NCBI GenBank assembly: GCA_019114415.1 | Contig: DXFO01000003.1 | Coordinates: 1 to 64,000, forward strand | Source: Candidatus Gemmiger faecavium | Lineage (GTDB): Bacteria > Bacillota > Clostridia > Oscillospirales > Ruminococcaceae | Length of the DNA: 64,000 bases | Direction: 5' to 3' | Shown here: positions 1 through 64,000 of the stretch, piece by piece | Layout: the number at the start of each line of letters is the position of its first letter | How positions within the stretch are numbered: the first letter of the stretch is position 1 | The notes under the pieces: model-generated | The model's database searches: none | What the model saw: the letters and a program-made list of their open reading frames with translations, nothing else | What the model was told of the DNA's origin: nothing | Translations under genes and position numbers: made by a program

Positions 1-83
1 CGGGAAACCGGATTGTCATATTTCCACAATTTCGCCGCACTACAATCTATATTTTACACAAAAGAATTTACTTTTGCAACATA

Positions 84-117
84 TTTCACCAAAAAAGATT
101 GCTTTTTCTTGGTGAAA
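84..117. repeat. AT-rich near-perfect inverted repeat
   Basis: Arms 84-97 (TTTCACCAAAAAAG) and 102-117 are reverse complements apart from one extra base in the right arm, with a short loop. It lies in the gene-free 1-228 stretch beyond the 3' end of rsuA. It could be an operator for a gene left of the window or a bidirectional terminator; the sequence alone does not decide. Confidence 0.45.
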
Positions 118-143
118 TTATCTCCCAGGGCGTTTTCAAGGCC

Positions 144-165
144 AAAAACCACCTGTAAGCGTGGT
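144..165 (-). terminator. possible weak terminator of rsuA
   Basis: On the minus strand a five-base stem (ACCAC/GTGGT, arms at 148-152 and 161-165, 8-base loop) is followed directly by five T. It sits about 65 bases past the rsuA stop. The stem is short, so this is tentative. Confidence 0.35.
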
Positions 166-228
166 TCTGCCCCTATTGTAGCGGTAAAATGTGATGCTTG
201 TTTGAAAGTCTGGTGAAAGCCACGGCCC

Positions 229-933
229 TCACTCCCCGGCGATGGCGGCCACTTCGGCGGCGGTCAGCTCCCGCCACTGACCGGGAGCCAGCGCCTCGTC
301 CAGAGCTACCCCGCCGATGGCCTCCCGGTGCAGCGCGTCCACCCCCGCGCCGTATACCCCGAACATCCGCTTGATCTGGTGGTACACCCCCTGGTGCAGC
401 ACCACCCGCACCGTCCGCTTATCCTCGCTCAGGGGGGTCACCTCGGCCGGCGCCAGCCGCACTTTGTCCATCAGGACCACCCCCGCCGCAAACCCCTCGG
501 CCATCTCGTCGGTCAGCGGGGTGTCGAGGGTGACCCGGTAGGTCTTGGGGACGTGTCGTTTGGGGGCGAGGATATCGTGGGCAAAGCCCCCGTCGTCGGT
601 GATGAGGACAAAGCCGGTGCTGGTCTTATCCAGCCGCCCCGCCGGGAACAGCTCCCGCCGGGGGTAGGCGCCCCGCACCAGGTCCACCACCGTCCGCTCC
701 CGCCTGTCGGACGAGGCGCTGACCACCCCCGCCGGCTTATTCAGCATGATATAGACGAAGGCCTGCCGGGGGCGGCTTTTGCCGTCCAGCTGGATGCTGT
801 CCATCTCGCTGACCTGCTGCTCCGGCCGCTTGCAGACCGCACCGTTGACGCTGACCCGCCCGCTGCGGATCGCCTCCCGGCTCTCGCTGCGGGTGCACTG
901 TGCGGCCTCTGCCAGATATTTGTCCAGACGCAT
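229..933 (-). CDS. rsuA: 16S rRNA pseudouridine synthase, RsuA family
   Basis: Predicted pseudouridine synthase acting on 16S rRNA (family target U516) during ribosome maturation in the cytoplasm. At 234 residues it has the family length. An N-terminal S4 RNA-binding domain (about residues 1-45, MRLDKYLAEA) is followed by the catalytic domain with the signature GRLDKTSTG, in which Asp102 is the expected catalytic residue, and a C-terminal QIKRMFG motif. The start is supported by AAGGAGGG about six bases upstream. It appears monocistronic, with the XRE regulator gene upstream on the same strand. The RsuA/RluB/RluE subfamilies are close; RsuA fits because of the short length and lack of a C-terminal extension. 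Confidence 0.9.
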   Translation of the reverse strand: MRLDKYLAEAAQCTRSESREAIRSGRVSVNGAVCKRPEQQVSEMDSIQLDGKSRPRQAFVYIMLNKPAGVVSASSDRRERTVVDLVRGAYPRRELFPAGRLDKTSTGFVLITDDGGFAHDILAPKRHVPKTYRVTLDTPLTDEMAEGFAAGVVLMDKVRLAPAEVTPLSEDKRTVRVVLHQGVYHQIKRMFGVYGAGVDALHREAIGGVALDEALAPGQWRELTAAEVAAIAGE

Positions 934-1024
934 AAGCCCTCCTTCCCGGGCGGCTGCCCGCCCGCACCGCCTCCCGGCGGACTGTTTTCTTTTTATTGTA
1001 TCACATTTTTCGGCGTTTGGGAAT

Positions 1025-1234
1025 TCAATTCATTTCATCCTTCAACCCTAAGATATAGTCCGCGCTGACCTGATAGTACCGGCACAGGGCGATCAGATGC
1101 CGGATGGGCAGTTCATTCGCGCCCCGCTCGTAGCGGGCATACATGGTCTGCGAGGTGCCCAATACGTCGGCAATCTCCTGCTGGGTTTTGTCCCGGTCCT
1201 CCCGCAGGTCCCGGATCCGCTTGACATACTCCAT
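1025..1234 (-). CDS. small XRE-family (Cro/C1-type) transcriptional regulator
   Basis: A 69-residue protein that is almost entirely one helix-turn-helix domain: a first helix with KRIRDLRED, the recognition region QQEIADVLGTSQTMYARYE, and the common XRE ending SADYILGL. The start at 1234 is chosen because AAGGGGAGGA lies at proper spacing upstream; a longer in-frame start at 1267 has no such site. It is transcribed away from a 30-codon peptide gene, and the shared intergenic region carries a long dyad, so it probably represses that promoter and its own. It lacks any ligand or dimerisation domain beyond the HTH. The physiological signal is unknown. Confidence 0.88.
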   Translation of the reverse strand: MEYVKRIRDLREDRDKTQQEIADVLGTSQTMYARYERGANELPIRHLIALCRYYQVSADYILGLKDEMN

Positions 1235-1280
1235 ACTCTGTCCTCCCCTTTCCGCTGGGTTAGACAAAGTATAGGTTAAT

Positions 1281-1321
1281 ACAGATATTTACTATTGACT
1301 TTAGTAAATATTTGTACTAAA
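1281..1321. promoter_or_regulatory. dyad operator, probable binding site of the XRE regulator
   Basis: Arms 1281-1294 (ACAGATATTTACTA) and 1302-1315 (TAGTAAATATTTGT) match as a reverse complement at 13 of 14 positions with a 7-base spacer. A further half-site at 1315-1321 (TACTAAA) pairs with 1300-1306 (TTTAGTA), so three related half-sites overlap. The dyad covers the plus-strand promoter; on the minus strand a TATACT at 1268-1273 could be the -10 of the XRE gene with a poor -35 inside the dyad. The arrangement is typical of an autoregulated divergent repressor. Confidence 0.75.
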
Positions 1322-1323
1322 CT
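1295..1323 (+). promoter_or_regulatory. promoter of the 30-codon peptide gene
   Basis: TTGACT (1295-1300), a 17-base spacer and TAAACT (1318-1323). The -35 box lies exactly in the spacer of the dyad operator, so repressor binding should block polymerase. Confidence 0.6.
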
Positions 1324-1373
1324 TGAGACATTCCCCTCTTCTTTTCACTGGATGATTTCACGGAGGTTATCCC

Positions 1374-1466
1374 ATGCCGCTCGTTCCCCTGTTCCTGGAC
1401 ATTCTTAGATGTTACTGGATCCTTTATCTTTATGGCGCAAGCTGGCTGCTCAGCCAGCTCCAGTAA
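1374..1466 (+). CDS. 30-residue hydrophobic peptide under XRE control
   Basis: A short reading frame beginning MPLVPLFLDILRCY and ending in LLSQLQ. It has a consensus ribosome binding site (GGAGG, 1362-1366, 7 bases from ATG), a promoter with an operator upstream, and a strong terminator starting at the base after its stop codon, so it forms a complete miniature transcription unit. About 17 of 30 residues are hydrophobic with only one Asp and one Arg, compatible with a single membrane-inserting helix. I recognise no family. Options are a small membrane protein, a toxin-like or signalling peptide, or a leader peptide. The transcription unit is better supported than any function. Confidence 0.5.
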   Translation: MPLVPLFLDILRCYWILYLYGASWLLSQLQ

Positions 1467-1516
1467 ACGCAACACCCCCGAGCCGGCAGTGCTGCCAGCC
1501 CGGGGGCGTTTTGCGT
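1467..1516. terminator. bidirectional terminator between the peptide gene and purB
   Basis: Long hairpin with arms ACGCAACACCCCCG... and ...CGGGGGCGTTTTGCGT around a GCCGGCAG/CTGCCAGC inner stem, with few mismatches. It ends the short plus-strand unit and can also end the minus-strand purine operon about 60 bases after the purB stop. Confidence 0.8.
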
Positions 1517-1569
1517 ATGGAATTTTTATCCTGCGTATGCGCGCAGAAATGGGTCCACCCTAGAGGGCG

Positions 1570-3003
1570 TTAAACGCTCAGCTCCGCGTGCTGGCCGAGC
1601 GCCTCGGGGCAGCGGTCAAAGATGGGCTGGAGGACGTTCTGGATGAACTCCTCCACTTGCTGGGGGGCGCGGCCGACAAAGTTCTCGGGGACAAGGCCGG
1701 CCTCGATCTCTTCGCGGGTCAGGCCGAAGGCGGGGTCGGCGGCGATCCGCTCCACCATGTCGTTGGGCAGACCCTCCTCCTTGACCAGTTTGCCGGCGGC
1801 GATGGCGTGCTGGCGCAGACGCTCGTGCAGCTCCTGCCGGTTGCCGCCCTTTTCCACCGCCTGCATCATGATGTTCTCGCTGGCCATGAAGGGCAGCTCG
1901 GCCATCAGCCGGCTGCGGACCACCTTGGGGTAGACCACCAGGCCGTCGGTGACGTTGAGCATGATGTTCAGGATGGCATCCGCCGCCAGGAAGCCCTCTG
2001 CCATGGCGACGCGCTTGTTGGCGCTGTCGTCCAGGGTACGTTCGAACCACTGGGTGCCAGCGGTAAAGCTGGGGTTCAGCACGTCTACCATCAGGTAGCG
2101 GGCCAGCGCGCAGATCCGCTCGCAGCGCATGGGGTTGCGCTTATAGGGCATGGCGGAGGAACCGATCTGGTTTTTCTCAAAGGGCTCCTCCATCTCCTTG
2201 AAGTTGGCCAGCAGACGGATGTCGGTGGCCATCTTCATGGCGCTCTGGGCAAGGCCTGCCAGGGCGGACAGCACGTTGTAGTCTACCTTGCGGCTGTAAG
2301 TCTGGCCGCAGACGGGGACCACCTTGTCAAAGCCCATCTGGGCGCAGACATCGGCCTCCACGGCCTTGACCTTGGCGGAATCCCCGCCGAACAGCTCCAT
2401 AAAGCTGGCCTGGGTACCGGTGGTTCCCTTGACGCCGCGCAGGGCCAGGCTGGAGATCTGGTGATCGATCTCGCAGACGTCCATGTACAGCTCGTTCATC
2501 CATAGGGTGGCACGCTTGCCCACGGTGGTCAGCTGTGCAGGCTGGCAGTGGGTGTAGGCCAGGCAGGGCATGTCCTTGTATTCCTTGGCAAAGACAGCCA
2601 GGTTGGCCAGCACGCCGATGAGCTTTTTGCGCACCAGCTGCAGCGCATCGCGCATGATGATGACGTCGGTGTTGTCACCCACGTAGCAGCTGGTAGCGCC
2701 CAGGTGGATGATGCCCTTGGCGTTCGGGCACTGCAGGCCGTAGGCGTAGACGTGGCTCATGACGTCATGGCGGACCAGCTTTTCACGGGCGGCAGCTTCC
2801 TCATAGTTGACGTCGTCCTGGTGGGCTTCCAGCTCGGCGATCTGTTCGTCGGTGATGGCCAGACCCTGACGCTGTTCCGCCTTGGCCAGTGCGATCCACA
2901 GCTTGCGCCAGGTGCGGAACTTTTTGTCGTCTGAGAACAAGAACTGCATCTCGTCCGAAGCATAGCGGGTAGAGAAGGGAGAAATATAACGATCGTGCGG
3001 CAT
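1570..3003 (-). CDS. purB: adenylosuccinate lyase
   Basis: Cleaves SAICAR to AICAR in de novo purine synthesis and adenylosuccinate to AMP, each time releasing fumarate. The 477-residue protein belongs to the fumarase/aspartase superfamily; the flexible catalytic signature loop reads GSSAMPYKRNPMRCE and the early HDVMSHVYAY and GATSCYVGDNTD motifs are present. It is the last gene of the minus-strand purine operon, about 80 bases after purL. Upstream GAGG lies about nine bases from the ATG. Confidence 0.96.
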   Translation of the reverse strand: MPHDRYISPFSTRYASDEMQFLFSDDKKFRTWRKLWIALAKAEQRQGLAITDEQIAELEAHQDDVNYEEAAAREKLVRHDVMSHVYAYGLQCPNAKGIIHLGATSCYVGDNTDVIIMRDALQLVRKKLIGVLANLAVFAKEYKDMPCLAYTHCQPAQLTTVGKRATLWMNELYMDVCEIDHQISSLALRGVKGTTGTQASFMELFGGDSAKVKAVEADVCAQMGFDKVVPVCGQTYSRKVDYNVLSALAGLAQSAMKMATDIRLLANFKEMEEPFEKNQIGSSAMPYKRNPMRCERICALARYLMVDVLNPSFTAGTQWFERTLDDSANKRVAMAEGFLAADAILNIMLNVTDGLVVYPKVVRSRLMAELPFMASENIMMQAVEKGGNRQELHERLRQHAIAAGKLVKEEGLPNDMVERIAADPAFGLTREEIEAGLVPENFVGRAPQQVEEFIQNVLQPIFDRCPEALGQHAELSV

Positions 3004-3084
3004 AACTAGTAACCTCTTTCTGTGTGATAAGGGGTTCGGCCCCCGGGCGGCAAAGACTGTGCAGCCCGGGGAGGACCCTGTGCC

Positions 3085-6000
3085 TTACAGCTTGAAGTAG
3101 TTGACGCCGCCCTCAAACAGCGGCTGATACTTGTCGCCGCCCACATTCTTGTACAGATTGTCGGCGCTGCGTTCGCTGTGGCCCATCTTGCCCAGGACAC
3201 GGCCGTCCGGGCTGGAGATGCCCTCGATGGCCAGCACGCTGCCGTTGGGGTTGTAGCGCTGGTCCATGGTGGGCACGCAGTTCAGATCAACATACTGGGT
3301 GGCGACCTGACCGTTGTCGATGAGCTGCTTGAGCAGGGCGTCATTGCAGACAAAGCGGCCTTCGCCGTGGCTGATGGCGATGAGGTGCTCGTCGTTGACG
3401 CTGCACTCGGACAGCCAGGGGCTCTTGGTGGAAGCCACGCGGGTGCGGACCAGCATACTCTGGTGACGGCCCACGGTGTTGAAGGTCAGGGTCGGATCAT
3501 CTTCGGTGATGGGACGGATCTCGCCGTAGGGGACAAGGCCCAGCTTGATGAGAGCCTGGAAGCCGTTGCAGATGCCCAGGGCAAGGCCCTCGCGCTCGTT
3601 GAGCAGGCGGTTGACAGCATCGGCCACAGCAGGAGCGCGGAAGAAAGCGGTGATGAACTTGGCGCTGCCGTCCGGCTCGTCGCCGCCGGAGAAGCCGCCC
3701 GGCAGCATAAGGATCTGGGATTCATCCAGAGCCTTGACCAGGGCCTCGCAGCTCTCGGCCACATCGGCGGGGGTCAGGTTCTTCAGGACCAGGATGCGCG
3801 GGTCGCCGCCGGCACGGCGGAAAGCACGGGCGGTGTCGTACTCGCAGTTGGTGCCGGGGAAGACGGGAATGACCACCTTGGGCGTTGCCAGGCGGACGGC
3901 AGGGGCCACCTGATGCTTGCAGTCATACTCCAGAGCATCCACTTCCTTGCCGGGCTTGCGGTAGGGGAAGACCGGCTCCAGCTTGGCCTCCCACACTTCC
4001 TGCAGGGCGGCCAGATCGGTGGCTTCGCCGCCGGCAATCAGTTCATAATCCACGGTGGTGAAGCCCAGGAACTGACCGGCGGAAGCATCCAGCAGTTCCA
4101 GGATGACAGCGCCGTAGCAAGGCTTGAAGAGGTCGGCAACGTTGACGTTGTCGCTCAGGCGCAGGCCCACATGGTTGCCCACGCACATCTTGAACAGGGC
4201 CTCGGCAATGCCGCCGTAACCGGGGGTGGCGGCCGACAGGACCTTGCCCTCGTCGATCATCTGCTCCACCGTCTTGTAGTTGGACAGCAGACTGCCAATC
4301 TCGGGCAGACCGTCCTTATACTGAGGTTTGAGAATGACAACGGCGCTGTTGGCTTTCTTGAACTCGGGGCTCAGCACGCTGCGGGTGTTGCCGATGGCAG
4401 TGGCAAAGCTGACCAGGGTGGGCGGGACATCCAGGCCCTCAAAGCTGCCGGACATGCTGTCCTTGCCGCCGATGGAGGCGATGCCCAGGCCCATCTGGGC
4501 GTCCAGAGCGCCCAGCAGAGCGGCCAGCGGTTTGCCCCAGCGCTCGGGCTGGGAACCCATATGCTCAAAGTATTCCTGGAAGGTCAGGTAAGCGTCCTCA
4601 TGGCGGAAACCGGCGCAGACCAGCTTGGTCACGCTCTCTACCACGGCCATGTAAGCGCCGCGGTAGGGGTCAGCTTCGGTCAGGTAGGGGTTGAAGCCCC
4701 AGGCCATGCCGGAGCAAGTGGTGGTCTCGCCGTCCACGGGCAGCTTGGCAGCCATGACCATGGCGGGGGTCAGCTGATACTTGCCGCCGTAGGGCATGAG
4801 CACGGTGGCCGCGCCGATGGTGGAGTCGAACCGCTCACCCAGGCCCTTCTGGCTGCAGACGTTCAGGTCGCTGACCAGGGAGCGCATCTTCTCGGTGAAG
4901 GTTTTGCCCTCCCACTTGGGCTGCCAGGTGCGGCCGGGCAGGATGTGGGCGCTGGCGTGACGCTCGGCGCCGTTGGAGGACAGGAACTCGCGGGACAGGT
5001 CGACGATGGCCTGTCCGTTCCAGAACTCCTTCATCCGGGGTTCCTCGGTGACGGTGGCGACGATGTTGGCTTCCAGGTTCTCCTGGGATGCCAGAGCGAT
5101 GAAGGCGTCGGCGTCGTCGGCAGAGACAGCCACGGCCATGCGCTCCTGGCTCTCGGAGATGGCCAGCTCGGTGCCGTCCAGACCCTCGTACTTCTTGGTG
5201 ACCTTGTTCAGATCGATGGACAGGCCGTCGGCCAGCTCGCCGATGGCAACGGACACGCCGCCCGCGCCGAAGTCGTTGCAGCGCTTGATCATGCGGCAGG
5301 CGTCCTCCCGGCGGAAGAGACGCTGCAGTTTGCGCTCGATGGGGGCGTTGCCCTTCTGGACCTCAGCACCGCAGGTCTCCAGGCTGGACAGCTTGTGCGC
5401 CTTGGAGGAACCGGTGGCGCCGCCGATGCCGTCACGGCCGGTGCGGCCGCCCAGCAGAATGATAACGTCGCCCGGGGCAGGGGTCTCGCGGCGGACATGG
5501 CTGGCCGGGGTAGCGCCCACAACGGCACCGATCTCCATGCGCTTGGCCACGTAGCCGGGATGGTACAGCTCGCTGACCTGACCGGTGGCCAGACCGATCT
5601 GGTTGCCGTAGCTGGAATAGCCCGCGGCAGCGGTGGTGACCAGCTTGCGCTGGGGCAGCTTGCCCTCCATGGTCTCGGAGACGGGCTGCAGCGGGTTGCC
5701 TGCACCGGTGACGCGCATGGCCTGATAGACGTAGCTGCGGCCGGACAGGGGATCGCGGATGGCGCCGCCGATGCAGGTGGCCGCGCCGCCGAAGGGCTCG
5801 ATCTCGGTGGGATGGTTGTGGGTCTCGTTCTTGAAGAGGAACAGCCAATCCTGCAGTTCACCGTCCACATCGCACTTGATCTTGACGGTGCAGGCGTTGA
5901 TCTCCTCGCTCTCGTCCAGGTTCTTCAGGATGCCGCGCTCTTTCAGGGCTTTGGCACCGATGGTGGCCGCATCCATGAGGGTGCGGGGCTTCTTGTCCCG

Positions 6001-6765
6001 GCCGGTCTCGGCGCGCAGAGCCATGTAGCGGTCAAAGGCAGCCTGGACCACGGCATCGTCGATCTGGACGTCGTCCAGAATGGTGCCGAAGGTGGTGTGG
6101 CGGCAGTGGTCGGACCAGTAGGTATCGATGACGCGGATCTCAGTGATGGTGGGATCGCGGTGTTCGCTCTTGAAGTAGTCCTGGCAGAAGACGATGTCGG
6201 CATGGTCCATGGCCAGGCCCTTCTCCACGCGGAAAGCCTCCAGGGCGTCGTCGTCCATCTCAATGAAGCCGGTCAGCGTCTCCACGGCGCTGGGGACGGC
6301 GAACTCCATCTTGAGGGTGGTGCGCTCCTCCAGGCTGGCCTCGCGGGCTTCCACCGGGTTGATGACATACTTCTTGATGGCAGCCAGATCGTCGGCGGAG
6401 AGCTCGCCCTCCAGCAGGTAGACCTTGGCGCTGCGCACGTCGGGGCGCTCGCCCTGGCTGAGCAGCTGGATGCACTGGGAAGCAGAGTCGGCACGCTGGT
6501 CAAACTGGCCGGGCAGGTACTCCACGGCAAAGACGGTCTGGGCCTCGGGCAGAGTGTCATAGGTCACGTCCACCGGCGGCTCGCTGAACACGGTGGGGAT
6601 GGCACGGTCGAACAGTTCCTTGTCGATGCCCTCCACGTCGTAGCGGTTGATGAGGCGCAGGCCTTTCAGGCTGGTGATGCCGACCAGTTCGGTCAGCTCG
6701 TGCAGCAGGGACTGGGCTTCGCCGTCGAAGCCGGGCTTTTTCTCAACGTAAATACGGTAAACCAT
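3085..6765 (-). CDS. purL: phosphoribosylformylglycinamidine synthase, large single-chain form
   Basis: Converts FGAR, glutamine and ATP to FGAM (fourth purine step). At 1226 residues this is the large fused type: an N-terminal PurS-like part, a linker, tandem AIRS-type ATP-binding/catalytic domains, and a C-terminal class I glutamine amidotransferase with the nucleophile motif GICNGFQAL and a HGEGRF motif. Most Gram-positive bacteria use separate PurS, PurQ and PurL, whereas the fused protein is known from proteobacteria and also from several clostridial gut genera. The stop of purD lies four bases upstream of its ATG, so the two are tightly coupled. Confidence 0.96.
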   Translation of the reverse strand: MVYRIYVEKKPGFDGEAQSLLHELTELVGITSLKGLRLINRYDVEGIDKELFDRAIPTVFSEPPVDVTYDTLPEAQTVFAVEYLPGQFDQRADSASQCIQLLSQGERPDVRSAKVYLLEGELSADDLAAIKKYVINPVEAREASLEERTTLKMEFAVPSAVETLTGFIEMDDDALEAFRVEKGLAMDHADIVFCQDYFKSEHRDPTITEIRVIDTYWSDHCRHTTFGTILDDVQIDDAVVQAAFDRYMALRAETGRDKKPRTLMDAATIGAKALKERGILKNLDESEEINACTVKIKCDVDGELQDWLFLFKNETHNHPTEIEPFGGAATCIGGAIRDPLSGRSYVYQAMRVTGAGNPLQPVSETMEGKLPQRKLVTTAAAGYSSYGNQIGLATGQVSELYHPGYVAKRMEIGAVVGATPASHVRRETPAPGDVIILLGGRTGRDGIGGATGSSKAHKLSSLETCGAEVQKGNAPIERKLQRLFRREDACRMIKRCNDFGAGGVSVAIGELADGLSIDLNKVTKKYEGLDGTELAISESQERMAVAVSADDADAFIALASQENLEANIVATVTEEPRMKEFWNGQAIVDLSREFLSSNGAERHASAHILPGRTWQPKWEGKTFTEKMRSLVSDLNVCSQKGLGERFDSTIGAATVLMPYGGKYQLTPAMVMAAKLPVDGETTTCSGMAWGFNPYLTEADPYRGAYMAVVESVTKLVCAGFRHEDAYLTFQEYFEHMGSQPERWGKPLAALLGALDAQMGLGIASIGGKDSMSGSFEGLDVPPTLVSFATAIGNTRSVLSPEFKKANSAVVILKPQYKDGLPEIGSLLSNYKTVEQMIDEGKVLSAATPGYGGIAEALFKMCVGNHVGLRLSDNVNVADLFKPCYGAVILELLDASAGQFLGFTTVDYELIAGGEATDLAALQEVWEAKLEPVFPYRKPGKEVDALEYDCKHQVAPAVRLATPKVVIPVFPGTNCEYDTARAFRRAGGDPRILVLKNLTPADVAESCEALVKALDESQILMLPGGFSGGDEPDGSAKFITAFFRAPAVADAVNRLLNEREGLALGICNGFQALIKLGLVPYGEIRPITEDDPTLTFNTVGRHQSMLVRTRVASTKSPWLSECSVNDEHLIAISHGEGRFVCNDALLKQLIDNGQVATQYVDLNCVPTMDQRYNPNGSVLAIEGISSPDGRVLGKMGHSERSADNLYKNVGGDKYQPLFEGGVNYFKL

Positions 6766-6768
6766 AGG

Positions 6769-8064
6769 TTAATCCCTCTCTTTCTGCAGTGCGGCAAGGG
6801 CGCGCGCGCCGATGTCGGAGCGCTTGTGCAGTTTTTCAAAGTGGATGCCGTCCGCTGCCGTGTAGGCCTTTTTCAGGGCCTCGGGCAGGGTGGGGGCGGT
6901 GGCGGTCACACCCAGGACGCGTCCGCCTGCCGTGACCAGCGCGCCGTCCTTGACGGCGGTGCCGGCGTGGTAAACGGTAGCCTCCCCGCCGGGCAGCTGG
7001 CCGTTCTCCAGTCCGGTGATGGGCTTGCCCTTCTCGTAGGAGAGGGGATACCCGCCGGAAGCCAGCACCACGCAGGCCGCAGCGCCATCGGAAAAGACCA
7101 CGTCGGTCTGGTCCAGGGTGCCGTCGGTGGTGGCCAGCATGATCTTCAGAAGGTCGCTCTGCAGCAGGGGCAGAACCACCTGGGTCTCGGGGTCGCCGAA
7201 ACGGCAGTTATACTCAATGACCTTGGGGCCGTCGGGGGTGAGCATCAGGCCGAAGTACAGGCAGCCCTTGAAGGGGCAACCCTCCGCCTGCATGGCGGAC
7301 ACGGTGGGCAGGAAGATCTCCTTCATGCAGCGGTCGGCCATCTCGGGGGTGTAGTAGGGGTTGGGAGCAACGGTGCCCATGCCGCCGGTGTTCAGGCCCT
7401 GGTCGCCGTCCAGGGCGCGCTTGTGGTCCATGCTGGACACCATGGGTTTCAGGGTCTTGCCGTCACAGAAGGACAGCACACTCACCTCGGGACCGGTGAG
7501 GAACTCCTCCACCACCACGCGGCTGCCGGAAGCGCCGAACTTTTTGTCCAGCATGATCTCCTTGACGGCGGCCTCGGCCTCGGCTTCGTCCTGGCAGATC
7601 AGGACGCCCTTGCCCAGGGCCAGACCGTCGGCCTTGATGACCACGGGGTACTTGCCCTGGGCGCGGACGTAGTCCATGACCTTGGCAGGATCGTCAAACA
7701 CTTCATACCCGGCGGTGGGAATGCCGTACTTTTTCATCAGGTCCTTGCTGAAGACCTTGCTGGCCTCAATGCGGGCGGCAGCCTTGTCGGGGCCGAAGGC
7801 GGGGATGCCCACGGCCGCCAGAGCGTCCACCATGCCCAGCGCCAGGGGATCGTCCTGGGCCACGACCACGTAGTCGAAAGCTTCCTCCTTGGCAAAGGCT
7901 ACCATGGCATCCACATCGGTGGCGGGGATGGCCTTGCAGGTGGCGTCGTAGCTGATGCCGCCGTTGCCGGGGGCGCACCAGATCTCGGTGCAATCGGGGC
8001 TTTGCTTGAGGGCGCGGATGATGGCGTGTTCACGACCACCGCCGCCGACGACGAGAATCTTCAT
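6769..8064 (-). CDS. purD: phosphoribosylamine--glycine ligase (GARS)
   Basis: ATP-grasp ligase joining phosphoribosylamine and glycine to give GAR, the second purine step; 431 residues. The N-terminal MKILVVGGGGREHAI loop and the ATP-grasp segments (VVIKADGLALGKGV, EYNCRFGDPETQ) are intact. I place the start at 8064 because AAAGGAG sits eight bases upstream; a longer frame from 8091 has no such site. It follows a hairpin terminator and a candidate internal promoter, so purD-purL-purB may be expressed partly independently of the upstream genes. Confidence 0.96.
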   Translation of the reverse strand: MKILVVGGGGREHAIIRALKQSPDCTEIWCAPGNGGISYDATCKAIPATDVDAMVAFAKEEAFDYVVVAQDDPLALGMVDALAAVGIPAFGPDKAAARIEASKVFSKDLMKKYGIPTAGYEVFDDPAKVMDYVRAQGKYPVVIKADGLALGKGVLICQDEAEAEAAVKEIMLDKKFGASGSRVVVEEFLTGPEVSVLSFCDGKTLKPMVSSMDHKRALDGDQGLNTGGMGTVAPNPYYTPEMADRCMKEIFLPTVSAMQAEGCPFKGCLYFGLMLTPDGPKVIEYNCRFGDPETQVVLPLLQSDLLKIMLATTDGTLDQTDVVFSDGAAACVVLASGGYPLSYEKGKPITGLENGQLPGGEATVYHAGTAVKDGALVTAGGRVLGVTATAPTLPEALKKAYTAADGIHFEKLHKRSDIGARALAALQKERD

Positions 8065-8098
8065 ATCGAAAACTCCTTTATGACGGTACACCGTCTGA

Positions 8099-8126
8099 AT
8101 TTTACATACAGGAAAGGCTGTGACAA
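8099..8126 (-). promoter_or_regulatory. candidate internal promoter for purD-purL-purB
   Basis: Reading on the minus strand: TTGTCA (8121-8126), 16-base spacer, TAAAAT (8099-8104), 35 bases before the purD start and just beyond the terminator hairpin. Confidence 0.5.
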
Positions 8127-8178
8127 AAACCCCGAAAAGGAAGCCCGACGCCGTATAAGGTTTCAGGCTTCCTTTTCG
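8127..8178 (-). terminator. internal terminator or attenuating hairpin between the AICARFT gene and purD
   Basis: Perfect 13-base arms (CGAAAAGGAAGCC at 8133-8145 and GGCTTCCTTTTCG at 8166-8178). On the minus strand the stem is followed by GGGG and five T. It lies 15 bases after the stop of the AICAR transformylase gene and splits the purine operon. Confidence 0.6.
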
Positions 8179-8192
8179 TGTAATGGCTCAAA

Positions 8193-9374
8193 TCAATGGT
8201 GGAACAGCCGGATGCCGCAGAAGGCCATGGCAATGCCGTACTTGTCGCAGGTCTCGATGACCTGGCTGTCACGGATGCTGCCGCCGGGCTGAACGATGGC
8301 GGTCACGCCGCTGCGGCGGGCGCGCTCGATGTTGTCCCCGAAGGGGAAGAAGGCGTCGCTGCCCAGGGAGACACCGGTCACCTTGTCCAGCCAGGCGCGC
8401 TTTTCCTCAGCGGTCAGCGGCTCAGGCTGGGTGGTGAAGGTCTCGGCCCACATGTCGTCGCCGATGACATCCTCGGGGGTGTCGCCGATGTAGACATCGA
8501 TGGCGTTGTCGCGGTTGGGCTTGCTCACATCGTCGCGGAAGGGCAGATCCAGCACCTTGGGCATATGGCGCAGCTGCCAGTTGTCGGCCTTCTGGCCCGC
8601 CAGACGGGTGCAGTGGATGCGGCTCTGCTGGCCGGCGCCCACGCCGATGGTCTGACCGCCCTGGACATAGCACACCGAGTTGGACTGGGTGTACTTGAGG
8701 ACGATCAGGCTCATGACCAGGTCGCGCTTCTGATCCTCGGTGAGGGTCTTGTTCTTGGTGACGATGTTGGTCAGCATGGTGTCGGCGGTGATGGCCAGAT
8801 CCTGACGGCCCTGCTCAAAGGTCACGCCAAAGACGGTGCGGGTCTCCAGGGGAGCGGGAGCATAGTCGGGATCGATGGCAACGATGTTGTAGTTGCCCTT
8901 TTTCTTGGATTTCAGCACTTCCAGGGCATCGGCGTCGTAGCCGGGCGCAATGATGCCGTCGGACACCTCGTGCTGGATCAGCTTGGCGGTTGCCAGGTCG
9001 CAGACGTCGGACAGGGCGATCCAGTCGCCGAAGCTGGACATGCGGTCAGCGCCGCGGGCGCGGGCGTAAGCGCAGGCCAGGGGAGACAGCTCCACGTCGG
9101 CACCGATGTGGTACATGCGGCGCAGCGTCTCGTCCAGGGGCAGGCCCAGGGCCGCACCGGCGGGGGAGACGTGCTTGAAGCTGGCAGCGGCGGGCAGGCC
9201 CAGAGCCGCTTTCAGGTCACGGACCAGCTGGTAGCTGTTGAAGGCATCCAGAAAGTTGATGTAGCCGGGACGGCCGTTCATGATCTGGATGGGCAGCTCG
9301 CTGCCGTCCGCCATGTAGATGCGGGCAGGCTTCTGGTTGGGGTTGGTGCCGTATTTCAGTTCAAATTCCTTCAT
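8193..9374 (-). CDS. stand-alone AICAR transformylase (PurH C-terminal domain only)
   Basis: Formylates AICAR to FAICAR with 10-formyl-tetrahydrofolate. The 393 residues correspond to the transformylase half of bifunctional PurH; the Lys-His pair needed for catalysis is visible in ASFKHVSPAGAALG. The N-terminal IMP cyclohydrolase (MGS-like) domain is absent. The missing activity is supplied by the gene five bases upstream, an archaeal-type IMP cyclohydrolase. The start at 9374 (MKEFELKYGTNP) is a conserved-looking beginning; the longer frame runs into the upstream gene. A gene symbol is not settled for this clostridial form, so I leave it blank. Confidence 0.9.
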   Translation of the reverse strand: MKEFELKYGTNPNQKPARIYMADGSELPIQIMNGRPGYINFLDAFNSYQLVRDLKAALGLPAAASFKHVSPAGAALGLPLDETLRRMYHIGADVELSPLACAYARARGADRMSSFGDWIALSDVCDLATAKLIQHEVSDGIIAPGYDADALEVLKSKKKGNYNIVAIDPDYAPAPLETRTVFGVTFEQGRQDLAITADTMLTNIVTKNKTLTEDQKRDLVMSLIVLKYTQSNSVCYVQGGQTIGVGAGQQSRIHCTRLAGQKADNWQLRHMPKVLDLPFRDDVSKPNRDNAIDVYIGDTPEDVIGDDMWAETFTTQPEPLTAEEKRAWLDKVTGVSLGSDAFFPFGDNIERARRSGVTAIVQPGGSIRDSQVIETCDKYGIAMAFCGIRLFHH

Positions 9375-9379
9375 GGATC

Positions 9380-10111
9380 TCAGCCCTCCACAGCAGTGTA
9401 TTTGTTCAGGATAACATCCTCGTAGTCGCCGGTGGCCAGAGTGATGGCGCGGACGAACAGGCTGACCTTGTTGTCCTCGTTGAGCGCTGCCCACAGTTTG
9501 CCGGCAAACTCATTGGGATCGTTCTGGTCGATGGCAACGCGCATGGGCTCGCCTGCATAGCTGGGGATGGGGGAGCCGTTCTTCTGGTAGGTGCTGATGA
9601 AGTGCCCCTCACCGGCCAGAGGCTGCGGGTAGTCGAAGGTCTGGCGCTGCAGGCTGGAGGGATCGCCCTCGCAGGTTTTGAGGATGTTCAGCTTGTAACC
9701 GCCGCGGCGCATATTGACAACGCCGGAAATGCGCGGGGTAAAGTTGGGGGCGTCGTCCTCAAACAGGCGGGTGGACAGAGCAGCCTCAAAGCTGTAACCC
9801 GGGAAGAGATTGTCCCGGATGAAGTGGTAGATGGTGTCGGTCTGGTCGCCGTTGGTGACGATGGTGGTCTCGTGCAGGGTCAGCACGGGATTGTAGATGA
9901 TGAGGTGCGGGTCCTCCATCTTGGCGGGGTCGGCCGCCACGGTGCGGATGCCGCCGGGAATGGCCTCAAACACACGGTTGCGGCTGTTGGAGCTGCGGCC
10001 CATGATCCAGTAGGCCACCATGGCCTTGGTGCCGTCGGGGGACAGGCCCAGGCAGATGCCGCGGCCGGGATACTCGTTGCCGGAAAGATATCTGTACAGG
10101 TTCTTTTTCAT
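9380..10111 (-). CDS. purO: archaeal-type IMP cyclohydrolase
   Basis: Closes FAICAR to IMP, the last de novo step. The 243-residue protein starts MKKNLYRYLSGNEYPGRG and fits the PurO/IMP_cyclohyd family first known from methanogens, unrelated to the bacterial PurH N-terminal domain. It lies between purN (5-base gap) and the stand-alone transformylase, which is a strong context argument: together they replace PurH. GAGGTG precedes the ATG at proper distance. The assignment rests on remembered family features plus context. Confidence 0.85.
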   Translation of the reverse strand: MKKNLYRYLSGNEYPGRGICLGLSPDGTKAMVAYWIMGRSSNSRNRVFEAIPGGIRTVAADPAKMEDPHLIIYNPVLTLHETTIVTNGDQTDTIYHFIRDNLFPGYSFEAALSTRLFEDDAPNFTPRISGVVNMRRGGYKLNILKTCEGDPSSLQRQTFDYPQPLAGEGHFISTYQKNGSPIPSYAGEPMRVAIDQNDPNEFAGKLWAALNEDNKVSLFVRAITLATGDYEDVILNKYTAVEG

Positions 10112-10116
10112 AACTG

Positions 10117-10710
10117 TTACACCTCACCGTTGCAGACCATGGCGATGGCACGGGGCAGCAGCTTCCACTCTGCCTCCACCATCACGCGTTTTTGTAAGAC
10201 TTCGGGGGTATCGCCGGGCTGGATCTCCACCGCCTTCTGCAGCAGGATGGGACCGCCGTCGCATACCTCGTTGACAAAGTGGACCGTCGCACCCGTCACC
10301 TTGACGCCCCGGGCCAGAGCGGCCTCATGCACCCGCAGGCCGTAGAAACCGGGACCGCAGAAGCTGGGGATCAGGCTGGGATGGACGTTGAGGATGCGGT
10401 TGGGATAGGCCGCGATGACGCTGGGGCCCAGCACGCTGAGGAACCCGGCCAGAACCACCAGCTCGATGCCGTTTTCCTGAAGGACGCTCAGCAGGGCCGC
10501 GTCAAATTCTTCCGAGGTGGCATAGTCCTTGCGGCTGACCACTGCCGTGGGCACCCCGAAGGACGCCGCGCGCTCCAGGGCGTAGACCCCGGGCTTGCTG
10601 GCCACCACCAGGGTGACCTTGCCGTTCGGGTTTTCGCCGCGGCGCTCGCTCTCCAGGATGGCCTGGAGGTTGGTGCCGCCGCCGGATACCAAAACCGCGA
10701 TCTTCATCAT
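10117..10710 (-). CDS. purN: phosphoribosylglycinamide formyltransferase
   Basis: Transfers a formyl group from 10-formyl-THF to GAR (third purine step). It is 197 residues long with an N-terminal [11 protein letters not shown] phosphate-binding loop and the catalytic segment [10 protein letters not shown] (Asn and His), followed by the later Asp in EVCDGGPIL. Its ATG overlaps the purM TGA by four bases (ATGA), implying translational coupling. Confidence 0.95.
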
Positions 10711-11747
10711 ACCAGTTCCACTCCTTCGCCCTCGGCAATGACACCGAGACGGTAGGCATCCTCGCCGTTGGCCTTGAGGATCTCGAGAGCCTTGTCGGCA
10801 TCCTCGGCGGCAACGGTCAGAACCATGCCGACGCCCATGTTGAAGGTGTTGAACATGTCGCGCTCGGGAATGTTGCCTTCCTTGGCCAGCACGTCGAAGA
10901 GGGCGGGGATGCGCACATCCTCCTTGCGGATGCGGGCGCAGCAGCCGGCTTTCAGGCTGCGAGGAATGTTCTCATAGAAGCCGCCGCCGGTGATGTGGGA
11001 CACGCCCTTGACGGTGACTTCCTCCATCAGAGCCAGCACCGGCTTGACGTAGATGCGGGTGGGAGCCAGCAGCGCCTCGCCCAGGGTGCAGCCCAGGGCA
11101 GGGTAACGCTTCTCCAGCACTTCGGGCTGGTTTTCCAGATCAAAGATCTTGCGCACCAGCGAGAAGCCGTTGGAGTGCACGCCGGAGGAGGGCAGGGCGA
11201 TCATGACGTCGCCGGGGACCATTGTAGAGTTGTCCAGGATCTTGCTCTTGTCCACGGCGCCCACAGTAAAGCCGGCCAGGTCGTACTCGTCCTCAGGGTA
11301 GAAGCCGGGCATCTCGGCGGTCTCGCCGCCCACCAGAGCGCAGCCTGCCTGAACGCAGCCCTCGGCCACGCCCTTGACCAGCTCGGCAATGCGCTCGGGA
11401 ACGTTCTTGCCGCAGGCGATGTAGTCCAGGAATACCAGAGGCTTGGCGCCTGCGCAGATGACGTCGTTGACGCACATGGCAACGCAGTCGATGCCCACGG
11501 TGTCATGCTTGTCCATGAAATGAGCGATGCGCAGCTTGGTGCCCACGCCGTCGGTGCCGGAGATCAGCACAGGGTGGGGCATGTTGGTGCAGTCCAGTTC
11601 AAACAGACCGCCAAAGCCGCCCAGGCCGCCGATGCAGTGGCGGTTCATGGTGCGGTCGACGTACTGCTTCATCAGTTCAACGGCTTTGTAGCCCGCGGTG
11701 ATATCCACACCGGCAGCGGCGTAGCTCTCGGAATGACTCTTTTGCAT
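10707..11747 (-). CDS. purM: phosphoribosylformylglycinamidine cyclo-ligase (AIR synthase)
   Basis: ATP-dependent ring closure of FGAM to AIR; 346 residues, the normal length. Typical segments are [23 protein letters not shown] and the [12 protein letters not shown] loop, ending with the [12 protein letters not shown] motif. AAGGAGGAT stands close upstream of the ATG. Located between purF and purN. Confidence 0.96.
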
Positions 11748-11789
11748 ATCGATCCTCCTTGGGTGCTTGCGGCGGTGCGCCGCGCAGGG

Positions 11790-13259
11790 TCACAGCTTTT
11801 TCTGGGGATTGGAAACGCTCAGCGGCTTGTCGTACACGATGTCCATGGTCTCGGTGGGCGGGGTCACAGGATACTGTCCGGTAAAGCAGCCGGTGCAGAA
11901 ATCACAGTGGCTGTGGATGGCAAGCTGCTTGACATGCTCCACGCTCAGGTAGCCCAGCGTGTCGGAACCGACCAGACGGTTGATCTCATCCACGGTATGG
12001 CCGGTGGCGATCAGGTCCTTCTCGTCGGGAATGTCGGTGCCGAAATAGCAGGGATGGATGAAGGGCGGCGCGCTGATGCGGTAGTGTACTTCCTTGGCGC
12101 CGGCCTCGCGCAGCAGGCGGATGGTGCGGGCGCTGGTAGTGCCGCGGACGATGGAGTCGTCCACCAGTACAACGCGCTTGCCCTTGACGGTGGACTCAAT
12201 GGCGTTGAGCTTGATGCGGACGCTGTTTTCGCGCTGCTTCTGGTTGCCTTGGATAAAGGTGCGGCCCACATACTTGTTCTTGATGAAGCCGATGCCGTAG
12301 GGGATACCGCTTTCCTGAGCATAACCCAGGGCAGCGTCCAGGCCGGAATCCGGCGCGCCGATGACCACGTCGGCCTCCACGGGATGCTCCTGCGCCAGGA
12401 AACGCCCTGCCTGCAGGCGGGCCTCGTGAACGCAGGTGCCCTCGATGATGGAGTCGGGACGGGCAAAGTAGATGTACTCAAACACGCAGATGGTGTGGGG
12501 CGCGGTGTTGCAGTGGGTCTCAATGCTGCGCAGGCCCGCATGGTCGGCAATGACGATCTCGCCGGGGCGGACGTCGCGCACGAACTTGGCGCCCACGGCA
12601 TCCAGCGCGCAGGACTCGGAGGCAAAGGCGTAGCCTGCACCATCGGGCAGTTCGCCGATGCACAGGGGGCGGAAGCCGTTGGGGTCCCGGGCGGCGATGA
12701 GCTTGGTGTGGGTCATGATGACCAGGCTGTACGCGCCCTCAATGTCGTCCATGGTACGGCTGACAGCCATTTCAATGTTGGGGGTCAGCAGACGGTTCTG
12801 GGTCAGCAGATAACCGATGACCTCGGTGTCCGAGGTGCCGTGGAAGATGGAACCGCTCATCTCCAGCTTGCGGCGCAGCTTGGGAGCGTTGACCAGGTTG
12901 CCGTTGTGGCAGATGGCCATGGCGCCCTTGCAGTGGTGCAGGACCATGGGCTGGGCGTTGGAGCGGCTGCGCTGGCCTGCGGTGGCATAACGCACATGGC
13001 CGGTGGCCATCTTGGCGTCATGGGGCAGATCTTCCAGCACGCGCTTGGTAAAGACCTCGCTCACAAGACCCAGGTCGCGGTAGCCGGACAGCACGCCGTC
13101 CACGTTCAGGGCGATGCCGCAGCTTTCCTGGCCGCGGTGCTGCAGGGCGTACAGGGCACTGTATACCGCGCTGACCATGTCGGTCTCGCCGGTCTTGTCA
13201 TAAATACCGAATACGCCGCATTCTTCGTGCAGGGCTTCGGTAAGGGCAGATTCACACAT
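11790..13259 (-). CDS. purF: amidophosphoribosyltransferase
   Basis: Commits PRPP to purine synthesis by making phosphoribosylamine with glutamine. The 489-residue protein is the Bacillus-type form: a 13-residue propeptide precedes the nucleophile Cys14 (ECGVFGIYD), and iron-sulfur ligands are visible as the cysteine before VFEYIYFARPD, a HPCYFG cysteine and the C-terminal CDFCTGC group. The PRPP loop VVLVDDSIVRGTT is intact. The cluster makes the enzyme oxygen-sensitive in family members, which suits an anaerobe. Confidence 0.96.
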   Translation of the reverse strand: MCESALTEALHEECGVFGIYDKTGETDMVSAVYSALYALQHRGQESCGIALNVDGVLSGYRDLGLVSEVFTKRVLEDLPHDAKMATGHVRYATAGQRSRSNAQPMVLHHCKGAMAICHNGNLVNAPKLRRKLEMSGSIFHGTSDTEVIGYLLTQNRLLTPNIEMAVSRTMDDIEGAYSLVIMTHTKLIAARDPNGFRPLCIGELPDGAGYAFASESCALDAVGAKFVRDVRPGEIVIADHAGLRSIETHCNTAPHTICVFEYIYFARPDSIIEGTCVHEARLQAGRFLAQEHPVEADVVIGAPDSGLDAALGYAQESGIPYGIGFIKNKYVGRTFIQGNQKQRENSVRIKLNAIESTVKGKRVVLVDDSIVRGTTSARTIRLLREAGAKEVHYRISAPPFIHPCYFGTDIPDEKDLIATGHTVDEINRLVGSDTLGYLSVEHVKQLAIHSHCDFCTGCFTGQYPVTPPTETMDIVYDKPLSVSNPQKKL

Positions 13260-13300
13260 GTAGATACCTCACAAAAGATCAGCAAGAAAACGGAGCCGGA

Positions 13301-14014
13301 TCAGCCCAGCAGGCGCTTCATGACCTCCTGGTAGGCGTCGGCCTCGCCGCCCAGATCGCGGCGGAACAGATCCTTGTCCAGGTGTGCGCCGGTGGTGGCA
13401 TCCCAGAAACGGCAGGTGTCGGGGCTGATCTCGTCGGCCAGGATGATGGTGCCGTCGGACAGGCGGCCGAACTCCAGCTTGAAGTCGATGAGGCGGATGT
13501 TGACGTCCAGCAGGATCTTCTTCAGCACTTCGTTGACCTTGAAGGCGTACTTGGTGATGGTGTCGATCTCTTCCTGGGTGGCCAGGTCGAGAGCCAGGGC
13601 GTAGTAGTGGTTGATGAACGGATCATGCAGGTCGTCGTTCTTGTAGCTGAACTCCAGAATGGGGGTCTTGAAGGGAGTGCCCTCGGCAACGCCCATGCGC
13701 AGGGAGAAGTGACCGGCAGCCACGTTGCGGATGATGACCTCCAGGGGAACGATCTCCACCTTCTTGACCAGGGTGTCGCGGTCGTTGAGCTCCTCCACGT
13801 AATGGGTGGGGATGCCTTCCTTTTCCAGCTTCTGCATCAGAGCGTTGGACAGCTTGTTGTTGACGATGCCCTTGTCGCGGATGGTGCCCTTCTTCTCACC
13901 GTCGCCGGCGGTGGCGTCGTCCTTGTAGTGGACCATGACGATCTCGGGATCGCTGGTAGCGAAAACCTGCTTTGCCTTGCCTTCGTACATCTGCTCTTTC
14001 ACGGTAACATTCAT
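13301..14014 (-). CDS. purC: SAICAR synthetase
   Basis: Joins CAIR and aspartate with ATP to make SAICAR; 237 residues. The start MNVTVKEQMYEGKAKQVF is chosen because AAAGGAG lies nine bases upstream; the longer frame from 14038 lacks a site. Family motifs include the KDDATAGDG loop, GIPTHYVEEL and the C-terminal ADEISPDTCRFWD. It stands between purE and purF. Confidence 0.96.
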   Translation of the reverse strand: MNVTVKEQMYEGKAKQVFATSDPEIVMVHYKDDATAGDGEKKGTIRDKGIVNNKLSNALMQKLEKEGIPTHYVEELNDRDTLVKKVEIVPLEVIIRNVAAGHFSLRMGVAEGTPFKTPILEFSYKNDDLHDPFINHYYALALDLATQEEIDTITKYAFKVNEVLKKILLDVNIRLIDFKLEFGRLSDGTIILADEISPDTCRFWDATTGAHLDKDLFRRDLGGEADAYQEVMKRLLG

Positions 14015-14141
14015 GGTGATACGCTCCTTTTCAATCATACAAAAATCCGGTTGTCTATTATAAAAATATCATACCATAACACGGGGAAAATGCACACCCG
14101 TCAAAATGCCAAAAAGCACGTTTTGGCGGGAAAAGCCAGGG

Positions 14142-14648
14142 TCACAGCGCAGCAGCCTCGGCGCGGATGGCGGCATCCTTTTTGGCGATGGCGGCGGCGG
14201 TGTCGGCGCGGAACTGTTCCAGCTTGGCAGCCAGGTCATCGTCAGCCACAGCCAGGATGGACACGGCCAGATAGGCGGCGTTCTTGGCGCCGTTCAGAGC
14301 CACGGTGGCTACGGGATAGCCGGAAGGCATCTGCACGGTAGCCAGCAGAGCGTCCATGCCGTCCATGGCACCGCCCTTCATGGGGATGCCGATGACCGGC
14401 AGGGTGGTGTTGGCGGCAAAGGCACCGGCCAGATGCGCGGCCATGCCGGCGGCACACAGGATGACGCCGAAACCGTCGGCACGGGCGTTCTTGGCGAACT
14501 CGGCCGCGGCGGCGGGGGTGCGGTGGGCGGACAGGATGCGGGCCTCATACGGCACGCCGAAGTCCTTCAGGACACTGCAGGCGCCCTTGACTACCGGCCA
14601 GTCGCTGTCGGAGCCCATGACAATGGCAACTTTTTTCTGTTCGTTCAT
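14142..14648 (-). CDS. purE: PurE, AIR carboxylase / N5-CAIR mutase
   Basis: First gene of the purine operon. The 168-residue protein carries the phosphate-binding loop MGSDSDWPVVKG and the SAHRTP motif, which resemble class I PurE (N5-CAIR mutase). Class I enzymes usually work with PurK, and no purK is in this window; it may lie elsewhere. AGGAGGG precedes the ATG. A terminator-like hairpin ends just before this binding site. Confidence 0.94.
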   Translation of the reverse strand: MNEQKKVAIVMGSDSDWPVVKGACSVLKDFGVPYEARILSAHRTPAAAAEFAKNARADGFGVILCAAGMAAHLAGAFAANTTLPVIGIPMKGGAMDGMDALLATVQMPSGYPVATVALNGAKNAAYLAVSILAVADDDLAAKLEQFRADTAAAIAKKDAAIRAEAAAL

Positions 14649-14990
14649 TTTACTTGCCCTCCTGAAAAAAGTAACAGCGCAGTGCGGTTATGGTGCACTG
14701 CGCTTGCGGGTTACGGACATATGGATACACGGCGAGAGGGAGAAAAGATACTGCCCGCTGCCTTTGAGCGGGACTGCGCCAAAATACCGGACACAGCAAA
14801 TCCCCCTTGCATCAAATTGGCTGCCCGGAACACCATGGTGCCGGGCTGGAATCGCCCTGTACGTTCAGTGTAAATCCCCGGCGGGCAAAATGCAAGCGAC
14901 GGGGAATCATTTCGGCTAAGTTGCCAGTGCGGCTTTGCCAAAAAACGACATTTTAGCAATTTTACCAGAAAGAAATGCGGTAAAGTATGA
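14649..14990 (-). promoter_or_regulatory. structured leader of the purine operon with attenuator-like hairpin
   Basis: On the minus strand the 340 bases before purE contain several hairpins (CCCCG/CGGGG, GCCCGG/CCGGGC, CCCGCT/AGCGGG) and end in a perfect 9-base stem (GCGCAGTGC, 14695-14703, with GCACTGCGC, 14677-14685) extended by GTAAC/GTTAC and followed directly by six T and then the purE binding site. A dyad TTTACC-N12-GGTAAA lies at 14961-14984. I do not see the purine, PRPP or ykkC riboswitch consensus, nor a convincing -35/-10 pair. The rest of the gap up to 15168 holds only the plus-strand promoter. Confidence 0.5.
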
Positions 14991-15103
14991 CTTTTTGAAG
15001 CCTCTGCCCAGCGGTTTGTGCGCCATGCCCCGGCAGGACAGGGAAAATTTACATTCCCGACAGGGTTTTGCGCCCCCAAACGCCACACAGGCCGCCGGTT
15101 CTG

Positions 15104-15112
15104 TGTTATAAT
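15104..15112 (+). promoter_or_regulatory. extended -10 promoter for the acetyltransferase pair
   Basis: TGT followed by TATAAT (15107-15112), an extended -10, with no recognisable -35. It is about 57 bases before the first gene. Confidence 0.4.
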
Positions 15113-15168
15113 GTGTCCATCAAGCGGCGGGGGGCAATATCCCCCGGAGGGAAAGGACGGGCCTTGTC

Positions 15169-15708
15169 ATGGCAGCGGAAAAGAACGTACTGATCCTGGG
15201 GCGCGGCGGCTTCGGCACCGAACTGGCGGAGCTTTTGACCGGCACGGGACTGTATCAGAAGGTATATTTTCTCGACGACGGCGCACCCGACTGTGCGGGG
15301 CGTCTGGATGATCTGGAACGGCCCGCCCTGCGTGCCCTTTGCCCCGACGCCTTTGCGGCGGTGGGCAATAACGCCCTGCGGCTGGACCTGCTCCGCCGCC
15401 TGCGTGAGGCAGGGTACAACCTGCCGGTATTTGTGCATCCCCGGGCGTTTGTCTGCCCGTCGGCGCAGTTGGGGGAGGGGACCGTGGTCCTGCCGCTGTG
15501 CTGGGTGGGCGCCCGCACCGTGGCGGGGATGGGCTGCATCCTCAATGCGGGGGCCAGCATCGACCATGACGTGGTGCTGGGAGACGGGGTCCATGCCGCG
15601 CCCGGCGCCATCATCAAGGCGGGGGCCAAGCTGGAATCCTGTGCGAAAGCCGACAGCGGACAGGTGATCCGCTCCCCGTGGGAGCTCAAGACGGGCGGTC
15701 CGCGCTGA
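15169..15708 (+). CDS. NeuD/PglD-like sugar O- or N-acetyltransferase
   Basis: A 179-residue protein with a short Rossmann-like N-terminal domain (NVLILGRGGFGTELA) followed by a left-handed beta-helix built from hexapeptide repeats (for example GEGTVVLPLCWVGARTVAG and GASIDHDVVLGDGVH). The catalytic-type His of the family is present in the SIDHDVVLG segment. Members acetylate UDP-sugars or sialic acids for capsule, glycan or glycoprotein synthesis. It is followed 29 bases later by a membrane acyltransferase gene, so the two probably modify a surface glycan together. The actual substrate cannot be read from sequence. Confidence 0.8.
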   Translation: MAAEKNVLILGRGGFGTELAELLTGTGLYQKVYFLDDGAPDCAGRLDDLERPALRALCPDAFAAVGNNALRLDLLRRLREAGYNLPVFVHPRAFVCPSAQLGEGTVVLPLCWVGARTVAGMGCILNAGASIDHDVVLGDGVHAAPGAIIKAGAKLESCAKADSGQVIRSPWELKTGGPR

Positions 15709-15737
15709 CACGCCCCGGACAGAAAGGAGACCAATGT

Positions 15738-16820
15738 ATGTTGAACGCGCAAAACGCCCCTGCTGCATCGGGCAGACGAGTCTACGTGGATGCGATGAAA
15801 GGCCTGGGCATCATTTTGGTGGTGTGGGGCCATTTTGAGGAATACTACCGCGGCACTTCGCCCATTTTCAACGGTACCTTTGAATGCTTTTATCTCTTCC
15901 ACATGGCCGTGTTCTGCATGTGCAGCGGACTGGTGGCAAGGTTCAACTGGAAAAAGATGATTCTGCAGCAGGTCTGGCTGTATCTGCTCTGCCAGGCGGG
16001 ACTGGTGCTGTTCCGGCAGCAAGTCCTGGGCGAGGACCTGGCAGCCTCCGGGGGCCTGCTGATGGCGCTGCTGGTGCCATGGCGGCACATGTGGTATCTT
16101 TACTCCCTGATTTTCTGGGAACTGACGGTGCCGCTGTTGTCCCTGCTGCGGGATAAGTTCCGCCTGCCCGGAAAACTGGTGGGCCTGGCGGCCGCGGTGG
16201 CCATTGGCCTGGCCGCAGGCATGGTGGAATGGCCTTACTCTTTCAACCGTGTGTTCTGCTTTTGGCCGTTCTATGTCGTGGGCGTTCTCTTCCGGGAGGA
16301 GATCGACGTCTGGTATCGGGCATCCCGGAAACTTTTGTCCCTGCGGGTGCTGCCGGGGATCGCGTTTCTGGCGGTGTACGGGTTCTGGTTCGTCAGCATC
16401 CTCCGTGCGCCGGAGCCGGTGTATGAGGGCGCGCGCATTTTCAATGACGTGGCCTATACCGACGGCTATACCATGGTCGACCGTGCCATGTATTACCTGA
16501 TCGGCATAGCCACGGCCCTGGCCCTCATCGCGGTGCTGGGCAATGTGAAGTCCTTTGCGTCGCTGGGCAAGCGGACGCTGCCCGTCTACATCATGCACAT
16601 GCCGGCGTACGCCTTCCTGGTGGAGTTGGGGACCTACGAGGTCGCCGGCGAAAAGGGAATCCCTGCCGTAGCGGGCTGGGTATTCCTGGCGGCGGGCGGC
16701 TGCATCTGCCTGTTCGGCACAAAAGAGTTTGCGGGTATTTTTAATGCTGTGGCAAACCTCTGGTATAAGGCTTTGCCCGGACTTTTCGCCGGGAAGGCCG
16801 ACAAAGCGCAATCCGCATAA
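15738..16820 (+). CDS. membrane acyltransferase, acyltransferase-3 family
   Basis: A 360-residue protein with about ten hydrophobic segments. The N-terminal YVDAMKGLGIILVVWGHF motif is the hallmark of the acyltransferase-3 / fucose-O-acetylase-like family, where the conserved His acts in acyl transfer across the membrane. The start at 15738 is chosen from AAAGGAG eight bases upstream. It probably O-acetylates a surface polysaccharide or cell-wall glycan. It is the second gene of a two-gene unit and is followed by a strong terminator. Confidence 0.82.
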   Translation: MLNAQNAPAASGRRVYVDAMKGLGIILVVWGHFEEYYRGTSPIFNGTFECFYLFHMAVFCMCSGLVARFNWKKMILQQVWLYLLCQAGLVLFRQQVLGEDLAASGGLLMALLVPWRHMWYLYSLIFWELTVPLLSLLRDKFRLPGKLVGLAAAVAIGLAAGMVEWPYSFNRVFCFWPFYVVGVLFREEIDVWYRASRKLLSLRVLPGIAFLAVYGFWFVSILRAPEPVYEGARIFNDVAYTDGYTMVDRAMYYLIGIATALALIAVLGNVKSFASLGKRTLPVYIMHMPAYAFLVELGTYEVAGEKGIPAVAGWVFLAAGGCICLFGTKEFAGIFNAVANLWYKALPGLFAGKADKAQSA

Positions 16821-16878
16821 ACACAAGGGCGGCAGCCGCTGCCCGGTAGAGGATTCCGCTGAAAGTCCAGCGTCAAAC

Positions 16879-16913
16879 AAAAAGGCACGAGCCAACCGGC
16901 CCGTGCCTTTTTA
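16879..16913. terminator. terminator after the acyltransferase gene
   Basis: AAAAAGGCACG and CGTGCCTTTTT form perfect arms around a 12-base loop. It lies between two convergent units (acyltransferase and murE) and can serve both. Confidence 0.85.
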
Positions 16914-16953
16914 TATTGGGTAAGTAACCTGCCGAACAGGGGAGAAAGCCGCT

Positions 16954-18447
16954 TTACTCGATGCCCTTCTCGGCGGCGTATTCCTCAATGAGCTCCCGCT
17001 CCAAAAACGGCGTCTTGATGCCTTCCCGGTCGCGGTAAGCCTCGTGGCCCTTGCCGATGACCGCGATCATGTCGCCGTCCTCGGCGTGGTCGATGGCGTA
17101 GTGCAGAGCATCCAACCGGTCGGGAATCTCCACGTACTTGGCGTCGGGATTGCCCTTGTTCATGCCCACCTTGATGTCGGCGATGATGTCCTCCACCTTT
17201 TCAAAGCGGTTGTTGTCCTCGGTCAGGATGCAGAAGTCGGCCAGCTTGGCGCAGACCTCGCCCATGCCGTAACGGCGCAGCTTGCTGCGGTTGCCGCCGC
17301 AGCCAAAGACCACCACCAGTCGGGTGGGCTTGTAGGCGCGCAGCGTCTCCATCAGGCTCTCGGTGGCGGCTTCGTTGTGGGCATAGTCCAGCAGGATGGT
17401 GAACCGGTGGCTCACCGGGACCAGCTCCACACGGCCCTTGACCACGGCAGTGGCCAGGCCCTGGTGGATGGCCTCGTCGGGCAGGCCCAGCTCTTTTGCC
17501 ACGCCGATGGTGGCCAGGGCATTGTAGATGCTGAACAGGCCCGGCATATTGACCTGAACGTCCATCTCCTCCCGGCCGGAAACATGGAAGGCCACGCCCA
17601 ACATATTCTTGGTGCGCAGCAGTTTGTACTCATGACCGGCACGGAAATCGGCATCAGCAGCGTCGATGCCGTAGGTCGTCACCCGGCAGGTGTGACCTTC
17701 CAGCAGGGGAGCGGTGTTCTCGTCGTCGGCATTGACCACGCCGATCTCGCACCGGCGGAAGAGCTGGCCTTTCCAGGAACGGTACTCCTCAAAACTCTGG
17801 TGCTCACCGGGGCCGATGTGGTCGGGGTACAGGTTGGTGAACACACCGATCTTGTACCGCACACCCGCCACGCGGTCCATCATAATGCCCTGGCTGGAAA
17901 CTTCCATGACACAGCAGTCACACCCGGCGTCGGCCAGCTGGCGCAGGATACGCTGCAGGTCGTAGCTTTCGGGGGTGGTGTTGTTCAGGTCGTAGTGATG
18001 GTTGGGGTAGTAGACGCCGTTGGTGCCGATCATGCCCACCCGGTGCCCGGCGGCTTCCAGCACTGCCTTGATCATGTGGGTGGTGGTAGTCTTGCCCTTG
18101 GTGCCGGTCACGCCGATCATGGTCATCTCCCCGGCGGGGTGGCCGAAATAGGCCGCCGCCAGCATGGCCATGGCGTAACGGGTGTTGTCGGTTTTCAGGA
18201 TGGTCACCTGGGGCATGGCGGCGACCACCTCGGCGGGCAGGTCGTGCTGGATCACCAGCGTCGCCGCACCTTTGGCCACCACGTCGGCCGCAAACTCATG
18301 GCTGTCGCGCTGGGTGCCCACAATGCAGACAAAAAGGCCGCCGGGGGTCATTTTGCGCGAGTCATAGTAAATGTCGGATACCTCGGTATTCAGACTGCCC
18401 TGCACCAGCGTGTAGGAAAAGTCCTTGACCAGTTGTTTCAGAAGCAT
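16954..18447 (-). CDS. murE: UDP-MurNAc-tripeptide synthetase (MurE)
   Basis: Adds the third residue, a diamino acid, to UDP-MurNAc-L-Ala-D-Glu. The 497-residue protein has the Mur N-terminal domain (DSRKMTPGGLFVCI), the ATP loop GVTGTKGKTTTTH and a C-terminal domain. The substrate-selecting motif that reads DNPR in meso-DAP enzymes is here DNNR (in TEDNNRFEKVED): Arg is kept, Pro is changed. This leaves the third residue (meso-DAP, L-Lys or another) open. It lies ten bases after the stop of an asnB gene on the same strand, so the two form an operon. A role in a D-Asp/D-Asn or amidated stem peptide is inferred from the divergent D-Asp-ligase-like gene. Confidence 0.9.
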   Translation of the reverse strand: MLLKQLVKDFSYTLVQGSLNTEVSDIYYDSRKMTPGGLFVCIVGTQRDSHEFAADVVAKGAATLVIQHDLPAEVVAAMPQVTILKTDNTRYAMAMLAAAYFGHPAGEMTMIGVTGTKGKTTTTHMIKAVLEAAGHRVGMIGTNGVYYPNHHYDLNNTTPESYDLQRILRQLADAGCDCCVMEVSSQGIMMDRVAGVRYKIGVFTNLYPDHIGPGEHQSFEEYRSWKGQLFRRCEIGVVNADDENTAPLLEGHTCRVTTYGIDAADADFRAGHEYKLLRTKNMLGVAFHVSGREEMDVQVNMPGLFSIYNALATIGVAKELGLPDEAIHQGLATAVVKGRVELVPVSHRFTILLDYAHNEAATESLMETLRAYKPTRLVVVFGCGGNRSKLRRYGMGEVCAKLADFCILTEDNNRFEKVEDIIADIKVGMNKGNPDAKYVEIPDRLDALHYAIDHAEDGDMIAVIGKGHEAYRDREGIKTPFLERELIEEYAAEKGIE

Positions 18448-18457
18448 GACCTTTACC

Positions 18458-20290
18458 TCACCGTTTCACAAAATATTCGTCGTACCAGACGAGGAAAATA
18501 AAGACGCACCAGATCTGCCGCCAGTTGTCCCGCTTGCCCGAGAGATGCTGGTCCAGCATCCGGTTCAGTTCCGTCACATTGAAAAACTCCGCCGCGGCAG
18601 GCGCGTTGAATGCCTCCCGCACGATACCGGCGTATTTTTCATCCCGCAGCCAGGCCCGTACCGGAACCGGGAAGCCCAGCTTTTTCTTGTCGGCGGTGCG
18701 GGCGGGAATGGTCTTTTCCGCCGCGCCGCGCATGGCAATCTTGGTCTGCCCAGCGTTGACCTTGCACTCGGTGGGAATGCGCCGGGCCAGCTCAAACACC
18801 TTTTTGTCCAGGAAGGGCACCCGCAGCTCCAGACTGTTGGCCATGCTCATCTTGTCGGCCTTCAGCAGGATATCGCCTACCATCCACAGGTTCAGGTCGC
18901 AGAACTCCATCCGGGTGACCGGGTCCTGGCCCTTGGTCTTGTCAAACAGCTTGCGGGACAGGTCGGTGGGCTTGACACTGCCGCGGTAGTTTTTGAGCAG
19001 ATGCTTTTTCCGGCGCTCGCCCATCAGGTTGGTGTTGCCGATATAGCGCTCCTCCAGCGGGCGGGAACGCCGCACCAGGAAGTTGATGCCGTGCACCGGG
19101 GGCAGACATTCCGCCACCGAACCCACAGCCCGGCGCAGCCACAGGGGCAGGCGGTCGTACCAGCTGACGGTGAAAGGCTCTTTATAAATGTTGTAGCCGC
19201 CGAAAAATTCGTCGGCACCCTCGCCGGACAGACAGACCTTGACCTGCTTGGAAGCCTCCCGGTTGACGAAGTAGAGCGCCACCGAGGCCGCGTCGGCCAG
19301 AGGTTCATCCATGTGGTACTGGATGTTGCCCAGATTGGCCCAGTACTCTTCCGGGGTGATGCGGTAGGCAAAGTTCTTGACGCCGATGTGCTGGGAAAAC
19401 TCCCGGGCAAAATCGGTCTCGTCGTACTGCTTGTCGGCAAAGCCCACCGTGAAAGTCTTATCCACGTTGGCAAGGGCTGCCATATAGCTGGAGTCCACAC
19501 CGGAGGAAAGGAAGCTGCCCACCTCCACGTCGGCGATCTTGTGGGCGGAGACGCTCTCCTTCATGGCGGCGCTGATCTCCTCCTCCCACTGTTCCAGCGT
19601 GAGGGAATGGTCAGGAGTAAAGGAAGGCTCCCAGTACCGCTGCACGGTCACGCTGCCGTCCTTCCATTCCAGCCAGTGGGCGGGCAGTAATTTCTTGACA
19701 CCCTTGAAAAAGGTGTTCTCTCCCGGGGAATACTGATAGGAGAGGTAGAGCTCCAGCTGGTCGGCGTTGAGCTCTTTCTGGAACTCGGGGTGGGCCAGGA
19801 AACTCTTGATCTCGGAGCCGAACATCAGGGTGCCCGTCTCGGGGTTCTGGTAGTAGTACAGCGGCTTGATGCCGAAGTGGTCCCGGGCCAGCAGCAGCGT
19901 CTTTGCCCGGCAATCCCACAAGGCAAAGGTGAACATGCCCCGCAGCCGGTCCAGCATTTCCTTGCCCCACTCCTCGTAGCCGTGGAGCAGCACCTCGGTG
20001 TCGCTGCGGGTGGCAAAGGTGTGCCCGGCGGCCAGAAGCTGCTCCCGCAGTTCCTGGAAGTTGTACACCTCGCCGTTAAAGACCACCACCAGGGAGCCGT
20101 CCTCGTTGAACATGGGCTGCTTGCCGCCCTCCAGGTCAATGATGGACAGACGGCGGTGGCCCAGGGCAACCTGCCCATCCACAAAGCGGCCTTCGCCGTC
20201 GGGACCGCGGTGAACGATGCGGTCCATCATGGCCTGTAAAATTTCATCCATATCGGCGCGCGCGCCGACAAATCCTACGATTCCACACAT
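18458..20290 (-). CDS. asnB: AsnB-type glutamine-dependent amidotransferase 1
   Basis: A 610-residue class II glutamine amidotransferase/asparagine synthetase. The nucleophile is Cys2 (MCGIVGF), the glutaminase half runs to about residue 200, and the synthetase half has the ATP loop FLSSGVDSSYM and the GEGADEFFGGY motif. Either it makes L-asparagine or, like AsnB/LtsA/AsnH proteins of other Gram-positives, it amidates a carboxylate in peptidoglycan (meso-DAP or D-Asp). The operon with murE favours the wall role. A paralogue lies at 21918. The segment around VALGHRRLSIIDLEGG is nearly identical in the two. Confidence 0.9.
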   Translation of the reverse strand: MCGIVGFVGARADMDEILQAMMDRIVHRGPDGEGRFVDGQVALGHRRLSIIDLEGGKQPMFNEDGSLVVVFNGEVYNFQELREQLLAAGHTFATRSDTEVLLHGYEEWGKEMLDRLRGMFTFALWDCRAKTLLLARDHFGIKPLYYYQNPETGTLMFGSEIKSFLAHPEFQKELNADQLELYLSYQYSPGENTFFKGVKKLLPAHWLEWKDGSVTVQRYWEPSFTPDHSLTLEQWEEEISAAMKESVSAHKIADVEVGSFLSSGVDSSYMAALANVDKTFTVGFADKQYDETDFAREFSQHIGVKNFAYRITPEEYWANLGNIQYHMDEPLADAASVALYFVNREASKQVKVCLSGEGADEFFGGYNIYKEPFTVSWYDRLPLWLRRAVGSVAECLPPVHGINFLVRRSRPLEERYIGNTNLMGERRKKHLLKNYRGSVKPTDLSRKLFDKTKGQDPVTRMEFCDLNLWMVGDILLKADKMSMANSLELRVPFLDKKVFELARRIPTECKVNAGQTKIAMRGAAEKTIPARTADKKKLGFPVPVRAWLRDEKYAGIVREAFNAPAAAEFFNVTELNRMLDQHLSGKRDNWRQIWCVFIFLVWYDEYFVKR

Positions 20291-20327
20291 ATTGCGATTC
20301 CTCTATCCTTATGCGTTCAATATCGCT

Positions 20328-20356
20328 ATTATACACGCTTGCCCCGCGCTTGAAAA
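20328..20356 (-). promoter_or_regulatory. promoter of asnB-murE
   Basis: Minus strand: TTTTCA (20351-20356), 17-base spacer, TATAAT (20328-20333), 38 bases before asnB. Confidence 0.6.
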
Positions 20357-20478
20357 GCATTCCTATTGTAAATTCTGCCCTTTTGGGGCGGGGAAAATGT
20401 GATATTTTATCCTCCCGATATTTCAAAGGCAGCGGCGCAGCGTGGTATTGTCCCGGCGTGAAGCCTACCCGGCCAGAA

Positions 20479-20507
20479 TTGACACACGGGGCGATTGGAA
20501 GTAAAAT
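20479..20507 (+). promoter_or_regulatory. promoter of the D-Asp ligase-asnB operon
   Basis: TTGACA (20479-20484), 17-base spacer, TAAAAT (20502-20507). Expected start near 20514, leaving a leader of about 147 bases. It diverges from the asnB-murE promoter. Confidence 0.8.
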
Positions 20508-20513
20508 ATCCCA

Positions 20514-20660
20514 TATACTATAAGTATGTACAGGGATGCCGGGGTTTGGCCGGGCCGGACTGCAAAAAATGCCGCAGCCCGCTGCGGGGCTTGGCCCGGG
20601 CTTTTTGGCGCCGGGCCAAGGCGGCTGTCCCTGTTTGATACAAAAAGAGGTTATTTGGTT
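20514..20660 (+). promoter_or_regulatory. structured 5' leader with alternative terminator and antiterminator-like folds
   Basis: ACAGGGA (20530-20536) can pair with TCCCTGT (20628-20634), closing a domain that holds CCGCAG/CTGCGG (20572-20577 with 20582-20587) and CTTGGCCCGG/CCGGGCCAAG (20590-20599 with 20611-20620). An exclusive alternative pairs AGCCCG (20576-20581) with CGGGCT (20597-20602), followed by TTTT, a terminator-like shape. This arrangement suggests attenuation or an undescribed riboswitch. GC-rich sequence forms hairpins easily, so this is tentative. Confidence 0.45.
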
Positions 20661-21881
20661 ATGATGGATTTTCTTCCGGTGCTTTTGGGCAGTGACGCCA
20701 ACGTCTACGGCATGGCGCGCAGCTTTTATCAGCAGTACGGTGTGACCAGTGTGGCGGTCTGCAAGGGGGCGCTGGTCGCCACGGCAAACAGTCGCCTGGT
20801 CAAGATCGCCGTGCTGGAACCCCGCCTGGAGGAGGACGACGTCTTTGTCTCGACGCTCATCTCCTTTGCCCGGCGCAACACCGGCCGCCAGCTGGTGCTG
20901 GTCTCCTGCGCGGATGGCTACACCATTCTTATGGCCCGCCACCGTGAGGAACTGGCGGCATACTATCATTTTGCCTGCCCGGATCTGCAAACCGTGCTGG
21001 ATCTTGACATAAAAGACAATTTTTACCGCGCCTGCGAGCGTCACGGACTTTCTTATCCCAAAACCGCCACCTGCAGCGCGCAAACCTATCAAACCGTGGA
21101 ACTTCCCTTTGATTTTCCCTGCATCATCAAGGCCAGCAACTCGGCGGAATACTGGAACTGCTCCTTCCCCCACAAGAAAAAGGTGTTTCTTGCCCAGAAC
21201 CGGGAGGAATACGACGCCATCACGGCGGCCATTTACGGCAGCAGCTACCAGGATGACCTGATTTTGCAGGAATACATCCCCGGCGATGACAACTGCATGC
21301 GGGTGCTCAACGCCTACTGCGGCCTGGACCGCAAGGTGCACCTGATGGCCCTGGGCCGTCCTCTTCTGGAGGAGCAGACCCCCGAGGGTATCGGCAACTA
21401 TGCGGCCATCCTGTCGGTGCATGACGGGGAACTGCTGGCCCGGATGCGCGCCTTCCTGGAGGACGTGGGCTGGGTGGGCTTTGCCAACTTCGACATGAAG
21501 TACGACGCCCGCACCGGGGAGTATAAGCTGTTCGAGATGAACCCCCGCCAGGGGCGTTCCAGCTACTTTGTCACGGCTAGCGGCTACAATCTGGCCAAGT
21601 GGCTGGTGGAGGATGTTCTTCTGCACAAGGACCTGGGCTACACCGAGGCCGACACCGAGAGCCTGTGGATGATCGCGCCCTATGGTGTCATCCGCAAGTA
21701 TCTCAAGGACCCGGAACTCCTGGCCGAGGCCGCCCGCCTGAAAAAGGAGGGCAAGTGTGCCCACCAGCTGTTCTGCAAGGAGGACTTCAACCTCAAACGG
21801 TATCTGTGGTACCTGCGCAGCCAGGCCAACTACTACCGCAAGACGGCGCGCTACTACGGCAACAAGAGCCTGCGCGACTGA
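20661..21881 (+). CDS. ATP-grasp ligase resembling D-aspartate ligase (Asl)
   Basis: A 406-residue ATP-grasp protein. Its opening MMDFLPVLLGSDANVYGMA, the EYIPGDDNCMRVLNAY segment and the metal/ATP-binding KLFEMNPRQGRSSYFVT resemble, as I remember it, the Enterococcus faecium D-aspartate ligase that links D-Asp to the side-chain amine of the third stem residue in peptidoglycan precursors. The start follows AAAGAGG about ten bases upstream. It is followed 36 bases later by an asnB paralogue that could amidate the added D-Asp to D-Asn, and is divergent from asnB-murE. It is surely ATP-grasp; the D-Asp specificity is an inference. No aspartate racemase gene is in the window. Confidence 0.7.
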   Translation: MMDFLPVLLGSDANVYGMARSFYQQYGVTSVAVCKGALVATANSRLVKIAVLEPRLEEDDVFVSTLISFARRNTGRQLVLVSCADGYTILMARHREELAAYYHFACPDLQTVLDLDIKDNFYRACERHGLSYPKTATCSAQTYQTVELPFDFPCIIKASNSAEYWNCSFPHKKKVFLAQNREEYDAITAAIYGSSYQDDLILQEYIPGDDNCMRVLNAYCGLDRKVHLMALGRPLLEEQTPEGIGNYAAILSVHDGELLARMRAFLEDVGWVGFANFDMKYDARTGEYKLFEMNPRQGRSSYFVTASGYNLAKWLVEDVLLHKDLGYTEADTESLWMIAPYGVIRKYLKDPELLAEAARLKKEGKCAHQLFCKEDFNLKRYLWYLRSQANYYRKTARYYGNKSLRD

Positions 21882-21917
21882 GTTATTTGTATCGACCAAA
21901 TAGGGGAGGAAACTGCT

Positions 21918-23798
21918 ATGTGCGGTATTACGGGGTTTGCCCGGGCCCGTCACGACGCCGACGAAGCGCGGCGCATCATCAAGGCCATGGCCGATCTGAT
22001 CACCTACCGCGGCCCGGACGGTGAGGGCTACTATGTGGACGAGCAGGTGGCCCTGGGCCACCGCCGCCTGTCCATCATCGACCTGGAGGGCGGCAAACAG
22101 CCCATGTTCAACGAGGACGGCACCTTGGTCGTCATCTTCAACGGCGAGATCTACAACTTCCAGGAACTGCGTCAGGAGCTGCTGGCCGCAGGCCATACTT
22201 TTGCCACCCGCAGCGATACGGAAGTCCTGCTCCACGGCTACGAGCAGTGGGGCGACGGCCTGCCCGCCCGCCTGCGGGGCATGTTCACTTTTGTGCTGTG
22301 GGACAAAAAGAACCACACCATGTTCGGCGCCCGGGACATCTTCGGCATCAAGCCTTTTTACTATTATAATGAGGATGGTCTGCTGCTCTTCGGCTCCGAG
22401 ATCAAGAGCTTCCTGGCCCATCCCCATTTCAACAAGGAACTCAACGAGGAACGCCTGCCCGAATATCTGAGCATCGAGTATATCCCCAACGAGGAGACGA
22501 TGTTCAAAAACGTCTACAAGCTGCCGGGCGCCCACATGTTCACCTGGAAAGATGGCCGCATGGACATCCGCCGCTACTACGACATCCGCTACCACATTGA
22601 CGAGACCCCGTCTCTGGAGGAGTGGGAACAGCGCATCACCGATACCTTTGCCGAGAGCGTCGCCGCCCACCAGATCGCTGATGTGGAGGTGGGCTGCTTC
22701 CTGTCCTCCGGTGTGGATTCCAGCTTTGTGGTCAACGAGGTGGCCAAAGGCACGCCCCACGTCAAGAGCTTCTCGGTAGGCTATGAGGAGGAAAAATACT
22801 CCGAGCTGCCCTATGCCCAGGAGTTCTCCAAGGAGATCGGGGTGCCCAACCTTTCCAACAAGGTCAGTGCCGACGAATTTTTTGAGGCCAACCGGGTGAT
22901 CCAGTGGTATCTGGATGAACCCATGCCCAACCCGGCGGAGGTCCCCCTCTACTTCCTGGCACAGAATGCCCGCAAGTATGTCAAGGTGGTGCTTTCCGGC
23001 GAGGGCGCCGACGAACTGTTCGGCGGCTACCCCATGTACTGCCAGGCCGTCCATTTCATGGACTATGAGAAAAAGGTCCCCAAGGCCATCCGCAAGGCGG
23101 CGGGAGCGGTGGCGTCCCGTATGCCCGAGTTCAAGGGCAAGCATTTCCTGGTGCGCGGGGCGCAGCAGCCCTGGCAGCGGTATATGCGCGCCAACTATGT
23201 CTTTGCGTCCCCGGCGGACCGCGACCAGTACCTGAAAAAGGACTACCGCAGCAAACGCCCGGAGGAATATTTCAAGCCCTATTTCGATAAGGTGGCCGGG
23301 CTGGATGAACCCACCCAACTGCAATGGGTGGATATGCACACCTGGATGCTTTACGACATCCTGCTCAAGGCCGACCGCATGAGCATGGCCAACAGCCTGG
23401 AGCTGCGGGTGCCGTTCCTGGACCGCAAGGTGCTGGAACTGGCCCTGAGCATTCCCCAGAAATACCGCAGCGGGAAGGAAGAAACCAAGATCGCCCTGCG
23501 CGGCGCTGCCCTCAAACAGCTGCCGGACAGCGTGGCAAAGCGCAAGAAGCTGGGCTTCCCGGTACCGCTCAACGACTGGCTGCGCCAGGATAAGTACGCC
23601 GCCATGGTCCGGGAAAAGTTCACCGGCGAGGTGGCGGAAAAGTTCTTTGACACCGCCGCCCTCTGCCGCCTGCTGGACGACCATGTGGCAGGCCGCGCCA
23701 AGAACATGACCAAGATCTGGAGCTTCTACTCCTTCATTCTGTGGTATGAACTGTATTTTGTGCAGGCCGCCCCGCCCGCCGAGGTCTACGCCCGCTGA
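21918..23798 (+). CDS. asnB: AsnB-type glutamine-dependent amidotransferase 2
   Basis: A 626-residue paralogue of the protein at 18458, with Cys2 (MCGITGF) as glutaminase nucleophile, the ATP loop FLSSGVDSSFV and GEGADELFGGY. AGGGGAGGAAA precedes the ATG. Because it follows a D-aspartate-ligase-like gene in one operon, amidation of a D-Asp cross-bridge (as proposed for AsnH of lactic acid bacteria) is a better guess than free asparagine synthesis, but which paralogue does which cannot be decided from sequence. The C-terminal part differs from paralogue 1 much more than the N-terminal 100 residues do. Confidence 0.88.
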   Translation: MCGITGFARARHDADEARRIIKAMADLITYRGPDGEGYYVDEQVALGHRRLSIIDLEGGKQPMFNEDGTLVVIFNGEIYNFQELRQELLAAGHTFATRSDTEVLLHGYEQWGDGLPARLRGMFTFVLWDKKNHTMFGARDIFGIKPFYYYNEDGLLLFGSEIKSFLAHPHFNKELNEERLPEYLSIEYIPNEETMFKNVYKLPGAHMFTWKDGRMDIRRYYDIRYHIDETPSLEEWEQRITDTFAESVAAHQIADVEVGCFLSSGVDSSFVVNEVAKGTPHVKSFSVGYEEEKYSELPYAQEFSKEIGVPNLSNKVSADEFFEANRVIQWYLDEPMPNPAEVPLYFLAQNARKYVKVVLSGEGADELFGGYPMYCQAVHFMDYEKKVPKAIRKAAGAVASRMPEFKGKHFLVRGAQQPWQRYMRANYVFASPADRDQYLKKDYRSKRPEEYFKPYFDKVAGLDEPTQLQWVDMHTWMLYDILLKADRMSMANSLELRVPFLDRKVLELALSIPQKYRSGKEETKIALRGAALKQLPDSVAKRKKLGFPVPLNDWLRQDKYAAMVREKFTGEVAEKFFDTAALCRLLDDHVAGRAKNMTKIWSFYSFILWYELYFVQAAPPAEVYAR

Positions 23799-23837
23799 AC
23801 CATCCGACCTTATGGAATACAAAAGGAGAATCCTGAC

Positions 23838-24263
23838 ATGAAAATCGCAGTCACCTATGAAAACGGCAATATCTTCGGTCATTTCGGCCATACCCAGCAG
23901 TTCAAGCTGTATGACGTGCAGGACGGCAAGGTGGTTGCCTCCCTGGTCGTCGACACCATGGGCAGCGGCCACGGCGCTCTGGCCGGTTTCCTGGCAGCCC
24001 ACGGCGTGGATACCCTGATCTGCGGCGGCATTGGCGGCGGCGCTCAGATGGCACTGGCCAACGCCGGCATCCGCCTGTACGGCGGCGTGACCGGCAGTGC
24101 GGACGCTGCTGTGCAGGCGCTGCTGGACGGCCGCCTTGCCTTTGACCCCGATGTCCACTGTGACCATCATGACCACCACGGCGAAGGCCACTCCTGCGGC
24201 AGCCATGAAGGCGGCTGCCACAGCCACGAGGGATGCCACGGCCATGACGGCAGCTGCGGCTGA
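23838..24263 (+). CDS. NifX/NifB-type (dinitrogenase FeMo-cofactor family) protein with His/Cys-rich tail
   Basis: A 141-residue protein. The first 110 residues match the small Rossmann-like NifX/NifY/VnfX family (MKIAVTYENGNIFGHFGHT and the GGIGGGAQ loop). The last 35 residues are dominated by His, Cys and Gly (HCDHHDHHGEGHSCG and further repeats), an apparent metal-binding tail. Family members outside nitrogen fixation are thought to bind iron-sulfur or other metal cofactors; no nif genes are seen here. It is the last gene before a strong terminator and may be cotranscribed with asnB, 39 bases upstream. AAAGGAG precedes the ATG. Confidence 0.8.
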   Translation: MKIAVTYENGNIFGHFGHTQQFKLYDVQDGKVVASLVVDTMGSGHGALAGFLAAHGVDTLICGGIGGGAQMALANAGIRLYGGVTGSADAAVQALLDGRLAFDPDVHCDHHDHHGEGHSCGSHEGGCHSHEGCHGHDGSCG

Positions 24264-24299
24264 ACCGGCTGGCAAGCAACCTCTTAAAAACACATAATA

Positions 24300-24345
24300 A
24301 CGGCACCGCCGCAGCAAAATCATCATGCTGCGGCGGTGCCGTTTG
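24300..24345 (+). terminator. strong terminator after the NifX-like gene
   Basis: Perfect 17-base arms (ACGGCACCGCCGCAGCA at 24300-24316, reverse complement at 24326-24342), loop of nine, then TTT. Confidence 0.85.
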
Positions 24346-24433
24346 CTGTATGAACAGGGTGACAGACAGGAAGCTCTGCGCCCGCATGACCCCACGCACT
24401 GCACCTGCACCAGTATAAAATCAGAAAAGGAAA

Positions 24434-24469
24434 AGCCCGGTCCTTCCCATCAGCGGAAGTGCCGGGCTA
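24434..24469 (-). terminator. terminator of the pseudokinase gene
   Basis: AGCCCGG/CCGGGCT outer stem with an inner CTTCC/GGAAG stem; on the minus strand it is followed by TTTTCCTTTTC. It lies about 48 bases after the stop. Confidence 0.7.
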
Positions 24470-24516
24470 TTTGATTTGTCCGAAAGAAAAGGAAAGCATT
24501 GTGCAGCGTTCTCTGG

Positions 24517-26157
24517 TTACTGGCTGCTGGAAGAACTGCTGCTGGAAGAGGACCCACCAACATCGGCTGTGTCATCACGTTCACCGGCAATCCAGACATC
24601 GATGATGACCGATGGATCCACCGGCATTCCGGCCTCAATGCGGACACCATTCTCGCCGGTACACATTACCACGCAGCCGGCGGCGAAATCTTTGTTCTTT
24701 TCGACAATACGGATAGTGTACTGAGCAATACCAGCTTCATCTAGTTTCTCTTCTGCTTTTTTCTGGGGGAAATTAGTGATTTCCGGCATGATGGGGTAGC
24801 CCTTGCTCACCACGATCTCAATGGTGGGGGTGTCACCTTCCACAGGAGTCCCGGCTTCCGGTTCCTGGGAAAGGATGATCCCTGCCTCATGGTCGGCGGA
24901 GTATTCTTCGGTGGGGACAATGCGGAAAGAGGTGTATAAATCGGAATCCTCCACATCTTCCAGCTTCTGCCCCACCAGATTGGGATACGTCAGCGTCTCT
25001 GGCGTGGCGGTGGGAGCAGGGGAGGAGACCGTGGTCTGGTCCGATGCGGAACTGTTGTCGCCGTTCCCGCTGCCCGGCGGATTCAAAAGGCTCCACAGGA
25101 GCAGCGCCGCCAGAACAAAGATGACCACAAGGGCCGCGCCCAGAATTTTTTTGGTGGAGATCTGGTTTTCGCCGGTCTCAAACATGGCGTTTGCCACGTT
25201 GGGGTTGGCCAGAGCGCTCATCAGCTCGGGAACGGTCTGCATCCGCTTGGCCGGGTCAAGGCGCATGGCACAGGACAAAACCTGGGAAAAGTAGGTGGGG
25301 ACAGCGGCTTCCAGACTGTGGGCCGACTCCAGACTGTCGCGCACCCTGCGCTGGGGGGCCGACACGGGGGTCTGCCCGGTGACCAGCCGGTAGGTCACGG
25401 CCGCCAGGGCGTACACGTCGGTGTACCGCCCGGAAAACTCCGCCGCCGAATACTGTTCCGGTGCGGCGTAACCGGCATAGAGCTGGCTTTTCAGCTCGCT
25501 TCCGCCGGTGCGCAGAGCCAGCGTGCCGTAACCGGTCAGCATGGCAGTCCCGTCAATGGGCAAAAGGATGTTGTCCGGGCAGATGCCCCGGTGGATCAGC
25601 CCCGACTTGTGCAAAAGCGCTACGCCCTCCATGACGGGCTGGAGCAGTGTCCGGGCCTCGGCGGGGGTCAGCGGCCGGGATTTGAGGGAGAGATAATGGG
25701 TCAGGGTCATGCCCTTTTCGCTCTCCTCCACGCCGTAGACGGTATTGTTTTCCTCAATAACATCCAGAATGCGGGACAAGCCCGTGGCGGGGGTCAGGCG
25801 GCGCAGATCGTCGTACAGATCCTTGAAATCCATGCGGCTGGTCTTGAACAGTACCTCGCGCCCGGCTTTGGGCATCAAAGCGCCTTCCGGGCTGCGGCCG
25901 TTGCACAGCGTGACGGGAAAGTACTCTTTGATCCGCACAAAACGGACCTGTTCGTTGTCCACGCCGCGGTAGCACAGACCGTCACCGTCGGCGCTCAGGT
26001 ACTTGCCTACGGTGTATTTGCCGGCCAGCTGGGTGCCAAAAGGCAGAGCGCCTTCGGGGTTTGCGTTGTCAAGACTTTTGCCGCAGTGGGGGCAATCCCC
26101 GTGAAAATCCGGATCGATGGGCTCCAGACAATGGGGGCAGGGAACTTGATGGGACAT
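24517..26157 (-). CDS. zinc-ribbon, kinase-fold (probable pseudokinase), PASTA membrane protein
   Basis: A 546-residue protein. In order: a zinc ribbon (Cys7, Cys10, Cys22, Cys25); a Ser/Thr-kinase-like fold (about 45-320); a membrane helix (about 338-359); a Ser/Thr-rich linker; two PASTA-type repeats; and a C-terminal run of ten Ser. The lysine of the VAIK position is present (Lys77), as are APE and DVYALA, but the catalytic Asp of HRD is Gly (HRG, 189-191) and the DFG motif is TGYG (208-211). So phosphotransfer is unlikely. PASTA repeats of true PknB/Stk proteins sense muropeptides or lipid II. Start at 26157 (MSHQVPCPHC) follows AGAGG. Confidence 0.8.
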   Translation of the reverse strand: MSHQVPCPHCLEPIDPDFHGDCPHCGKSLDNANPEGALPFGTQLAGKYTVGKYLSADGDGLCYRGVDNEQVRFVRIKEYFPVTLCNGRSPEGALMPKAGREVLFKTSRMDFKDLYDDLRRLTPATGLSRILDVIEENNTVYGVEESEKGMTLTHYLSLKSRPLTPAEARTLLQPVMEGVALLHKSGLIHRGICPDNILLPIDGTAMLTGYGTLALRTGGSELKSQLYAGYAAPEQYSAAEFSGRYTDVYALAAVTYRLVTGQTPVSAPQRRVRDSLESAHSLEAAVPTYFSQVLSCAMRLDPAKRMQTVPELMSALANPNVANAMFETGENQISTKKILGAALVVIFVLAALLLWSLLNPPGSGNGDNSSASDQTTVSSPAPTATPETLTYPNLVGQKLEDVEDSDLYTSFRIVPTEEYSADHEAGIILSQEPEAGTPVEGDTPTIEIVVSKGYPIMPEITNFPQKKAEEKLDEAGIAQYTIRIVEKNKDFAAGCVVMCTGENGVRIEAGMPVDPSVIIDVWIAGERDDTADVGGSSSSSSSSSSQ

Positions 26158-26221
26158 TCTACCATTTCCTCTCTTGTGGAAGGTGCCGGCGGCAAAGAAA
26201 GGACCGCGGCACGGGGAATGC

Positions 26222-26243
26222 AGAAAAAAGCAGCTGCGCTGCG
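26222..26243 (-). terminator. terminator of yebC
   Basis: GCAGC-3-GCTGC (26230-26242) followed on the minus strand by six T (26224-26229). It separates yebC from the pseudokinase gene. Confidence 0.7.
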
Positions 26244-26361
26244 TTGGACGGAGAACATATAACACTCCGGGCAATAAGGCACGGGGGCATATGTACTTCG
26301 CGTTCGGATCTGACGCGGCGCAGCTGTTTCAAATGTGTGCGGTGATGGAAAACGGAGAGGC

Positions 26362-27099
26362 TCAGCGGTCGAGGTCGTCCTCGTTCTCCAGGTTGTGCCA
26401 GGCGTTCTGGACATCGTCATCGTCGTCCAGAGCGTTGAGCAGCTTGGCCATGTTGGCCATCTGATCGGGATCGGTCAGGGTAGAAGTGGTGGTCGGGACC
26501 ATGGCAACGTCGGCGGAGATGAAGGTGTAGCCCTTCTTCTCCAGCGCGTCGCAGACGGCGGCGAAGTTGTCGGGATCGGTGGTGACCTCGGCGGCGTCCT
26601 CGCTGGCGTCAAAATCCTCGGCACCGGCATCCAGAGCGTCCATCATGGCCTCGTCGGCATCCTTGTCCTCCAGGTCCAGGACGATGACGCCCTTCTGGTT
26701 GAAGAGGAAGCCCACACAACCCATGTTGCCCAGGTTGCCGCCGAACTTGTCAAAGTAATGGCGCATGTTGGCAGCGGTACGGTTGCGGTTGTCGGTCAGG
26801 GTCTCGACCATGACCGCGATGCCGCCGGGGCCGTAGCCCTCGTAGGTCATGGCTTCGTACTCGGTACGGTCGCCGCCCTCGGCGCGCTTGATGGTGCGCT
26901 GGATGTTGTCGTTGGGAACGTTGTTGGCCTTGGCCTTGCTGATGAGCGCAGCCAGCTTGCTGTTGGAAGCAGGATCGCTGCCGCCCTCACGGACGGCGAC
27001 GCTGATCTCGCGGCCGATCTTGGTAAAGATCTTGGCGCGGGCGCCGTCGGTCTTTTCTTTCTTGCGCTTGATGTTGTTCCATTTGCTGTGTCCGGACAT
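26362..27099 (-). CDS. YebC/PmpR-family protein
   Basis: A 245-residue YebC/PmpR (TACO1-like) protein, classically called a probable transcriptional regulator; recent work on the family points to help for translation at difficult proline stretches. The N-terminus MSGHSKWNNIKRKKEKTDG is the family signature, followed by GRGGSDP-like and GGDRTEYEAMTYEGYGPGG regions. AGGGGGAT precedes the chosen start. It stands alone with its own promoter and terminator. Confidence 0.93.
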   Translation of the reverse strand: MSGHSKWNNIKRKKEKTDGARAKIFTKIGREISVAVREGGSDPASNSKLAALISKAKANNVPNDNIQRTIKRAEGGDRTEYEAMTYEGYGPGGIAVMVETLTDNRNRTAANMRHYFDKFGGNLGNMGCVGFLFNQKGVIVLDLEDKDADEAMMDALDAGAEDFDASEDAAEVTTDPDNFAAVCDALEKKGYTFISADVAMVPTTTSTLTDPDQMANMAKLLNALDDDDDVQNAWHNLENEDDLDR

Positions 27100-27230
27100 G
27101 GATGATCCCCCTAAACTAGTTCGATGATCGGGCCGGAAACCGGCTCCGTGCGTTCTATCGCCCGCAAAACGCGGGTAAGATCCGCGCAGCGGGAACCCCC
27201 GGCGCACAGATCCACATATTACAATAGGAT

Positions 27231-27259
27231 AGTATAGCACATATGGGCGTCACTTTCAA
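27231..27259 (-). promoter_or_regulatory. promoter of yebC
   Basis: Minus strand: TTGAAA (27254-27259), 17-base spacer, TATACT (27231-27236), giving a leader of about 125 bases that contains GC-rich stems (CCCGC/GCGGG, GCCGG/CCGGC). Confidence 0.7.
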
Positions 27260-27331
27260 TTCACAAATCCAAAAGGTTTTGGGTTTTGCAAAAATTTTGC
27301 AGGGAACCTCCAATTTTTTGCCGGTATCCCC

Positions 27332-27360
27332 TTGACAAACGGAACAAAATTCGCTATTCT
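27332..27360 (+). promoter_or_regulatory. promoter of tRNA-Trp
   Basis: TTGACA (27332-27337), 17-base spacer, TATTCT (27355-27360), 33 bases before the tRNA. Confidence 0.8.
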
Positions 27361-27393
27361 AATATAGCATCCTCTGTCAGGGCGCAAACAGAT

Positions 27394-27469
27394 AGGGGCA
27401 TAGCTCAGTTGGTAGAGCAGCGGTCTCCAAAACCGCGTGCCGAGGGTTCGAATCCTTCTACCCCTGCCA
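27394..27469 (+). tRNA. trnW: tRNA-Trp (CCA anticodon)
   Basis: A 76-base cloverleaf. The anticodon loop is CTCCAAA with anticodon CCA, closed by GCGGT/ACCGC; the T arm is GAGGG-TTCGAAT-CCTTC. The 3' CCA is encoded. The acceptor stem AGGGGCA/TACCCCT has one C-A mismatch at pair 6-67, where G would be expected. A terminator follows directly. Confidence 0.95.
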
Positions 27470-27500
27470 AACCGGACGGTTTCTGCCGTCCGGTTTTTCT
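27470..27500 (+). terminator. terminator of tRNA-Trp
   Basis: AACCGGACGG and CCGTCCGGTT arms around a short loop, followed by TTT CTTTT. Confidence 0.85.
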
Positions 27501-27551
27501 TTTACTCCGCGTGGCAACTTCGCTGCGTTTACAAAAAAGGAGGGGACTTCC

Positions 27552-28097
27552 ATGCCATATTTCATGACCCGGTATGATTCTCCGGTAGGACTGCTGAGCC
27601 TTGTCAGCGACGGCCAGGGGCTGGCAGGCCTTTGGATCGAGGGCCAGAAATATTTTGCCGCAACCCTCTCTCAGCCGCCTGAAATGCGTGAGGACGCCCC
27701 CGGCCTGCCCGAGGCCCGCGCCTGGCTGGACCGGTATTTTGCCGGGCAGCGCCCCGCAATCGGGGACCTGCCCTTGCACCCGGCGGGGAGTGCCTTCCGC
27801 CAGGCAGTGTGGGATTGCCTGCGGGAAATCCCCTATGGTCAGGTCACTACTTACGGCAGCATTGCCCGTCGGGCGGCGGCCCGGTTGGGCAGGGAACGGC
27901 TCTCGGCGCAGGCGGTGGGCGGCGCGGTGGGGCATAACCCCATCTCCATCATCATCCCGTGCCATCGGGTCGTCGGCTGGGACGGTTCCCTCACCGGCTA
28001 TGCGGGAGGACTGGACAAAAAGCAATGGCTCCTCCGCCATGAGGGCGTCGACCCTGACCCCGCGGCCCTGAGTGAACTTTTGTCCGCAAGCCGCTGA
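27552..28097 (+). CDS. ogt: methylated-DNA--protein-cysteine methyltransferase
   Basis: Repairs O6-methylguanine by transferring the alkyl group to its own cysteine in a suicide reaction. The 181-residue protein has the active-site motif IIPCHRVVG and the helix-turn-helix region preceding it (AVWDCLREIPYGQVTTYGSIA). AAAAGGAGGGG precedes the ATG. It stands alone between tRNA-Trp and a bidirectional terminator. Ogt versus AdaB naming is arbitrary here. Confidence 0.95.
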   Translation: MPYFMTRYDSPVGLLSLVSDGQGLAGLWIEGQKYFAATLSQPPEMREDAPGLPEARAWLDRYFAGQRPAIGDLPLHPAGSAFRQAVWDCLREIPYGQVTTYGSIARRAAARLGRERLSAQAVGGAVGHNPISIIIPCHRVVGWDGSLTGYAGGLDKKQWLLRHEGVDPDPAALSELLSASR

Positions 28098-28124
28098 CCA
28101 CATCTTTATATAGAGATATATAGC

Positions 28125-28158
28125 AAAAGGACGCAGCCTGTACGGGCCGCGTCCTTTT
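28125..28158. terminator. bidirectional terminator between ogt and the ABC gene
   Basis: AAAAGGACGC (28125-28134) and GCGTCCTTTT (28149-28158) form perfect arms usable on both strands. Confidence 0.85.
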
Positions 28159-28186
28159 ATTTGTGTCGATTGTGGGGGAGAACGGT

Positions 28187-29462
28187 TTATTTCAAAATGC
28201 CGTTGGCCATATCCTGAAAAATTCCCGGAGTGTTCCACAGCTGGGCAAAGGTGCCCCGCTGTACGATCTGCCCCTTGTCCATGACGATGATCTCGTCACA
28301 GTTCTGCAAAGTGGTCAGCCGGTGGGCGATGGAGATGACCGTGGTGCCGCATTGCTGCTTCATCCGCTCGATCTCTCCCTGAATGTGCTTTTCGGAAGTG
28401 TTGTCCAGCGCGCTGGTGGCTTCGTCCAGGATCAGGATGCGGGGCTTTTTCAAAAAGATGCGGGCCAAGGCAATGCGCTGACGCTGCCCGCCGGACAGAT
28501 TGGCGCCGCCCTCCGACAGCTGAAAATCATAGCCGCCGGGCAGTTGTTCAATGTCCGCCGCAATACGGGCTTTGCGTGCAGCATCGCGGACCTCCTCAAG
28601 GGAGACTTCCCGCTTCATGCCGTAGCAGATGTTGTGATAGACGGTGTCCGCGATCAGAAAGGGCGTCTGGGGGACCAGGGCGATGTTGTCGGCCAGTTCG
28701 GCGCGGGACAGCCCGTCCAGCCTGGCGCCGCCCAGAAGAATGCATCCGGAAGCCGGTTCCAGCTTGTCAATGACCTTGATAAGGGTCGATTTGCCGCAGC
28801 CGCTGGGGCCTGCAATGCCGATGAACTTCCCGGCAGGAATCTCCAGGTCGATGCCTTTCAAAATTTCTGCGTCCGGCTTTTCCGGGTAGGCAAACCGGAC
28901 ATGGTCCAGGCGGATGTCATTGCCGGCGATGGGGGAGTGCAGCGCCACCTCCGGGCGGTAGGAAAAGTCCAGGGGCAGCTCCAGAATACGGAAATAATCC
29001 ACTGCCAGCACGGTGCATTCGGAGAACTCGTCCAGAATGCGGTGCAGCTCCCGCAGGGGGGGCGGTGAGCTGGGTAAAGCAGAGATAGGCGGTCAGCACG
29101 GTTCCAATGGTGATGATCCCCCGGGAGGCCAGCAGCAGGGCATCGGTGGCCTTGCGGCGGGCAATTTTTTCCGCCTGGGCGGCGGTGTCCTCCACGATCA
29201 GGCGGCGGATGACCTTGATGACCTCGTTGACCACATTGACCGCCAGAATGCCCAGCAAAATGGGGATCACCGAGGCAAAGGCAATGTTCTGCTCAGCCAG
29301 GACGTGATCGGTCAGATACCCGATGGCCAGAGGCGTGATCTGGCTCAGTGCCGCGGATACGGCCAGAATGAGCAGGATGATGAAAAATCCCAGCTTCTGC
29401 CGCTGGGGCAGAAGGACAAAAATCTTTTTCCAGAGCTGTCTGGATTCGGCGGTGGTGTTCAT
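28187..29462 (-). pseudogene. ABC exporter (MsbA-like half transporter) with frameshift and internal deletion
   Basis: The N-terminal 150 residues (from MNTTAESRQLWKKIF) carry two membrane segments of an exporter; the C-terminal part is a complete ATPase with Walker A GPSGCGKST, signature LSGGQRQRIALAR and Walker B ILILDEATSALD. A run of seven C (plus-strand G at 29056-29062) breaks the frame; six C would join them into TAPLRELHRILDE. In addition the membrane domain is about 150 residues too short: text jumps from the early TDALLLA to SRGIITIGTVLTAYL, which normally precedes the last helix. The frameshift alone could be a read error, but the deletion would still leave it defective. It lies downstream of the permease gene. 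Confidence 0.8.
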
Positions 29463-29499
29463 AGGACGCCCCTCCCGGGATGTTTCGGCGGTTTTGCGG

Positions 29500-30615
29500 T
29501 CACAGCACAAGATCGGTCACAAGCAGCAGTGCAAGCAGCGCCACGTTGCAGACGGTGAACCACAAAAAGTATTTCTGCCGCTGGGCGGGGTACTCCCGCG
29601 CCACCTGCTTATAGGAGATCAGGCTGGCCATGGAAGCGATCAGCGTGCCAAGGCCGCCCAGATTGCAGCCCACGATCAGGGCGTTCCAGTCGGAGGTGAA
29701 CCCGGCCAGCAGCAGGGCAGCGGGAACGTTGCTGATGACCTGGCTGGCCAGCACCGCAACGCCCTCCACGTGCCCGGTGATGAGAGAGGCAAGCAGATCC
29801 CGGAAAGCAGGGATGTTGCCCACGTTGCCGATGAAGATAAAGAAGGCGATAAAGGTCCCCAGCAGGGAATAGTCCACCTCGGCCAGGACCTGCCGGTCGG
29901 TGAACAGCAGGAACACCAGGACGATGGCCGCGATCCAAACAGGGGAGAGCAGCTTGAAAATGCCCAGAAGGCAAAGCACAAGCCCGGCAGTGCAAAAGCC
30001 CAGATACCGGGCGCTGCCCAGACTGGCAGGGACCGAGACGGGCGGGATGTTGTCCGAACGGCAGGCGACGGCAATGACCGCAAGGCAAATGCCGGACAGA
30101 GCAACGTAAGGCAGCATCAAAAGACACAGGTCTCCGAAACTCATGCCCGACTGGGTATACAGGTAAAGGTTCTGCGGGTTGCCCATGGGGGTGAGCATGC
30201 TGCCCAGGTTGGCGGCGGCAGTCTGCAATACCACCATGGGGATCAGCAGGCGTTCCTGCCCGGCCATGCGCAGAACGGTAATGCCAAAGGGCACAAAGGT
30301 GATGAGGGAAACGTCATTGGTGATGAGCATACTGAAAAAGAAGGGCAGAAACACCAGCACCAGCAGCAGCTGGCGGGAGGTGTGGGTCCGGCGCAGCAGG
30401 CCGTTGCCCAGATAGAGAAAGACGCCGCCTTTCTGAAAGCCCTTGACCACAGCCATCAGGCTGAACAAAAGCGTCAGGGTGTGCCAGTCGATGTAGGAAA
30501 GATACCCGGCGCTGGGGGGGACAAAAAAGGCGGACACCACAGCCAGTGCGGCCGCAATGGACAAAACAGCTTCCCGCTGCACAAAATCGCGGCAGCGTGC
30601 AAGGGTCTTTGACAT
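29500..30615 (-). CDS. SLC13/ArsB-like (CitMHS clan) anion permease
   Basis: A 371-residue integral membrane protein with about ten hydrophobic segments. The motifs ITNDVSLITFVPFG and NLGSMLTPMGNPQNLYLY, and a second half with NVPAALLLAGFT and NLGGLGTLIASMASL, are the two re-entrant regions of the ion-transporter clan that includes ArsB, CitM and SLC13 carriers. Substrate unknown (dicarboxylate, citrate or an oxyanion). The start at 30615 is supported by GGGAG at a rather long 11-base spacing. It is upstream of the broken ABC gene on the same strand, downstream of tRNA-Tyr. Confidence 0.8.
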   Translation of the reverse strand: MSKTLARCRDFVQREAVLSIAAALAVVSAFFVPPSAGYLSYIDWHTLTLLFSLMAVVKGFQKGGVFLYLGNGLLRRTHTSRQLLLVLVFLPFFFSMLITNDVSLITFVPFGITVLRMAGQERLLIPMVVLQTAAANLGSMLTPMGNPQNLYLYTQSGMSFGDLCLLMLPYVALSGICLAVIAVACRSDNIPPVSVPASLGSARYLGFCTAGLVLCLLGIFKLLSPVWIAAIVLVFLLFTDRQVLAEVDYSLLGTFIAFFIFIGNVGNIPAFRDLLASLITGHVEGVAVLASQVISNVPAALLLAGFTSDWNALIVGCNLGGLGTLIASMASLISYKQVAREYPAQRQKYFLWFTVCNVALLALLLVTDLVL

Positions 30616-30673
30616 AACAGATCGATCTCCCATCCGCAAAATGTAAAAACAGATACCCGCAGGCAAAACGGCG

Positions 30674-30706
30674 CAAAAAAATCCTGAACGCGTAAGCGTT
30701 CAGGAT
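30674..30706 (-). terminator. terminator of tRNA-Tyr
   Basis: ATCCTGAACGC (30681-30691) and GCGTTCAGGAT (30696-30706) with a 4-base loop; seven T follow on the minus strand. Confidence 0.85.
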
Positions 30707-30708
30707 TT

Positions 30709-30793
30709 TGGTGGGAGCTGGTGGATTCGAACCACCGAAGCATTACGCAGCAGATTTACAGTCTGTCCCCATTGGCCACTCGGGAAAGCTCCC
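30709..30793 (-). tRNA. trnY: tRNA-Tyr (GTA anticodon)
   Basis: An 85-base class II tRNA with a long variable arm. Anticodon GTA is read in GACTGTAAATC; acceptor GGGAGCT pairs fully with AGCTCCC; the T arm is GGTGG-TTCGAAT-CCACC and CCA is encoded. Confidence 0.96.
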
Positions 30794-30838
30794 ATATTCT
30801 TTTCGCACTCACCAGCGCCGCTCGCTGAGTGCTTGATT

Positions 30839-30867
30839 ATTATAGCAAAGGAATTTTCAAAATGCAA
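30839..30867 (-). promoter_or_regulatory. promoter of tRNA-Tyr
   Basis: Minus strand: TTGCAT (30862-30867), 17-base spacer, TATAAT (30839-30844), 46 bases before the tRNA. Confidence 0.75.
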
Positions 30868-31009
30868 GCCCTTTTTTCAGATTTTTTTGATTTTTTTTGA
30901 CGGCCTGTTTTCCGGCTCTTTCAGGGCGCTCGTGCTGTACTTGTTTCGGGGCGGCTGTTATAATGTAAGAGACAGCCGGCACAGCCCGGCGGGGAAAGGG
31001 AATACGTCC

Positions 31010-31876
31010 ATGGACATCAACAAGATTCACTATTTTTTCCGTGCGGCGGAGCAGCAGAATTTTACCCGTGCGGCGGAACTGTGCCATATTGCCCAGACGA
31101 CCATGAGCAAGTACATTTCGGTTCTGGAGGCGGAGCTGGGCTGTGAGCTGTTTGTCCGTGCGGGCAGGACCGCCCGCCTGACGCCAGAGGGCCAGCGCTT
31201 TTACGACGGCATGAAAGGCATCATGCGGCAGTATAAGGATCTCTGTCGGGAGGTGGGCCGGGAGAACGCCCACGAGCTGCACATCGGCATGATCACCACC
31301 GACTATGAGGATTTCCCCATCCTGCGCACCTTTGAACTGGCGAACCCGGGCATCTCGGCCTACTTTTCCTTTGGCGACGAGTCCCGGCTTCTGGCGGATC
31401 TGCGTCATCACCGCATCGACGGAGTGATCTGTCCCAATATCCTGACCTTCAAGGAAAACCGGGTGGAGGACATGACCCGGCTGGACCTTCTGCGCATTGA
31501 GGAATCCCTGGTCTGTTCCCGGGAACTGCTGGACCGGTGCGGATCGGTGGCCAGGGTGGTGGCGGAACAGCCCCTCATCACCAAAACAGCCGAAAGCGAG
31601 TACCGGGAATTCTGCCGGGCCAATCTGCGCCGTCTGTATGGGGTGGAATTCCCCGATGTTCTGGTGGTCAGCAGTTATGCCCAGCAGCTTCTGATGCTCA
31701 ATTTGTCCCGCGGGTTTGCCATCATTCCGGCCAAGGCAAAGAACGAATATGAAAATTTGTGCTTTATCAAAACCGACGATGCCTTGTCAGAAACCGTGCA
31801 GCTTCTGTATCATCCGTCCTTTGTGACGCCGGAATTACAGGCGCTTCTCGACCATATCCATGAAAATAAGTGCTGA
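31010..31876 (+). CDS. LysR-family transcriptional regulator
   Basis: A 288-residue protein with an N-terminal winged HTH (MDINKIHYFFRAAEQQNFTRAAELCHIAQ, split as shown here for orientation only in position 1-29) and a C-terminal substrate-binding domain that senses an unknown small ligand. The start at 31010 gives the usual LysR beginning; GGAAAGGG lies upstream. It is followed about 90 bases later by a MATE exporter in the same direction, so that gene is a plausible target. A TATAAT at 30958-30963 may be its -10. Confidence 0.9.
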   Translation: MDINKIHYFFRAAEQQNFTRAAELCHIAQTTMSKYISVLEAELGCELFVRAGRTARLTPEGQRFYDGMKGIMRQYKDLCREVGRENAHELHIGMITTDYEDFPILRTFELANPGISAYFSFGDESRLLADLRHHRIDGVICPNILTFKENRVEDMTRLDLLRIEESLVCSRELLDRCGSVARVVAEQPLITKTAESEYREFCRANLRRLYGVEFPDVLVVSSYAQQLLMLNLSRGFAIIPAKAKNEYENLCFIKTDDALSETVQLLYHPSFVTPELQALLDHIHENKC

Positions 31877-31964
31877 ATCAACCAAAAAGATTCGTTTGTC
31901 ATCTGCCGCCGGATTTGTTAGCATAGTATCGCATCATTCTTTAAATAAAGGCGGTGGGGTACAA

Positions 31965-33320
31965 ATGCAGCGGGATCTGACCAAGGGCAGTGTGCTGCAC
32001 AATCTGCTCCTGTTTTCCGTGCCGTATCTGCTTTCCTGCTTTCTGCAAAGCTTTTACGGGCTGGCGGACCTGTTTATCACAGGGCAGTTCAACGGGGCTG
32101 CGGCCATTTCAGCGGTTTCCATTGGCAGCCAGGTCACGCACATGCTCACGGTGGTCGTTGTGGGGCTGACCATGGGTACCACGGTCATGATCGGCCGTGC
32201 GGTGGGGTCGGGGGACAAGTCCCTGGCGGCCCGGGCCATCGGCGGTACGGTGGTGCTGTTTGCCGCGGTGGCGGCTATCAGCACGGCGGTGCTTTTGTTT
32301 GCGGCGAACGGCATCATTACGGTGCTGTCCACCCCGGCGGAAGCCGTGGACCAGACCCGCAGCTATCTCATGATCTGCTTCCTCGGCTGCCCGTTCATCG
32401 TTGCTTATAATGTGATCAGCAGCATTTTCCGCGGGATGGGAGATTCCAAAAGCCCCATGTACTTCATCGCGGTGGCGGGCGTCGTCAATATCGCGCTGGA
32501 CTTCCTGTTCATCGGCCCGTTTGGGATGGGCGCTGCGGGCGCGGCCCTGGGCACCGTATTGTCCCAGGCGGTCAGCGTGGTGATCTCGCTGATCATGCTT
32601 CGCAAAAGGGGACTGGGCATTCCGCTCTCCCGGGCGGATTTCCGTTTCCGGCCCCGAATCATGTCCGGACTGCTCAAGGGCGGGCTTCCCATCGCGGTGC
32701 AGGATGGTTTCATCCAGATCTCCTTTATTGTGATCACCATCATTGCAAACCGCCGCGGCCTGGTCACGGCTACCGGCGTAGGCATTGTGGAAAAGGTCAT
32801 CAGCTTTCTGTTTCTGGTTCCGTCGGCCATGCTGTCCTCGGTGTCCGCCCTCACGGCGCAGAACATCGGCGCGGGCCGCCATGACCAGGGCCTCAAGGTG
32901 CTGCGTTACGGCATGACCATCTGTGTGGGCTTCGGCCTTGTCGCGGTTGCGGTCTGCCAGATCGTTCCCGAGCAGATCGTCGCCCTGTTCGCCAACGGCG
33001 ACACCGAGGTCATCCGCATGGGCGCACAGTATCTGCGCACCTATGTGACCGACTGCGTTTTTGCGGGCGTCAATTTCTGCTTCTGTGGCTATTTCTGTGC
33101 CTACGGCAGATCCTTCGTCACGTTCTTGTGGAACTTCACCGCCACGCTGTGCATCCGCATTCCCGGGGCGTATCTCGCTTCGGTGTGCTTTCCGGATTCC
33201 CTCTATGCCATGGGCCTGGCATCGCCGGCAGGGTCGCTGTTCGCTTCCATTGTGGCGGGCGCGCTGTTTGCCCATATGATGCGCAAGCGGGGCAGGGAAG
33301 GCGCCTTTGCCGCGGTGTAA
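31965..33320 (+). CDS. MATE-family multidrug/metabolite exporter
   Basis: A 451-residue membrane protein with about twelve hydrophobic helices in two homologous halves. The N-terminal SVPYLLSCFLQSFYGLADL and the GLTMGTTVMIGRAVGSGD loop are typical of the MatE family, which exports cationic drugs or metabolites using Na+ or H+. Start at 31965 is preceded by GGTGGGG. It follows the LysR gene and may be controlled by it. Confidence 0.92.
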   Translation: MQRDLTKGSVLHNLLLFSVPYLLSCFLQSFYGLADLFITGQFNGAAAISAVSIGSQVTHMLTVVVVGLTMGTTVMIGRAVGSGDKSLAARAIGGTVVLFAAVAAISTAVLLFAANGIITVLSTPAEAVDQTRSYLMICFLGCPFIVAYNVISSIFRGMGDSKSPMYFIAVAGVVNIALDFLFIGPFGMGAAGAALGTVLSQAVSVVISLIMLRKRGLGIPLSRADFRFRPRIMSGLLKGGLPIAVQDGFIQISFIVITIIANRRGLVTATGVGIVEKVISFLFLVPSAMLSSVSALTAQNIGAGRHDQGLKVLRYGMTICVGFGLVAVAVCQIVPEQIVALFANGDTEVIRMGAQYLRTYVTDCVFAGVNFCFCGYFCAYGRSFVTFLWNFTATLCIRIPGAYLASVCFPDSLYAMGLASPAGSLFASIVAGALFAHMMRKRGREGAFAAV

Positions 33321-33462
33321 AGAGCGGCGTCCGGGGATTGCTCCCATGCCGCCGGTATGATATACTATATAAAGTATCGGCCCCGGATTCCCCAAACAGA
33401 ATCTGCGGGCAGGCGGTATCCGGGCAATGTCCTGTTTGTACAAACTTTTTTTGATTTTTTTG

Positions 33463-33491
33463 TTGACAAGCCCCCCTTGCTTGTGTATACT
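33463..33491 (+). promoter_or_regulatory. promoter of the DUF177-rpmF unit
   Basis: TTGACA (33463-33468), 17-base spacer, TATACT (33486-33491): nearly perfect consensus. The start point would be about 20 bases before the first gene. Confidence 0.85.
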
Positions 33492-33516
33492 AGATAAGCA
33501 ACCTTTGAGGTGTACT

Positions 33517-34017
33517 ATGCGATTTCATCTGCAAAAGTTCCTGGAGACAGCGAAAACTCCTTATACAGCGTCGTTTTCGTTTGACTTCTCTCAGGCAGAT
33601 TTCCCCGGCTATCAGGTGACGGAACCTGTTGCCGGTACTTTTTCGGCCGAACGTATTCCGGAAGGGGTACACATTAGCTTGCAGGCCGTGGCAAAAGCAG
33701 ATGCCGAATGTGCCCGTTGCCTTGCGCCGGTGCACGAAACTTACACCATCGCACAGGAGTACACCGTTCGCCCCCGGGATCTCACCGATGTGGATTTTGA
33801 GCTCCCGCTGGATGAAAACGGGTTGCTGGACGTAGAGGAACTGGTGTATCAGGAAGTGATCTTTGCAGTTCCGCGGGTGCTGCTGTGCAGTCCCGACTGT
33901 CTTGGCCTATGCCCCATCTGTGGTAAAAGGAAGGCGGCAGGATGTACCTGCCAACCGGCAGACGAAGCTGCCCCTGCAGATGCAAGGCTTAGCATATTAA
34001 AACAACTGCTTAGTTGA
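33517..34017 (+). CDS. DUF177 (YceD) family protein
   Basis: A 166-residue YceD/DUF177 protein. This family is almost always next to rpmF and is linked to large ribosomal subunit or rRNA processing, though its biochemical function is not settled. The conserved middle region with CARCLAPV and a C-terminal cluster of cysteines (CSPDCLGLCPICG, then CTC) suggest metal binding. The start at 33517 fits the promoter position and the GAGG upstream. 24 bases separate it from rpmF. Confidence 0.9.
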   Translation: MRFHLQKFLETAKTPYTASFSFDFSQADFPGYQVTEPVAGTFSAERIPEGVHISLQAVAKADAECARCLAPVHETYTIAQEYTVRPRDLTDVDFELPLDENGLLDVEELVYQEVIFAVPRVLLCSPDCLGLCPICGKRKAAGCTCQPADEAAPADARLSILKQLLS

Positions 34018-34041
34018 ATTTCACCAAGGAGGTGCTTAGAA

Positions 34042-34230
34042 ATGGCAGTACCCAAGAGAAAACAATCCCAAGCCCGTCGCGACAAGCGTCGTTCCAATGT
34101 TTGGAAGCTGGAGGCTCCTACGCTGGTGAAATGTCCTCAGTGTGGCGAACTGAAAGTGCCCCATCAGGTGTGTGGCAAATGCGGCTACTACAAGGGCCAG
34201 GAAGTCGTCAAGGTCAACAAGGAGGCGTAA
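34042..34230 (+). CDS. rpmF: 50S ribosomal protein L32
   Basis: A 62-residue ribosomal protein of normal length. The N-terminus MAVPKRKQSQARRDKRRSN is the L32 signature and four cysteines (CPQC and CGKC) form a zinc ribbon, the C+ form. AAGGAGG precedes the ATG. Cotranscribed with DUF177 and followed by a strong terminator. Confidence 0.98.
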   Translation: MAVPKRKQSQARRDKRRSNVWKLEAPTLVKCPQCGELKVPHQVCGKCGYYKGQEVVKVNKEA

Positions 34231-34241
34231 CAGCCTCTTGC

Positions 34242-34270
34242 AAGGGGAGGGGCTGTGCCCTCCCCTTTTT
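34242..34270 (+). terminator. terminator of rpmF
   Basis: AAGGGGAGGG (34242-34251) and CCCTCCCCTT (34258-34267) arms, then T-rich sequence. Confidence 0.85.
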
Positions 34271-34332
34271 CTTTGCCCATTTGGCATTTGTTCAAAGTTT
34301 GCGGCAGCAGATGTGAAAAGGAGGGTCAGGCG

Positions 34333-35655
34333 ATGGCTTTGCGGGTGCAGAGCGTGGACGAAGGCTCGCCCGCGCAGGCGCTGGGCATCACGCCCGGTTG
34401 CGTCCTGCTTTCGGCGGACGGCAATGAGCTTGCCGATATGCTCGACTACCAATACTATACTGTGGCATCGCAGTTTCGCCTTGCCCTTTGCAGGGACGGC
34501 AAGCTGGAATACCTGGACGTCAAAAAAGAGGAATACGAGCCTCTGGGCTGCAGCTTCAAGACCTATCTGGGGGATGAAAAGCACAGCTGTGACAACCACT
34601 GTATGTTCTGCTTCATCGACCAGCTGCCTCCCGGCATGCGGGAAAGCCTCTATTTCAAGGACGACGACGAGCGTCTGTCCTTCCTCTTTGGCAACTATAT
34701 CACCATGACCAACCTGTCCGAGCGGGAGGTCGACCGCATCATCAAGATGCACATCAGCCCGATCTTCATCTCGGTGCACACCACCAACCCCCAGCTGCGG
34801 GTGCGCATGATGGCCAACAAGCGCGCGGCGGAAACGTTGGATTATCTCGACCGCTTTGCCAAGGGCGGCATCGAGATGAACTGCCAGCTCGTTTTGTGCC
34901 GCGGCATCAACGACGGTGACGAACTGCGCCGCACCCTGGACGACCTGCTGGCGCTGCGCCCCCAGGTGGGCAGCATCGCGGCGGTCCCCGCGGGGGTGAC
35001 TTCCTACCGCAAGGGCCTTTACCGCCTGACGCCCTACGATGCCCAGTCCGCCGCGGAAACGCTGGACATTCTGGAAGAGTACAGCAAAAAGTGCCGGAAA
35101 GAATATGGCCGCACCATCGTCTATCCCAGCGATGAGTGGTATCTGACCGCAGGCCGTCCGCTGCCTCAGGCGGAGTTTTACGATGACTACGCCCAGCTGG
35201 AGGACGGCGTGGGCATGTGGCGGCTCTACCACGATACCTTCCTGGAGGAACTGTCCCAGCGCCGGGGCTTTATCTGGCCCCGCAAGATGGATGTGGTCAC
35301 AGGCACCCTGGCTGCGCCGCTGATCCGCCAGATGGCGGATACCCTGCACGGGCAGTACCCCCAGGTCAAGGTGGAAGTCCACGCCATCCAGAACGACTAT
35401 TTTGGCGGCAATGTGAGCGTGGCGGGCCTTGTCACCGGCACCGACATCATCCGTCAGTGCAAGGGCAAACTGAAAAGCCGCCTGCTGGGCGTGCCGGAGG
35501 TTATGCTCCGGGACGAAGGCGACCGTTTTCTCGACGACATCACGGTGACGCAGCTTGGCAAGGAACTGGGCTGCCGTGTCACCATACTGCCCGTGGACGG
35601 CGCAGGCTGCTGCCGTGCGCTGCTGGGCGAACGCAACAAAAAGGGAGGGGAGTGA
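34333..35655 (+). CDS. DUF512 radical SAM protein with PDZ-like domain
   Basis: A 440-residue protein of a clostridial family of unknown function. The N-terminal 60 residues resemble a PDZ domain (VDEGSPAQALGITPGCVLL); the radical SAM part carries the iron-sulfur motif CDNHCMFC (CxxxCxxC) in a DEKHSCDNHCMFCFIDQLP region; the C-terminal part is DUF512. Family members are usually beside der, as here (der starts 4 bases after its stop). Start at 34333 has AAAAGGAGGG upstream. A link to ribosome or envelope assembly is only contextual. Confidence 0.88.
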   Translation: MALRVQSVDEGSPAQALGITPGCVLLSADGNELADMLDYQYYTVASQFRLALCRDGKLEYLDVKKEEYEPLGCSFKTYLGDEKHSCDNHCMFCFIDQLPPGMRESLYFKDDDERLSFLFGNYITMTNLSEREVDRIIKMHISPIFISVHTTNPQLRVRMMANKRAAETLDYLDRFAKGGIEMNCQLVLCRGINDGDELRRTLDDLLALRPQVGSIAAVPAGVTSYRKGLYRLTPYDAQSAAETLDILEEYSKKCRKEYGRTIVYPSDEWYLTAGRPLPQAEFYDDYAQLEDGVGMWRLYHDTFLEELSQRRGFIWPRKMDVVTGTLAAPLIRQMADTLHGQYPQVKVEVHAIQNDYFGGNVSVAGLVTGTDIIRQCKGKLKSRLLGVPEVMLRDEGDRFLDDITVTQLGKELGCRVTILPVDGAGCCRALLGERNKKGGE

Positions 35656-35658
35656 CCC

Positions 35659-36990
35659 ATGCCGAAACCCATTGTGGCTATCGTCGGCCGTCCCAACGTG
35701 GGCAAATCGACGATTTTCAATAAGCTGACCGGTCAGCGCCTGGCCATCGTGGAGGATACCCCCGGCGTCACCCGTGACCGCATTTTCTGCGACTGCGAGT
35801 GGAACGGCCACCAGTTCTTGCTGGTGGATACCGGCGGTATCGAGCCCAACATTGATGACGGCTTGCTCATGCATATGCGCCGTCAGGCACAGATCGCCAT
35901 TGACTCGGCGGACTGCGTCGTCATGGTGACCGAGCTGACCGCAGGCGTAACGCCCCAGGACATCGACATTGCCGGTATGCTCATGCGCAGCGGCAAGCCG
36001 GTGGTGCTGGCGGTCAACAAGTGCGACTCGGTAGGCGAGCCGCCGCTGGAACTGTACGATTTCTATTCTCTCGGCATCGGGGAGATCATCCCCGTGTCGG
36101 GTGTGCACGGCCACGGCACCGGCGATTTGCTGGACGCCGTGCTGGCCCACCTGGATTTCTCCAACGAGGAGCCCGAGGATGCCGACCGTATCCCGGTTGC
36201 CGTCATCGGCCGTCCCAACGTGGGCAAATCCAGCCTGGTCAACCGTATCCTGGGCGAGGATCGTCTGATCGTCGCCAATGAGGCCGGCACCACCCGCGAT
36301 GCCATCGACACTGCGGTGGACAACAAATACGGCAAGTTCATCTTCACCGATACCGCCGGCCTGCGCAAAAAGGGCAAGGTGGAAAACGGCATCGAGCGGT
36401 ACAGCGTTCTGCGCAGCCTGGCCGCCGTGGAGCGCAGCCGCGTCTGCGTCATCATGATCGACGCCACCGAGGGCTTTACCGAGCAGGATTCCAAGGTGGC
36501 GGGCTATGCCCACGAACAGGGCAAGGCCTGTGTCATTGCGGTGAACAAGTGGGATATCGTGGAGAAAGACACCTATACCATGGATACCATGCGCAAGCAG
36601 CTGGCAGAGGACTTCAGCTTCATGTCCTACGCGCCCATCGTCTTTATCAGCGCCAAGACGGGTCAGCGGCTGGATAAGCTGTTCGAGACCATCCGCTATG
36701 TGGATGAGCAGAACGGCACCCGCATTCCCACCGGTGCCCTCAATGAGATGCTGGCCCGTGCCACTGCCAGGGTCCAGCCGCCTTCCGACAAGGGCAAGCG
36801 CCTGAAACTGTTCTATATCACCCAGAGTTCCACCCGTCCGCCGACGTTCGTCTCCTTTGTGAACCAGAAAGCGCTGTTCCATTTCTCGTATCAGCGCTAT
36901 ATCGAGAATCAGATCCGGGAGACTTTCGGCCTGACCGGTACGCCCATCCGTATGCTCGTGCGGGAGCATGGCGACGGAACCACTCGCTGA
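35659..36990 (+). CDS. der: ribosome biogenesis GTPase Der (EngA)
   Basis: A double-GTPase needed for 50S maturation; 443 residues. Two G domains are evident: GRPNVGKSTIFNKL with DTPGVTRD near the N-terminus and a second GRPNVGKSSLVNRI with NEAGTTRDAI, each with NKCD/NKWD motifs, then a C-terminal KH-like domain (KLFYITQSSTRPPTFV). GGGAGGGGAG precedes the ATG; the gene is tightly packed behind the DUF512 gene and before plsY. Confidence 0.97.
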   Translation: MPKPIVAIVGRPNVGKSTIFNKLTGQRLAIVEDTPGVTRDRIFCDCEWNGHQFLLVDTGGIEPNIDDGLLMHMRRQAQIAIDSADCVVMVTELTAGVTPQDIDIAGMLMRSGKPVVLAVNKCDSVGEPPLELYDFYSLGIGEIIPVSGVHGHGTGDLLDAVLAHLDFSNEEPEDADRIPVAVIGRPNVGKSSLVNRILGEDRLIVANEAGTTRDAIDTAVDNKYGKFIFTDTAGLRKKGKVENGIERYSVLRSLAAVERSRVCVIMIDATEGFTEQDSKVAGYAHEQGKACVIAVNKWDIVEKDTYTMDTMRKQLAEDFSFMSYAPIVFISAKTGQRLDKLFETIRYVDEQNGTRIPTGALNEMLARATARVQPPSDKGKRLKLFYITQSSTRPPTFVSFVNQKALFHFSYQRYIENQIRETFGLTGTPIRMLVREHGDGTTR

Positions 36991-37011
36991 CATCCTGAGG
37001 GAGGAGTCATC

Positions 37012-37668
37012 ATGATATTGAAGTTGATCGCGGCCTGTGTGCTTGCTGCGCTGGAAGGTTATCTTCTGGGCAGCATTGTGTTCGGAATTATGATCTCCAA
37101 GCTGTTCTGCCACGACGATGTGCGGACTCACGGCAGCGGCAGCGCGGGCATGACCAATATGCTGCGCACCTACGGTGCGGCTGCAGGCGCGGCCACGGCC
37201 ATCGGCGACGTGGCAAAAGGCGCGGTGGCGGTGTTTATCGGCCAGTGGCTGTTTGAAATGCTGGTCCCCCAGTTTGAGCCTGCCTGCGGCGCCTACCTGG
37301 CCGCCATCTTCGCGGCCATCGGCCACATGAAGCCCGCCTGGTTCGGCTTCCATGGCGGCAAGGGCGTTCTGGTGTGCGGCGGTGCCATCCTGGCGCTGCA
37401 GCCGCTGGTGTTCCTGGCACTGGTCATCATCTTCCTCATCGAGTTTGCCATCACCCGCATCGTGTCTCTGGGCAGCATCATCATTGCGGCGCTGTATCCG
37501 GTGCTCACGCTCTGCTACTGGGCATGGCAGGGGGCTGCCCCTTCCACGCTGGTCTTTATCGGCATCTGCAGCGTCATCATGGCCGCCATGGTCATTTACA
37601 TGCATCGCTCCAATATCCAGCGCCTGCGCGAGGGAACCGAGTATCGCTTCGGTGAGAAAAAGAAGTGA
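37012..37668 (+). CDS. plsY: glycerol-3-phosphate acyltransferase PlsY
   Basis: Makes lysophosphatidate from glycerol-3-phosphate and acyl-phosphate at the membrane, the first step of phospholipid synthesis in Gram-positives. The 218 residues have the family length with five hydrophobic helices; conserved loops include HGSGSAGMTNMLRTYG and FHGGKGVLV. GAGGGAGGAG precedes the ATG. Last gene of the DUF512-der-plsY unit. Confidence 0.95.
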   Translation: MILKLIAACVLAALEGYLLGSIVFGIMISKLFCHDDVRTHGSGSAGMTNMLRTYGAAAGAATAIGDVAKGAVAVFIGQWLFEMLVPQFEPACGAYLAAIFAAIGHMKPAWFGFHGGKGVLVCGGAILALQPLVFLALVIIFLIEFAITRIVSLGSIIIAALYPVLTLCYWAWQGAAPSTLVFIGICSVIMAAMVIYMHRSNIQRLREGTEYRFGEKKK

Positions 37669-37723
37669 TCCTCGCCCGGTGAACCGCTTATGGTGCCGGA
37701 AACTATGAACCGTTCATAAAATC

Positions 37724-37772
37724 AAAATCCCGCTGCGGGGTGGCATAGCCATTCTACGGCGGGATTTTTTAT
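37724..37772. terminator. bidirectional terminator between plsY and hemW
   Basis: AAAATCCCGC (37724-37733) and GCGGGATTTT (37759-37768) with a small inner hairpin (TGGCATAGCCA) and T runs on both sides; serves two convergent genes. Confidence 0.85.
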
Positions 37773-37785
37773 GGATAAAGCAAGG

Positions 37786-38889
37786 TCAATCTTCCGGCAA
37801 AAGTTCGGCCAGGATGCTGTTTTGCACGATCAGTCCTTCCGGTGTCAGGCGCAGGACTCGGCCGTCAAACTCGGCATACCCGGCGGAAACGCAGTGGCGG
37901 ACAAAGGCAAACTGGGCACTGGTAAACTGTCCGCCGAACCGCTCCGCATACTGCGCCAGATCAAGCCCGTCGCGCAGGCGCAGGCGCAGCATCAGGTAGT
38001 CCTCGGCATTGCAGACGCCCTCCGCTTCTTCGGTCAGCGTCCCCGCGATAAAGGCGTCCACCGCGCCGGGGCCTGCCGGCCAGAAACGCCGCACGCCCTC
38101 CATGCAGCTGTGGGCAGCAGGGCCGATGCCAAGATAATCCTGGCAATCCCAGTATAGTAGATTGTGCCGCCCGCGGTGCTCGGGTCTGGCAAAGTTGCTG
38201 ATCTCATACTGGGGATAGCCTTCCTCCTCCAGACGGCGCACAGCGTACAAATAAAAGTCCGCGGCGGCATCGGCGTCCGGCAGATCAGCGGGCGGATTTT
38301 TATAAAAAGCGGTGCCGGGCTCGATTTTCAGTAAGTAGGCGGAGATGTGTGTGCACCCGCCGTTTTTGAGCAGGGAAAGGGTGCGGTCAAACTCTCCGGT
38401 GGTGTAGCCGGGCAGAGCCAGCATAATGTCGCCGCAGATCTCCTCAAACCCGGCACGGACAGCCCATTCCAGTGCCTGTGCCGCTGCGGCTGCGGTGTGC
38501 AGCCGGCCCAACCGGTGCAGCTGTTCGTCGTCGGCACTCTGCACGCCGAAACTGATACGGCTCACCCCGGCGGCGCGGAACCCTTTCAGCAATTCGGCAT
38601 TCACCGTGTCGGGATTGGCTTCCAGGGTGATCTCTGCCCCGGGCAGAGGATTGGCGGCCTCGATCAGGGCCGAGACCTGGGCAGGGGAGAGCAGCGCAGG
38701 AGTACCGCCGCCAAAATAGAGAGTATCCGGCCGGCGGGGCAGGCCGCGCAGCTCCCGCAGCAAGGCGCCGCAGTATTCCTGGGGAACGCTGCGGCTGCCG
38801 GGCCGGGAAAAGAAATCACAGTACCGGCATTTGGCCGGGCAGTAGGGGATGTGCAGATAAATACCAAGGGACGAATGATTGTTTGACAT
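37786..38889 (-). CDS. hemW: radical SAM heme chaperone HemW
   Basis: A 367-residue HemN-like protein. The N-terminal motif YLHIPYCPAKCRYCDFFS contains the CxxxCxxC iron-sulfur site, followed by TLYFGGGTPALL and SFGVQSADDEQL. Shorter HemN homologues of this type are HemW, which bind and deliver heme, not coproporphyrinogen oxidases. No other heme genes are close. Convergent with plsY. Confidence 0.9.
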   Translation of the reverse strand: MSNNHSSLGIYLHIPYCPAKCRYCDFFSRPGSRSVPQEYCGALLRELRGLPRRPDTLYFGGGTPALLSPAQVSALIEAANPLPGAEITLEANPDTVNAELLKGFRAAGVSRISFGVQSADDEQLHRLGRLHTAAAAAQALEWAVRAGFEEICGDIMLALPGYTTGEFDRTLSLLKNGGCTHISAYLLKIEPGTAFYKNPPADLPDADAAADFYLYAVRRLEEEGYPQYEISNFARPEHRGRHNLLYWDCQDYLGIGPAAHSCMEGVRRFWPAGPGAVDAFIAGTLTEEAEGVCNAEDYLMLRLRLRDGLDLAQYAERFGGQFTSAQFAFVRHCVSAGYAEFDGRVLRLTPEGLIVQNSILAELLPED

Positions 38890-38948
38890 GGTGATCTCCG
38901 GATAAGTAGCGATAAATAATGAAGAAATAAAAAACTATTCACACATAT

Positions 38949-38984
38949 TTTACACATGAGACAGAGTAAAAGGTATATAATAAG
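38949..38984 (+). promoter_or_regulatory. possible promoter of the BI-1 gene
   Basis: A TTTACA-type -35 and a TATATAAT stretch with about 18-21 bases between, 30 bases before the ATG. Spacing is not ideal, so this is tentative. Confidence 0.35.
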
Positions 38985-39013
38985 GATACCCAAAAGGAAA
39001 GGGGATTTCAACT

Positions 39014-39814
39014 ATGGCTCCGAATTATGATTATCGGGATCAAAACCAGTCCAATTCTCAAGACCGCTACGATCAGGCGTATCAGCAGTACCAGCAGTCC
39101 CGCAGCTATACCCAGTCTCAGGACGCTGCCTACGTGGAAAGCCCGTTCGTTTCTCTCAGCCAATATATGTCCAGGACCTTCGGCTGGATGTTCGCCGGCC
39201 TGCTTGTGACTTTTGGTGTGTCGCTGGCCACCGTCATGTCCGGTGCGTTCATTCCGCTGTACACCAGCGGCCTGGTGTTCATGCTCTCCATCGCGGAACT
39301 TGTTCTGGTGGCAGTGCTGTCCATGAGCATCGGCAAGATCCGTCCCGGCACGGCCACGGCCATGTTCTTTGCCTATGCGGTGCTGACCGGTCTGAACCTC
39401 AGCGTTTACTTTGTTGTGTATGACCTGGCCACGCTGATCCTTGCCTTCCTGGTCGGTGCGCTGTACTTCGGCATTATGGCCGTTTACGGCATGCGCACCC
39501 AGCGTGACCTGACCGGCTGGGGCCCCAAGCTCTTCGGCGGTTTGATCGCTCTGCTGGTGGTTTCTCTGTTTGGTCTGCTGTTTGTCGGCAACTTTGGTAT
39601 GTTTGACATCATCCTGTGCGGTGTCGGCCTGCTGATCTTCATGGGCTTCACTGCCTACGATACCCAGAAACTCCGCGCCATGTATGCCTACTACGGCGGC
39701 GACGCCGAGATGCTGCACAAGAGCTCCATCATCGGTGCTCTGCAGCTGTACCTGGATTATATCAACATCTTCCTGTACGTTCTGCGCCTGCTGGGCCGCA
39801 GCCGCCGCAACTGA
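39014..39814 (+). CDS. Bax inhibitor-1 (YccA/YetJ) family membrane protein
   Basis: A 266-residue protein with a 45-residue N-terminal tail unusually rich in Tyr, Gln and Ser (for example QAYQQYQQSRSYTQSQ), followed by seven hydrophobic helices. The region SQYMSRTFGWMFAGLLVTFG and the late FTAYDTQKLRAMY with two Asp-like positions match the BI-1/TMBIM family, whose bacterial member YetJ is a pH-dependent calcium leak channel. Role here unknown. AAAGGAAAGGGG precedes the ATG. Single gene, own terminator. Confidence 0.9.
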   Translation: MAPNYDYRDQNQSNSQDRYDQAYQQYQQSRSYTQSQDAAYVESPFVSLSQYMSRTFGWMFAGLLVTFGVSLATVMSGAFIPLYTSGLVFMLSIAELVLVAVLSMSIGKIRPGTATAMFFAYAVLTGLNLSVYFVVYDLATLILAFLVGALYFGIMAVYGMRTQRDLTGWGPKLFGGLIALLVVSLFGLLFVGNFGMFDIILCGVGLLIFMGFTAYDTQKLRAMYAYYGGDAEMLHKSSIIGALQLYLDYINIFLYVLRLLGRSRRN

Positions 39815-39838
39815 TCGCACAGCCAGATAAAACGACCG

Positions 39839-39904
39839 GCCGTGTCCCGTGCCCGTCCTGCTGCCTTGCAAAAGGCTTGGACGGAGCCGGGACACGGCTT
39901 TTTT
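39839..39904 (+). terminator. terminator of the BI-1 gene
   Basis: GCCGTGTCCCG and CGGGACACGGC outer arms with an inner CGTCC/GGACG stem, followed by six T. Confidence 0.85.
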
Positions 39905-39971
39905 GTTGGCCCAAATCCGGGCAGGGAACAGCGGAGCCCGTTGAGCAGCCGTGCAATTTTGCAAAAACCAC

Positions 39972-40000
39972 TTGACGAAATGCGTGGGCTGTCCTAAAAT
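39972..40000 (+). promoter_or_regulatory. promoter of the T-box-pheST operon
   Basis: TTGACG (39972-39977), 17-base spacer, TAAAAT (39995-40000). Confidence 0.8.
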
Positions 40001-40006
40001 AAATAA

Positions 40007-40292
40007 CAGTCTATGGAGAAACACCGTGACGGAGAGAGTAGGTCCAGCGGCCCGGCCGCAAGAGAGGGGATTCACCGGCTGAAAGGTCCCCCGAAAGGCG
40101 CTGTACCGAAGTTCGCTCCCGAGTGGCCCGTGCGAACGGCTTTCAGGCCCTGTAACGCGGGACGGCGCTGCACCGTTACAGGCAGGCACAAGCGCCGCCG
40201 CGCACTGCGGCGGAATACGGGTGGTACCGCGGAGTTTGGATACAAGGCTTCGTCCCAATGCCGGGAACGGCAGGGGACGGAGCCTTTTTACT
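40007..40292 (+). promoter_or_regulatory. T-box riboswitch controlling pheST
   Basis: The antiterminator T-box core AATACGGGTGGTACCGCGG lies at 40214-40232, after a long Stem I region starting near the transcript start. The terminator (AAGGCTTCGTCCC, 40244-40256, with its complement at 40274-40286, then five T) follows. A TTC at 40112-40114, within GAAGTTCGCTC, is the candidate Phe specifier codon. Uncharged tRNA-Phe binding should favour the antiterminator and switch on pheS-pheT. Confidence 0.92.
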
Positions 40293-40320
40293 TGCTTCGA
40301 TGACGAAAATGAGGTGTAGT

Positions 40321-41343
40321 ATGGAAGAAAAAATCAATGCCCTGAAACAGCAGCTGGAGGCCGAAGCGGCCCAGGTCCGCAGCAATGAGGAACTGTCCGC
40401 ATTCTGGCAGAAATATCTGGGCAAAAACGGCAGCATTCCCGCGCTGATGAAAGGCCTGCGCGACGTTCCCAAGGAGGAGCGTCCCGCCGCCGGCAAGACC
40501 ATCAACGAGTTCAAAGTCTGGGCGGAGTCCCGCTATCAGCAGCTCAGCGCCGAGATCGAGCGCATCGAGCTGGAAGCCCGCAACAAGAGCGAGCAGGTGG
40601 ACATCACCATGCCCGGCACCGTGCGTCCCATGGGGTCTCTGCATCCCATCACGCTGGTCAAGAACCAGATCATCGACGTGTTCTCCGGCATGGGCTTTGA
40701 AATCTATGAGGGCCCCGAGATCGAGGACGACGACCACAACTTTACCCGCCTGAACGTGCCCAAGAATCATCCGGCACGGGATATGCAGGATACTTTCTAT
40801 GTGGCGGAGGACATCGTCCTGCGCACCCAGACCAGCGGCGGCCAGATCCGTGTCATGGACCGGGAAAAGCCCCCCATCAAGGTGCTGGTCCCCGGCCGTG
40901 TTTTCCGCTCTGACTCCGACGCCACCCATTCTCCCATGTTCCATCAGATGGAAGGCCTGGTCGTTGACAAGGGCATCACTCTGTGTGACCTGCAAGGCAT
41001 GCTGGACAAGTTTGTCCAGGCTCTGTTCGGTTCCGAGGTCAAGACCCGCCTGCGCCCGTCCTACTTCCCGTTCACCGAGCCCAGCGTCGAGGTGGATGTC
41101 AGCTGCTTTGAATGCGGCGGCAAGGGCTGCCCCCTGTGCAAGCATACCGGCTGGATCGAGGTCCTGGGCGCCGGCGTGGTGCACCACAGCGTGCTGGAAA
41201 ACTGCGGCATCGACCCGAAGGAGTATTCCGGCTTTGCCTTTGGCATTGGCATCGAGCGTATCGCCATGCTGAAATACGGCATCAACAACATTGGTCTGAT
41301 GTTTGAGAACGATCTGCGTTTCCTCAAACAGTTCAATGACTGA
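40321..41343 (+). CDS. pheS: phenylalanyl-tRNA synthetase alpha subunit
   Basis: Catalytic subunit of the (alpha-beta)2 enzyme that charges tRNA-Phe; 340 residues. An N-terminal coiled coil is followed by the class II catalytic core with motif 2 around [19 protein letters not shown] and motif 3 [12 protein letters not shown] small [14 protein letters not shown] segment contains cysteines, a common feature of the family. The start ([12 protein letters not shown]) follows GAGGTG and lies 29 bases after the T-box terminator. Confidence 0.97.
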
Positions 41344-41357
41344 GGAGGAAAACAACA

Positions 41358-43772
41358 ATGAAAGTACCATTCAGTTGGCTGAAAGAATATGTGGACATCG
41401 ATGTGTCTGCCCAGGAACTGGAGGAACGCCTGTTTTCCTGCGGTTTTGAGGTGGAGGAACTCATCGACCTGGGCGCCGAGATCGACCGCGTGGTCGTCGG
41501 CGTGGTGACCGAGGCGGTCCCCCAGGAAGGCACCCATCTGCACGTCTGCAAGGTGGACTGCGGCGAGTACGGCCATGATATCCAGATCAGCACCGGCGCC
41601 CCCAATGTCTATGTCGGCATGCACACCCCCGCGGCCCTGGACGGCGCCACGCTGCCCGGCGGCATCCACATCAAGGCAAAGCCCCTGATGGGCATTGAGT
41701 CCAACGGCATGCTCTGCTCCGGCGAGGAACTGGGCCTCAACGACGACCTGTTCCCCGGTTCCGAGGTCTACGGCCTGCTGGACCTGCCCAAGGATACCGT
41801 TCCCGGCACCGACATTCGTTCCGTTGTCGGCCTGGACGAGGTGATTTTTGATATTTCCATCACCGCTAACCGCGCCGACTGCCAGTCGGTCCTGGGCATC
41901 GCCCGGGAGGTTGCCGCCGTGCTGGGCAAGCCCCTCAAGATGCCCGCCACCGACTACACCGTTTCCGATTACACCGACCCCCGCCTGTCTATCGCGGTGG
42001 AAGCGCCGGACCTCTGCCCGCGCTACCTGGGCCACTATGTGCGCAACATTACGCCGGGCGAGTCTCCCCGCTGGATGAAGCGCCATCTGGCCCTGTGCGG
42101 CCTGCGCAGCATCTCCAACGTGGTGGATATCACCAACTACGTCATGCTGGAGATCGGCCAGCCCATGCACGCCTTTGATATGTCCACCCTGGAAAGCTGC
42201 CAGATCATCGTCCGCCGCGCCCGTCCCGGTGAGAAGATCGTCACCCTGGACGGCAAGGAGTTTGATCTGAGCGAGAATAACCTGGTCATCTGCGACGGCT
42301 CCAAGCCAGTGGCTCTGGCCGGCGTTATGGGCGGCCTGAACAGCGAGATCACCGAGAACACCACCCAGCTGCTCTTTGAGTCTGCCAAGTTTGCCCGTGA
42401 CAACATTCGCAAGACCTCCCGCAGCCTGGGCCAGTCCACCGATGCCTCCAGCCATTATGAGAAGGGCATCTCCGAGTACACCACCGAGCTGGGCATGGCC
42501 CGCGCCCTGCACCTGATCCAGGAGCTGGGCTGCGGCGAAGTCACCGCCAGTGCCTTCGATGTCAGCGCAGGCGCTCCCCGTGAGGGCAAGCACTTTACGG
42601 CGTCGGTCAGCGGCATCAACGCTATCCTGGGCATCGAGGTCCCCGCGGATACCATCGTGGATATCCTCACCCGACTGGACTTCCAGATCACCCGTGACGG
42701 TGACGAGCTGGATGTTATCGCCCCCCGCTACCGCGAGGACATCGAGGTGGGTGAGCCCGACCTGGCGGAGGAAGTCATCCGCGAGTACGGCTACGAGCAT
42801 ATCGTGCCCACCTTCCTGCAGGCGGCGGAGGTCACCAGCGGCGGCCTGACGCCGGACCAGAAGAACCAGGCCAAGGTCAAGCGCACCATGTGCGCCCAGG
42901 GCTTCTACGAGGCTGAGACGCTGGCTTTCTATGCCGATGCCGACCTGGATGACCTGCACATTGCCGCCGATGCCCCGGAGCGCAATGTCATCCGCATCCT
43001 CAACCCCATCAGCTCCAACCTGACCATCATGCGCCCGCTGCTGGCGCCCTCCCTGCTCAATGTGGCGGTGGAAAACCTCAAGCGCGGCAACCACGAGGGC
43101 CGTCTGTTCGAGCTGTCCAACATTTATATTCCCCGTCAGATTCCTGTTACTGAGCTGCCGGAAGAGCGTCCCCATCTGGGCTTTACGGCCTTCGGCGATG
43201 GCGAGGACTTCTTCAGCATCAAGGGCGCCATGGAGGTGCTGGGCCGTGCCTTCGGCCTGACCTTCGATTATGAGCGCGCCACCGATGTGCCCTGGCTGCA
43301 CCCCGGCATCTCGGCCCACATCCTGTGCAATGGCAAGCGCATCGGCTGCTTCGGTAAGCTGGCAAACGATGTGACTGCCGAGCTCAAGCTGCCCAAGGAC
43401 AGCAAGAACAACCAGAAGATTTTCCTGGGCGAGATCGACTACCTGTCCATGATGGAACAGGTCAACCCCCACTTCCGCTACCAGCCCATCCCCGAGTTCG
43501 ACACCGTCCAGCGTGACCTGGCTCTCGTGGCCAACGAGGAAGTCACCTGCGGCGATATTGTCAAGGAAATGCGCAAGGCCTGCCCGCGGGTAGGGGAGAT
43601 CGAACTCTTCGACGTCTACCGCGGCGACCAGCTGGGCGAGGGCAAAAAGAGCATGGCCTTCACCCTGCACTTTGTCCCGGAGGACAAGCCTCTCTCTGCG
43701 GAGGAAGTGGACCGCTTCGTCAAGAAGATCCTCGGCAACCTCAAATACCGTCTGGCTGTGGAGATCCGCTGA
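41358..43772 (+). CDS. pheT: phenylalanyl-tRNA synthetase beta subunit
   Basis: An 804-residue protein with the normal beta-subunit order: B1/tRNA-binding EMAP-like domain (from MKVPFSWLKEYVDID), B3/B4 editing region, B5, an inactive class II-like core and the C-terminal anticodon-binding fold (FDTVQRDLALV region). Starts 14 bases after pheS with AGGAGGAAA. Confidence 0.97.
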   Translation: MKVPFSWLKEYVDIDVSAQELEERLFSCGFEVEELIDLGAEIDRVVVGVVTEAVPQEGTHLHVCKVDCGEYGHDIQISTGAPNVYVGMHTPAALDGATLPGGIHIKAKPLMGIESNGMLCSGEELGLNDDLFPGSEVYGLLDLPKDTVPGTDIRSVVGLDEVIFDISITANRADCQSVLGIAREVAAVLGKPLKMPATDYTVSDYTDPRLSIAVEAPDLCPRYLGHYVRNITPGESPRWMKRHLALCGLRSISNVVDITNYVMLEIGQPMHAFDMSTLESCQIIVRRARPGEKIVTLDGKEFDLSENNLVICDGSKPVALAGVMGGLNSEITENTTQLLFESAKFARDNIRKTSRSLGQSTDASSHYEKGISEYTTELGMARALHLIQELGCGEVTASAFDVSAGAPREGKHFTASVSGINAILGIEVPADTIVDILTRLDFQITRDGDELDVIAPRYREDIEVGEPDLAEEVIREYGYEHIVPTFLQAAEVTSGGLTPDQKNQAKVKRTMCAQGFYEAETLAFYADADLDDLHIAADAPERNVIRILNPISSNLTIMRPLLAPSLLNVAVENLKRGNHEGRLFELSNIYIPRQIPVTELPEERPHLGFTAFGDGEDFFSIKGAMEVLGRAFGLTFDYERATDVPWLHPGISAHILCNGKRIGCFGKLANDVTAELKLPKDSKNNQKIFLGEIDYLSMMEQVNPHFRYQPIPEFDTVQRDLALVANEEVTCGDIVKEMRKACPRVGEIELFDVYRGDQLGEGKKSMAFTLHFVPEDKPLSAEEVDRFVKKILGNLKYRLAVEIR

Positions 43773-43798
43773 ACCTGACTCACACCCGCAATATCAAT

Positions 43799-43846
43799 AA
43801 AAACCCCGCCCGAAAGCCTGTCTGGCTCCCGGGCGGGGCTTTTTGC
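43799..43846. terminator. bidirectional terminator between pheT and the SCP2 gene
   Basis: CCCCGCCCG (43804-43812) and CGGGCGGGG (43830-43838), A-rich before and T-rich after. Confidence 0.85.
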
Positions 43847-43865
43847 ATAATCTAGCTGTGGTGAA

Positions 43866-44192
43866 TCAGCCTTTGGGCAGCAGCAGCTTCAGTTTAAGGG
43901 CCTTGTCGATGTTGCCCTCCACCTTCAGCTTGCCCAGCATGACGGCGGGGACGGGATCGGTCTTGCCCGACGCAATTTTGAACAGCGTATCCGCCGAACA
44001 GGTAAACAGCACATCACGGTCGTAGTATTCGTAAGGTTCCACGTTTACATGGCCGTCCTTGACTTCCAGGTAAAACGCACCTGCCGCATCGCCGGTCACG
44101 TTGAACTGATAGGTCAGGTGTTCCTGGATGCCGCTGGCGTCCGCCTTCTTCAGCAATTCCTTTACCTGGGCAAACATTTCTGCGTAGGTCAT
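43866..44192 (-). CDS. SCP2 sterol-carrier-like domain protein
   Basis: A 108-residue protein made of one SCP2 domain (VTGDAAGAFYLEVKDGHV and LGKLKVEGNIDKALKL are typical), a hydrophobic-pocket fold that binds lipids or acyl chains. Stand-alone bacterial copies are poorly understood. Single gene; AAAGGAG precedes the ATG. Confidence 0.88.
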   Translation of the reverse strand: MTYAEMFAQVKELLKKADASGIQEHLTYQFNVTGDAAGAFYLEVKDGHVNVEPYEYYDRDVLFTCSADTLFKIASGKTDPVPAVMLGKLKVEGNIDKALKLKLLLPKG

Positions 44193-44414
44193 GACAAAAA
44201 CTCCTTTCGGCAGGGCGATTTGTTTTTCTTTATTATACCCCGTACAGGGAAGCAGAACAAGATATCAGTATCAGAAGGGGAGGAAAATGCCTGCAACGCA
44301 AACCGGGCCTTTCGGATGCCTGCGTTATAGTGCGGGAGCGCATCCCGGCAGCCGGAAAAACGCCGTCTGAACCGTCCTGTATTCCGCCAGGCTCAGTGGA
44401 TAAAATGATCGATA

Positions 44415-44458
44415 AAAGCTCTTTGCAGCGTCAAAAATTTGTTTGACGGCAGAGCTTT
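44415..44458. promoter_or_regulatory. nested palindrome overlapping the glutamine synthetase promoter
   Basis: Outer arms AAAGCTCT (44415-44422) and AGAGCTTT (44451-44458) enclose inner arms CGTCAAA (44429-44435) and TTTGACG (44442-44448). The inner right arm is the -35 box itself, so a bound regulator would compete with polymerase. It does not match the GlnR or TnrA site consensus. The remainder of 44193-44414 shows nothing else convincing. Confidence 0.55.
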
Positions 44459-44471
44459 GGTCTGTTATGAT
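44443..44471 (+). promoter_or_regulatory. promoter of the glutamine synthetase gene
   Basis: TTGACG (44443-44448), 17-base spacer, TATGAT (44466-44471); leader of about 100 bases. Confidence 0.8.
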
Positions 44472-44576
44472 GAAGATAACGAGAAACCGCTCTCAAAGGA
44501 GGCAAAAACAAAGAAAAATGTCGGTTCTGCACAAAAACAATAGTGCGGAATTGACGGAAATGCGAGGTAAAAGGAT

Positions 44577-46001
44577 ATGGCAATCACGGCAAAAGACATC
44601 ATCCGGCGTATTCAGGAGAAAGGCATCCGGATGGTCGACTTCAAGATGGTCGACATCAACGGACAGTTCCGCCACGTGACCATCCCCGCACAGCATTTTA
44701 CCGAGTCCACCATGACCGAGGGCATCGGCTTTGATGCCTCCAACTATGGTTATGCCGTGGTGGAAAAGAGCGATATGGTCTTTATCCCTGATCCGGAGAC
44801 CGCTCAGATCGACCCGTTCTGCAGCGTGCCGACCCTTTCCATGACCGGCAACGCCATGATCATCGACTATCCCCATAACCGGCCCTTGGCCCAGTACCCC
44901 CGCAATATTGTCCACGCGGCGGAGGAGTATATGCGCAGCACCGGCGTGGCGGATACCATGATGATCCTGCCGGAGTTTGAATTTTATCTCTTTGACAGCG
45001 TGACCTGGCAGGTGGAACCCAACGCCATCGGCATGACGCTGGACGCCCAGCAGGCGCACTGGAACAGCGCCGTCAACGGCAGCGGCAACGTGGTGCCCAA
45101 ACAGGGGCATTACCATATTGCCAAGCCGCTGGACTATACCTACGACTGCCGCAGCGAGATGTGCATGCAGATCGAGGCCGCGGGCATTCCGGTCAAATAT
45201 CACCACCCGGAGGTGGGCGGTGCAGGTCAGTTCGAGATCGAGCCCATGCTGGGAGAGATGTCCAAAATGGCCGACGCCACCATGACCATCAAGTATATCA
45301 TCCATAACGTTGCGGAAAAATACGGCCTGAGCGCCACCCTCATGCCCAAGCCTGTCTGCGGGGAAGCAGGCAACGGTATGCATGTGCATATGCTGCTGCT
45401 CAAAGACGGCCTGCCGGTCTTTTCGGACGACGCCGGGTACGCCCATCTCAGCAGGGAAGCCCACTATTTTATGGGCGGCCTGCTCAAGCATATCCGGTCG
45501 CTGTGCGCCATCACCAATCCCAGCACCAACTCGTTCAAGCGCCTGGTCCCCGGGTTTGAAGCACCCGTCACGGTGGGCTACGCCACCAGCAACCGCAGCG
45601 CGGTCATCCGGATCCCGGCCTATGCCAAAACGCCGGCCATGCGCCGCTTTGAGCTGCGCAATCCCGATGCCACCTGCAACCCCTATTTCTGCTATGCGGC
45701 CATGCTGATGGCAGGACTGGACGGCATTGAAAACAAGATTGACCCCCACGAGAACGGCTGGGGACCCTACGACGTAAACCTGTATCATCTCTCCGAAGAG
45801 GAGAAGGCCAAGCTGCAAAGCCTGCCCACCTCGCTGGAAGAAGCCCTGGACGCACTGGAACAGGATCATGACTACCTGACCAAGGCCGGCGTGTTCCCGG
45901 AGGAACTTCTGCGCAACTTCATTGCGGCCAAGCGCCGGGAATGTGCCGAGATTGCCCAGATCCCGCATCCGGCAGAGTTCGCCCGGTATTATAATCTGTA
46001 A
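44577..46001 (+). CDS. glnA: glutamine synthetase, type I
   Basis: Makes glutamine from glutamate, ammonia and ATP, the main ammonium assimilation step. The 474-residue protein is a class I GS; catalytic signatures include DFKMVDINGQFRHV, the PEFEFYLFD metal site, KPVCGEAGNGMHVHM and NRSAVIRIPAY. The segment NLYHLSEEE keeps the tyrosine that is adenylylated in beta-type enzymes, but the following context is not the usual one, and no adenylyltransferase is in the window. The start follows AAAAGGAT. Own promoter and terminator. Confidence 0.94.
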   Translation: MAITAKDIIRRIQEKGIRMVDFKMVDINGQFRHVTIPAQHFTESTMTEGIGFDASNYGYAVVEKSDMVFIPDPETAQIDPFCSVPTLSMTGNAMIIDYPHNRPLAQYPRNIVHAAEEYMRSTGVADTMMILPEFEFYLFDSVTWQVEPNAIGMTLDAQQAHWNSAVNGSGNVVPKQGHYHIAKPLDYTYDCRSEMCMQIEAAGIPVKYHHPEVGGAGQFEIEPMLGEMSKMADATMTIKYIIHNVAEKYGLSATLMPKPVCGEAGNGMHVHMLLLKDGLPVFSDDAGYAHLSREAHYFMGGLLKHIRSLCAITNPSTNSFKRLVPGFEAPVTVGYATSNRSAVIRIPAYAKTPAMRRFELRNPDATCNPYFCYAAMLMAGLDGIENKIDPHENGWGPYDVNLYHLSEEEKAKLQSLPTSLEEALDALEQDHDYLTKAGVFPEELLRNFIAAKRRECAEIAQIPHPAEFARYYNL

Positions 46002-46008
46002 CATCAAT

Positions 46009-46050
46009 AAAAACAGCGGCGTTCCCGGAAGGGGAGCGCCGCTGTTTTTA
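46009..46050. terminator. bidirectional terminator between glnA and the GNAT gene
   Basis: AAAAACAGCGGCGTTCCC and GGGGAGCGCCGCTGTTTTTA arms; its right edge overlaps the stop codon of the convergent GNAT gene. Confidence 0.85.
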
Positions 46051-46575
46051 TTGCCATTCCTGGCTGAGGATCCGCATCATGATAAAATCACTGTATTCGT
46101 TGTTGTAATAATAGGCTTCTTCCAGAATGCCCTCCTGTTTGAATCCGATTTTCTTGTAAAACTCCAGGGCATCGGTATTCAGCCCGACAACTCCGATGGA
46201 GACCCGGTGCATTTTATATGTATGGAAAGCCAGATCCAGCATGATGCGGATGGCTTCGGTGCCGTAACCTTTATGCTGCATCTCTGGATCAGGGATGATG
46301 ATGGTCAGATCGGTCTGATGCCATGCGGGAAACATCCGGAGCAGACCGGTCTCACCTATAATATTGCCGTCCAGATCTGTGATGGTAAACCAGACCGAAT
46401 CTTTCGATTTGTGATTGACGGTGATGCAGGTTTTTACCTCTTCTTCGGTGGTGGGCTTCTCAAAGCCGCACTGAAACATAACTTTCGGCTGATTGAACCA
46501 GTAGGCAAAAAACGGTACGTCATCTTCCCGCTGCTCGCGCAGAATGATCCTGCTTCCTTTGATTTCTTGATTCAT
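46048..46575 (-). CDS. GNAT-family N-acetyltransferase (RimJ/RimL-like)
   Basis: A 175-residue acetyl-CoA-dependent acetyltransferase. The acetyl-CoA loop is in MQHKGYGTEAIRIMLDLAF and the later LNTDALEFYKKIGFKQEG is typical of Acetyltransf_3 (RimJ/RimL/SpeG-like) enzymes. The target (protein N-terminus, polyamine, antibiotic or metabolite) cannot be read. Codon use looks more AT-rich than neighbouring genes, a mild sign of separate origin. Monocistronic. Confidence 0.88.
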   Translation of the reverse strand: MNQEIKGSRIILREQREDDVPFFAYWFNQPKVMFQCGFEKPTTEEEVKTCITVNHKSKDSVWFTITDLDGNIIGETGLLRMFPAWHQTDLTIIIPDPEMQHKGYGTEAIRIMLDLAFHTYKMHRVSIGVVGLNTDALEFYKKIGFKQEGILEEAYYYNNEYSDFIMMRILSQEWQ

Positions 46576-46700
46576 ACGCTTTCGTAGGCCTTTCTGTTAA
46601 CAGGGAACATCGCGTTCTTTTTCGTCTGACTGAAACAGTATAGCACAGATGGGGGAGGGAGGCGACCATTTTGACCCGAGAATGTGGCCGGAGCACGAAA

Positions 46701-46732
46701 AAAGGACCGTAACCTTTCGGTTACGGTCCTTT
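46701..46732 (-). terminator. terminator of tRNA-Pro
   Basis: AAAGGACCGTAACC and GGTTACGGTCCTTT form perfect 14-base arms with a 4-base loop, followed by T on the minus strand. Confidence 0.9.
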
Positions 46733-46808
46733 GGTCCGAGTGGCGAGAGTCGAACTCACGGCCTCTTGAACCCCATTCAAGCGCGCTACCAAACTGCGCT
46801 ACACCCGG
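46732..46808 (-). tRNA. trnP: tRNA-Pro (GGG anticodon)
   Basis: A 77-base cloverleaf. The anticodon arm CTTGA-ATGGGGT-TCAAG gives anticodon GGG. The acceptor CCGGGTG pairs with CACTCGG (one G-T), the T arm is GTGAG-TTCGACT-CTCGC-like and CCA is encoded. Confidence 0.95.
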
Positions 46809-46839
46809 ATACGCTGCGCTCTCGCGGTCAGCAAGATAT

Positions 46840-46868
46840 ATTATAGCGGCAGGTTGGGCAGTTGTCAA
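46840..46868 (-). promoter_or_regulatory. consensus promoter of tRNA-Pro
   Basis: Minus strand: TTGACA (46863-46868), exactly 17 bases, TATAAT (46840-46845); a fully consensus promoter. Confidence 0.9.
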
Positions 46869-47071
46869 GAGAATTTTGACAAAAAATATGGATTTTTTTC
46901 ATTGTCCCAAAGGGGAAACAGCCAATGGCGTATCTTCGTCATTTTTTGAGCCTTGAAGAGATACGGCGGGGAAGCAAACAGGGAAATTTAACATAAAATA
47001 AACACAATACACAAAAAAACGAAACAAAATGATCGAAACACACAAAAATTGATACAAAATGTTAATCTTGT
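46869..47071. other. AT-rich intergenic stretch before the GH3 gene
   Basis: An AT-rich stretch with many A runs and scattered ATGATCGAAACAC-type words but no gene I can support. A TTGACA at 46876 lacks a partner -10. A 23-codon frame from 46925 has only a weak binding site. Probably an upstream regulatory region. Confidence 0.4.
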
Positions 47072-47099
47072 TTGACAAACGTCTAAAAGATGTTACACT
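47072..47099 (+). promoter_or_regulatory. promoter of the GH3 gene
   Basis: TTGACA (47072-47077), 16-base spacer, TACACT (47094-47099), 74 bases before the ATG. Confidence 0.7.
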
Positions 47100-47172
47100 G
47101 TATTAGGCCGAAATACACTGCTTGCCGGGCAGGGGATTCCGGCTTCAATATGCACGCAAGGAGAAGCCAATT

Positions 47173-50163
47173 ATGGATGAAACAAGAGAGAAGAAAAGAC
47201 AATTCAAGCGCGCTTACAAAAAGGCAAAACGCAAGGCACTGGGTCCCTGGAAAGTGCTGTGCATCCTCTGCCTGGTAGTATCGCTTGTGGCAACGCCGCT
47301 GTATGCGGTTTTGCATGTATTCGACAACACGGTCGCGGCCTTTGTGGGCGGCACCTTCTGGCAGCTGGAGAACGAGGACCCCGGCGCCCAGTATTTTACC
47401 TCGGACTTTGATACGGCAGAGGAAATGGTCGACTACGGCCTGGAACTCTGCGAGCAGGTGGAGGCCGAAGGCGCGGCCCTGCTGCTGAACAATAACAGCG
47501 CTCTGCCTTTGGCCTAGGGCGCTGCGGTCAGCTGCTTTTCCACCTCCTCCGTCAACCTGGTCTACGGCGGCACCGGTTCCGGCAACATCGATGCATCCAG
47601 CGCCGACACCCTGAAGGACGCGCTGGAAAAGGCTGGATTCTCGGTCAATGAGACGCTTTGGAACTTCTACACCGAAGGCCCCGGCAGCGAGTACCTGCGC
47701 GTGGGCGGCACCGGCGTCCTGTCCACCGGTGCAGAGATCAACGAGGCTCCCTGGAGCGTCTACACCGAGGACGTGATCTCTTCCGTTTCGGAGTACGGCG
47801 ATGCAGCCATCGTGGTCCTGTCCCGCGTCGGCGGCGAAGGCGCGGACCTGAGCTATCAGGGCACCAACTACCTGGCTCTCAGCGACGTGGAAAAGGAAAT
47901 GATGCAGAACGTCATGTCCCTCAAGGAACAGGGCGCTGTGGATAAGATCATCGTTCTCATCAACTCGGCCAACCCCCTGCAGGTCGATTTCCTCAAGAAC
48001 AATGATTATAATGTAGACGCCTGCCTGTGGATCGGCGACGTGGGCATTTCCGGCATCAATGCCGTGGCCGAGATCCTTTCCGGCGACGTCAACCCGTCCG
48101 GCAGCCTGGTGGATACCTACTGCTACGACAACCATTCTTCGCCCGCCATGCAGAACTTCACCCCCATCACCTACGAGGGCTACACGGAGGGCATCGTCCC
48201 CGCAAATGCCAGCACCTATATGATCTATCAGGAAGGCATTTACGTCGGATACAAATATTATGAGACCCGCTACGAAGATGTGGTTATGGGCACCGGCAAC
48301 GCCGGCGACTATGCCTATGCCGACACCGTGGCGTTCCCCTTTGGCTACGGCCTGAGCTACACCGACTTTGCTTACAGCAACATGCAGGTGACTTATGACG
48401 CAGTGGCCGACCAGTTCCACGTGGCAGTCACCGTCACCAACACCGGCGATACCTACGCGGGCAAGGAAACGGTGCAGATCTACGCCCAGAGCCCCTACAC
48501 CGACTACGACAAGGAAAACGGCGTTGAGAAAGCCTCCGTCACCCTGGTAGGCTTCGGCAAGACTGCGGAACTGGCTCCCGGTGCATCGGAGACGCTGGAC
48601 ATTGTGGTCGGGCGCCGCGACATTGCTTCCTTTGATACTTACGGCATCGGAACCTATATCATCGAGGCAGGGGACTACTACCTGACTGCCGCAACGGATG
48701 CCCACAATGCGGTCAATAACATTCTGGCGGCCAAGGGCTATACCGTCGCCAACGGCATGACCGAGGACGGCGACCCCGCCCTGACCTACACCTGGAACGA
48801 GGCTGTTCTGGATGCGGCTTCCTACGCTACCAGCGAGAACGGCACCCCCATCACCAATCAGCTGTCCGATGCAGACCCCAACCTGTACGCGGGTCTCGAT
48901 ACTCAGGTTACCTGGCTGAGCCGCAGCGACTGGACCGGCACCTTCCCCAGCCAGCCGGTGCAGCTTGCTTTGACGGAGCAGCTGACCGCAGACCTGCAGG
49001 ACGTCCAGTATGATCCTGCCGACTACGAAACTGCCACCATGCCCCGTATGGGTGCGGACAACGGCCTGCGTCTGTATGACATGATCGGCCTGGAGTACGA
49101 CGATCCCCAGTGGGAGACCCTGCTGGATCAGCTGACCTTTGACGAGATGGTCTCCCTGATCGGCGACTCCTTCCACTGGAGAATGCCCGCCAAGTCCATC
49201 GAAGCTCCCGGCACCCGCGATGAGAACGGCCCCCAGGGCCTGACGGCTTCGCTGCTGGGCTCCGGTGCAACGCAGCTTACCGCCACCGCTTTCACTTCCG
49301 AGGACGTCATGGCGGCGACCTTCAACACCGACCTGATGTACCAGATCGGCAACGTCATCGGCAACAACTGCCTGCAGGCGGACATTGTATGCCTGTACGG
49401 CCCCGGCAACAACATCCACCGCACGCCCTACGGCGGCCGTAACTTCGAGTACTACTCCGAAGATGGCTTCCTGTCCGGCAAGATGTCGGCCTACGAGGTC
49501 AAGGGCATCCAGGATAAGGGCGTCGATGTGGTCATGAAGCACTTCGCCCTCAACGACAGTGAGCAGGACCGTATCGGTCTGGGCGTCTGGCTCAACGAGC
49601 AGGCCGCCCGTGAGGTCTACCTGAAAGCCTTCCAGGCTCCCTTTGAGGAGGGCAACGCCAACGGCGTCATGACCGCCTACACCCGTTGGGGCGCCACCTG
49701 GTCCGGCGGCAACAAGGGCCTGATGACCAACATCATGCGCGGAGAATGGGGCAGCGACGGCATGTCCATCACCGACAACGTCCTGACCACTTATGTCAAC
49801 GGCGTGGACGGCATCATGGCCGGCGGCGTTACCACCTTTGACGCCATGCTGCCTTATGTCACCGACCAGCTTCCCAAGTACAAGGATGACGCGGTCATCG
49901 TCAACGCCATGCGTGAGGCCTGCCACCGCAACCTGTATGCGCTGGCCAATTCTTCCGGCATGAACGGCGTCGGTCCCAACACCACCGTCAAGCTGACCCG
50001 TCCCACCGTGGTCACCATGGCACAGATCATTTCCTGCGCAGCGATCTTCTTCATGCTGCTCTCCGCGGTGCTGTGGGTGCTGGGCGTCCGCAAATTCCGC
50101 AAGACGGAAGAGTATAAAGCGTTCAAGGCTTTCAAGGCACAGCGCAAGGCTTCCAAAGGCTGA
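47173..50163 (+). pseudogene. membrane-anchored, circularly permuted GH3 beta-glycosidase interrupted by an amber codon
   Basis: The frame of 996 codons is intact except for one TAG at 47515-47517 (codon 115), after NNNSALPLA. Order: a basic cytoplasmic start, a membrane helix (about 27-48), then the alpha/beta-sandwich domain that is normally C-terminal (EGAALLLNNNSALPL is its typical opening), a fibronectin-like part, then the TIM barrel, with DNGPQGL and the probable nucleophile Asp868 in GMSITDNV, and a last membrane helix. The domain order is inverted, as in Ruminococcus albus-type enzymes. A binding site (AGGAG) precedes 47173. Everything after the TAG is well conserved in frame, so the stop is recent, a read error, or read through. 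Possible internal restart at GTG 47701 would lack the anchor. Confidence 0.8.
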
Positions 50164-50229
50164 ACGTTCCGCTTTTGAAGAGAAAACACAGCGTCGTCAG
50201 ACGGAAATGAACTCATAAATCAGAGTCCG

Positions 50230-50273
50230 GCAACCGCCCGGCAGGTCAAAAGCCTGCCGGGCGGTTGCTTTTT
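50230..50273 (+). terminator. terminator of the GH3 gene
   Basis: GCAACCGCCCGGCAGG and its full reverse complement (16 base pairs) with a 7-base loop, then five T. Confidence 0.9.
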
Positions 50274-50438
50274 GCTTGGAATAAGACAAAATATCGATTT
50301 TGAAAAATGCCAGGATAAGGGATTTTACCCGACACAGGTGACAAATAAGGCAGGGAAGAGGGGAGTGCGACATCGGAAACCGGAAATCCGTGGTTTGTTG
50401 TGCTCCCATTATAATAGGTAGGGAAGAATCCAAAAAAA

Positions 50439-50467
50439 TTGACGATTCACCGGACCGGTGTCTAAAG
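50439..50467 (+). promoter_or_regulatory. palindrome within a weak promoter upstream of the M60 gene
   Basis: CACCGG-A-CCGGTG (50448-50460) lies between TTGACG (50439-50444) and a poor -10 (CTAAAG). It may be an operator for an upstream start of the M60 operon. The rest of 50274-50583 is AT-rich without other signals I trust. Confidence 0.35.
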
Positions 50468-50583
50468 ATTGCGAAAGACACTGTCTATTGTTATAAAAAA
50501 GTGTGGTAATCTTGTGAAAAACTACCAAAGTGCTGAAAATGGAAACGATATGCAATTTTTCTATAAAAGTATGACTTTTACTA

Positions 50584-50612
50584 TTGATTTCCTACTGTTT
50601 TTATAGTAAAAT
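50584..50612 (+). promoter_or_regulatory. promoter of the M60 peptidase operon
   Basis: TTGATT (50584-50589), 17-base spacer, TAAAAT (50607-50612); leader of about 108 bases. Confidence 0.65.
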
Positions 50613-50726
50613 GCCTGTGCACTCAATGAGGAAATAATCTTAAAAAAGCAGCCCCGATCTTAGCCAGGAGTGATGCCGTTTTGACACGGCAGCTTTTGGG
50701 GCGGATACAGAAAGGATGAAATCCAA

Positions 50727-53700
50727 GTGAAAAGAGCCATCGCCACATTGCTGAGCTTTTGCATGATGCTTTCCATCATGGCACAGGTCTCGGTTGCGCG
50801 CGCGGAGGAAATGCCCGTGTCCGATCTTGCGGTACAGCAGACGGAAGTTTCCGAACAGGAAGCAGGGCAGAGCGAGGATGCGGTGTCGGAAGACACCGAG
50901 CCCCGTGCGGCTACTTCGGAGACTGCTGCTGAAGAAGAACTTGCAGAAGCGACCCCCTCCCAGGAGGATGAACTTTCCGTCAGTCTGATGGCGGAAGAGG
51001 AACCGGAGGAGGAACCCGCCGCGGAGGAGCTGGGGGATATCTCCGGTGTCGAAGTTTCCCTCCTGTCGGCCCTGACCCTCTACCGGGATGTCGACTTCAA
51101 CGTCGCCATCTACCGCGGAAAGGAACTGGTCGATGAAAAAACGGCAACTCTTTCCGCCAACACCCAGGGGAGCGCCCCTGCTTCTCAGTCGGTCCGCTTT
51201 TCCGACCTGGCCAACGGCACCTACACCCTGGCCGTCAGCGGAAGCGGGTTCGAGACCTATAAACAGGAGCTGACCGTTCAGGATAACGTGGCTTCGGTCC
51301 AGGTATACACTTCCTTCCTGGCCGGCTTTACATACAGCGACGATCAGCTCCATCCCGGTACTCTCATCATCGGTGACGCCACCGATGACGGCTCTGTGGA
51401 TCAGGAGGACGTCGACACCATTGTCGATCAGATCCAGGCGGGCAAAAATGAGGCCGGCGACCTGAACGGCGACGGCGTCGTCGATCTGGTGGACCTGCAG
51501 CTGCTTGCTGCGGTCTATCAGGATGGCCGGGACAATCTTTCCTCGGTAACCGCCCGCGTTTCCGAGAAGATGGCCCAGACCGGCACTGCCGAAGGCACCT
51601 CGGTAACCGGCGGCAGCCTGGAAGAGGTCATCGCCGGTACCGGCACCGTCTCGCTGCAGAACAGCAGCAGCGAGGCGATCTCCGAGGCAAACCCCGTCGA
51701 GGTCAGCTTCGACTTCACCTCCAAGCAGGAGACCGTCCAGATGGGCGGCATGGTCATCCAGACCCCGGCTGACAGCGGCAACGCCATCAGCAGCGCGGAG
51801 GTGACGGTGGAATATGTGGACCTGGAAACCGGTGAGACCGGGACCCTGCCCCTGACCATCGGCGGTGTGGCAGTGGCCCGCGCACGGGGCGCCAGCGCTC
51901 AGGTGGGCGCCGACGGTTCCATCGTGCTGGACTTCGGCAGACAGATCGCCGTCAAGAAAGTTACCATCAAGGTGACGGCCACGGCGGACAACACCAACCT
52001 TGCCGAGATCAGCAAGGTGGAGTTCGTCAACAATATGGAAAACCACATCCCGGCCCCCGAGATGAACATTCCCTCCGACCTCTCGGCGGAGACCGGCAAC
52101 AAGTCCTTTACTCTGACCTGGAGCAAGGAGACCAACGTCACCGGCTACGAAGTCAAGATCGCCCAGGGTGGCAAGGAAGAGGTTATCCGTACCTCGGTCA
52201 ACAGCCTGTCGGTCACCACCTTCGGCGGTGCCAAGCTGGAAAACGGCACTCAGTACACCGTCAGCGTCCAGTCCGTCAATGGCGAGTGGCGCAGCGGTTA
52301 CAGCGAGTCCATCACCGTCACCCCCAAGGCGGACAAGATCCCCGCAGCTCCGGACGGCCTGACCCTGACTGGCCGCTTCCAGCGCATCGATGCTTCCTGG
52401 CTCTCTTCCAAGGATGCCGACAGCTATAATGTTTACTACCGCAAGCAGGGGGACGAGGCTTTTGCCAGCACCACGGGTGTTACCGGCACCAGCCTGACCA
52501 TCCGCAACCTGGAAAACAACGCCAAGTATGAAGTTTATGTCACGGCCGTCAATGAACTGGGTGAGAGCCCGGCTTCGCTGACTTCCGTTGTCAGCACCGC
52601 CAATGTCACCCCGGTGAACATGCCTTCCTATAAGCTCATCAACACTCCGGAGTCGGCTGGTGTTCCCAGCAGCCGTGTTGTCAAGGCGACCCATTCGTCC
52701 GGCTACATGAAGGACAGCCCGCTGGATTCCGGCAACAGCGCCTGGGGCATTGTGGACGGTGACTTTACTTCCTGGTACGCCCTGGACGACTGGGATGACG
52801 GCGCGATGTACCCCGACGAGGGCGGTGTCCGTGTGACCTTCGACCAGAAGTATCACATCGGCAGCATTTCCCTGACCCAGATCGAAGACTACGGCTATTA
52901 TCAGAACGTCCGCGTCTTTGCCCATAACGCCGAGGGAAAAGAGTATCAGGTTCCCGGCGTCAGCATTACCAAGCACGGCGACGGCAACGGCCGCTACTAC
53001 TACACCATCAAGATCGCAGGCGGTGTTGAGACCGATTATCTCCGCGTCTGCGTGGGCCACCAGTATAACTACCGGAGCATCACCATTTCCGAGATGCGCT
53101 TCTATGCCTACGACTCTCTGGAGGCGGACATTCTGGCGCTGTACGGCGACGACCTCCATGTCACTCTGGCGGAGGGTGTCGACGAGGAAACCATCAATGC
53201 ACTGGAAGAGCGCCTGAACACCCGGGACAATGGCGAACTCCATCCCGACTACAACAAGCTCAAGACCGAGCTGGACAATGCCCGCGGTCTGCTGCTGGAG
53301 TCTCTCAATGATGTGGTTTCCATCCACACCTCCATCACCGCACAGAGCGACGGTCACCTGGGCATCAACGGCCTGAACGCATGGCAGCCCCTGGGCGTGA
53401 CCGCCCATGCAGGGGAGGAGCTGGTCATCTACGTGGGCAGCAGCACCGGCACCACCGGCAGCAACGCGGCTCTGCAGCTGATCGCTTCCCAGTACAATGC
53501 CGAGTACGGCCAGGTCGTTTCCAAGCCCATCCAGCTCAAGGTCGGCCGCAACGAGATCATGGTCCCCGACCTGGTCAGCTTTGACGCGGAGCACGGCGGT
53601 GCGCTGTATGTGCAGTACACCGGCGCCAGCAACGCGGCACAGTATTCCGTCCGTGTCAGCGGCGGCGTCAAGATCCCCACCCTGGACCTGTACGGCATCG

Positions 53701-56003
53701 ACGATGCCGGCCAGCGCCTGGAACTGGTCACCGCCTACATGGAGGAACTGGAGACCTACACCGCACAGCTGGAGGAACAGCACAACAGCACCCATAAGGA
53801 TTCCGGCATTGCCGCGGTGGATCACGATTACAATGCACAGGAGTGCATCCTGAACACCACCGACATCGTTCTGGATCAGATGATGCTTTCCGTCCCGGCA
53901 TCTCAGATCCTGGCAGGCCTCAGCAGTGACAACACCGCGGCCCGTGCCCAGGAACTGCTGAACTCTCTGGATGCCATGGATCAGATGATGATCCTCTTCT
54001 ACCAGCATAAGGGCCTGACCAATCTGGCGGACGCTGGCGCCAAGAACCGTCTGCCCGCCCAGCATCTGAACATCCGTTACATGCGTATGTTTGCAGGCGC
54101 CTTCATGTATGCCGCCGGCAACCACATCGGCATCGGCTGGGATTCCGTCACCGGTCTGTCCCAGGGCAATCCCGTTGTCCTCAACGAGGACGGCACCTAC
54201 GCCAGCGGCAACTTCTTCGGCTGGGGCATTGCCCACGAGATCGGCCACAACATCAACAACAACAAGTACACGGTGGTCGAGGTCACCAACAACTTCTTCT
54301 CCCAGATCTCCCAGATTTCGGAAGGCGTACGCTTCAGCTACGATGACGTCTACAAGAAGGTCACCAGCGGCACCAAGGGCCATTCCGACAACGTCTTTAC
54401 CCAGCTGGCTCTCTACTGGCAGCTTCACCTTGCCTACGACACCAGCTACGAGTACGAGATCTACGACAACTACAAGGATCTGTTCAACGGACGCTTCTTT
54501 GCCCGTGTGGACACCTATGCCCGCAACCCGGCGGCTGCGCCCAACAACGGCACGGCCCTGACCCTGGGCGGAGATGCGGACCAGAACCTGATGCGCCTTG
54601 CCTGCGCGGCGGCGGAGAAGGATCTGACCGATTTCTTCCAGCGCTGGGGCATGACTCCCGACCAGACCACGGCTGCTTATGCCGCACAGTTTGAGAAGGA
54701 GACCCGCGCCATCTACTACGTCAACGACGATGCCCGTGACTACGCCTTCACCCATGACGCCTCCGCAAGCATTGCCGGCCAGTCCGTCATGAGCGGGGAG
54801 ACCACGGCAGTCGTGGACGAAAAGACCCCCAACCAGGTCAACCTGACCCTCCAGAGTACGGTGGACAGCGGCCTGCTGCTGGGTTACGAGATTTCCCGCG
54901 TCACCTATGAAAACGGCAAGGCCCAGACCGAGGTCGTCGGCTTTACCACCGGCGACAGCTACACCGACACCATCACCACGGTGAACAACCGCACCGTGAC
55001 CTATGTGGTCACTGCGGTGGATAAGTTCCTCAACCGTTCCGAGAGCCTGACCCTGCCCACCGTCAAAATCAGCCATGACGGCAGCCATGACAAGTCTCTG
55101 TGGACCGCTGCCACCAACATGGTTTCGGAGCAGGATCACACCCACGACGCCACCGAGAGCGATCCCTGCGAGCCGGAGACGGAATCCGCCATCCGCTATG
55201 TCATCGACAACAGCAAGTCCACTACCTTTGTGGGCAAGGCGGAATCCGGCCAGGCCATTGTCACGCTGGACTTCCACAAGAGTCTGGCTGTGACCGGCTT
55301 CAAGTACACCGTTACCTCCGGTACGCCCATCGAAAACTACGAGATTCAGATCACCACCAACGGCAGCCAGTGGACCACGGTTGCCAGCGGCACCTTCACC
55401 GACGATTCCGTCAACGTGGTCTACTTCCGCAACCAGAACAACGATCCGTGGGTCGCTACCTATGATGCAACGCAGATTCGCCTGATCGTCAAGACTCCTG
55501 CCAACACCGAGATCTCCATCAGCGAGCTGGATGTCCTGGGTCCCACCGGCGACAACGTCGAGCTGCTGGCCAATGGCATCGGCTACCTGGAGAGTGAATA
55601 CCGCTTTGCCGAAGGTGACGGCAACGTCATCCCCGCAGGCTCGCTGATCTTTACCGGCGAGTACAAGGGCAACCCGGCTTACAACGTGGTGCTTCTCTAC
55701 GACCAGGACGGCAGCCTTGTGGGCGGTGTGGACAGCGACGGCGACCTGCGTGCCCAGCAGATCATCCTGGCGCCCGATCCGGGCAACGGGGAACTGGGTG
55801 AGGTCAGCGACGGCATCTGGGTCTACTGGATCGAACCCGGTGACCTGGAAGGCTTCACGCTGCCCGACTCGGTGCGCGCCGAGCTGTACCGCGTGGACAA
55901 CGCCATCACCAACGAAGGCCAGCGTCTGACCGCGGACACGCTTCTGGTGGAACTGCCGGAAGAGCTTCCCACCATCACCATTGCGTCTGACAATGCAGAC
56001 TGA
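50727..56003 (+). CDS. secreted M60-like (mucin-type) metallopeptidase with dockerin-like module
   Basis: A 1758-residue secreted protein starting at GTG with AAAGGA upstream. Order: signal peptide (1-26, ending SVARA); acidic linker (27-105); a beta-rich domain; a dockerin-like pair of calcium loops (about 214-265: GDATDDGSVDQED and GDLNGDGVVDLVD); two fibronectin III domains (about 448-625); an F5/8-type carbohydrate-binding domain (about 651-812); an M60 catalytic domain (about 885-1350) with the zinc motif HEIGH (1170-1174) and Glu1185 in the EVTNN context; another FnIII and F5/8 domain; a C-terminal domain. M60 enzymes cleave mucins and O-glycoproteins. No LPxTG or membrane anchor is present, so attachment probably needs the dockerin-like part. 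It is followed 18 bases later by an anchored partner gene. Confidence 0.88.
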   Translation: MKRAIATLLSFCMMLSIMAQVSVARAEEMPVSDLAVQQTEVSEQEAGQSEDAVSEDTEPRAATSETAAEEELAEATPSQEDELSVSLMAEEEPEEEPAAEELGDISGVEVSLLSALTLYRDVDFNVAIYRGKELVDEKTATLSANTQGSAPASQSVRFSDLANGTYTLAVSGSGFETYKQELTVQDNVASVQVYTSFLAGFTYSDDQLHPGTLIIGDATDDGSVDQEDVDTIVDQIQAGKNEAGDLNGDGVVDLVDLQLLAAVYQDGRDNLSSVTARVSEKMAQTGTAEGTSVTGGSLEEVIAGTGTVSLQNSSSEAISEANPVEVSFDFTSKQETVQMGGMVIQTPADSGNAISSAEVTVEYVDLETGETGTLPLTIGGVAVARARGASAQVGADGSIVLDFGRQIAVKKVTIKVTATADNTNLAEISKVEFVNNMENHIPAPEMNIPSDLSAETGNKSFTLTWSKETNVTGYEVKIAQGGKEEVIRTSVNSLSVTTFGGAKLENGTQYTVSVQSVNGEWRSGYSESITVTPKADKIPAAPDGLTLTGRFQRIDASWLSSKDADSYNVYYRKQGDEAFASTTGVTGTSLTIRNLENNAKYEVYVTAVNELGESPASLTSVVSTANVTPVNMPSYKLINTPESAGVPSSRVVKATHSSGYMKDSPLDSGNSAWGIVDGDFTSWYALDDWDDGAMYPDEGGVRVTFDQKYHIGSISLTQIEDYGYYQNVRVFAHNAEGKEYQVPGVSITKHGDGNGRYYYTIKIAGGVETDYLRVCVGHQYNYRSITISEMRFYAYDSLEADILALYGDDLHVTLAEGVDEETINALEERLNTRDNGELHPDYNKLKTELDNARGLLLESLNDVVSIHTSITAQSDGHLGINGLNAWQPLGVTAHAGEELVIYVGSSTGTTGSNAALQLIASQYNAEYGQVVSKPIQLKVGRNEIMVPDLVSFDAEHGGALYVQYTGASNAAQYSVRVSGGVKIPTLDLYGIDDAGQRLELVTAYMEELETYTAQLEEQHNSTHKDSGIAAVDHDYNAQECILNTTDIVLDQMMLSVPASQILAGLSSDNTAARAQELLNSLDAMDQMMILFYQHKGLTNLADAGAKNRLPAQHLNIRYMRMFAGAFMYAAGNHIGIGWDSVTGLSQGNPVVLNEDGTYASGNFFGWGIAHEIGHNINNNKYTVVEVTNNFFSQISQISEGVRFSYDDVYKKVTSGTKGHSDNVFTQLALYWQLHLAYDTSYEYEIYDNYKDLFNGRFFARVDTYARNPAAAPNNGTALTLGGDADQNLMRLACAAAEKDLTDFFQRWGMTPDQTTAAYAAQFEKETRAIYYVNDDARDYAFTHDASASIAGQSVMSGETTAVVDEKTPNQVNLTLQSTVDSGLLLGYEISRVTYENGKAQTEVVGFTTGDSYTDTITTVNNRTVTYVVTAVDKFLNRSESLTLPTVKISHDGSHDKSLWTAATNMVSEQDHTHDATESDPCEPETESAIRYVIDNSKSTTFVGKAESGQAIVTLDFHKSLAVTGFKYTVTSGTPIENYEIQITTNGSQWTTVASGTFTDDSVNVVYFRNQNNDPWVATYDATQIRLIVKTPANTEISISELDVLGPTGDNVELLANGIGYLESEYRFAEGDGNVIPAGSLIFTGEYKGNPAYNVVLLYDQDGSLVGGVDSDGDLRAQQIILAPDPGNGELGEVSDGIWVYWIEPGDLEGFTLPDSVRAELYRVDNAITNEGQRLTADTLLVELPEELPTITIASDNAD

Positions 56004-56021
56004 TTGAAAAAGGAGAACGAC

Positions 56022-56966
56022 ATGAAAAAAATGTTTGCCACCCTGCTGTTTGGCAGTGTGCTTGCGGTCACGGCTCTTGCCGTGCCGGCACAGGGCAGCG
56101 GCGAGGTGACGCTCAGCGCCAGCTCCGGCGGCGCACAGGTCAGCCTGGAAATGCCTGCGGACACGGTGCAGGATGTTACCACCATGCACATGAGCTTTGT
56201 GATAAGTTCCGACGCAGACATCAGTGCAAACTTTGATTTTAACGATGCGCTGAAGAGCAGCGTGCAGGAATCCCGTTATGAAAACGGCCGCCTGGACGTT
56301 TTCATCTCGGGCAGCCAGAATATCTTCACCGACGGTACCCTCAATCTGGGTGAGGTCCTTCTCACCACCGCCGACGGTACGGCGGCGCAGGCAACGGTCA
56401 GCGTGGATGGGGATTCCATCGAGCTTCTCAACGCGGCGTACGGCAGCCCTGAGATGCCGGAGATCGCCCCTGTGGAGGCAGAAGTGAGTGTCAGCGGAAC
56501 GAACTCCGGTTCCGGCGGCGACAACGGGAACAACTCCGGCAACGGCGGCTCGGGGAACCAATCCGGCTCCGGAAACAGCTCCAATTCGGGCAATGGTTCC
56601 AACGGCTCCCAGAGCACCACGGCACAGAGCGAAACCTCCGGCGTTACGGGCGGCACTTCGGTGACCACGCCCGCGACCCAGAACGGCGGTTCTTCTTCCG
56701 GCCAGAGCGGTAGCTCCAATAAGGGCAACTCCGCCACGGCCACGCCCGACCCGGAAAGCACTTCCTCTCCCGAGGAAGAGACTTCCCGGCCGGACAACGC
56801 GGAGAACACCAAGCCGGAAGGCCAGACAGAGGCAGCTTCCACCCCGGAGCAGGCCACGGACGAACAGCAGCAGAGCAGCGGCTTCCCGCTGATGCTCATC
56901 GTTGCGGTGATCGCTGTACTTGCCATTGCGGCAGGAGTCGTCATCTTCATCCGCCGCCGCAGCTAA
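56022..56966 (+). CDS. membrane-anchored surface protein with possible cohesin-like domain
   Basis: A 314-residue exported protein. A signal peptide (about 1-26) is followed by a 125-residue beta-rich domain whose pattern (NGRLDVFISGSQNIFTDGTL and LGEVLLTTADGTA) resembles cohesin domains, then about 130 residues of Gly/Ser/Asn/Thr/Glu-rich linker, a membrane helix and a short RRRS tail. The extended linker would present the domain beyond the wall. Start at 56022 follows AAAAAGGAGA. The gene is in one operon with the dockerin-bearing M60 peptidase, so an anchoring role is attractive. The cohesin assignment is from pattern only. Confidence 0.6.
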   Translation: MKKMFATLLFGSVLAVTALAVPAQGSGEVTLSASSGGAQVSLEMPADTVQDVTTMHMSFVISSDADISANFDFNDALKSSVQESRYENGRLDVFISGSQNIFTDGTLNLGEVLLTTADGTAAQATVSVDGDSIELLNAAYGSPEMPEIAPVEAEVSVSGTNSGSGGDNGNNSGNGGSGNQSGSGNSSNSGNGSNGSQSTTAQSETSGVTGGTSVTTPATQNGGSSSGQSGSSNKGNSATATPDPESTSSPEEETSRPDNAENTKPEGQTEAASTPEQATDEQQQSSGFPLMLIVAVIAVLAIAAGVVIFIRRRS

Positions 56967-57004
56967 CCTGCAAAAGCCCGCACTCGTGAGTGCGGCAGCC
57001 CAAT

Positions 57005-57056
57005 AAAAAAGCAACACCGGTCAGACGAAACCGTCCGGCCGGTGTTGCTTTTTTTA
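57005..57056. terminator. bidirectional terminator between the M60 operon and the DUF975 gene
   Basis: AAAAAAGCAACACCGG and CCGGTGTTGCTTTTTTT arms. A smaller hairpin (CCGCACTC/GAGTGCGG, near 56976-56995) precedes it. Confidence 0.88.
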
Positions 57057-57063
57057 TTTTGGT

Positions 57064-57867
57064 TTATGCCCGGGACATATTGTGGCGTACAAAACCGCCC
57101 AGTTCGCTTTCATCGCTGTAACCATAGGCAAGGGCCTTGGTGCGCAGCGCAGCGTAAAGCTCGGCATAGGTGGCCTCCAGATAAGCGACCAGGAAGATCT
57201 GACCGAAACCGAAGGTGACCAGACAGAGCAGCTCCCAGCCCAGGAAGGAGAGATCCAGCAGGAACGAATGGAACTTTTCACCGTCCATCATCTGACGGCT
57301 GAGTTCCATGGCGCGGGTGGTGGTAAGGTAGGGGTTTTCCGCCAGAAGATAGGGAACCATGCGATAGGTGAAGGACCAGTAGATTCCCGGCACAATGAGC
57401 AGGCTGCCCAGGGCAATTTTCAGGTTGGTCAGAAACAGGACCTTCACCACATTGAGATACGGGGAACGGAAGATGCCGAACATCGTCCCGAACGGCGCGC
57501 CGCCCTGACGGCTTTCCATCATGTAGCGGCAAAGGCCGACGGAAAGGGGCCCCGAGACAAAAGCACCGTAAACGGTTCCGATGATCAGTCCGATGATCAG
57601 CCCGACGAAAATGGCGAACACAATGCCGCTTTGCACCAGAAATTCCCAGATCCCGTACAGGGAATAGCCGTCATTGTTTCCGGTCCACACATCCGGCGTC
57701 ATAAAATCCTGCACGAGGGACTGCGTATACTGGAACTGACCGGATAAGTCGGAGAAAACGCTGCTCGCGCCGAACAACCCGGCGATCAGACAGACGGCGG
57801 TACACATCCAGTACCGTCCGGAAAGCGCCTGTTTGGCGTTGTGTTTTAACAGACCGCATGTCCACAT
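57064..57867 (-). CDS. DUF975 family membrane protein
   Basis: A 267-residue protein with about five hydrophobic segments. The YRMVPYLLAENPYLTTTRAM region and the glycine-rich turn GLIIGLIIGTVYGAF match the DUF975 family of Firmicutes, of unknown function. I use the second in-frame ATG (57867), eight bases from AGGAGG; the first ATG (57873) is only two bases from it. Single gene. Confidence 0.85.
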   Translation of the reverse strand: MWTCGLLKHNAKQALSGRYWMCTAVCLIAGLFGASSVFSDLSGQFQYTQSLVQDFMTPDVWTGNNDGYSLYGIWEFLVQSGIVFAIFVGLIIGLIIGTVYGAFVSGPLSVGLCRYMMESRQGGAPFGTMFGIFRSPYLNVVKVLFLTNLKIALGSLLIVPGIYWSFTYRMVPYLLAENPYLTTTRAMELSRQMMDGEKFHSFLLDLSFLGWELLCLVTFGFGQIFLVAYLEATYAELYAALRTKALAYGYSDESELGGFVRHNMSRA

Positions 57868-57980
57868 AATCATAACCTCCTGCGGACCGGCGTTTAAGTT
57901 GCCGGATTGTTTGATGATCGTTCCATTATATCATGAACGTCATAAAATTAAAACCGTGGAAATGCTCGGCCCGGCAATAT

Positions 57981-58020
57981 AAAAAAACACAGGCCCCGCA
58001 GCTGCGGAGCCTGTATTTTT
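57981..58020. terminator. terminator after the superoxide reductase gene
   Basis: Stem ACAGGCcCCGCAG/CTGCGGaGCCTGT with A and T runs at the two ends, usable on both strands. Confidence 0.8.
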
Positions 58021-58058
58021 ATGATGGGAAATAATGGAGAAGGTAAGGAAATATCAGA

Positions 58059-58433
58059 TTACAGATCGGTACGCCACAGACCGTGCAGGTTGCAGTAGGC
58101 GTAAACCGCGACGGGATGCTCGCCCTCGGCCAGCAGGAAGTCGGCCTCGGGAGCGTCGCCGGCCTTGAGCCACTTGACGCTGACACCGCGGTCGGTCTCA
58201 ACGGCGATCCACTCGATATAGTGCTCCTCGACCATGGGATGGACCACGGAGCCGACCTGGACATGGACGCTGTTGCCGTTGAGGGTGACAGCGGGAACGT
58301 GCTTTTCGGTAGCGGCATCAACGGAGCCGGCCTGCAGCAGGACCATCTTTTCGCCGCAGCAGAAAACAGGGACACCCGCATCGTGGAGGTGGAAGATGAT
58401 GTTGCCGCAATGGGCGCAGCGATAGATTTTCAT
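58059..58433 (-). CDS. desulfoferrodoxin / superoxide reductase
   Basis: Reduces superoxide to peroxide without making oxygen, typical of anaerobes. The 124-residue protein has an N-terminal desulforedoxin-like site (CAHC and CCGEK) and the superoxide reductase centre: His in EKHVPAV, two His in VVHPMVEEHYIEW, and Cys/His in YCNLHGLW. So it is the two-centre desulfoferrodoxin form. Upstream GAAAGGAGA precedes the ATG. Confidence 0.93.
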   Translation of the reverse strand: MKIYRCAHCGNIIFHLHDAGVPVFCCGEKMVLLQAGSVDAATEKHVPAVTLNGNSVHVQVGSVVHPMVEEHYIEWIAVETDRGVSVKWLKAGDAPEADFLLAEGEHPVAVYAYCNLHGLWRTDL

Positions 58434-58483
58434 AAGATTTATCTCCTTTCAAAAGTCTGACAGCAAATCAGAATTTCGGTTAC

Positions 58484-58525
58484 ATAGCATATCACAGCAT
58501 TGGCTGTGAGCATAGAATAGCATAT
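58484..58525. promoter_or_regulatory. dyad flanked by direct repeats upstream of the superoxide reductase
   Basis: CACAGC-ATTG-GCTGTG (58493-58508) is flanked by two copies of ATAGCATAT (58484-58492 and 58517-58525), about 50-90 bases before the superoxide reductase start on the minus strand. Possible redox- or metal-responsive operator. It is not a PerR box. Confidence 0.4.
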
Positions 58526-58566
58526 AACGGATACGGTTGGATGTTGCTATGGCAACGAACAAAAAA

Positions 58567-58794
58567 TTAAATCAGCATGGCGGCAAAAGCCCGTGCCAGA
58601 TGGAGCAACGTGACCCGGTCCTCCAGGCTGGGATCGGCGTCCGAAGCGCGCTGCAGCTCCAGCATGACACGGGGAATCTTTCGTGCGGGAATTCCCATAC
58701 GGGCAAGATCCAGCCGGGAAACAGGAAGTTTTCGCACAGGCTTGGAAGGGTCCTTTAAGGCGGACATTCCAAACCTGGCAATTACTTTTTTCAT
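58567..58794 (-). CDS. small basic protein of unknown function
   Basis: A 75-residue protein I do not recognise. It is rich in Arg, Lys, Ala and Leu (MKKVIARFGMSALKDPSKPV at the start, then several ARK/RMG pieces) with a long helical tail. The start at 58794 is eight bases after AAAGGA, and an extended -10 (TGGTATAAT) lies near 58845-58853 on the minus strand. It lies divergent from murC, so a small DNA- or RNA-binding role is possible, but nothing proves it. Confidence 0.65.
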   Translation of the reverse strand: MKKVIARFGMSALKDPSKPVRKLPVSRLDLARMGIPARKIPRVMLELQRASDADPSLEDRVTLLHLARAFAAMLI

Positions 58795-58980
58795 GATTCG
58801 CATCCTTTCTCCAAGAAAAATGCTGAAGTGAACAGGTCTTTTTCTGTAATTATACCAAAATTTTAGAAAAAGTGTTTATTTTGCAACCAAAAAAATATAT
58901 AATGCATATTAGACTAGTTTTTTCGGCTGCTATTGCGGCGCTGGCCCCGTGTGGCCAATACGTTTTTGAGGTGACGATGC

Positions 58981-60354
58981 ATGGCGTACTATAACAGTTA
59001 CAATCCCAAACTGCTGGAAGGGGTGACCCACATCCATTTTATTGGCTGCGGCGGTTCCGGTATGTATCCGCTCATCCAGATCCTGCACGCAAAGGGTTAT
59101 ACCATGTCCGGCAGTGATGTGGAAGAGACCAAGATCACCCAGGCGGAGCGTGCCATGGGGATGAAGGTCACGCTGGGCCACGATGCGGCCAATGTTCTCG
59201 GCGCACAGCTGATCGTGTACAGCGCCGCTATCCATGAGGACAATCCCGAACTGCAGGAAGCTCACGCCCGCGGCATTGCCACGGTGGAGCGCAGTGTGCT
59301 GCTGGGATATGTCAGCCGCCTGTATCCGCACAGCATTGGTGTGGCAGGCACCCACGGCAAGACCACGACGACCAGCATGATCGTCACCATGCTGGAACTG
59401 GCCGGCAAGGACCCCGCAGCGGTCATCGGCGGCAAGCTGCCCCTGATCGATGGCTACGGCAAGGCGGGCGAGGGCAACAGCATCGTCATCGAAGCCTGTG
59501 AGTACAGCGAGACCTTCCTGCACCTGACCCCGTACATCGGCGTGATCCTCAACATCGATAACGATCATCTGGAATATTACGGCACCATGGGCCGCCTCAA
59601 GATGGCGTTCCAGAAGTTTGCACTGCTGTCCCGTACCGTGGTGTTCAACCTGGATGACCCCAACACCCTGGCGGTGGTCAACTCCATCGACCGTCCGGTC
59701 CTCTCCTTCGGCATCGAGCAGGAAGCCCGCTTCCGCGCCGTGAATATCAAGGAGTATCGTCCCGGCTTCTACGAGTTTGACGTTGAGGAACTGGAAGCCC
59801 ACTTTGCCCATCTGAAGCTGAATGTGCCCGGTTACCATAACATTTATAACGCTCTGGCCATGTGCTGCTGCGTCCGTCCTCTGGGCCTTCAGCCGGAGGA
59901 CGCCGAGCGTGCGGCGGAAAGCTATAAGGGTTCCGGCCGCCGGTTTGAGATCAAGGGAGAGTGCAACGGCGCCGTCATTGTGGACGATTACGCCCACCAT
60001 CCCACGGAACTGGCTGCGACCCTCAAGACGGCTCACGAGATGGGCTACCAGCGTGTCATCGCGGTGCATCAGCCCTTTACCTATTCCCGCACCAAGGCTT
60101 TGATGCAGGACTTTGCCGATGTCCTCAAGACCACTGACCAGGTGGTCCTCCTGCCCATCATGGGCAGCCGCGAGGTGGACGACGGCAGCGTCCGCAGTGA
60201 GGATCTTGCCGCCCGTATCCCGGGCAGCGTAGTGGTCGGCGGCCTGGAAGAAGCCGCCGCCTGGGTCAAGGCCAACGCCAAACAGGGCGACCTGGTGGTC
60301 TGCATGAGCTGCGGCGACCTGTACAAGGCTGCGGACATGATGGTGGAGAAATAA
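58981..60354 (+). CDS. murC: UDP-N-acetylmuramate--L-alanine ligase
   Basis: Adds the first amino acid to UDP-MurNAc in peptidoglycan synthesis; 457 residues. The N-terminal HFIGCGGSGMYPL loop, the ATP loop GVAGTHGKTTTTSM and the DDYAHHPTEL motif are intact. A GAGGTG lies before the ATG. It is isolated from other mur genes; murE is 40 kb away within the window. Own terminator. Confidence 0.96.
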   Translation: MAYYNSYNPKLLEGVTHIHFIGCGGSGMYPLIQILHAKGYTMSGSDVEETKITQAERAMGMKVTLGHDAANVLGAQLIVYSAAIHEDNPELQEAHARGIATVERSVLLGYVSRLYPHSIGVAGTHGKTTTTSMIVTMLELAGKDPAAVIGGKLPLIDGYGKAGEGNSIVIEACEYSETFLHLTPYIGVILNIDNDHLEYYGTMGRLKMAFQKFALLSRTVVFNLDDPNTLAVVNSIDRPVLSFGIEQEARFRAVNIKEYRPGFYEFDVEELEAHFAHLKLNVPGYHNIYNALAMCCCVRPLGLQPEDAERAAESYKGSGRRFEIKGECNGAVIVDDYAHHPTELAATLKTAHEMGYQRVIAVHQPFTYSRTKALMQDFADVLKTTDQVVLLPIMGSREVDDGSVRSEDLAARIPGSVVVGGLEEAAAWVKANAKQGDLVVCMSCGDLYKAADMMVEK

Positions 60355-60371
60355 ACAGATCCTGCTTGCTG

Positions 60372-60409
60372 ACAGGCGGACAGTCTAAATGGCTGCCCGC
60401 CTGTTTTTT
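60372..60409 (+). terminator. terminator of murC
   Basis: ACAGGCGG (60372-60379) and CCGCCTGT (60397-60404) arms with inner CAG/CTG pairs, followed by six T. Confidence 0.85.
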
Positions 60410-60541
60410 GCTGTAAAATGCCGGACGCCGTGCCGGGAAAGACCTAGGTAAATATCATCATACCTGCGGGGTGCTTGTACTGCTGCGGGGAAAAATAACT
60501 GCCGCTATGCAACCAAACCAGCCGCTGCCGACACATACCGG

Positions 60542-61123
60542 GTGAAAGAGGTGAATCTGTTGAACGTTCAGGATGTGACCCCTTTTTTTGAAAAACTGTA
60601 CGATGCGACCTATGACTCGACGCTGCTGTATCTCACCCGGCGCTGCGCTGACCCGACCCAGATCCCCGACCTGCTGCAGGAAGTCTATGCCGAGGTGTAC
60701 TCGGTCCTGCTGCAAAAGGGGCCGCAGTATGTCAACCGCCCCGAAGCCTTTGTCCGTCATGTGGCAAAGTCCAAGCTGTGCAGATATTATTCCCTGCGCA
60801 AACGCCTTTCCTGCCTGATCCCGCTGGAACATTTTGGAGCGGAGGAAGTCGATGGCGATGAAGGAAGGATTCGGGAGATCCCGGTGCACGAGCTGCCCGA
60901 ACAACAGGCGGAGGATAAGCTCCTTGCCGCGGAGCTTTCTGCAAAGATCAAGACCCTGCCCGCGGATGTGCAGCGGATTCTGATCTGCCATTTCTGGCTG
61001 GATCTGTCACTGGCAAAGACGGCAAAGGTGCTGGGCATGAAAGAGGCTACGGTCAAGTCAAAGATGTATCGTACGCTGGCCAAATTGCGAGAACTGTATG
61101 AAAAGGACGGTGCCGAAGAATGA
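60542..61123 (+). CDS. ECF-type RNA polymerase sigma factor
   Basis: A 193-residue sigma-70 family protein. Region 2 is around RRCADPTQIPDLLQEVYAEV and region 4 around LPADVQRILICHFWLDLSL with an HTH in KVLGMKEATVKSKMYRTL; regions 1 and 3 are missing, as in ECF factors. The start is uncertain: GTG at 60542, GTG at 60551 or TTG at 60560; the last has the best-placed AGAGGTG. Its TGA overlaps the next ATG by four bases, the usual arrangement of a sigma gene with its anti-sigma factor. Confidence 0.88.
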   Translation: MKEVNLLNVQDVTPFFEKLYDATYDSTLLYLTRRCADPTQIPDLLQEVYAEVYSVLLQKGPQYVNRPEAFVRHVAKSKLCRYYSLRKRLSCLIPLEHFGAEEVDGDEGRIREIPVHELPEQQAEDKLLAAELSAKIKTLPADVQRILICHFWLDLSLAKTAKVLGMKEATVKSKMYRTLAKLRELYEKDGAEE

Positions 61124-62298
61124 ACGAATATGACCTGATGCGCAATGCACTTTCCCGGTATGGCCTTGACCGCGGGGCCGTGTACCGTGCGGCGCGGCAG
61201 GCGGGCGCCGTGGCCGCGGCGAAAGGAGCACCAACAATGAAAAAAAGCAGAGTGACCGGTTTTGCAGCCGTTCTTGCGGCGGTCTGCCTGGGAGCAAGCG
61301 TCTGTGCCGCAGGGTATTACCTTACTGCCGGGCAGGCGGCGAGAGAGATGGGGGAGAGCGCCGTGGCGCAGCTTCTGGAAAGCCCCGACGCTGTCACCAT
61401 CAACGAGACACAGACTGACGCAGGCTATGATGTGACCCTTTTGGGCATGGTCACGGGGAAGCATCTGACCGATGCCTGGAGCAGCTACTGGAATGGAGAT
61501 GAGCCCCAAAACGGCACCACCTATGCCGTGCTTTCGGTCAGCCGCAGCGACGGTCAGCCCATGCCCGCCCGGGATGAGGATGAGACTTTCGGTCTGATGA
61601 ACAGCTTTGCGCAGGCGCGGCTGGCCAGACCGGAGCTTTCCCCGGCAGAGTACTGGCTGGACCCGGAACGCCAGGACGTGGTGGTGGACGGCATCCGTTA
61701 CCTGCTCGTGGCGTGCGACAATGTGGAGATTTTCGCAGACCAGAGCGTTGTGCTGTGCGTCTCCAGCGGAAGCCCCTTCTATTCCACCGAAGCGTTCTCC
61801 TATGACCCGGCCACCGGCGCCATCACAGCCAATGAGGAATATGAAGGCGTCAATCTTGTCTTTACGCTGCCGCTGGATGCGTCGAAAGCTGACCCTGAGG
61901 CCGCGCAGGAATTTTTGAACGCCTGGAAAACCGGCGAGGTGGAGAGCACCCTGCCGGAGGATGACGCAGCCGGTGACGCCGCCGGACTGGCGGATGCCGT
62001 CGCGGACATGGCGGATACGGCATCGGATTATCCCACGCCGGAATCTGTCCGTTCCGAGGGAGAACTTCTGACGACAGAGACGGTTCCCTTTGCACAGGAC
62101 GTCCGCATGGAGGACGGTACTCCCATGGGTGACGGCTGGCGGATCGGAGATGGCGCCTTCTTTGGAGACGGCTTTGCACCGCAGCAGGGAACGTGCAGTG
62201 TGCTTGCCGTCAGCGATATGGACGGGCAGACGCTTGCCTACCTGGGAACCCTCAACGCCGATAACACCATGACGGTGGAAACCTGGAAAATCGGCTGA
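61120..62298 (+). CDS. probable anti-sigma / regulatory membrane protein
   Basis: A 392-residue protein with about 45 cytoplasmic residues, one membrane helix (about 46-66, TGFAAVLAAVCLGASVCAA) and a large external part of about 320 residues with no strong family match. The translational overlap with the sigma gene and the topology suggest an anti-sigma factor or signal sensor (DUF4179-like), but I see no clear zinc-binding anti-sigma HxxxC motif at the N-terminus. Ends with a GC-rich hairpin. Confidence 0.7.
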   Translation: MNEYDLMRNALSRYGLDRGAVYRAARQAGAVAAAKGAPTMKKSRVTGFAAVLAAVCLGASVCAAGYYLTAGQAAREMGESAVAQLLESPDAVTINETQTDAGYDVTLLGMVTGKHLTDAWSSYWNGDEPQNGTTYAVLSVSRSDGQPMPARDEDETFGLMNSFAQARLARPELSPAEYWLDPERQDVVVDGIRYLLVACDNVEIFADQSVVLCVSSGSPFYSTEAFSYDPATGAITANEEYEGVNLVFTLPLDASKADPEAAQEFLNAWKTGEVESTLPEDDAAGDAAGLADAVADMADTASDYPTPESVRSEGELLTTETVPFAQDVRMEDGTPMGDGWRIGDGAFFGDGFAPQQGTCSVLAVSDMDGQTLAYLGTLNADNTMTVETWKIG

Positions 62299-62350
62299 TC
62301 GCTTCCCGGTACAGGAAGCAAAACACAGGGATCCGCCGCCAATAAACAGA

Positions 62351-62387
62351 GCCCCCGCAACGCAGTACAAACCTGCGGTGCGGGGGC
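62351..62387. terminator. hairpin after the anti-sigma-like gene
   Basis: GCCCCCGCAACGCAG (62351-62365) and CTGCGGTGCGGGGGC (62373-62387), with one mismatch; no strong T run follows, so it is weaker as a terminator. Confidence 0.5.
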
Positions 62388-62397
62388 ATTGTAATTG

Positions 62398-62649
62398 TCA
62401 GGATTTTGTTTTGTCGTCGGAGGGCGGAATGTCCCTCCTGCGGCGGGAGATCAGCCATTCGTAAATCAGCTGAACGATAAAGAAGCAGGCAAAATAAATC
62501 AGAAAATTTCTGGCCAGCTGCAACCATACCGGCGGAAAAACCGTTTCGTCGGTAGAATAGAGAACGCCGCCGTTAAAAAAGGAGATAGAGGACAAAACAA
62601 GAGAAAATACAGTGGCTTTCGCGGCGATGGACCCAAAGGGGAGTTTCAT
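62398..62649 (-). CDS. small two-helix membrane protein
   Basis: An 83-residue protein with two hydrophobic helices (around 9-30 and 43-64) and a basic RRRR stretch followed by an acidic C-terminal tail. It may belong to the DUF3021-type small membrane proteins, but I cannot confirm that. GGGAGGGAA precedes the ATG. It is 45 bases after degV on the same strand and probably in its operon. Confidence 0.7.
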   Translation of the reverse strand: MKLPFGSIAAKATVFSLVLSSISFFNGGVLYSTDETVFPPVWLQLARNFLIYFACFFIVQLIYEWLISRRRRDIPPSDDKTKS

Positions 62650-62694
62650 GGCCGGTTCCCTCCCAAGTACTGCTTTTGGGAAAAGCAGCCTGCC

Positions 62695-63534
62695 TCAGTA
62701 CGTCAGGATCAATCCCTGGTCCTGGGCATAGAAGCTGCAAAGTCCGGCGCAGGGCGTCACAACGATCTTGGCGTCCGGCCATTTGGCGTGGATACCGTGT
62801 TCCAGTAGGGCAGTGGCCTTTTCGTTGTCGCAATGGCTGATGCGCACGGTGTGGCTGCAATCAAAGCCGTCCTGGTCCATCTGTTCCAGAATGCGGGCCA
62901 GAACACGGGTCTCGCCCCGGGTCTTGTAGAAGAAGTCGATCTTGCCATCCTGCGTGCGGCGGCCCAGCACCCGCATGTTGAGAGCGCCGGCAATAAATCC
63001 GACCACTCGGCTCACACGTCCGGCCTTGGCCAGATTGTCAAAGCTGGCCAGCGCAAACAGGATATGCCCGGAATCGTTGTGCTCGGTCAGGGCGCGGCAG
63101 ACTTCCTCAAAGTTCTTGCCCTCGCCGATCAGACGGTTGGCCAGATAAGCGGCTTCCGCCAGTGCACCGGCGCAGCTCAGGGTGTCCAGGATAAAGATGT
63201 TTTTGTCGGGGTACTCGTCCAGCACCATCTCCCGGGCGCTCTGGGCGGCGTTGTAGCTGCCGGAAAGATTGTGGCTGATGGTCAGGGCGATCACGTTGTC
63301 CGCCTGCAAAAACAGCTCTGCCCATTCTTCCGGGCTGGGGCAGGCGGTGGAACTGCCGCCGTTGTAATCGGTCATGGCCTGAAGCATCTGCGGTACGTTC
63401 AGGGTGGGCAGATCCACGAATTCCCGTTCGCCCACACGGATCTTAAAGGGGACAAGCCCAAACTGTACCCCCGGAGCAAGGTCCTCCATGTGACGGATCT
63501 CACAGGAAGTGTCGGATACGATCATCCAGGACAT
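62695..63534 (-). CDS. DegV family fatty-acid-binding protein
   Basis: A 279-residue DegV protein, which in Gram-positives binds a fatty acid and hands it to the fatty-acid kinase FakA (FakB role). The start MSWMIVSDTSCEI with the SDTSCE loop, then GGSSTACPSPEEW and a TISHNLSGSYNAAQ segment are the ligand-contact motifs. The start at 63534 is eight bases from GGAGG; longer in-frame starts have no site. Leader of about 185 bases. Confidence 0.92.
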   Translation of the reverse strand: MSWMIVSDTSCEIRHMEDLAPGVQFGLVPFKIRVGEREFVDLPTLNVPQMLQAMTDYNGGSSTACPSPEEWAELFLQADNVIALTISHNLSGSYNAAQSAREMVLDEYPDKNIFILDTLSCAGALAEAAYLANRLIGEGKNFEEVCRALTEHNDSGHILFALASFDNLAKAGRVSRVVGFIAGALNMRVLGRRTQDGKIDFFYKTRGETRVLARILEQMDQDGFDCSHTVRISHCDNEKATALLEHGIHAKWPDAKIVVTPCAGLCSFYAQDQGLILTY

Positions 63535-63653
63535 AGCATATGCCTCCATTCTGTGCGGTGGGGTCAAGGCGAATGCCGGTCCCGGAAATACGCTGATTTT
63601 TCCAAAGATACGCGATGTAAAGTTGAAAAAAAATCTGCCCCGGGCGGTTTGGC

Positions 63654-63684
63654 TTTCCTCGAAATATCCCTCTTCGAGGAGAAA
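63654..63684 (-). promoter_or_regulatory. hairpin in the degV leader
   Basis: TCCTCGAA (63656-63663) and TTCGAGGA (63673-63680), extended by TTT/AAA with one bulge, loop of nine. It sits between the promoter and the start codon, so could affect mRNA stability or expression. Nothing else is seen in this gap apart from the two promoters. Confidence 0.4.
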
Positions 63685-63719
63685 ACCGGCAGCCTGCCGC
63701 ACACATATCTATTTTAATC

Positions 63720-63748
63720 ATTATATTCCCGGCAGGGTACTCCGTCAA
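63720..63748 (-). promoter_or_regulatory. promoter of degV
   Basis: Minus strand: TTGACG (63743-63748), 17-base spacer, TATAAT (63720-63725). Confidence 0.85.
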
Positions 63749-63833
63749 GCCGGAGCACTTGCCAAAAAGACGGCCCCGGCAACTATAATTCATAGAATAA
63801 AATGCGGTTTTTTATGATATTTTATGACTTCTC

Positions 63834-63862
63834 TTGCAATCGGGCGGGGCAGCGGCTACAAT
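63834..63862 (+). promoter_or_regulatory. promoter of the gene at the right edge
   Basis: TTGCAA (63834-63839), 17-base spacer, TACAAT (63857-63862), about 85 bases before the ATG. Confidence 0.75.
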
Positions 63863-63946
63863 AAAACTATATGCCTGCCATTTTTGCAGCCTGCCCTCGC
63901 GGCGGCGCTGCGGCAGTGCAACAACATAGAAGGGAAGTACCGAATC

Positions 63947-64000
63947 ATGGCAAATCAACCGATGTCTCTCGGCACCGCCTGCGTGCAGGGCGGCTATACC
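63947..64000 (+). CDS. start of a probable PLP-dependent sulfhydrylase-like gene (cut by window end)
   Basis: Only 18 codons are visible: MANQPMSLGTACVQGGYT. GAAGGGAAG lies upstream and a promoter further back. The VQGGYT ending is similar to the first residues of O-acetylhomoserine (thiol)-lyase/Cys-Met PLP enzymes, but the visible part is too short for a firm call. Confidence 0.5.
   Translation, partial: MANQPMSLGTACVQGGYT

Follow-up and report, generated by a model that had tools for sequence, protein, structure and literature searches.

In the window, which is the whole analysed stretch of 64,000 nucleotides, two adjacent genes were identified which very probably encode a one-enzyme, one-anchor surface complex: an M60 peptidase carrying an X-dockerin, held by a membrane cohesin that is encoded by the neighbouring gene. 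Most likely, the small membrane protein grips the protease at the cell surface. We computed both folds, the operon-like gene order, the conservation of the pair, its single occurrence in most of the carriers searched and the covariation of residues. The host genome assembly comprises 2.55 Mb in 75 contigs and is 92% complete. The locus has the following layout:

50229-50269, terminator-like hairpin 3' of the preceding gene
50584..50612, + strand, candidate sigma-70-like promoter 5' of the M60 gene (consensus scan only)
50727..56003, + strand, M60 peptidase gene, 1758 aa, GTG start (ORF, Pfam, signal-peptide-like start)
56022..56966, + strand, cohesin anchor protein gene, 314 aa, ATG start (ORF)

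The ATG of the small gene (56022) follows the stop codon of the M60 gene after 18 bases, and ribosome-binding-like sequences are located before both starts (aaaggatg before the GTG, aaaggag before the ATG). Because of this short gap, the absence of a + strand terminator-like site between the two genes in a scan of the locus, the hairpin and promoter-like site upstream and the opposite orientation of the next long ORF taken as a gene downstream (57064-57873), the two genes probably form a two-gene transcription unit, as judged from the sequence. An antisense ORF of 2125 aa (50640-57017) is, in our judgement, a shadow cast by the codon bias of the + strand genes. The leader of the M60 gene contains a short perfect inverted repeat (TGCCG...CGGCA, 50674-50691), and no Rfam match to a known RNA was found in it. 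The GH3-like gene upstream (47122-50163, + strand) encodes hydrophobic stretches at the N- and C-terminus and has an in-frame stop at 47515-47517, for which decay, sequencing error and recoding look alike.

The M60 protein is a large enzyme with several accessory modules:

52071..52319, + strand, fibronectin type III domain 1, residues 449-531 (Pfam fn3 2.7e-15, two stretches)
53976..54650, + strand, M60 catalytic region, residues 1084-1308 (Pfam; solved relatives 7jfs, 5kdj, 6xsz)
54234-54248, + strand, HEIGH, residues 1170-1174, HExGH zinc-site motif
54279-54281, + strand, E1185 in EVTNN, zinc-site glutamate
55176..55430, + strand, F5/8 type C (galactose-binding-like) domain, residues 1484-1568 (Pfam 29.4 bits, cut-off 28.2)
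55560..55982, + strand, conserved C-terminal domain, residues 1612-1752 (conservation in aligned sequences)

The protein matches Peptidase_M60 (PF13402) with an E-value of 2.8e-12 and 47.2 bits (cut-off 25.8). H1170, E1171, G1173, H1174 and E1185 are invariant in 12 aligned sequences, including the one from the window. Its solved relatives are M60 glycopeptidases, some of them named ZmpC/ZmpA glycopeptidase or O-glycopeptidase, together with proteins that carry the title F5/8 type C domain protein. By analogy to these M60 relatives, from which the mucin substrate is deduced, the protein is probably a mucin-cutting protease. No second M60 was found in the genome of the window. In the last 120 residues neither a TM-like stretch (best 19-residue hydropathy 0.74) nor an LPxTG motif was found. 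An earlier note on this DNA had described a 1758-residue M60 peptidase with HEIGH...EVTNN and without an anchor of its own, and both descriptions hold. Its 'several glycan-binding-type domains' stood in part: scores were obtained for fn3, in two stretches, and for a single F5/8 type C domain.

The N-terminal part of the enzyme carries the putative docking device:

51045..51314, + strand, X-module (Ig-like / CarboxypepD_reg-like), residues 107-196
51360..51512, + strand, dockerin module with two calcium-loop repeats, residues 212-262 (conservation, profile, AF2)

The calcium loops comprise residues 217-228 and 245-256. D217, D228, D245 and D256 are invariant in 13 sequences; in 77 sequences D217, D228 and D256 are invariant and D245 is conserved in at least 90%. 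With helices at model residues 127-139 and 155-164 in the AF2 model, the module has two calcium-binding loop-helix repeats as defined for PF00404. The window sequence alone reaches 12.8 bits against Pfam Dockerin_1, below the cut-off of 22.9. Dockerin_1 is matched by 69 of the 77 family members at E ≤ 0.1 (best 2e-9), and the family profile matches solved dockerins, best of all the CelS dockerin (1.1e-7). In the AF2 model the X-module is packed on the dockerin as in a type II dyad, and the structure match agrees with this arrangement. According to the predicted structure, the dockerin is thus part of an X-dockerin dyad, the type used in cellulosome surface attachment.

The small protein begins with what by eye resembles a signal peptide, continues with a beta domain and a Gly/Ser/Thr linker, and has a hydrophobic stretch at the C-terminus:

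56097..56495, + strand, cohesin domain, residues 26-158 (AF2 pLDDT 92, pTM 0.85; cohesin matches with Foldseek and VIA)
56895..56951, + strand, C-terminal transmembrane-like stretch, residues 292-310, followed by RRRS (hydropathy 3.29)

The predicted model of the beta domain has the cohesin jelly-roll fold (PF00963), and cohesins head its Foldseek and VIA lists. Pfam cohesin was matched by one of 71 sequences (E 0.013). Since phmmer failed to give proof at the sequence level, a profile search of the cohesin against the PDB gave no match and hhalign to canonical cohesins returned a probability of 2%, the cohesin claim rests on the folds: as modelled, the small protein is a cohesin by fold, outside the Pfam family. 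Most of what the earlier note had seen in the letters was borne out here, namely a paired calcium-loop dockerin-like module and, 18 bases downstream, a protein with signal-peptide-like start, cohesin-like beta domain, linker and membrane helix. Structure prediction of the single modules, which it had proposed, gave both the X-dockerin dyad and the cohesin fold, so that its own refuting outcome, a small protein of another fold, did not arise.

The conservation of the pair was analyzed in two samples, one of 297 genomes of the family, in which the small protein and M60 were searched separately, and one of the best 80 named loci, ranked by similarity to M60. As the query M60 includes the dockerin, the second sample is biased towards it, and the samples overlap, since at least 9 of the 80 named loci are genomes of the first one (e.g., L069 = G151, L142 = G237, L079 = G473). 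In the family, homologs of the first domain of the small protein are located directly downstream of M60 homologs. M60 was found in 31 of the 297 genomes and the cohesin profile A5, which contains sequences of several genomes later found with it, in 18, in 17 of them strongly and beside M60 (in G205 as one of two contig pieces). The remaining match is weak (G021, 47 residues, E 8.4e-4) and occurs in a genome with no M60. The other 14 M60 genomes fall into 11 with an X-dockerin and a neighbour that is cohesin-like but more divergent, and three that lack an X-dockerin (G115, G184 and G243; only in G115 is the downstream side on the contig, with no cohesin there). Overall, a cohesin-like neighbour was found beside all 26 M60 genes with a readable X-dockerin; in 11 of these pairs it is the divergent putative cohesin, detected with profile A1, which by construction contains G029 and G145, and in G270 it is cut by the contig end. 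Two of the 17 A5 genomes have a cohesin and no readable X-dockerin, as the contig starts inside the gene (G201) or the gene is broken (G257); in G031 M60 is split over two ORFs. In two genomes of the same genus, M60, the A5 cohesin and dockerins (E ≤ 0.001) are all absent.

The named loci gave a similar picture. A dockerin was seen in 80 of the best 80 and an adjacent or fused cohesin in 78, the other two contigs ending 152 and 0 bases after M60. Profile A1 already detected 77 of the 78 cohesins (L144 needs A5). Among the matches listed, the closest named M60 proteins are from Gemmiger. Named strains with the pair are Gemmiger gallinarum DSM 109015, Parablautia muri D42-62, Fournierella massiliensis DSM 100451 and Eggerthella sinensis DSM 16107. 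Because carrier record titles range from Lachnospiraceae and Ruminococcus-labelled MAGs to Eggerthella sinensis (L085, Actinomycetota), a transfer of the pair across phyla is likely. The recurrence of gene order, domain and anchor in dozens of genomes is more than chance. A second, more divergent clade with M60, X-dockerin and cohesin-like neighbour was also observed (L044, L045, L171, L172, L174-L176, L178, L180-L182), its M60 being 28-30% identical where a comparison was made (L044 and L045).

The ends of the cohesin proteins bear on the role of the small protein. A TM stretch (hydropathy threshold 1.9) forms the end of 55 of the 78 cohesin proteins from the named loci; five have an LPxTG signal with a hydrophobic tail, three are joined to M60 in one chain with a second dockerin behind them, and seven run off the contig. 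Eight show no anchor by the threshold: four lie at a hydropathy of 1.64-1.86, one is cut short and three are truly without TM or LPxTG anchor (L075, L089, L138). The LPxTG of L101 was no sorting signal on recheck, and the protein was counted as TM. The proteins of L075, L089 and L138 have apparent beta repeats, fn3-like or other, at their ends, and long Lys/Arg-rich C-terminal tails were seen in those of L077, L078, L080, L081, L082, L084, L097 and L106.

In a different explanation, which we regard as improbable, cohesin and X-dockerin bind mainly to build the enzyme, by self-closing or head-to-tail linking, and membrane attachment is secondary. It would fit the three natural fusions (L115, L139 and L141), in which the N-terminal X-dockerin, M60, a cohesin behind the C-terminal domain and the second dockerin form one protein that needs no separate anchor, and whose genomes show one A5 cohesin each. 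It would also fit the fact that the C-terminal domain, which adjoins the cohesin in the fused proteins, tracks cohesin divergence (see below). However, the fusions sit in genomes with 39-56 dockerins and may be attached in another way through their second dockerin, and 60 cohesin proteins from the 80 named loci have a TM stretch or LPxTG signal at their end. The cohesin protein of G201 has two calcium-loop repeats and no TM. All four examples of a dockerin in place of the TM stretch thus occur in dockerin-rich genomes, as expected if attachment is the task of the protein. Anchor swapping is not strictly tied to dockerin number, as the cohesin protein of G473 (L058) keeps its TM despite 20 dockerins and 7 Pfam cohesins; in G668 (69 dockerins) the cohesin protein (L126) runs off the contig.

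The number of dockerins and cohesins per genome was determined. We searched 19 genomes with the dockerin profile. Among the 17 carriers, 14 have exactly one dockerin at E ≤ 0.001 and G257, with its broken M60, has none; at E ≤ 1, 59 matches were found in G201 and 20 in G473. Pfam cohesins occur in three of the 19 genomes (six in G201, seven in G473, also in G478). The A5 cohesin is single in 14 of the 19, present as two contig-split pieces in G205 and absent in four, among them G029 and G145, which carry the divergent cohesin. In ten genomes of named loci, two of them identical to G151 and G237, one Pfam dockerin was found in six and 39-69 in four, with one A5 cohesin each. In the genome of the window, where the earlier note had suggested a search for other dockerin proteins, the dockerin of M60 is the one complete dockerin, next to one half-length match at E 0.15; with one cohesin as well, no multi-cohesin scaffold with many dockerin enzymes was found in this 92% complete genome. 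The pair is private in that it occurs singly in most of the carriers searched.

Covariation of the two proteins was analyzed by a mirror-tree approach with 11 M60 segments and 68 pairs, the rest of M60 being removed by partial correlation. The dockerin gave the highest value (0.257); the C-terminal domain came second with 0.203, ahead of the X-module with 0.185. Column-wise mutual information looked encouraging for X-dockerin against cohesin columns alone; over all columns, clades account for most of the signal, and the top 20-200 show no enrichment of the dockerin. A tree-corrected test was therefore used, the Pagel comparison of dependent and independent models, with 71 pairs, a tree from M60 without the X-dockerin, automatic codings and the 12 most correlated pairs for each of the 11 segments as input. 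The top pair was:

51426..51428, + strand, dockerin D234, position 18 of repeat 1, covaries with cohesin R85
56274..56276, + strand, cohesin R85 (model residue 65, strand 61-67; AF2, covariation)

For this pair, dockerin D/N234 and cohesin R/K65 in model numbering, the LRT was 36.1. Two X-module pairs ranked second and third (29.4 and 27.6), a hint that the X-module may contact the cohesin, and the best pair of the other segments reached 23.1. An earlier run, with the D/N coding chosen after seeing the table, gave 32.1, the majority coding gave 19.6 and 24 control pairs gave at most 18.1. The dockerin has D or N at 234 in 51 of 53 loci with the cohesin R and in 3 of 18 loci without it. R85 is located on a predicted strand beside the near-invariant Tyr86. 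Position 18 of the first repeat is known to take part in recognition by dockerins. The covariation is suggestive of dockerin-cohesin recognition and no proof of it, since the top LRT misses Bonferroni correction over all 523,868 codings screened (about 0.14). Three lines of evidence argue that the two parts belong together: the pair is conserved, most carriers searched have it once, and residues covary.

It is still less probable that the pair is co-inherited without binding, the partners being cohesins on other cells for the X-dockerin and another ligand, e.g., host glycans, for the small protein. This would be in line with the mutual information over all columns, but most carriers searched have a sole dockerin and a sole cohesin, and the best covarying pair after tree correction joins the dockerin recognition helix to the cohesin strand. 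Hardly credible is a generic beta sandwich with the calcium loops as a structural spacer and no docking: sequence similarity to canonical cohesins is indeed below detection, but the Foldseek and VIA matches to cohesins cover nearly the whole domain, and the X-dockerin match extends over the two modules and stands well apart from unrelated folds.

In the preferred one-enzyme, one-anchor reading, the M60 glycopeptidase would be secreted without an anchor, bearing its N-terminal X-dockerin, and the next gene would provide a secreted cohesin, tethered to the membrane through a long flexible linker and a C-terminal helix. Once both proteins are exported, the X-dockerin, loaded with calcium, would bind the cohesin, by which the protease would be held at the cell surface. 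There it would cut O-glycosylated (mucin-type) host proteins and release fragments next to the cell. The suggestion in the earlier note of a minimal cell-surface docked mucinase is thus supported by the folds, the genome comparisons and the covariation; physical binding, calcium dependence, surface location and the mucin substrate are inferred. It is likely, with somewhat less confidence, that a cohesin family unseen by sequence models and its private X-dockerin form a one-enzyme 'mini-cellulosome', by which many gut Clostridia (and Eggerthella) carry an M60 mucinase on their surface. Some dockerin-rich relatives would have swapped the membrane anchor for a dockerin or fused the cohesin to the enzyme, so that the mucinase becomes part of a larger machine, and the contact would be formed by the acidic dockerin position 18 and the basic cohesin strand residue.

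Several known systems resemble the pair. The type II attachment of cellulosomes (PDB 2b59, 5m0y, 4u3s, 5k39) also uses a dyad of X-module and dockerin and a cohesin on a surface-anchored protein. The M60 O-glycopeptidases (7jfs, 5kdj, 6xsz, 9pl8) share the catalytic region with HExGH and glutamate and the accessory modules; the window enzyme would differ by docking to a neighbour-encoded cohesin. In the Limousia mucinolysome, dockerin-bearing mucin-degrading enzymes, peptidases included, are placed on cohesin proteins in gut bacteria, as in the pair, but with 3-6 scaffoldins and up to 12 cohesins (PMC12997984). The criterion given there is the co-presence of Pfam cohesin and dockerin, which the pair in the genome of the window does not show. 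The survey covered 289,232 gut genomes and required Pfam cohesin hits (PMC12997984); surveys of this kind would be expected to miss this cohesin. Clostridium perfringens ATCC 13124 has single-cohesin glycosidases (X82; PDB 2vo8, 2w1n, 2jh2) with pairwise instead of scaffold assembly (PMC12997984), like the pair, but there the cohesin is within the glycosidase-domain protein and in the window it is a dedicated membrane anchor. Among the classes of PMC11557425, the nonSLH-anchoring scaffoldins (one cohesin, C-terminal TM helix) match the window protein and the monovalent adaptor scaffoldins (one cohesin, dockerin) the proteins of L041 and G201, these classes being drawn for cellulosome-survey scaffoldins and most carriers here having one dockerin only. 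The pair in the genome of the window is neither cellulosome nor mucinolysome, no multi-cohesin scaffold having been found there, and would work like X-dockerin attachment and like the pairwise cohesins of C. perfringens. We found no published account of such an M60/cohesin pair in the open-access literature.

The finding suggests that gut bacteria without cellulosomes, cohesin-negative by standard models, hold a mucin-cutting protease on their surface by cohesin-dockerin docking. The named carrier strains make the surface-attached mucinase directly testable. The pair is possibly an orthogonal cohesin-dockerin family for protein engineering, and its relatives line up as an evolutionary series, with a single docked enzyme at one end and integration with many dockerins at the other.
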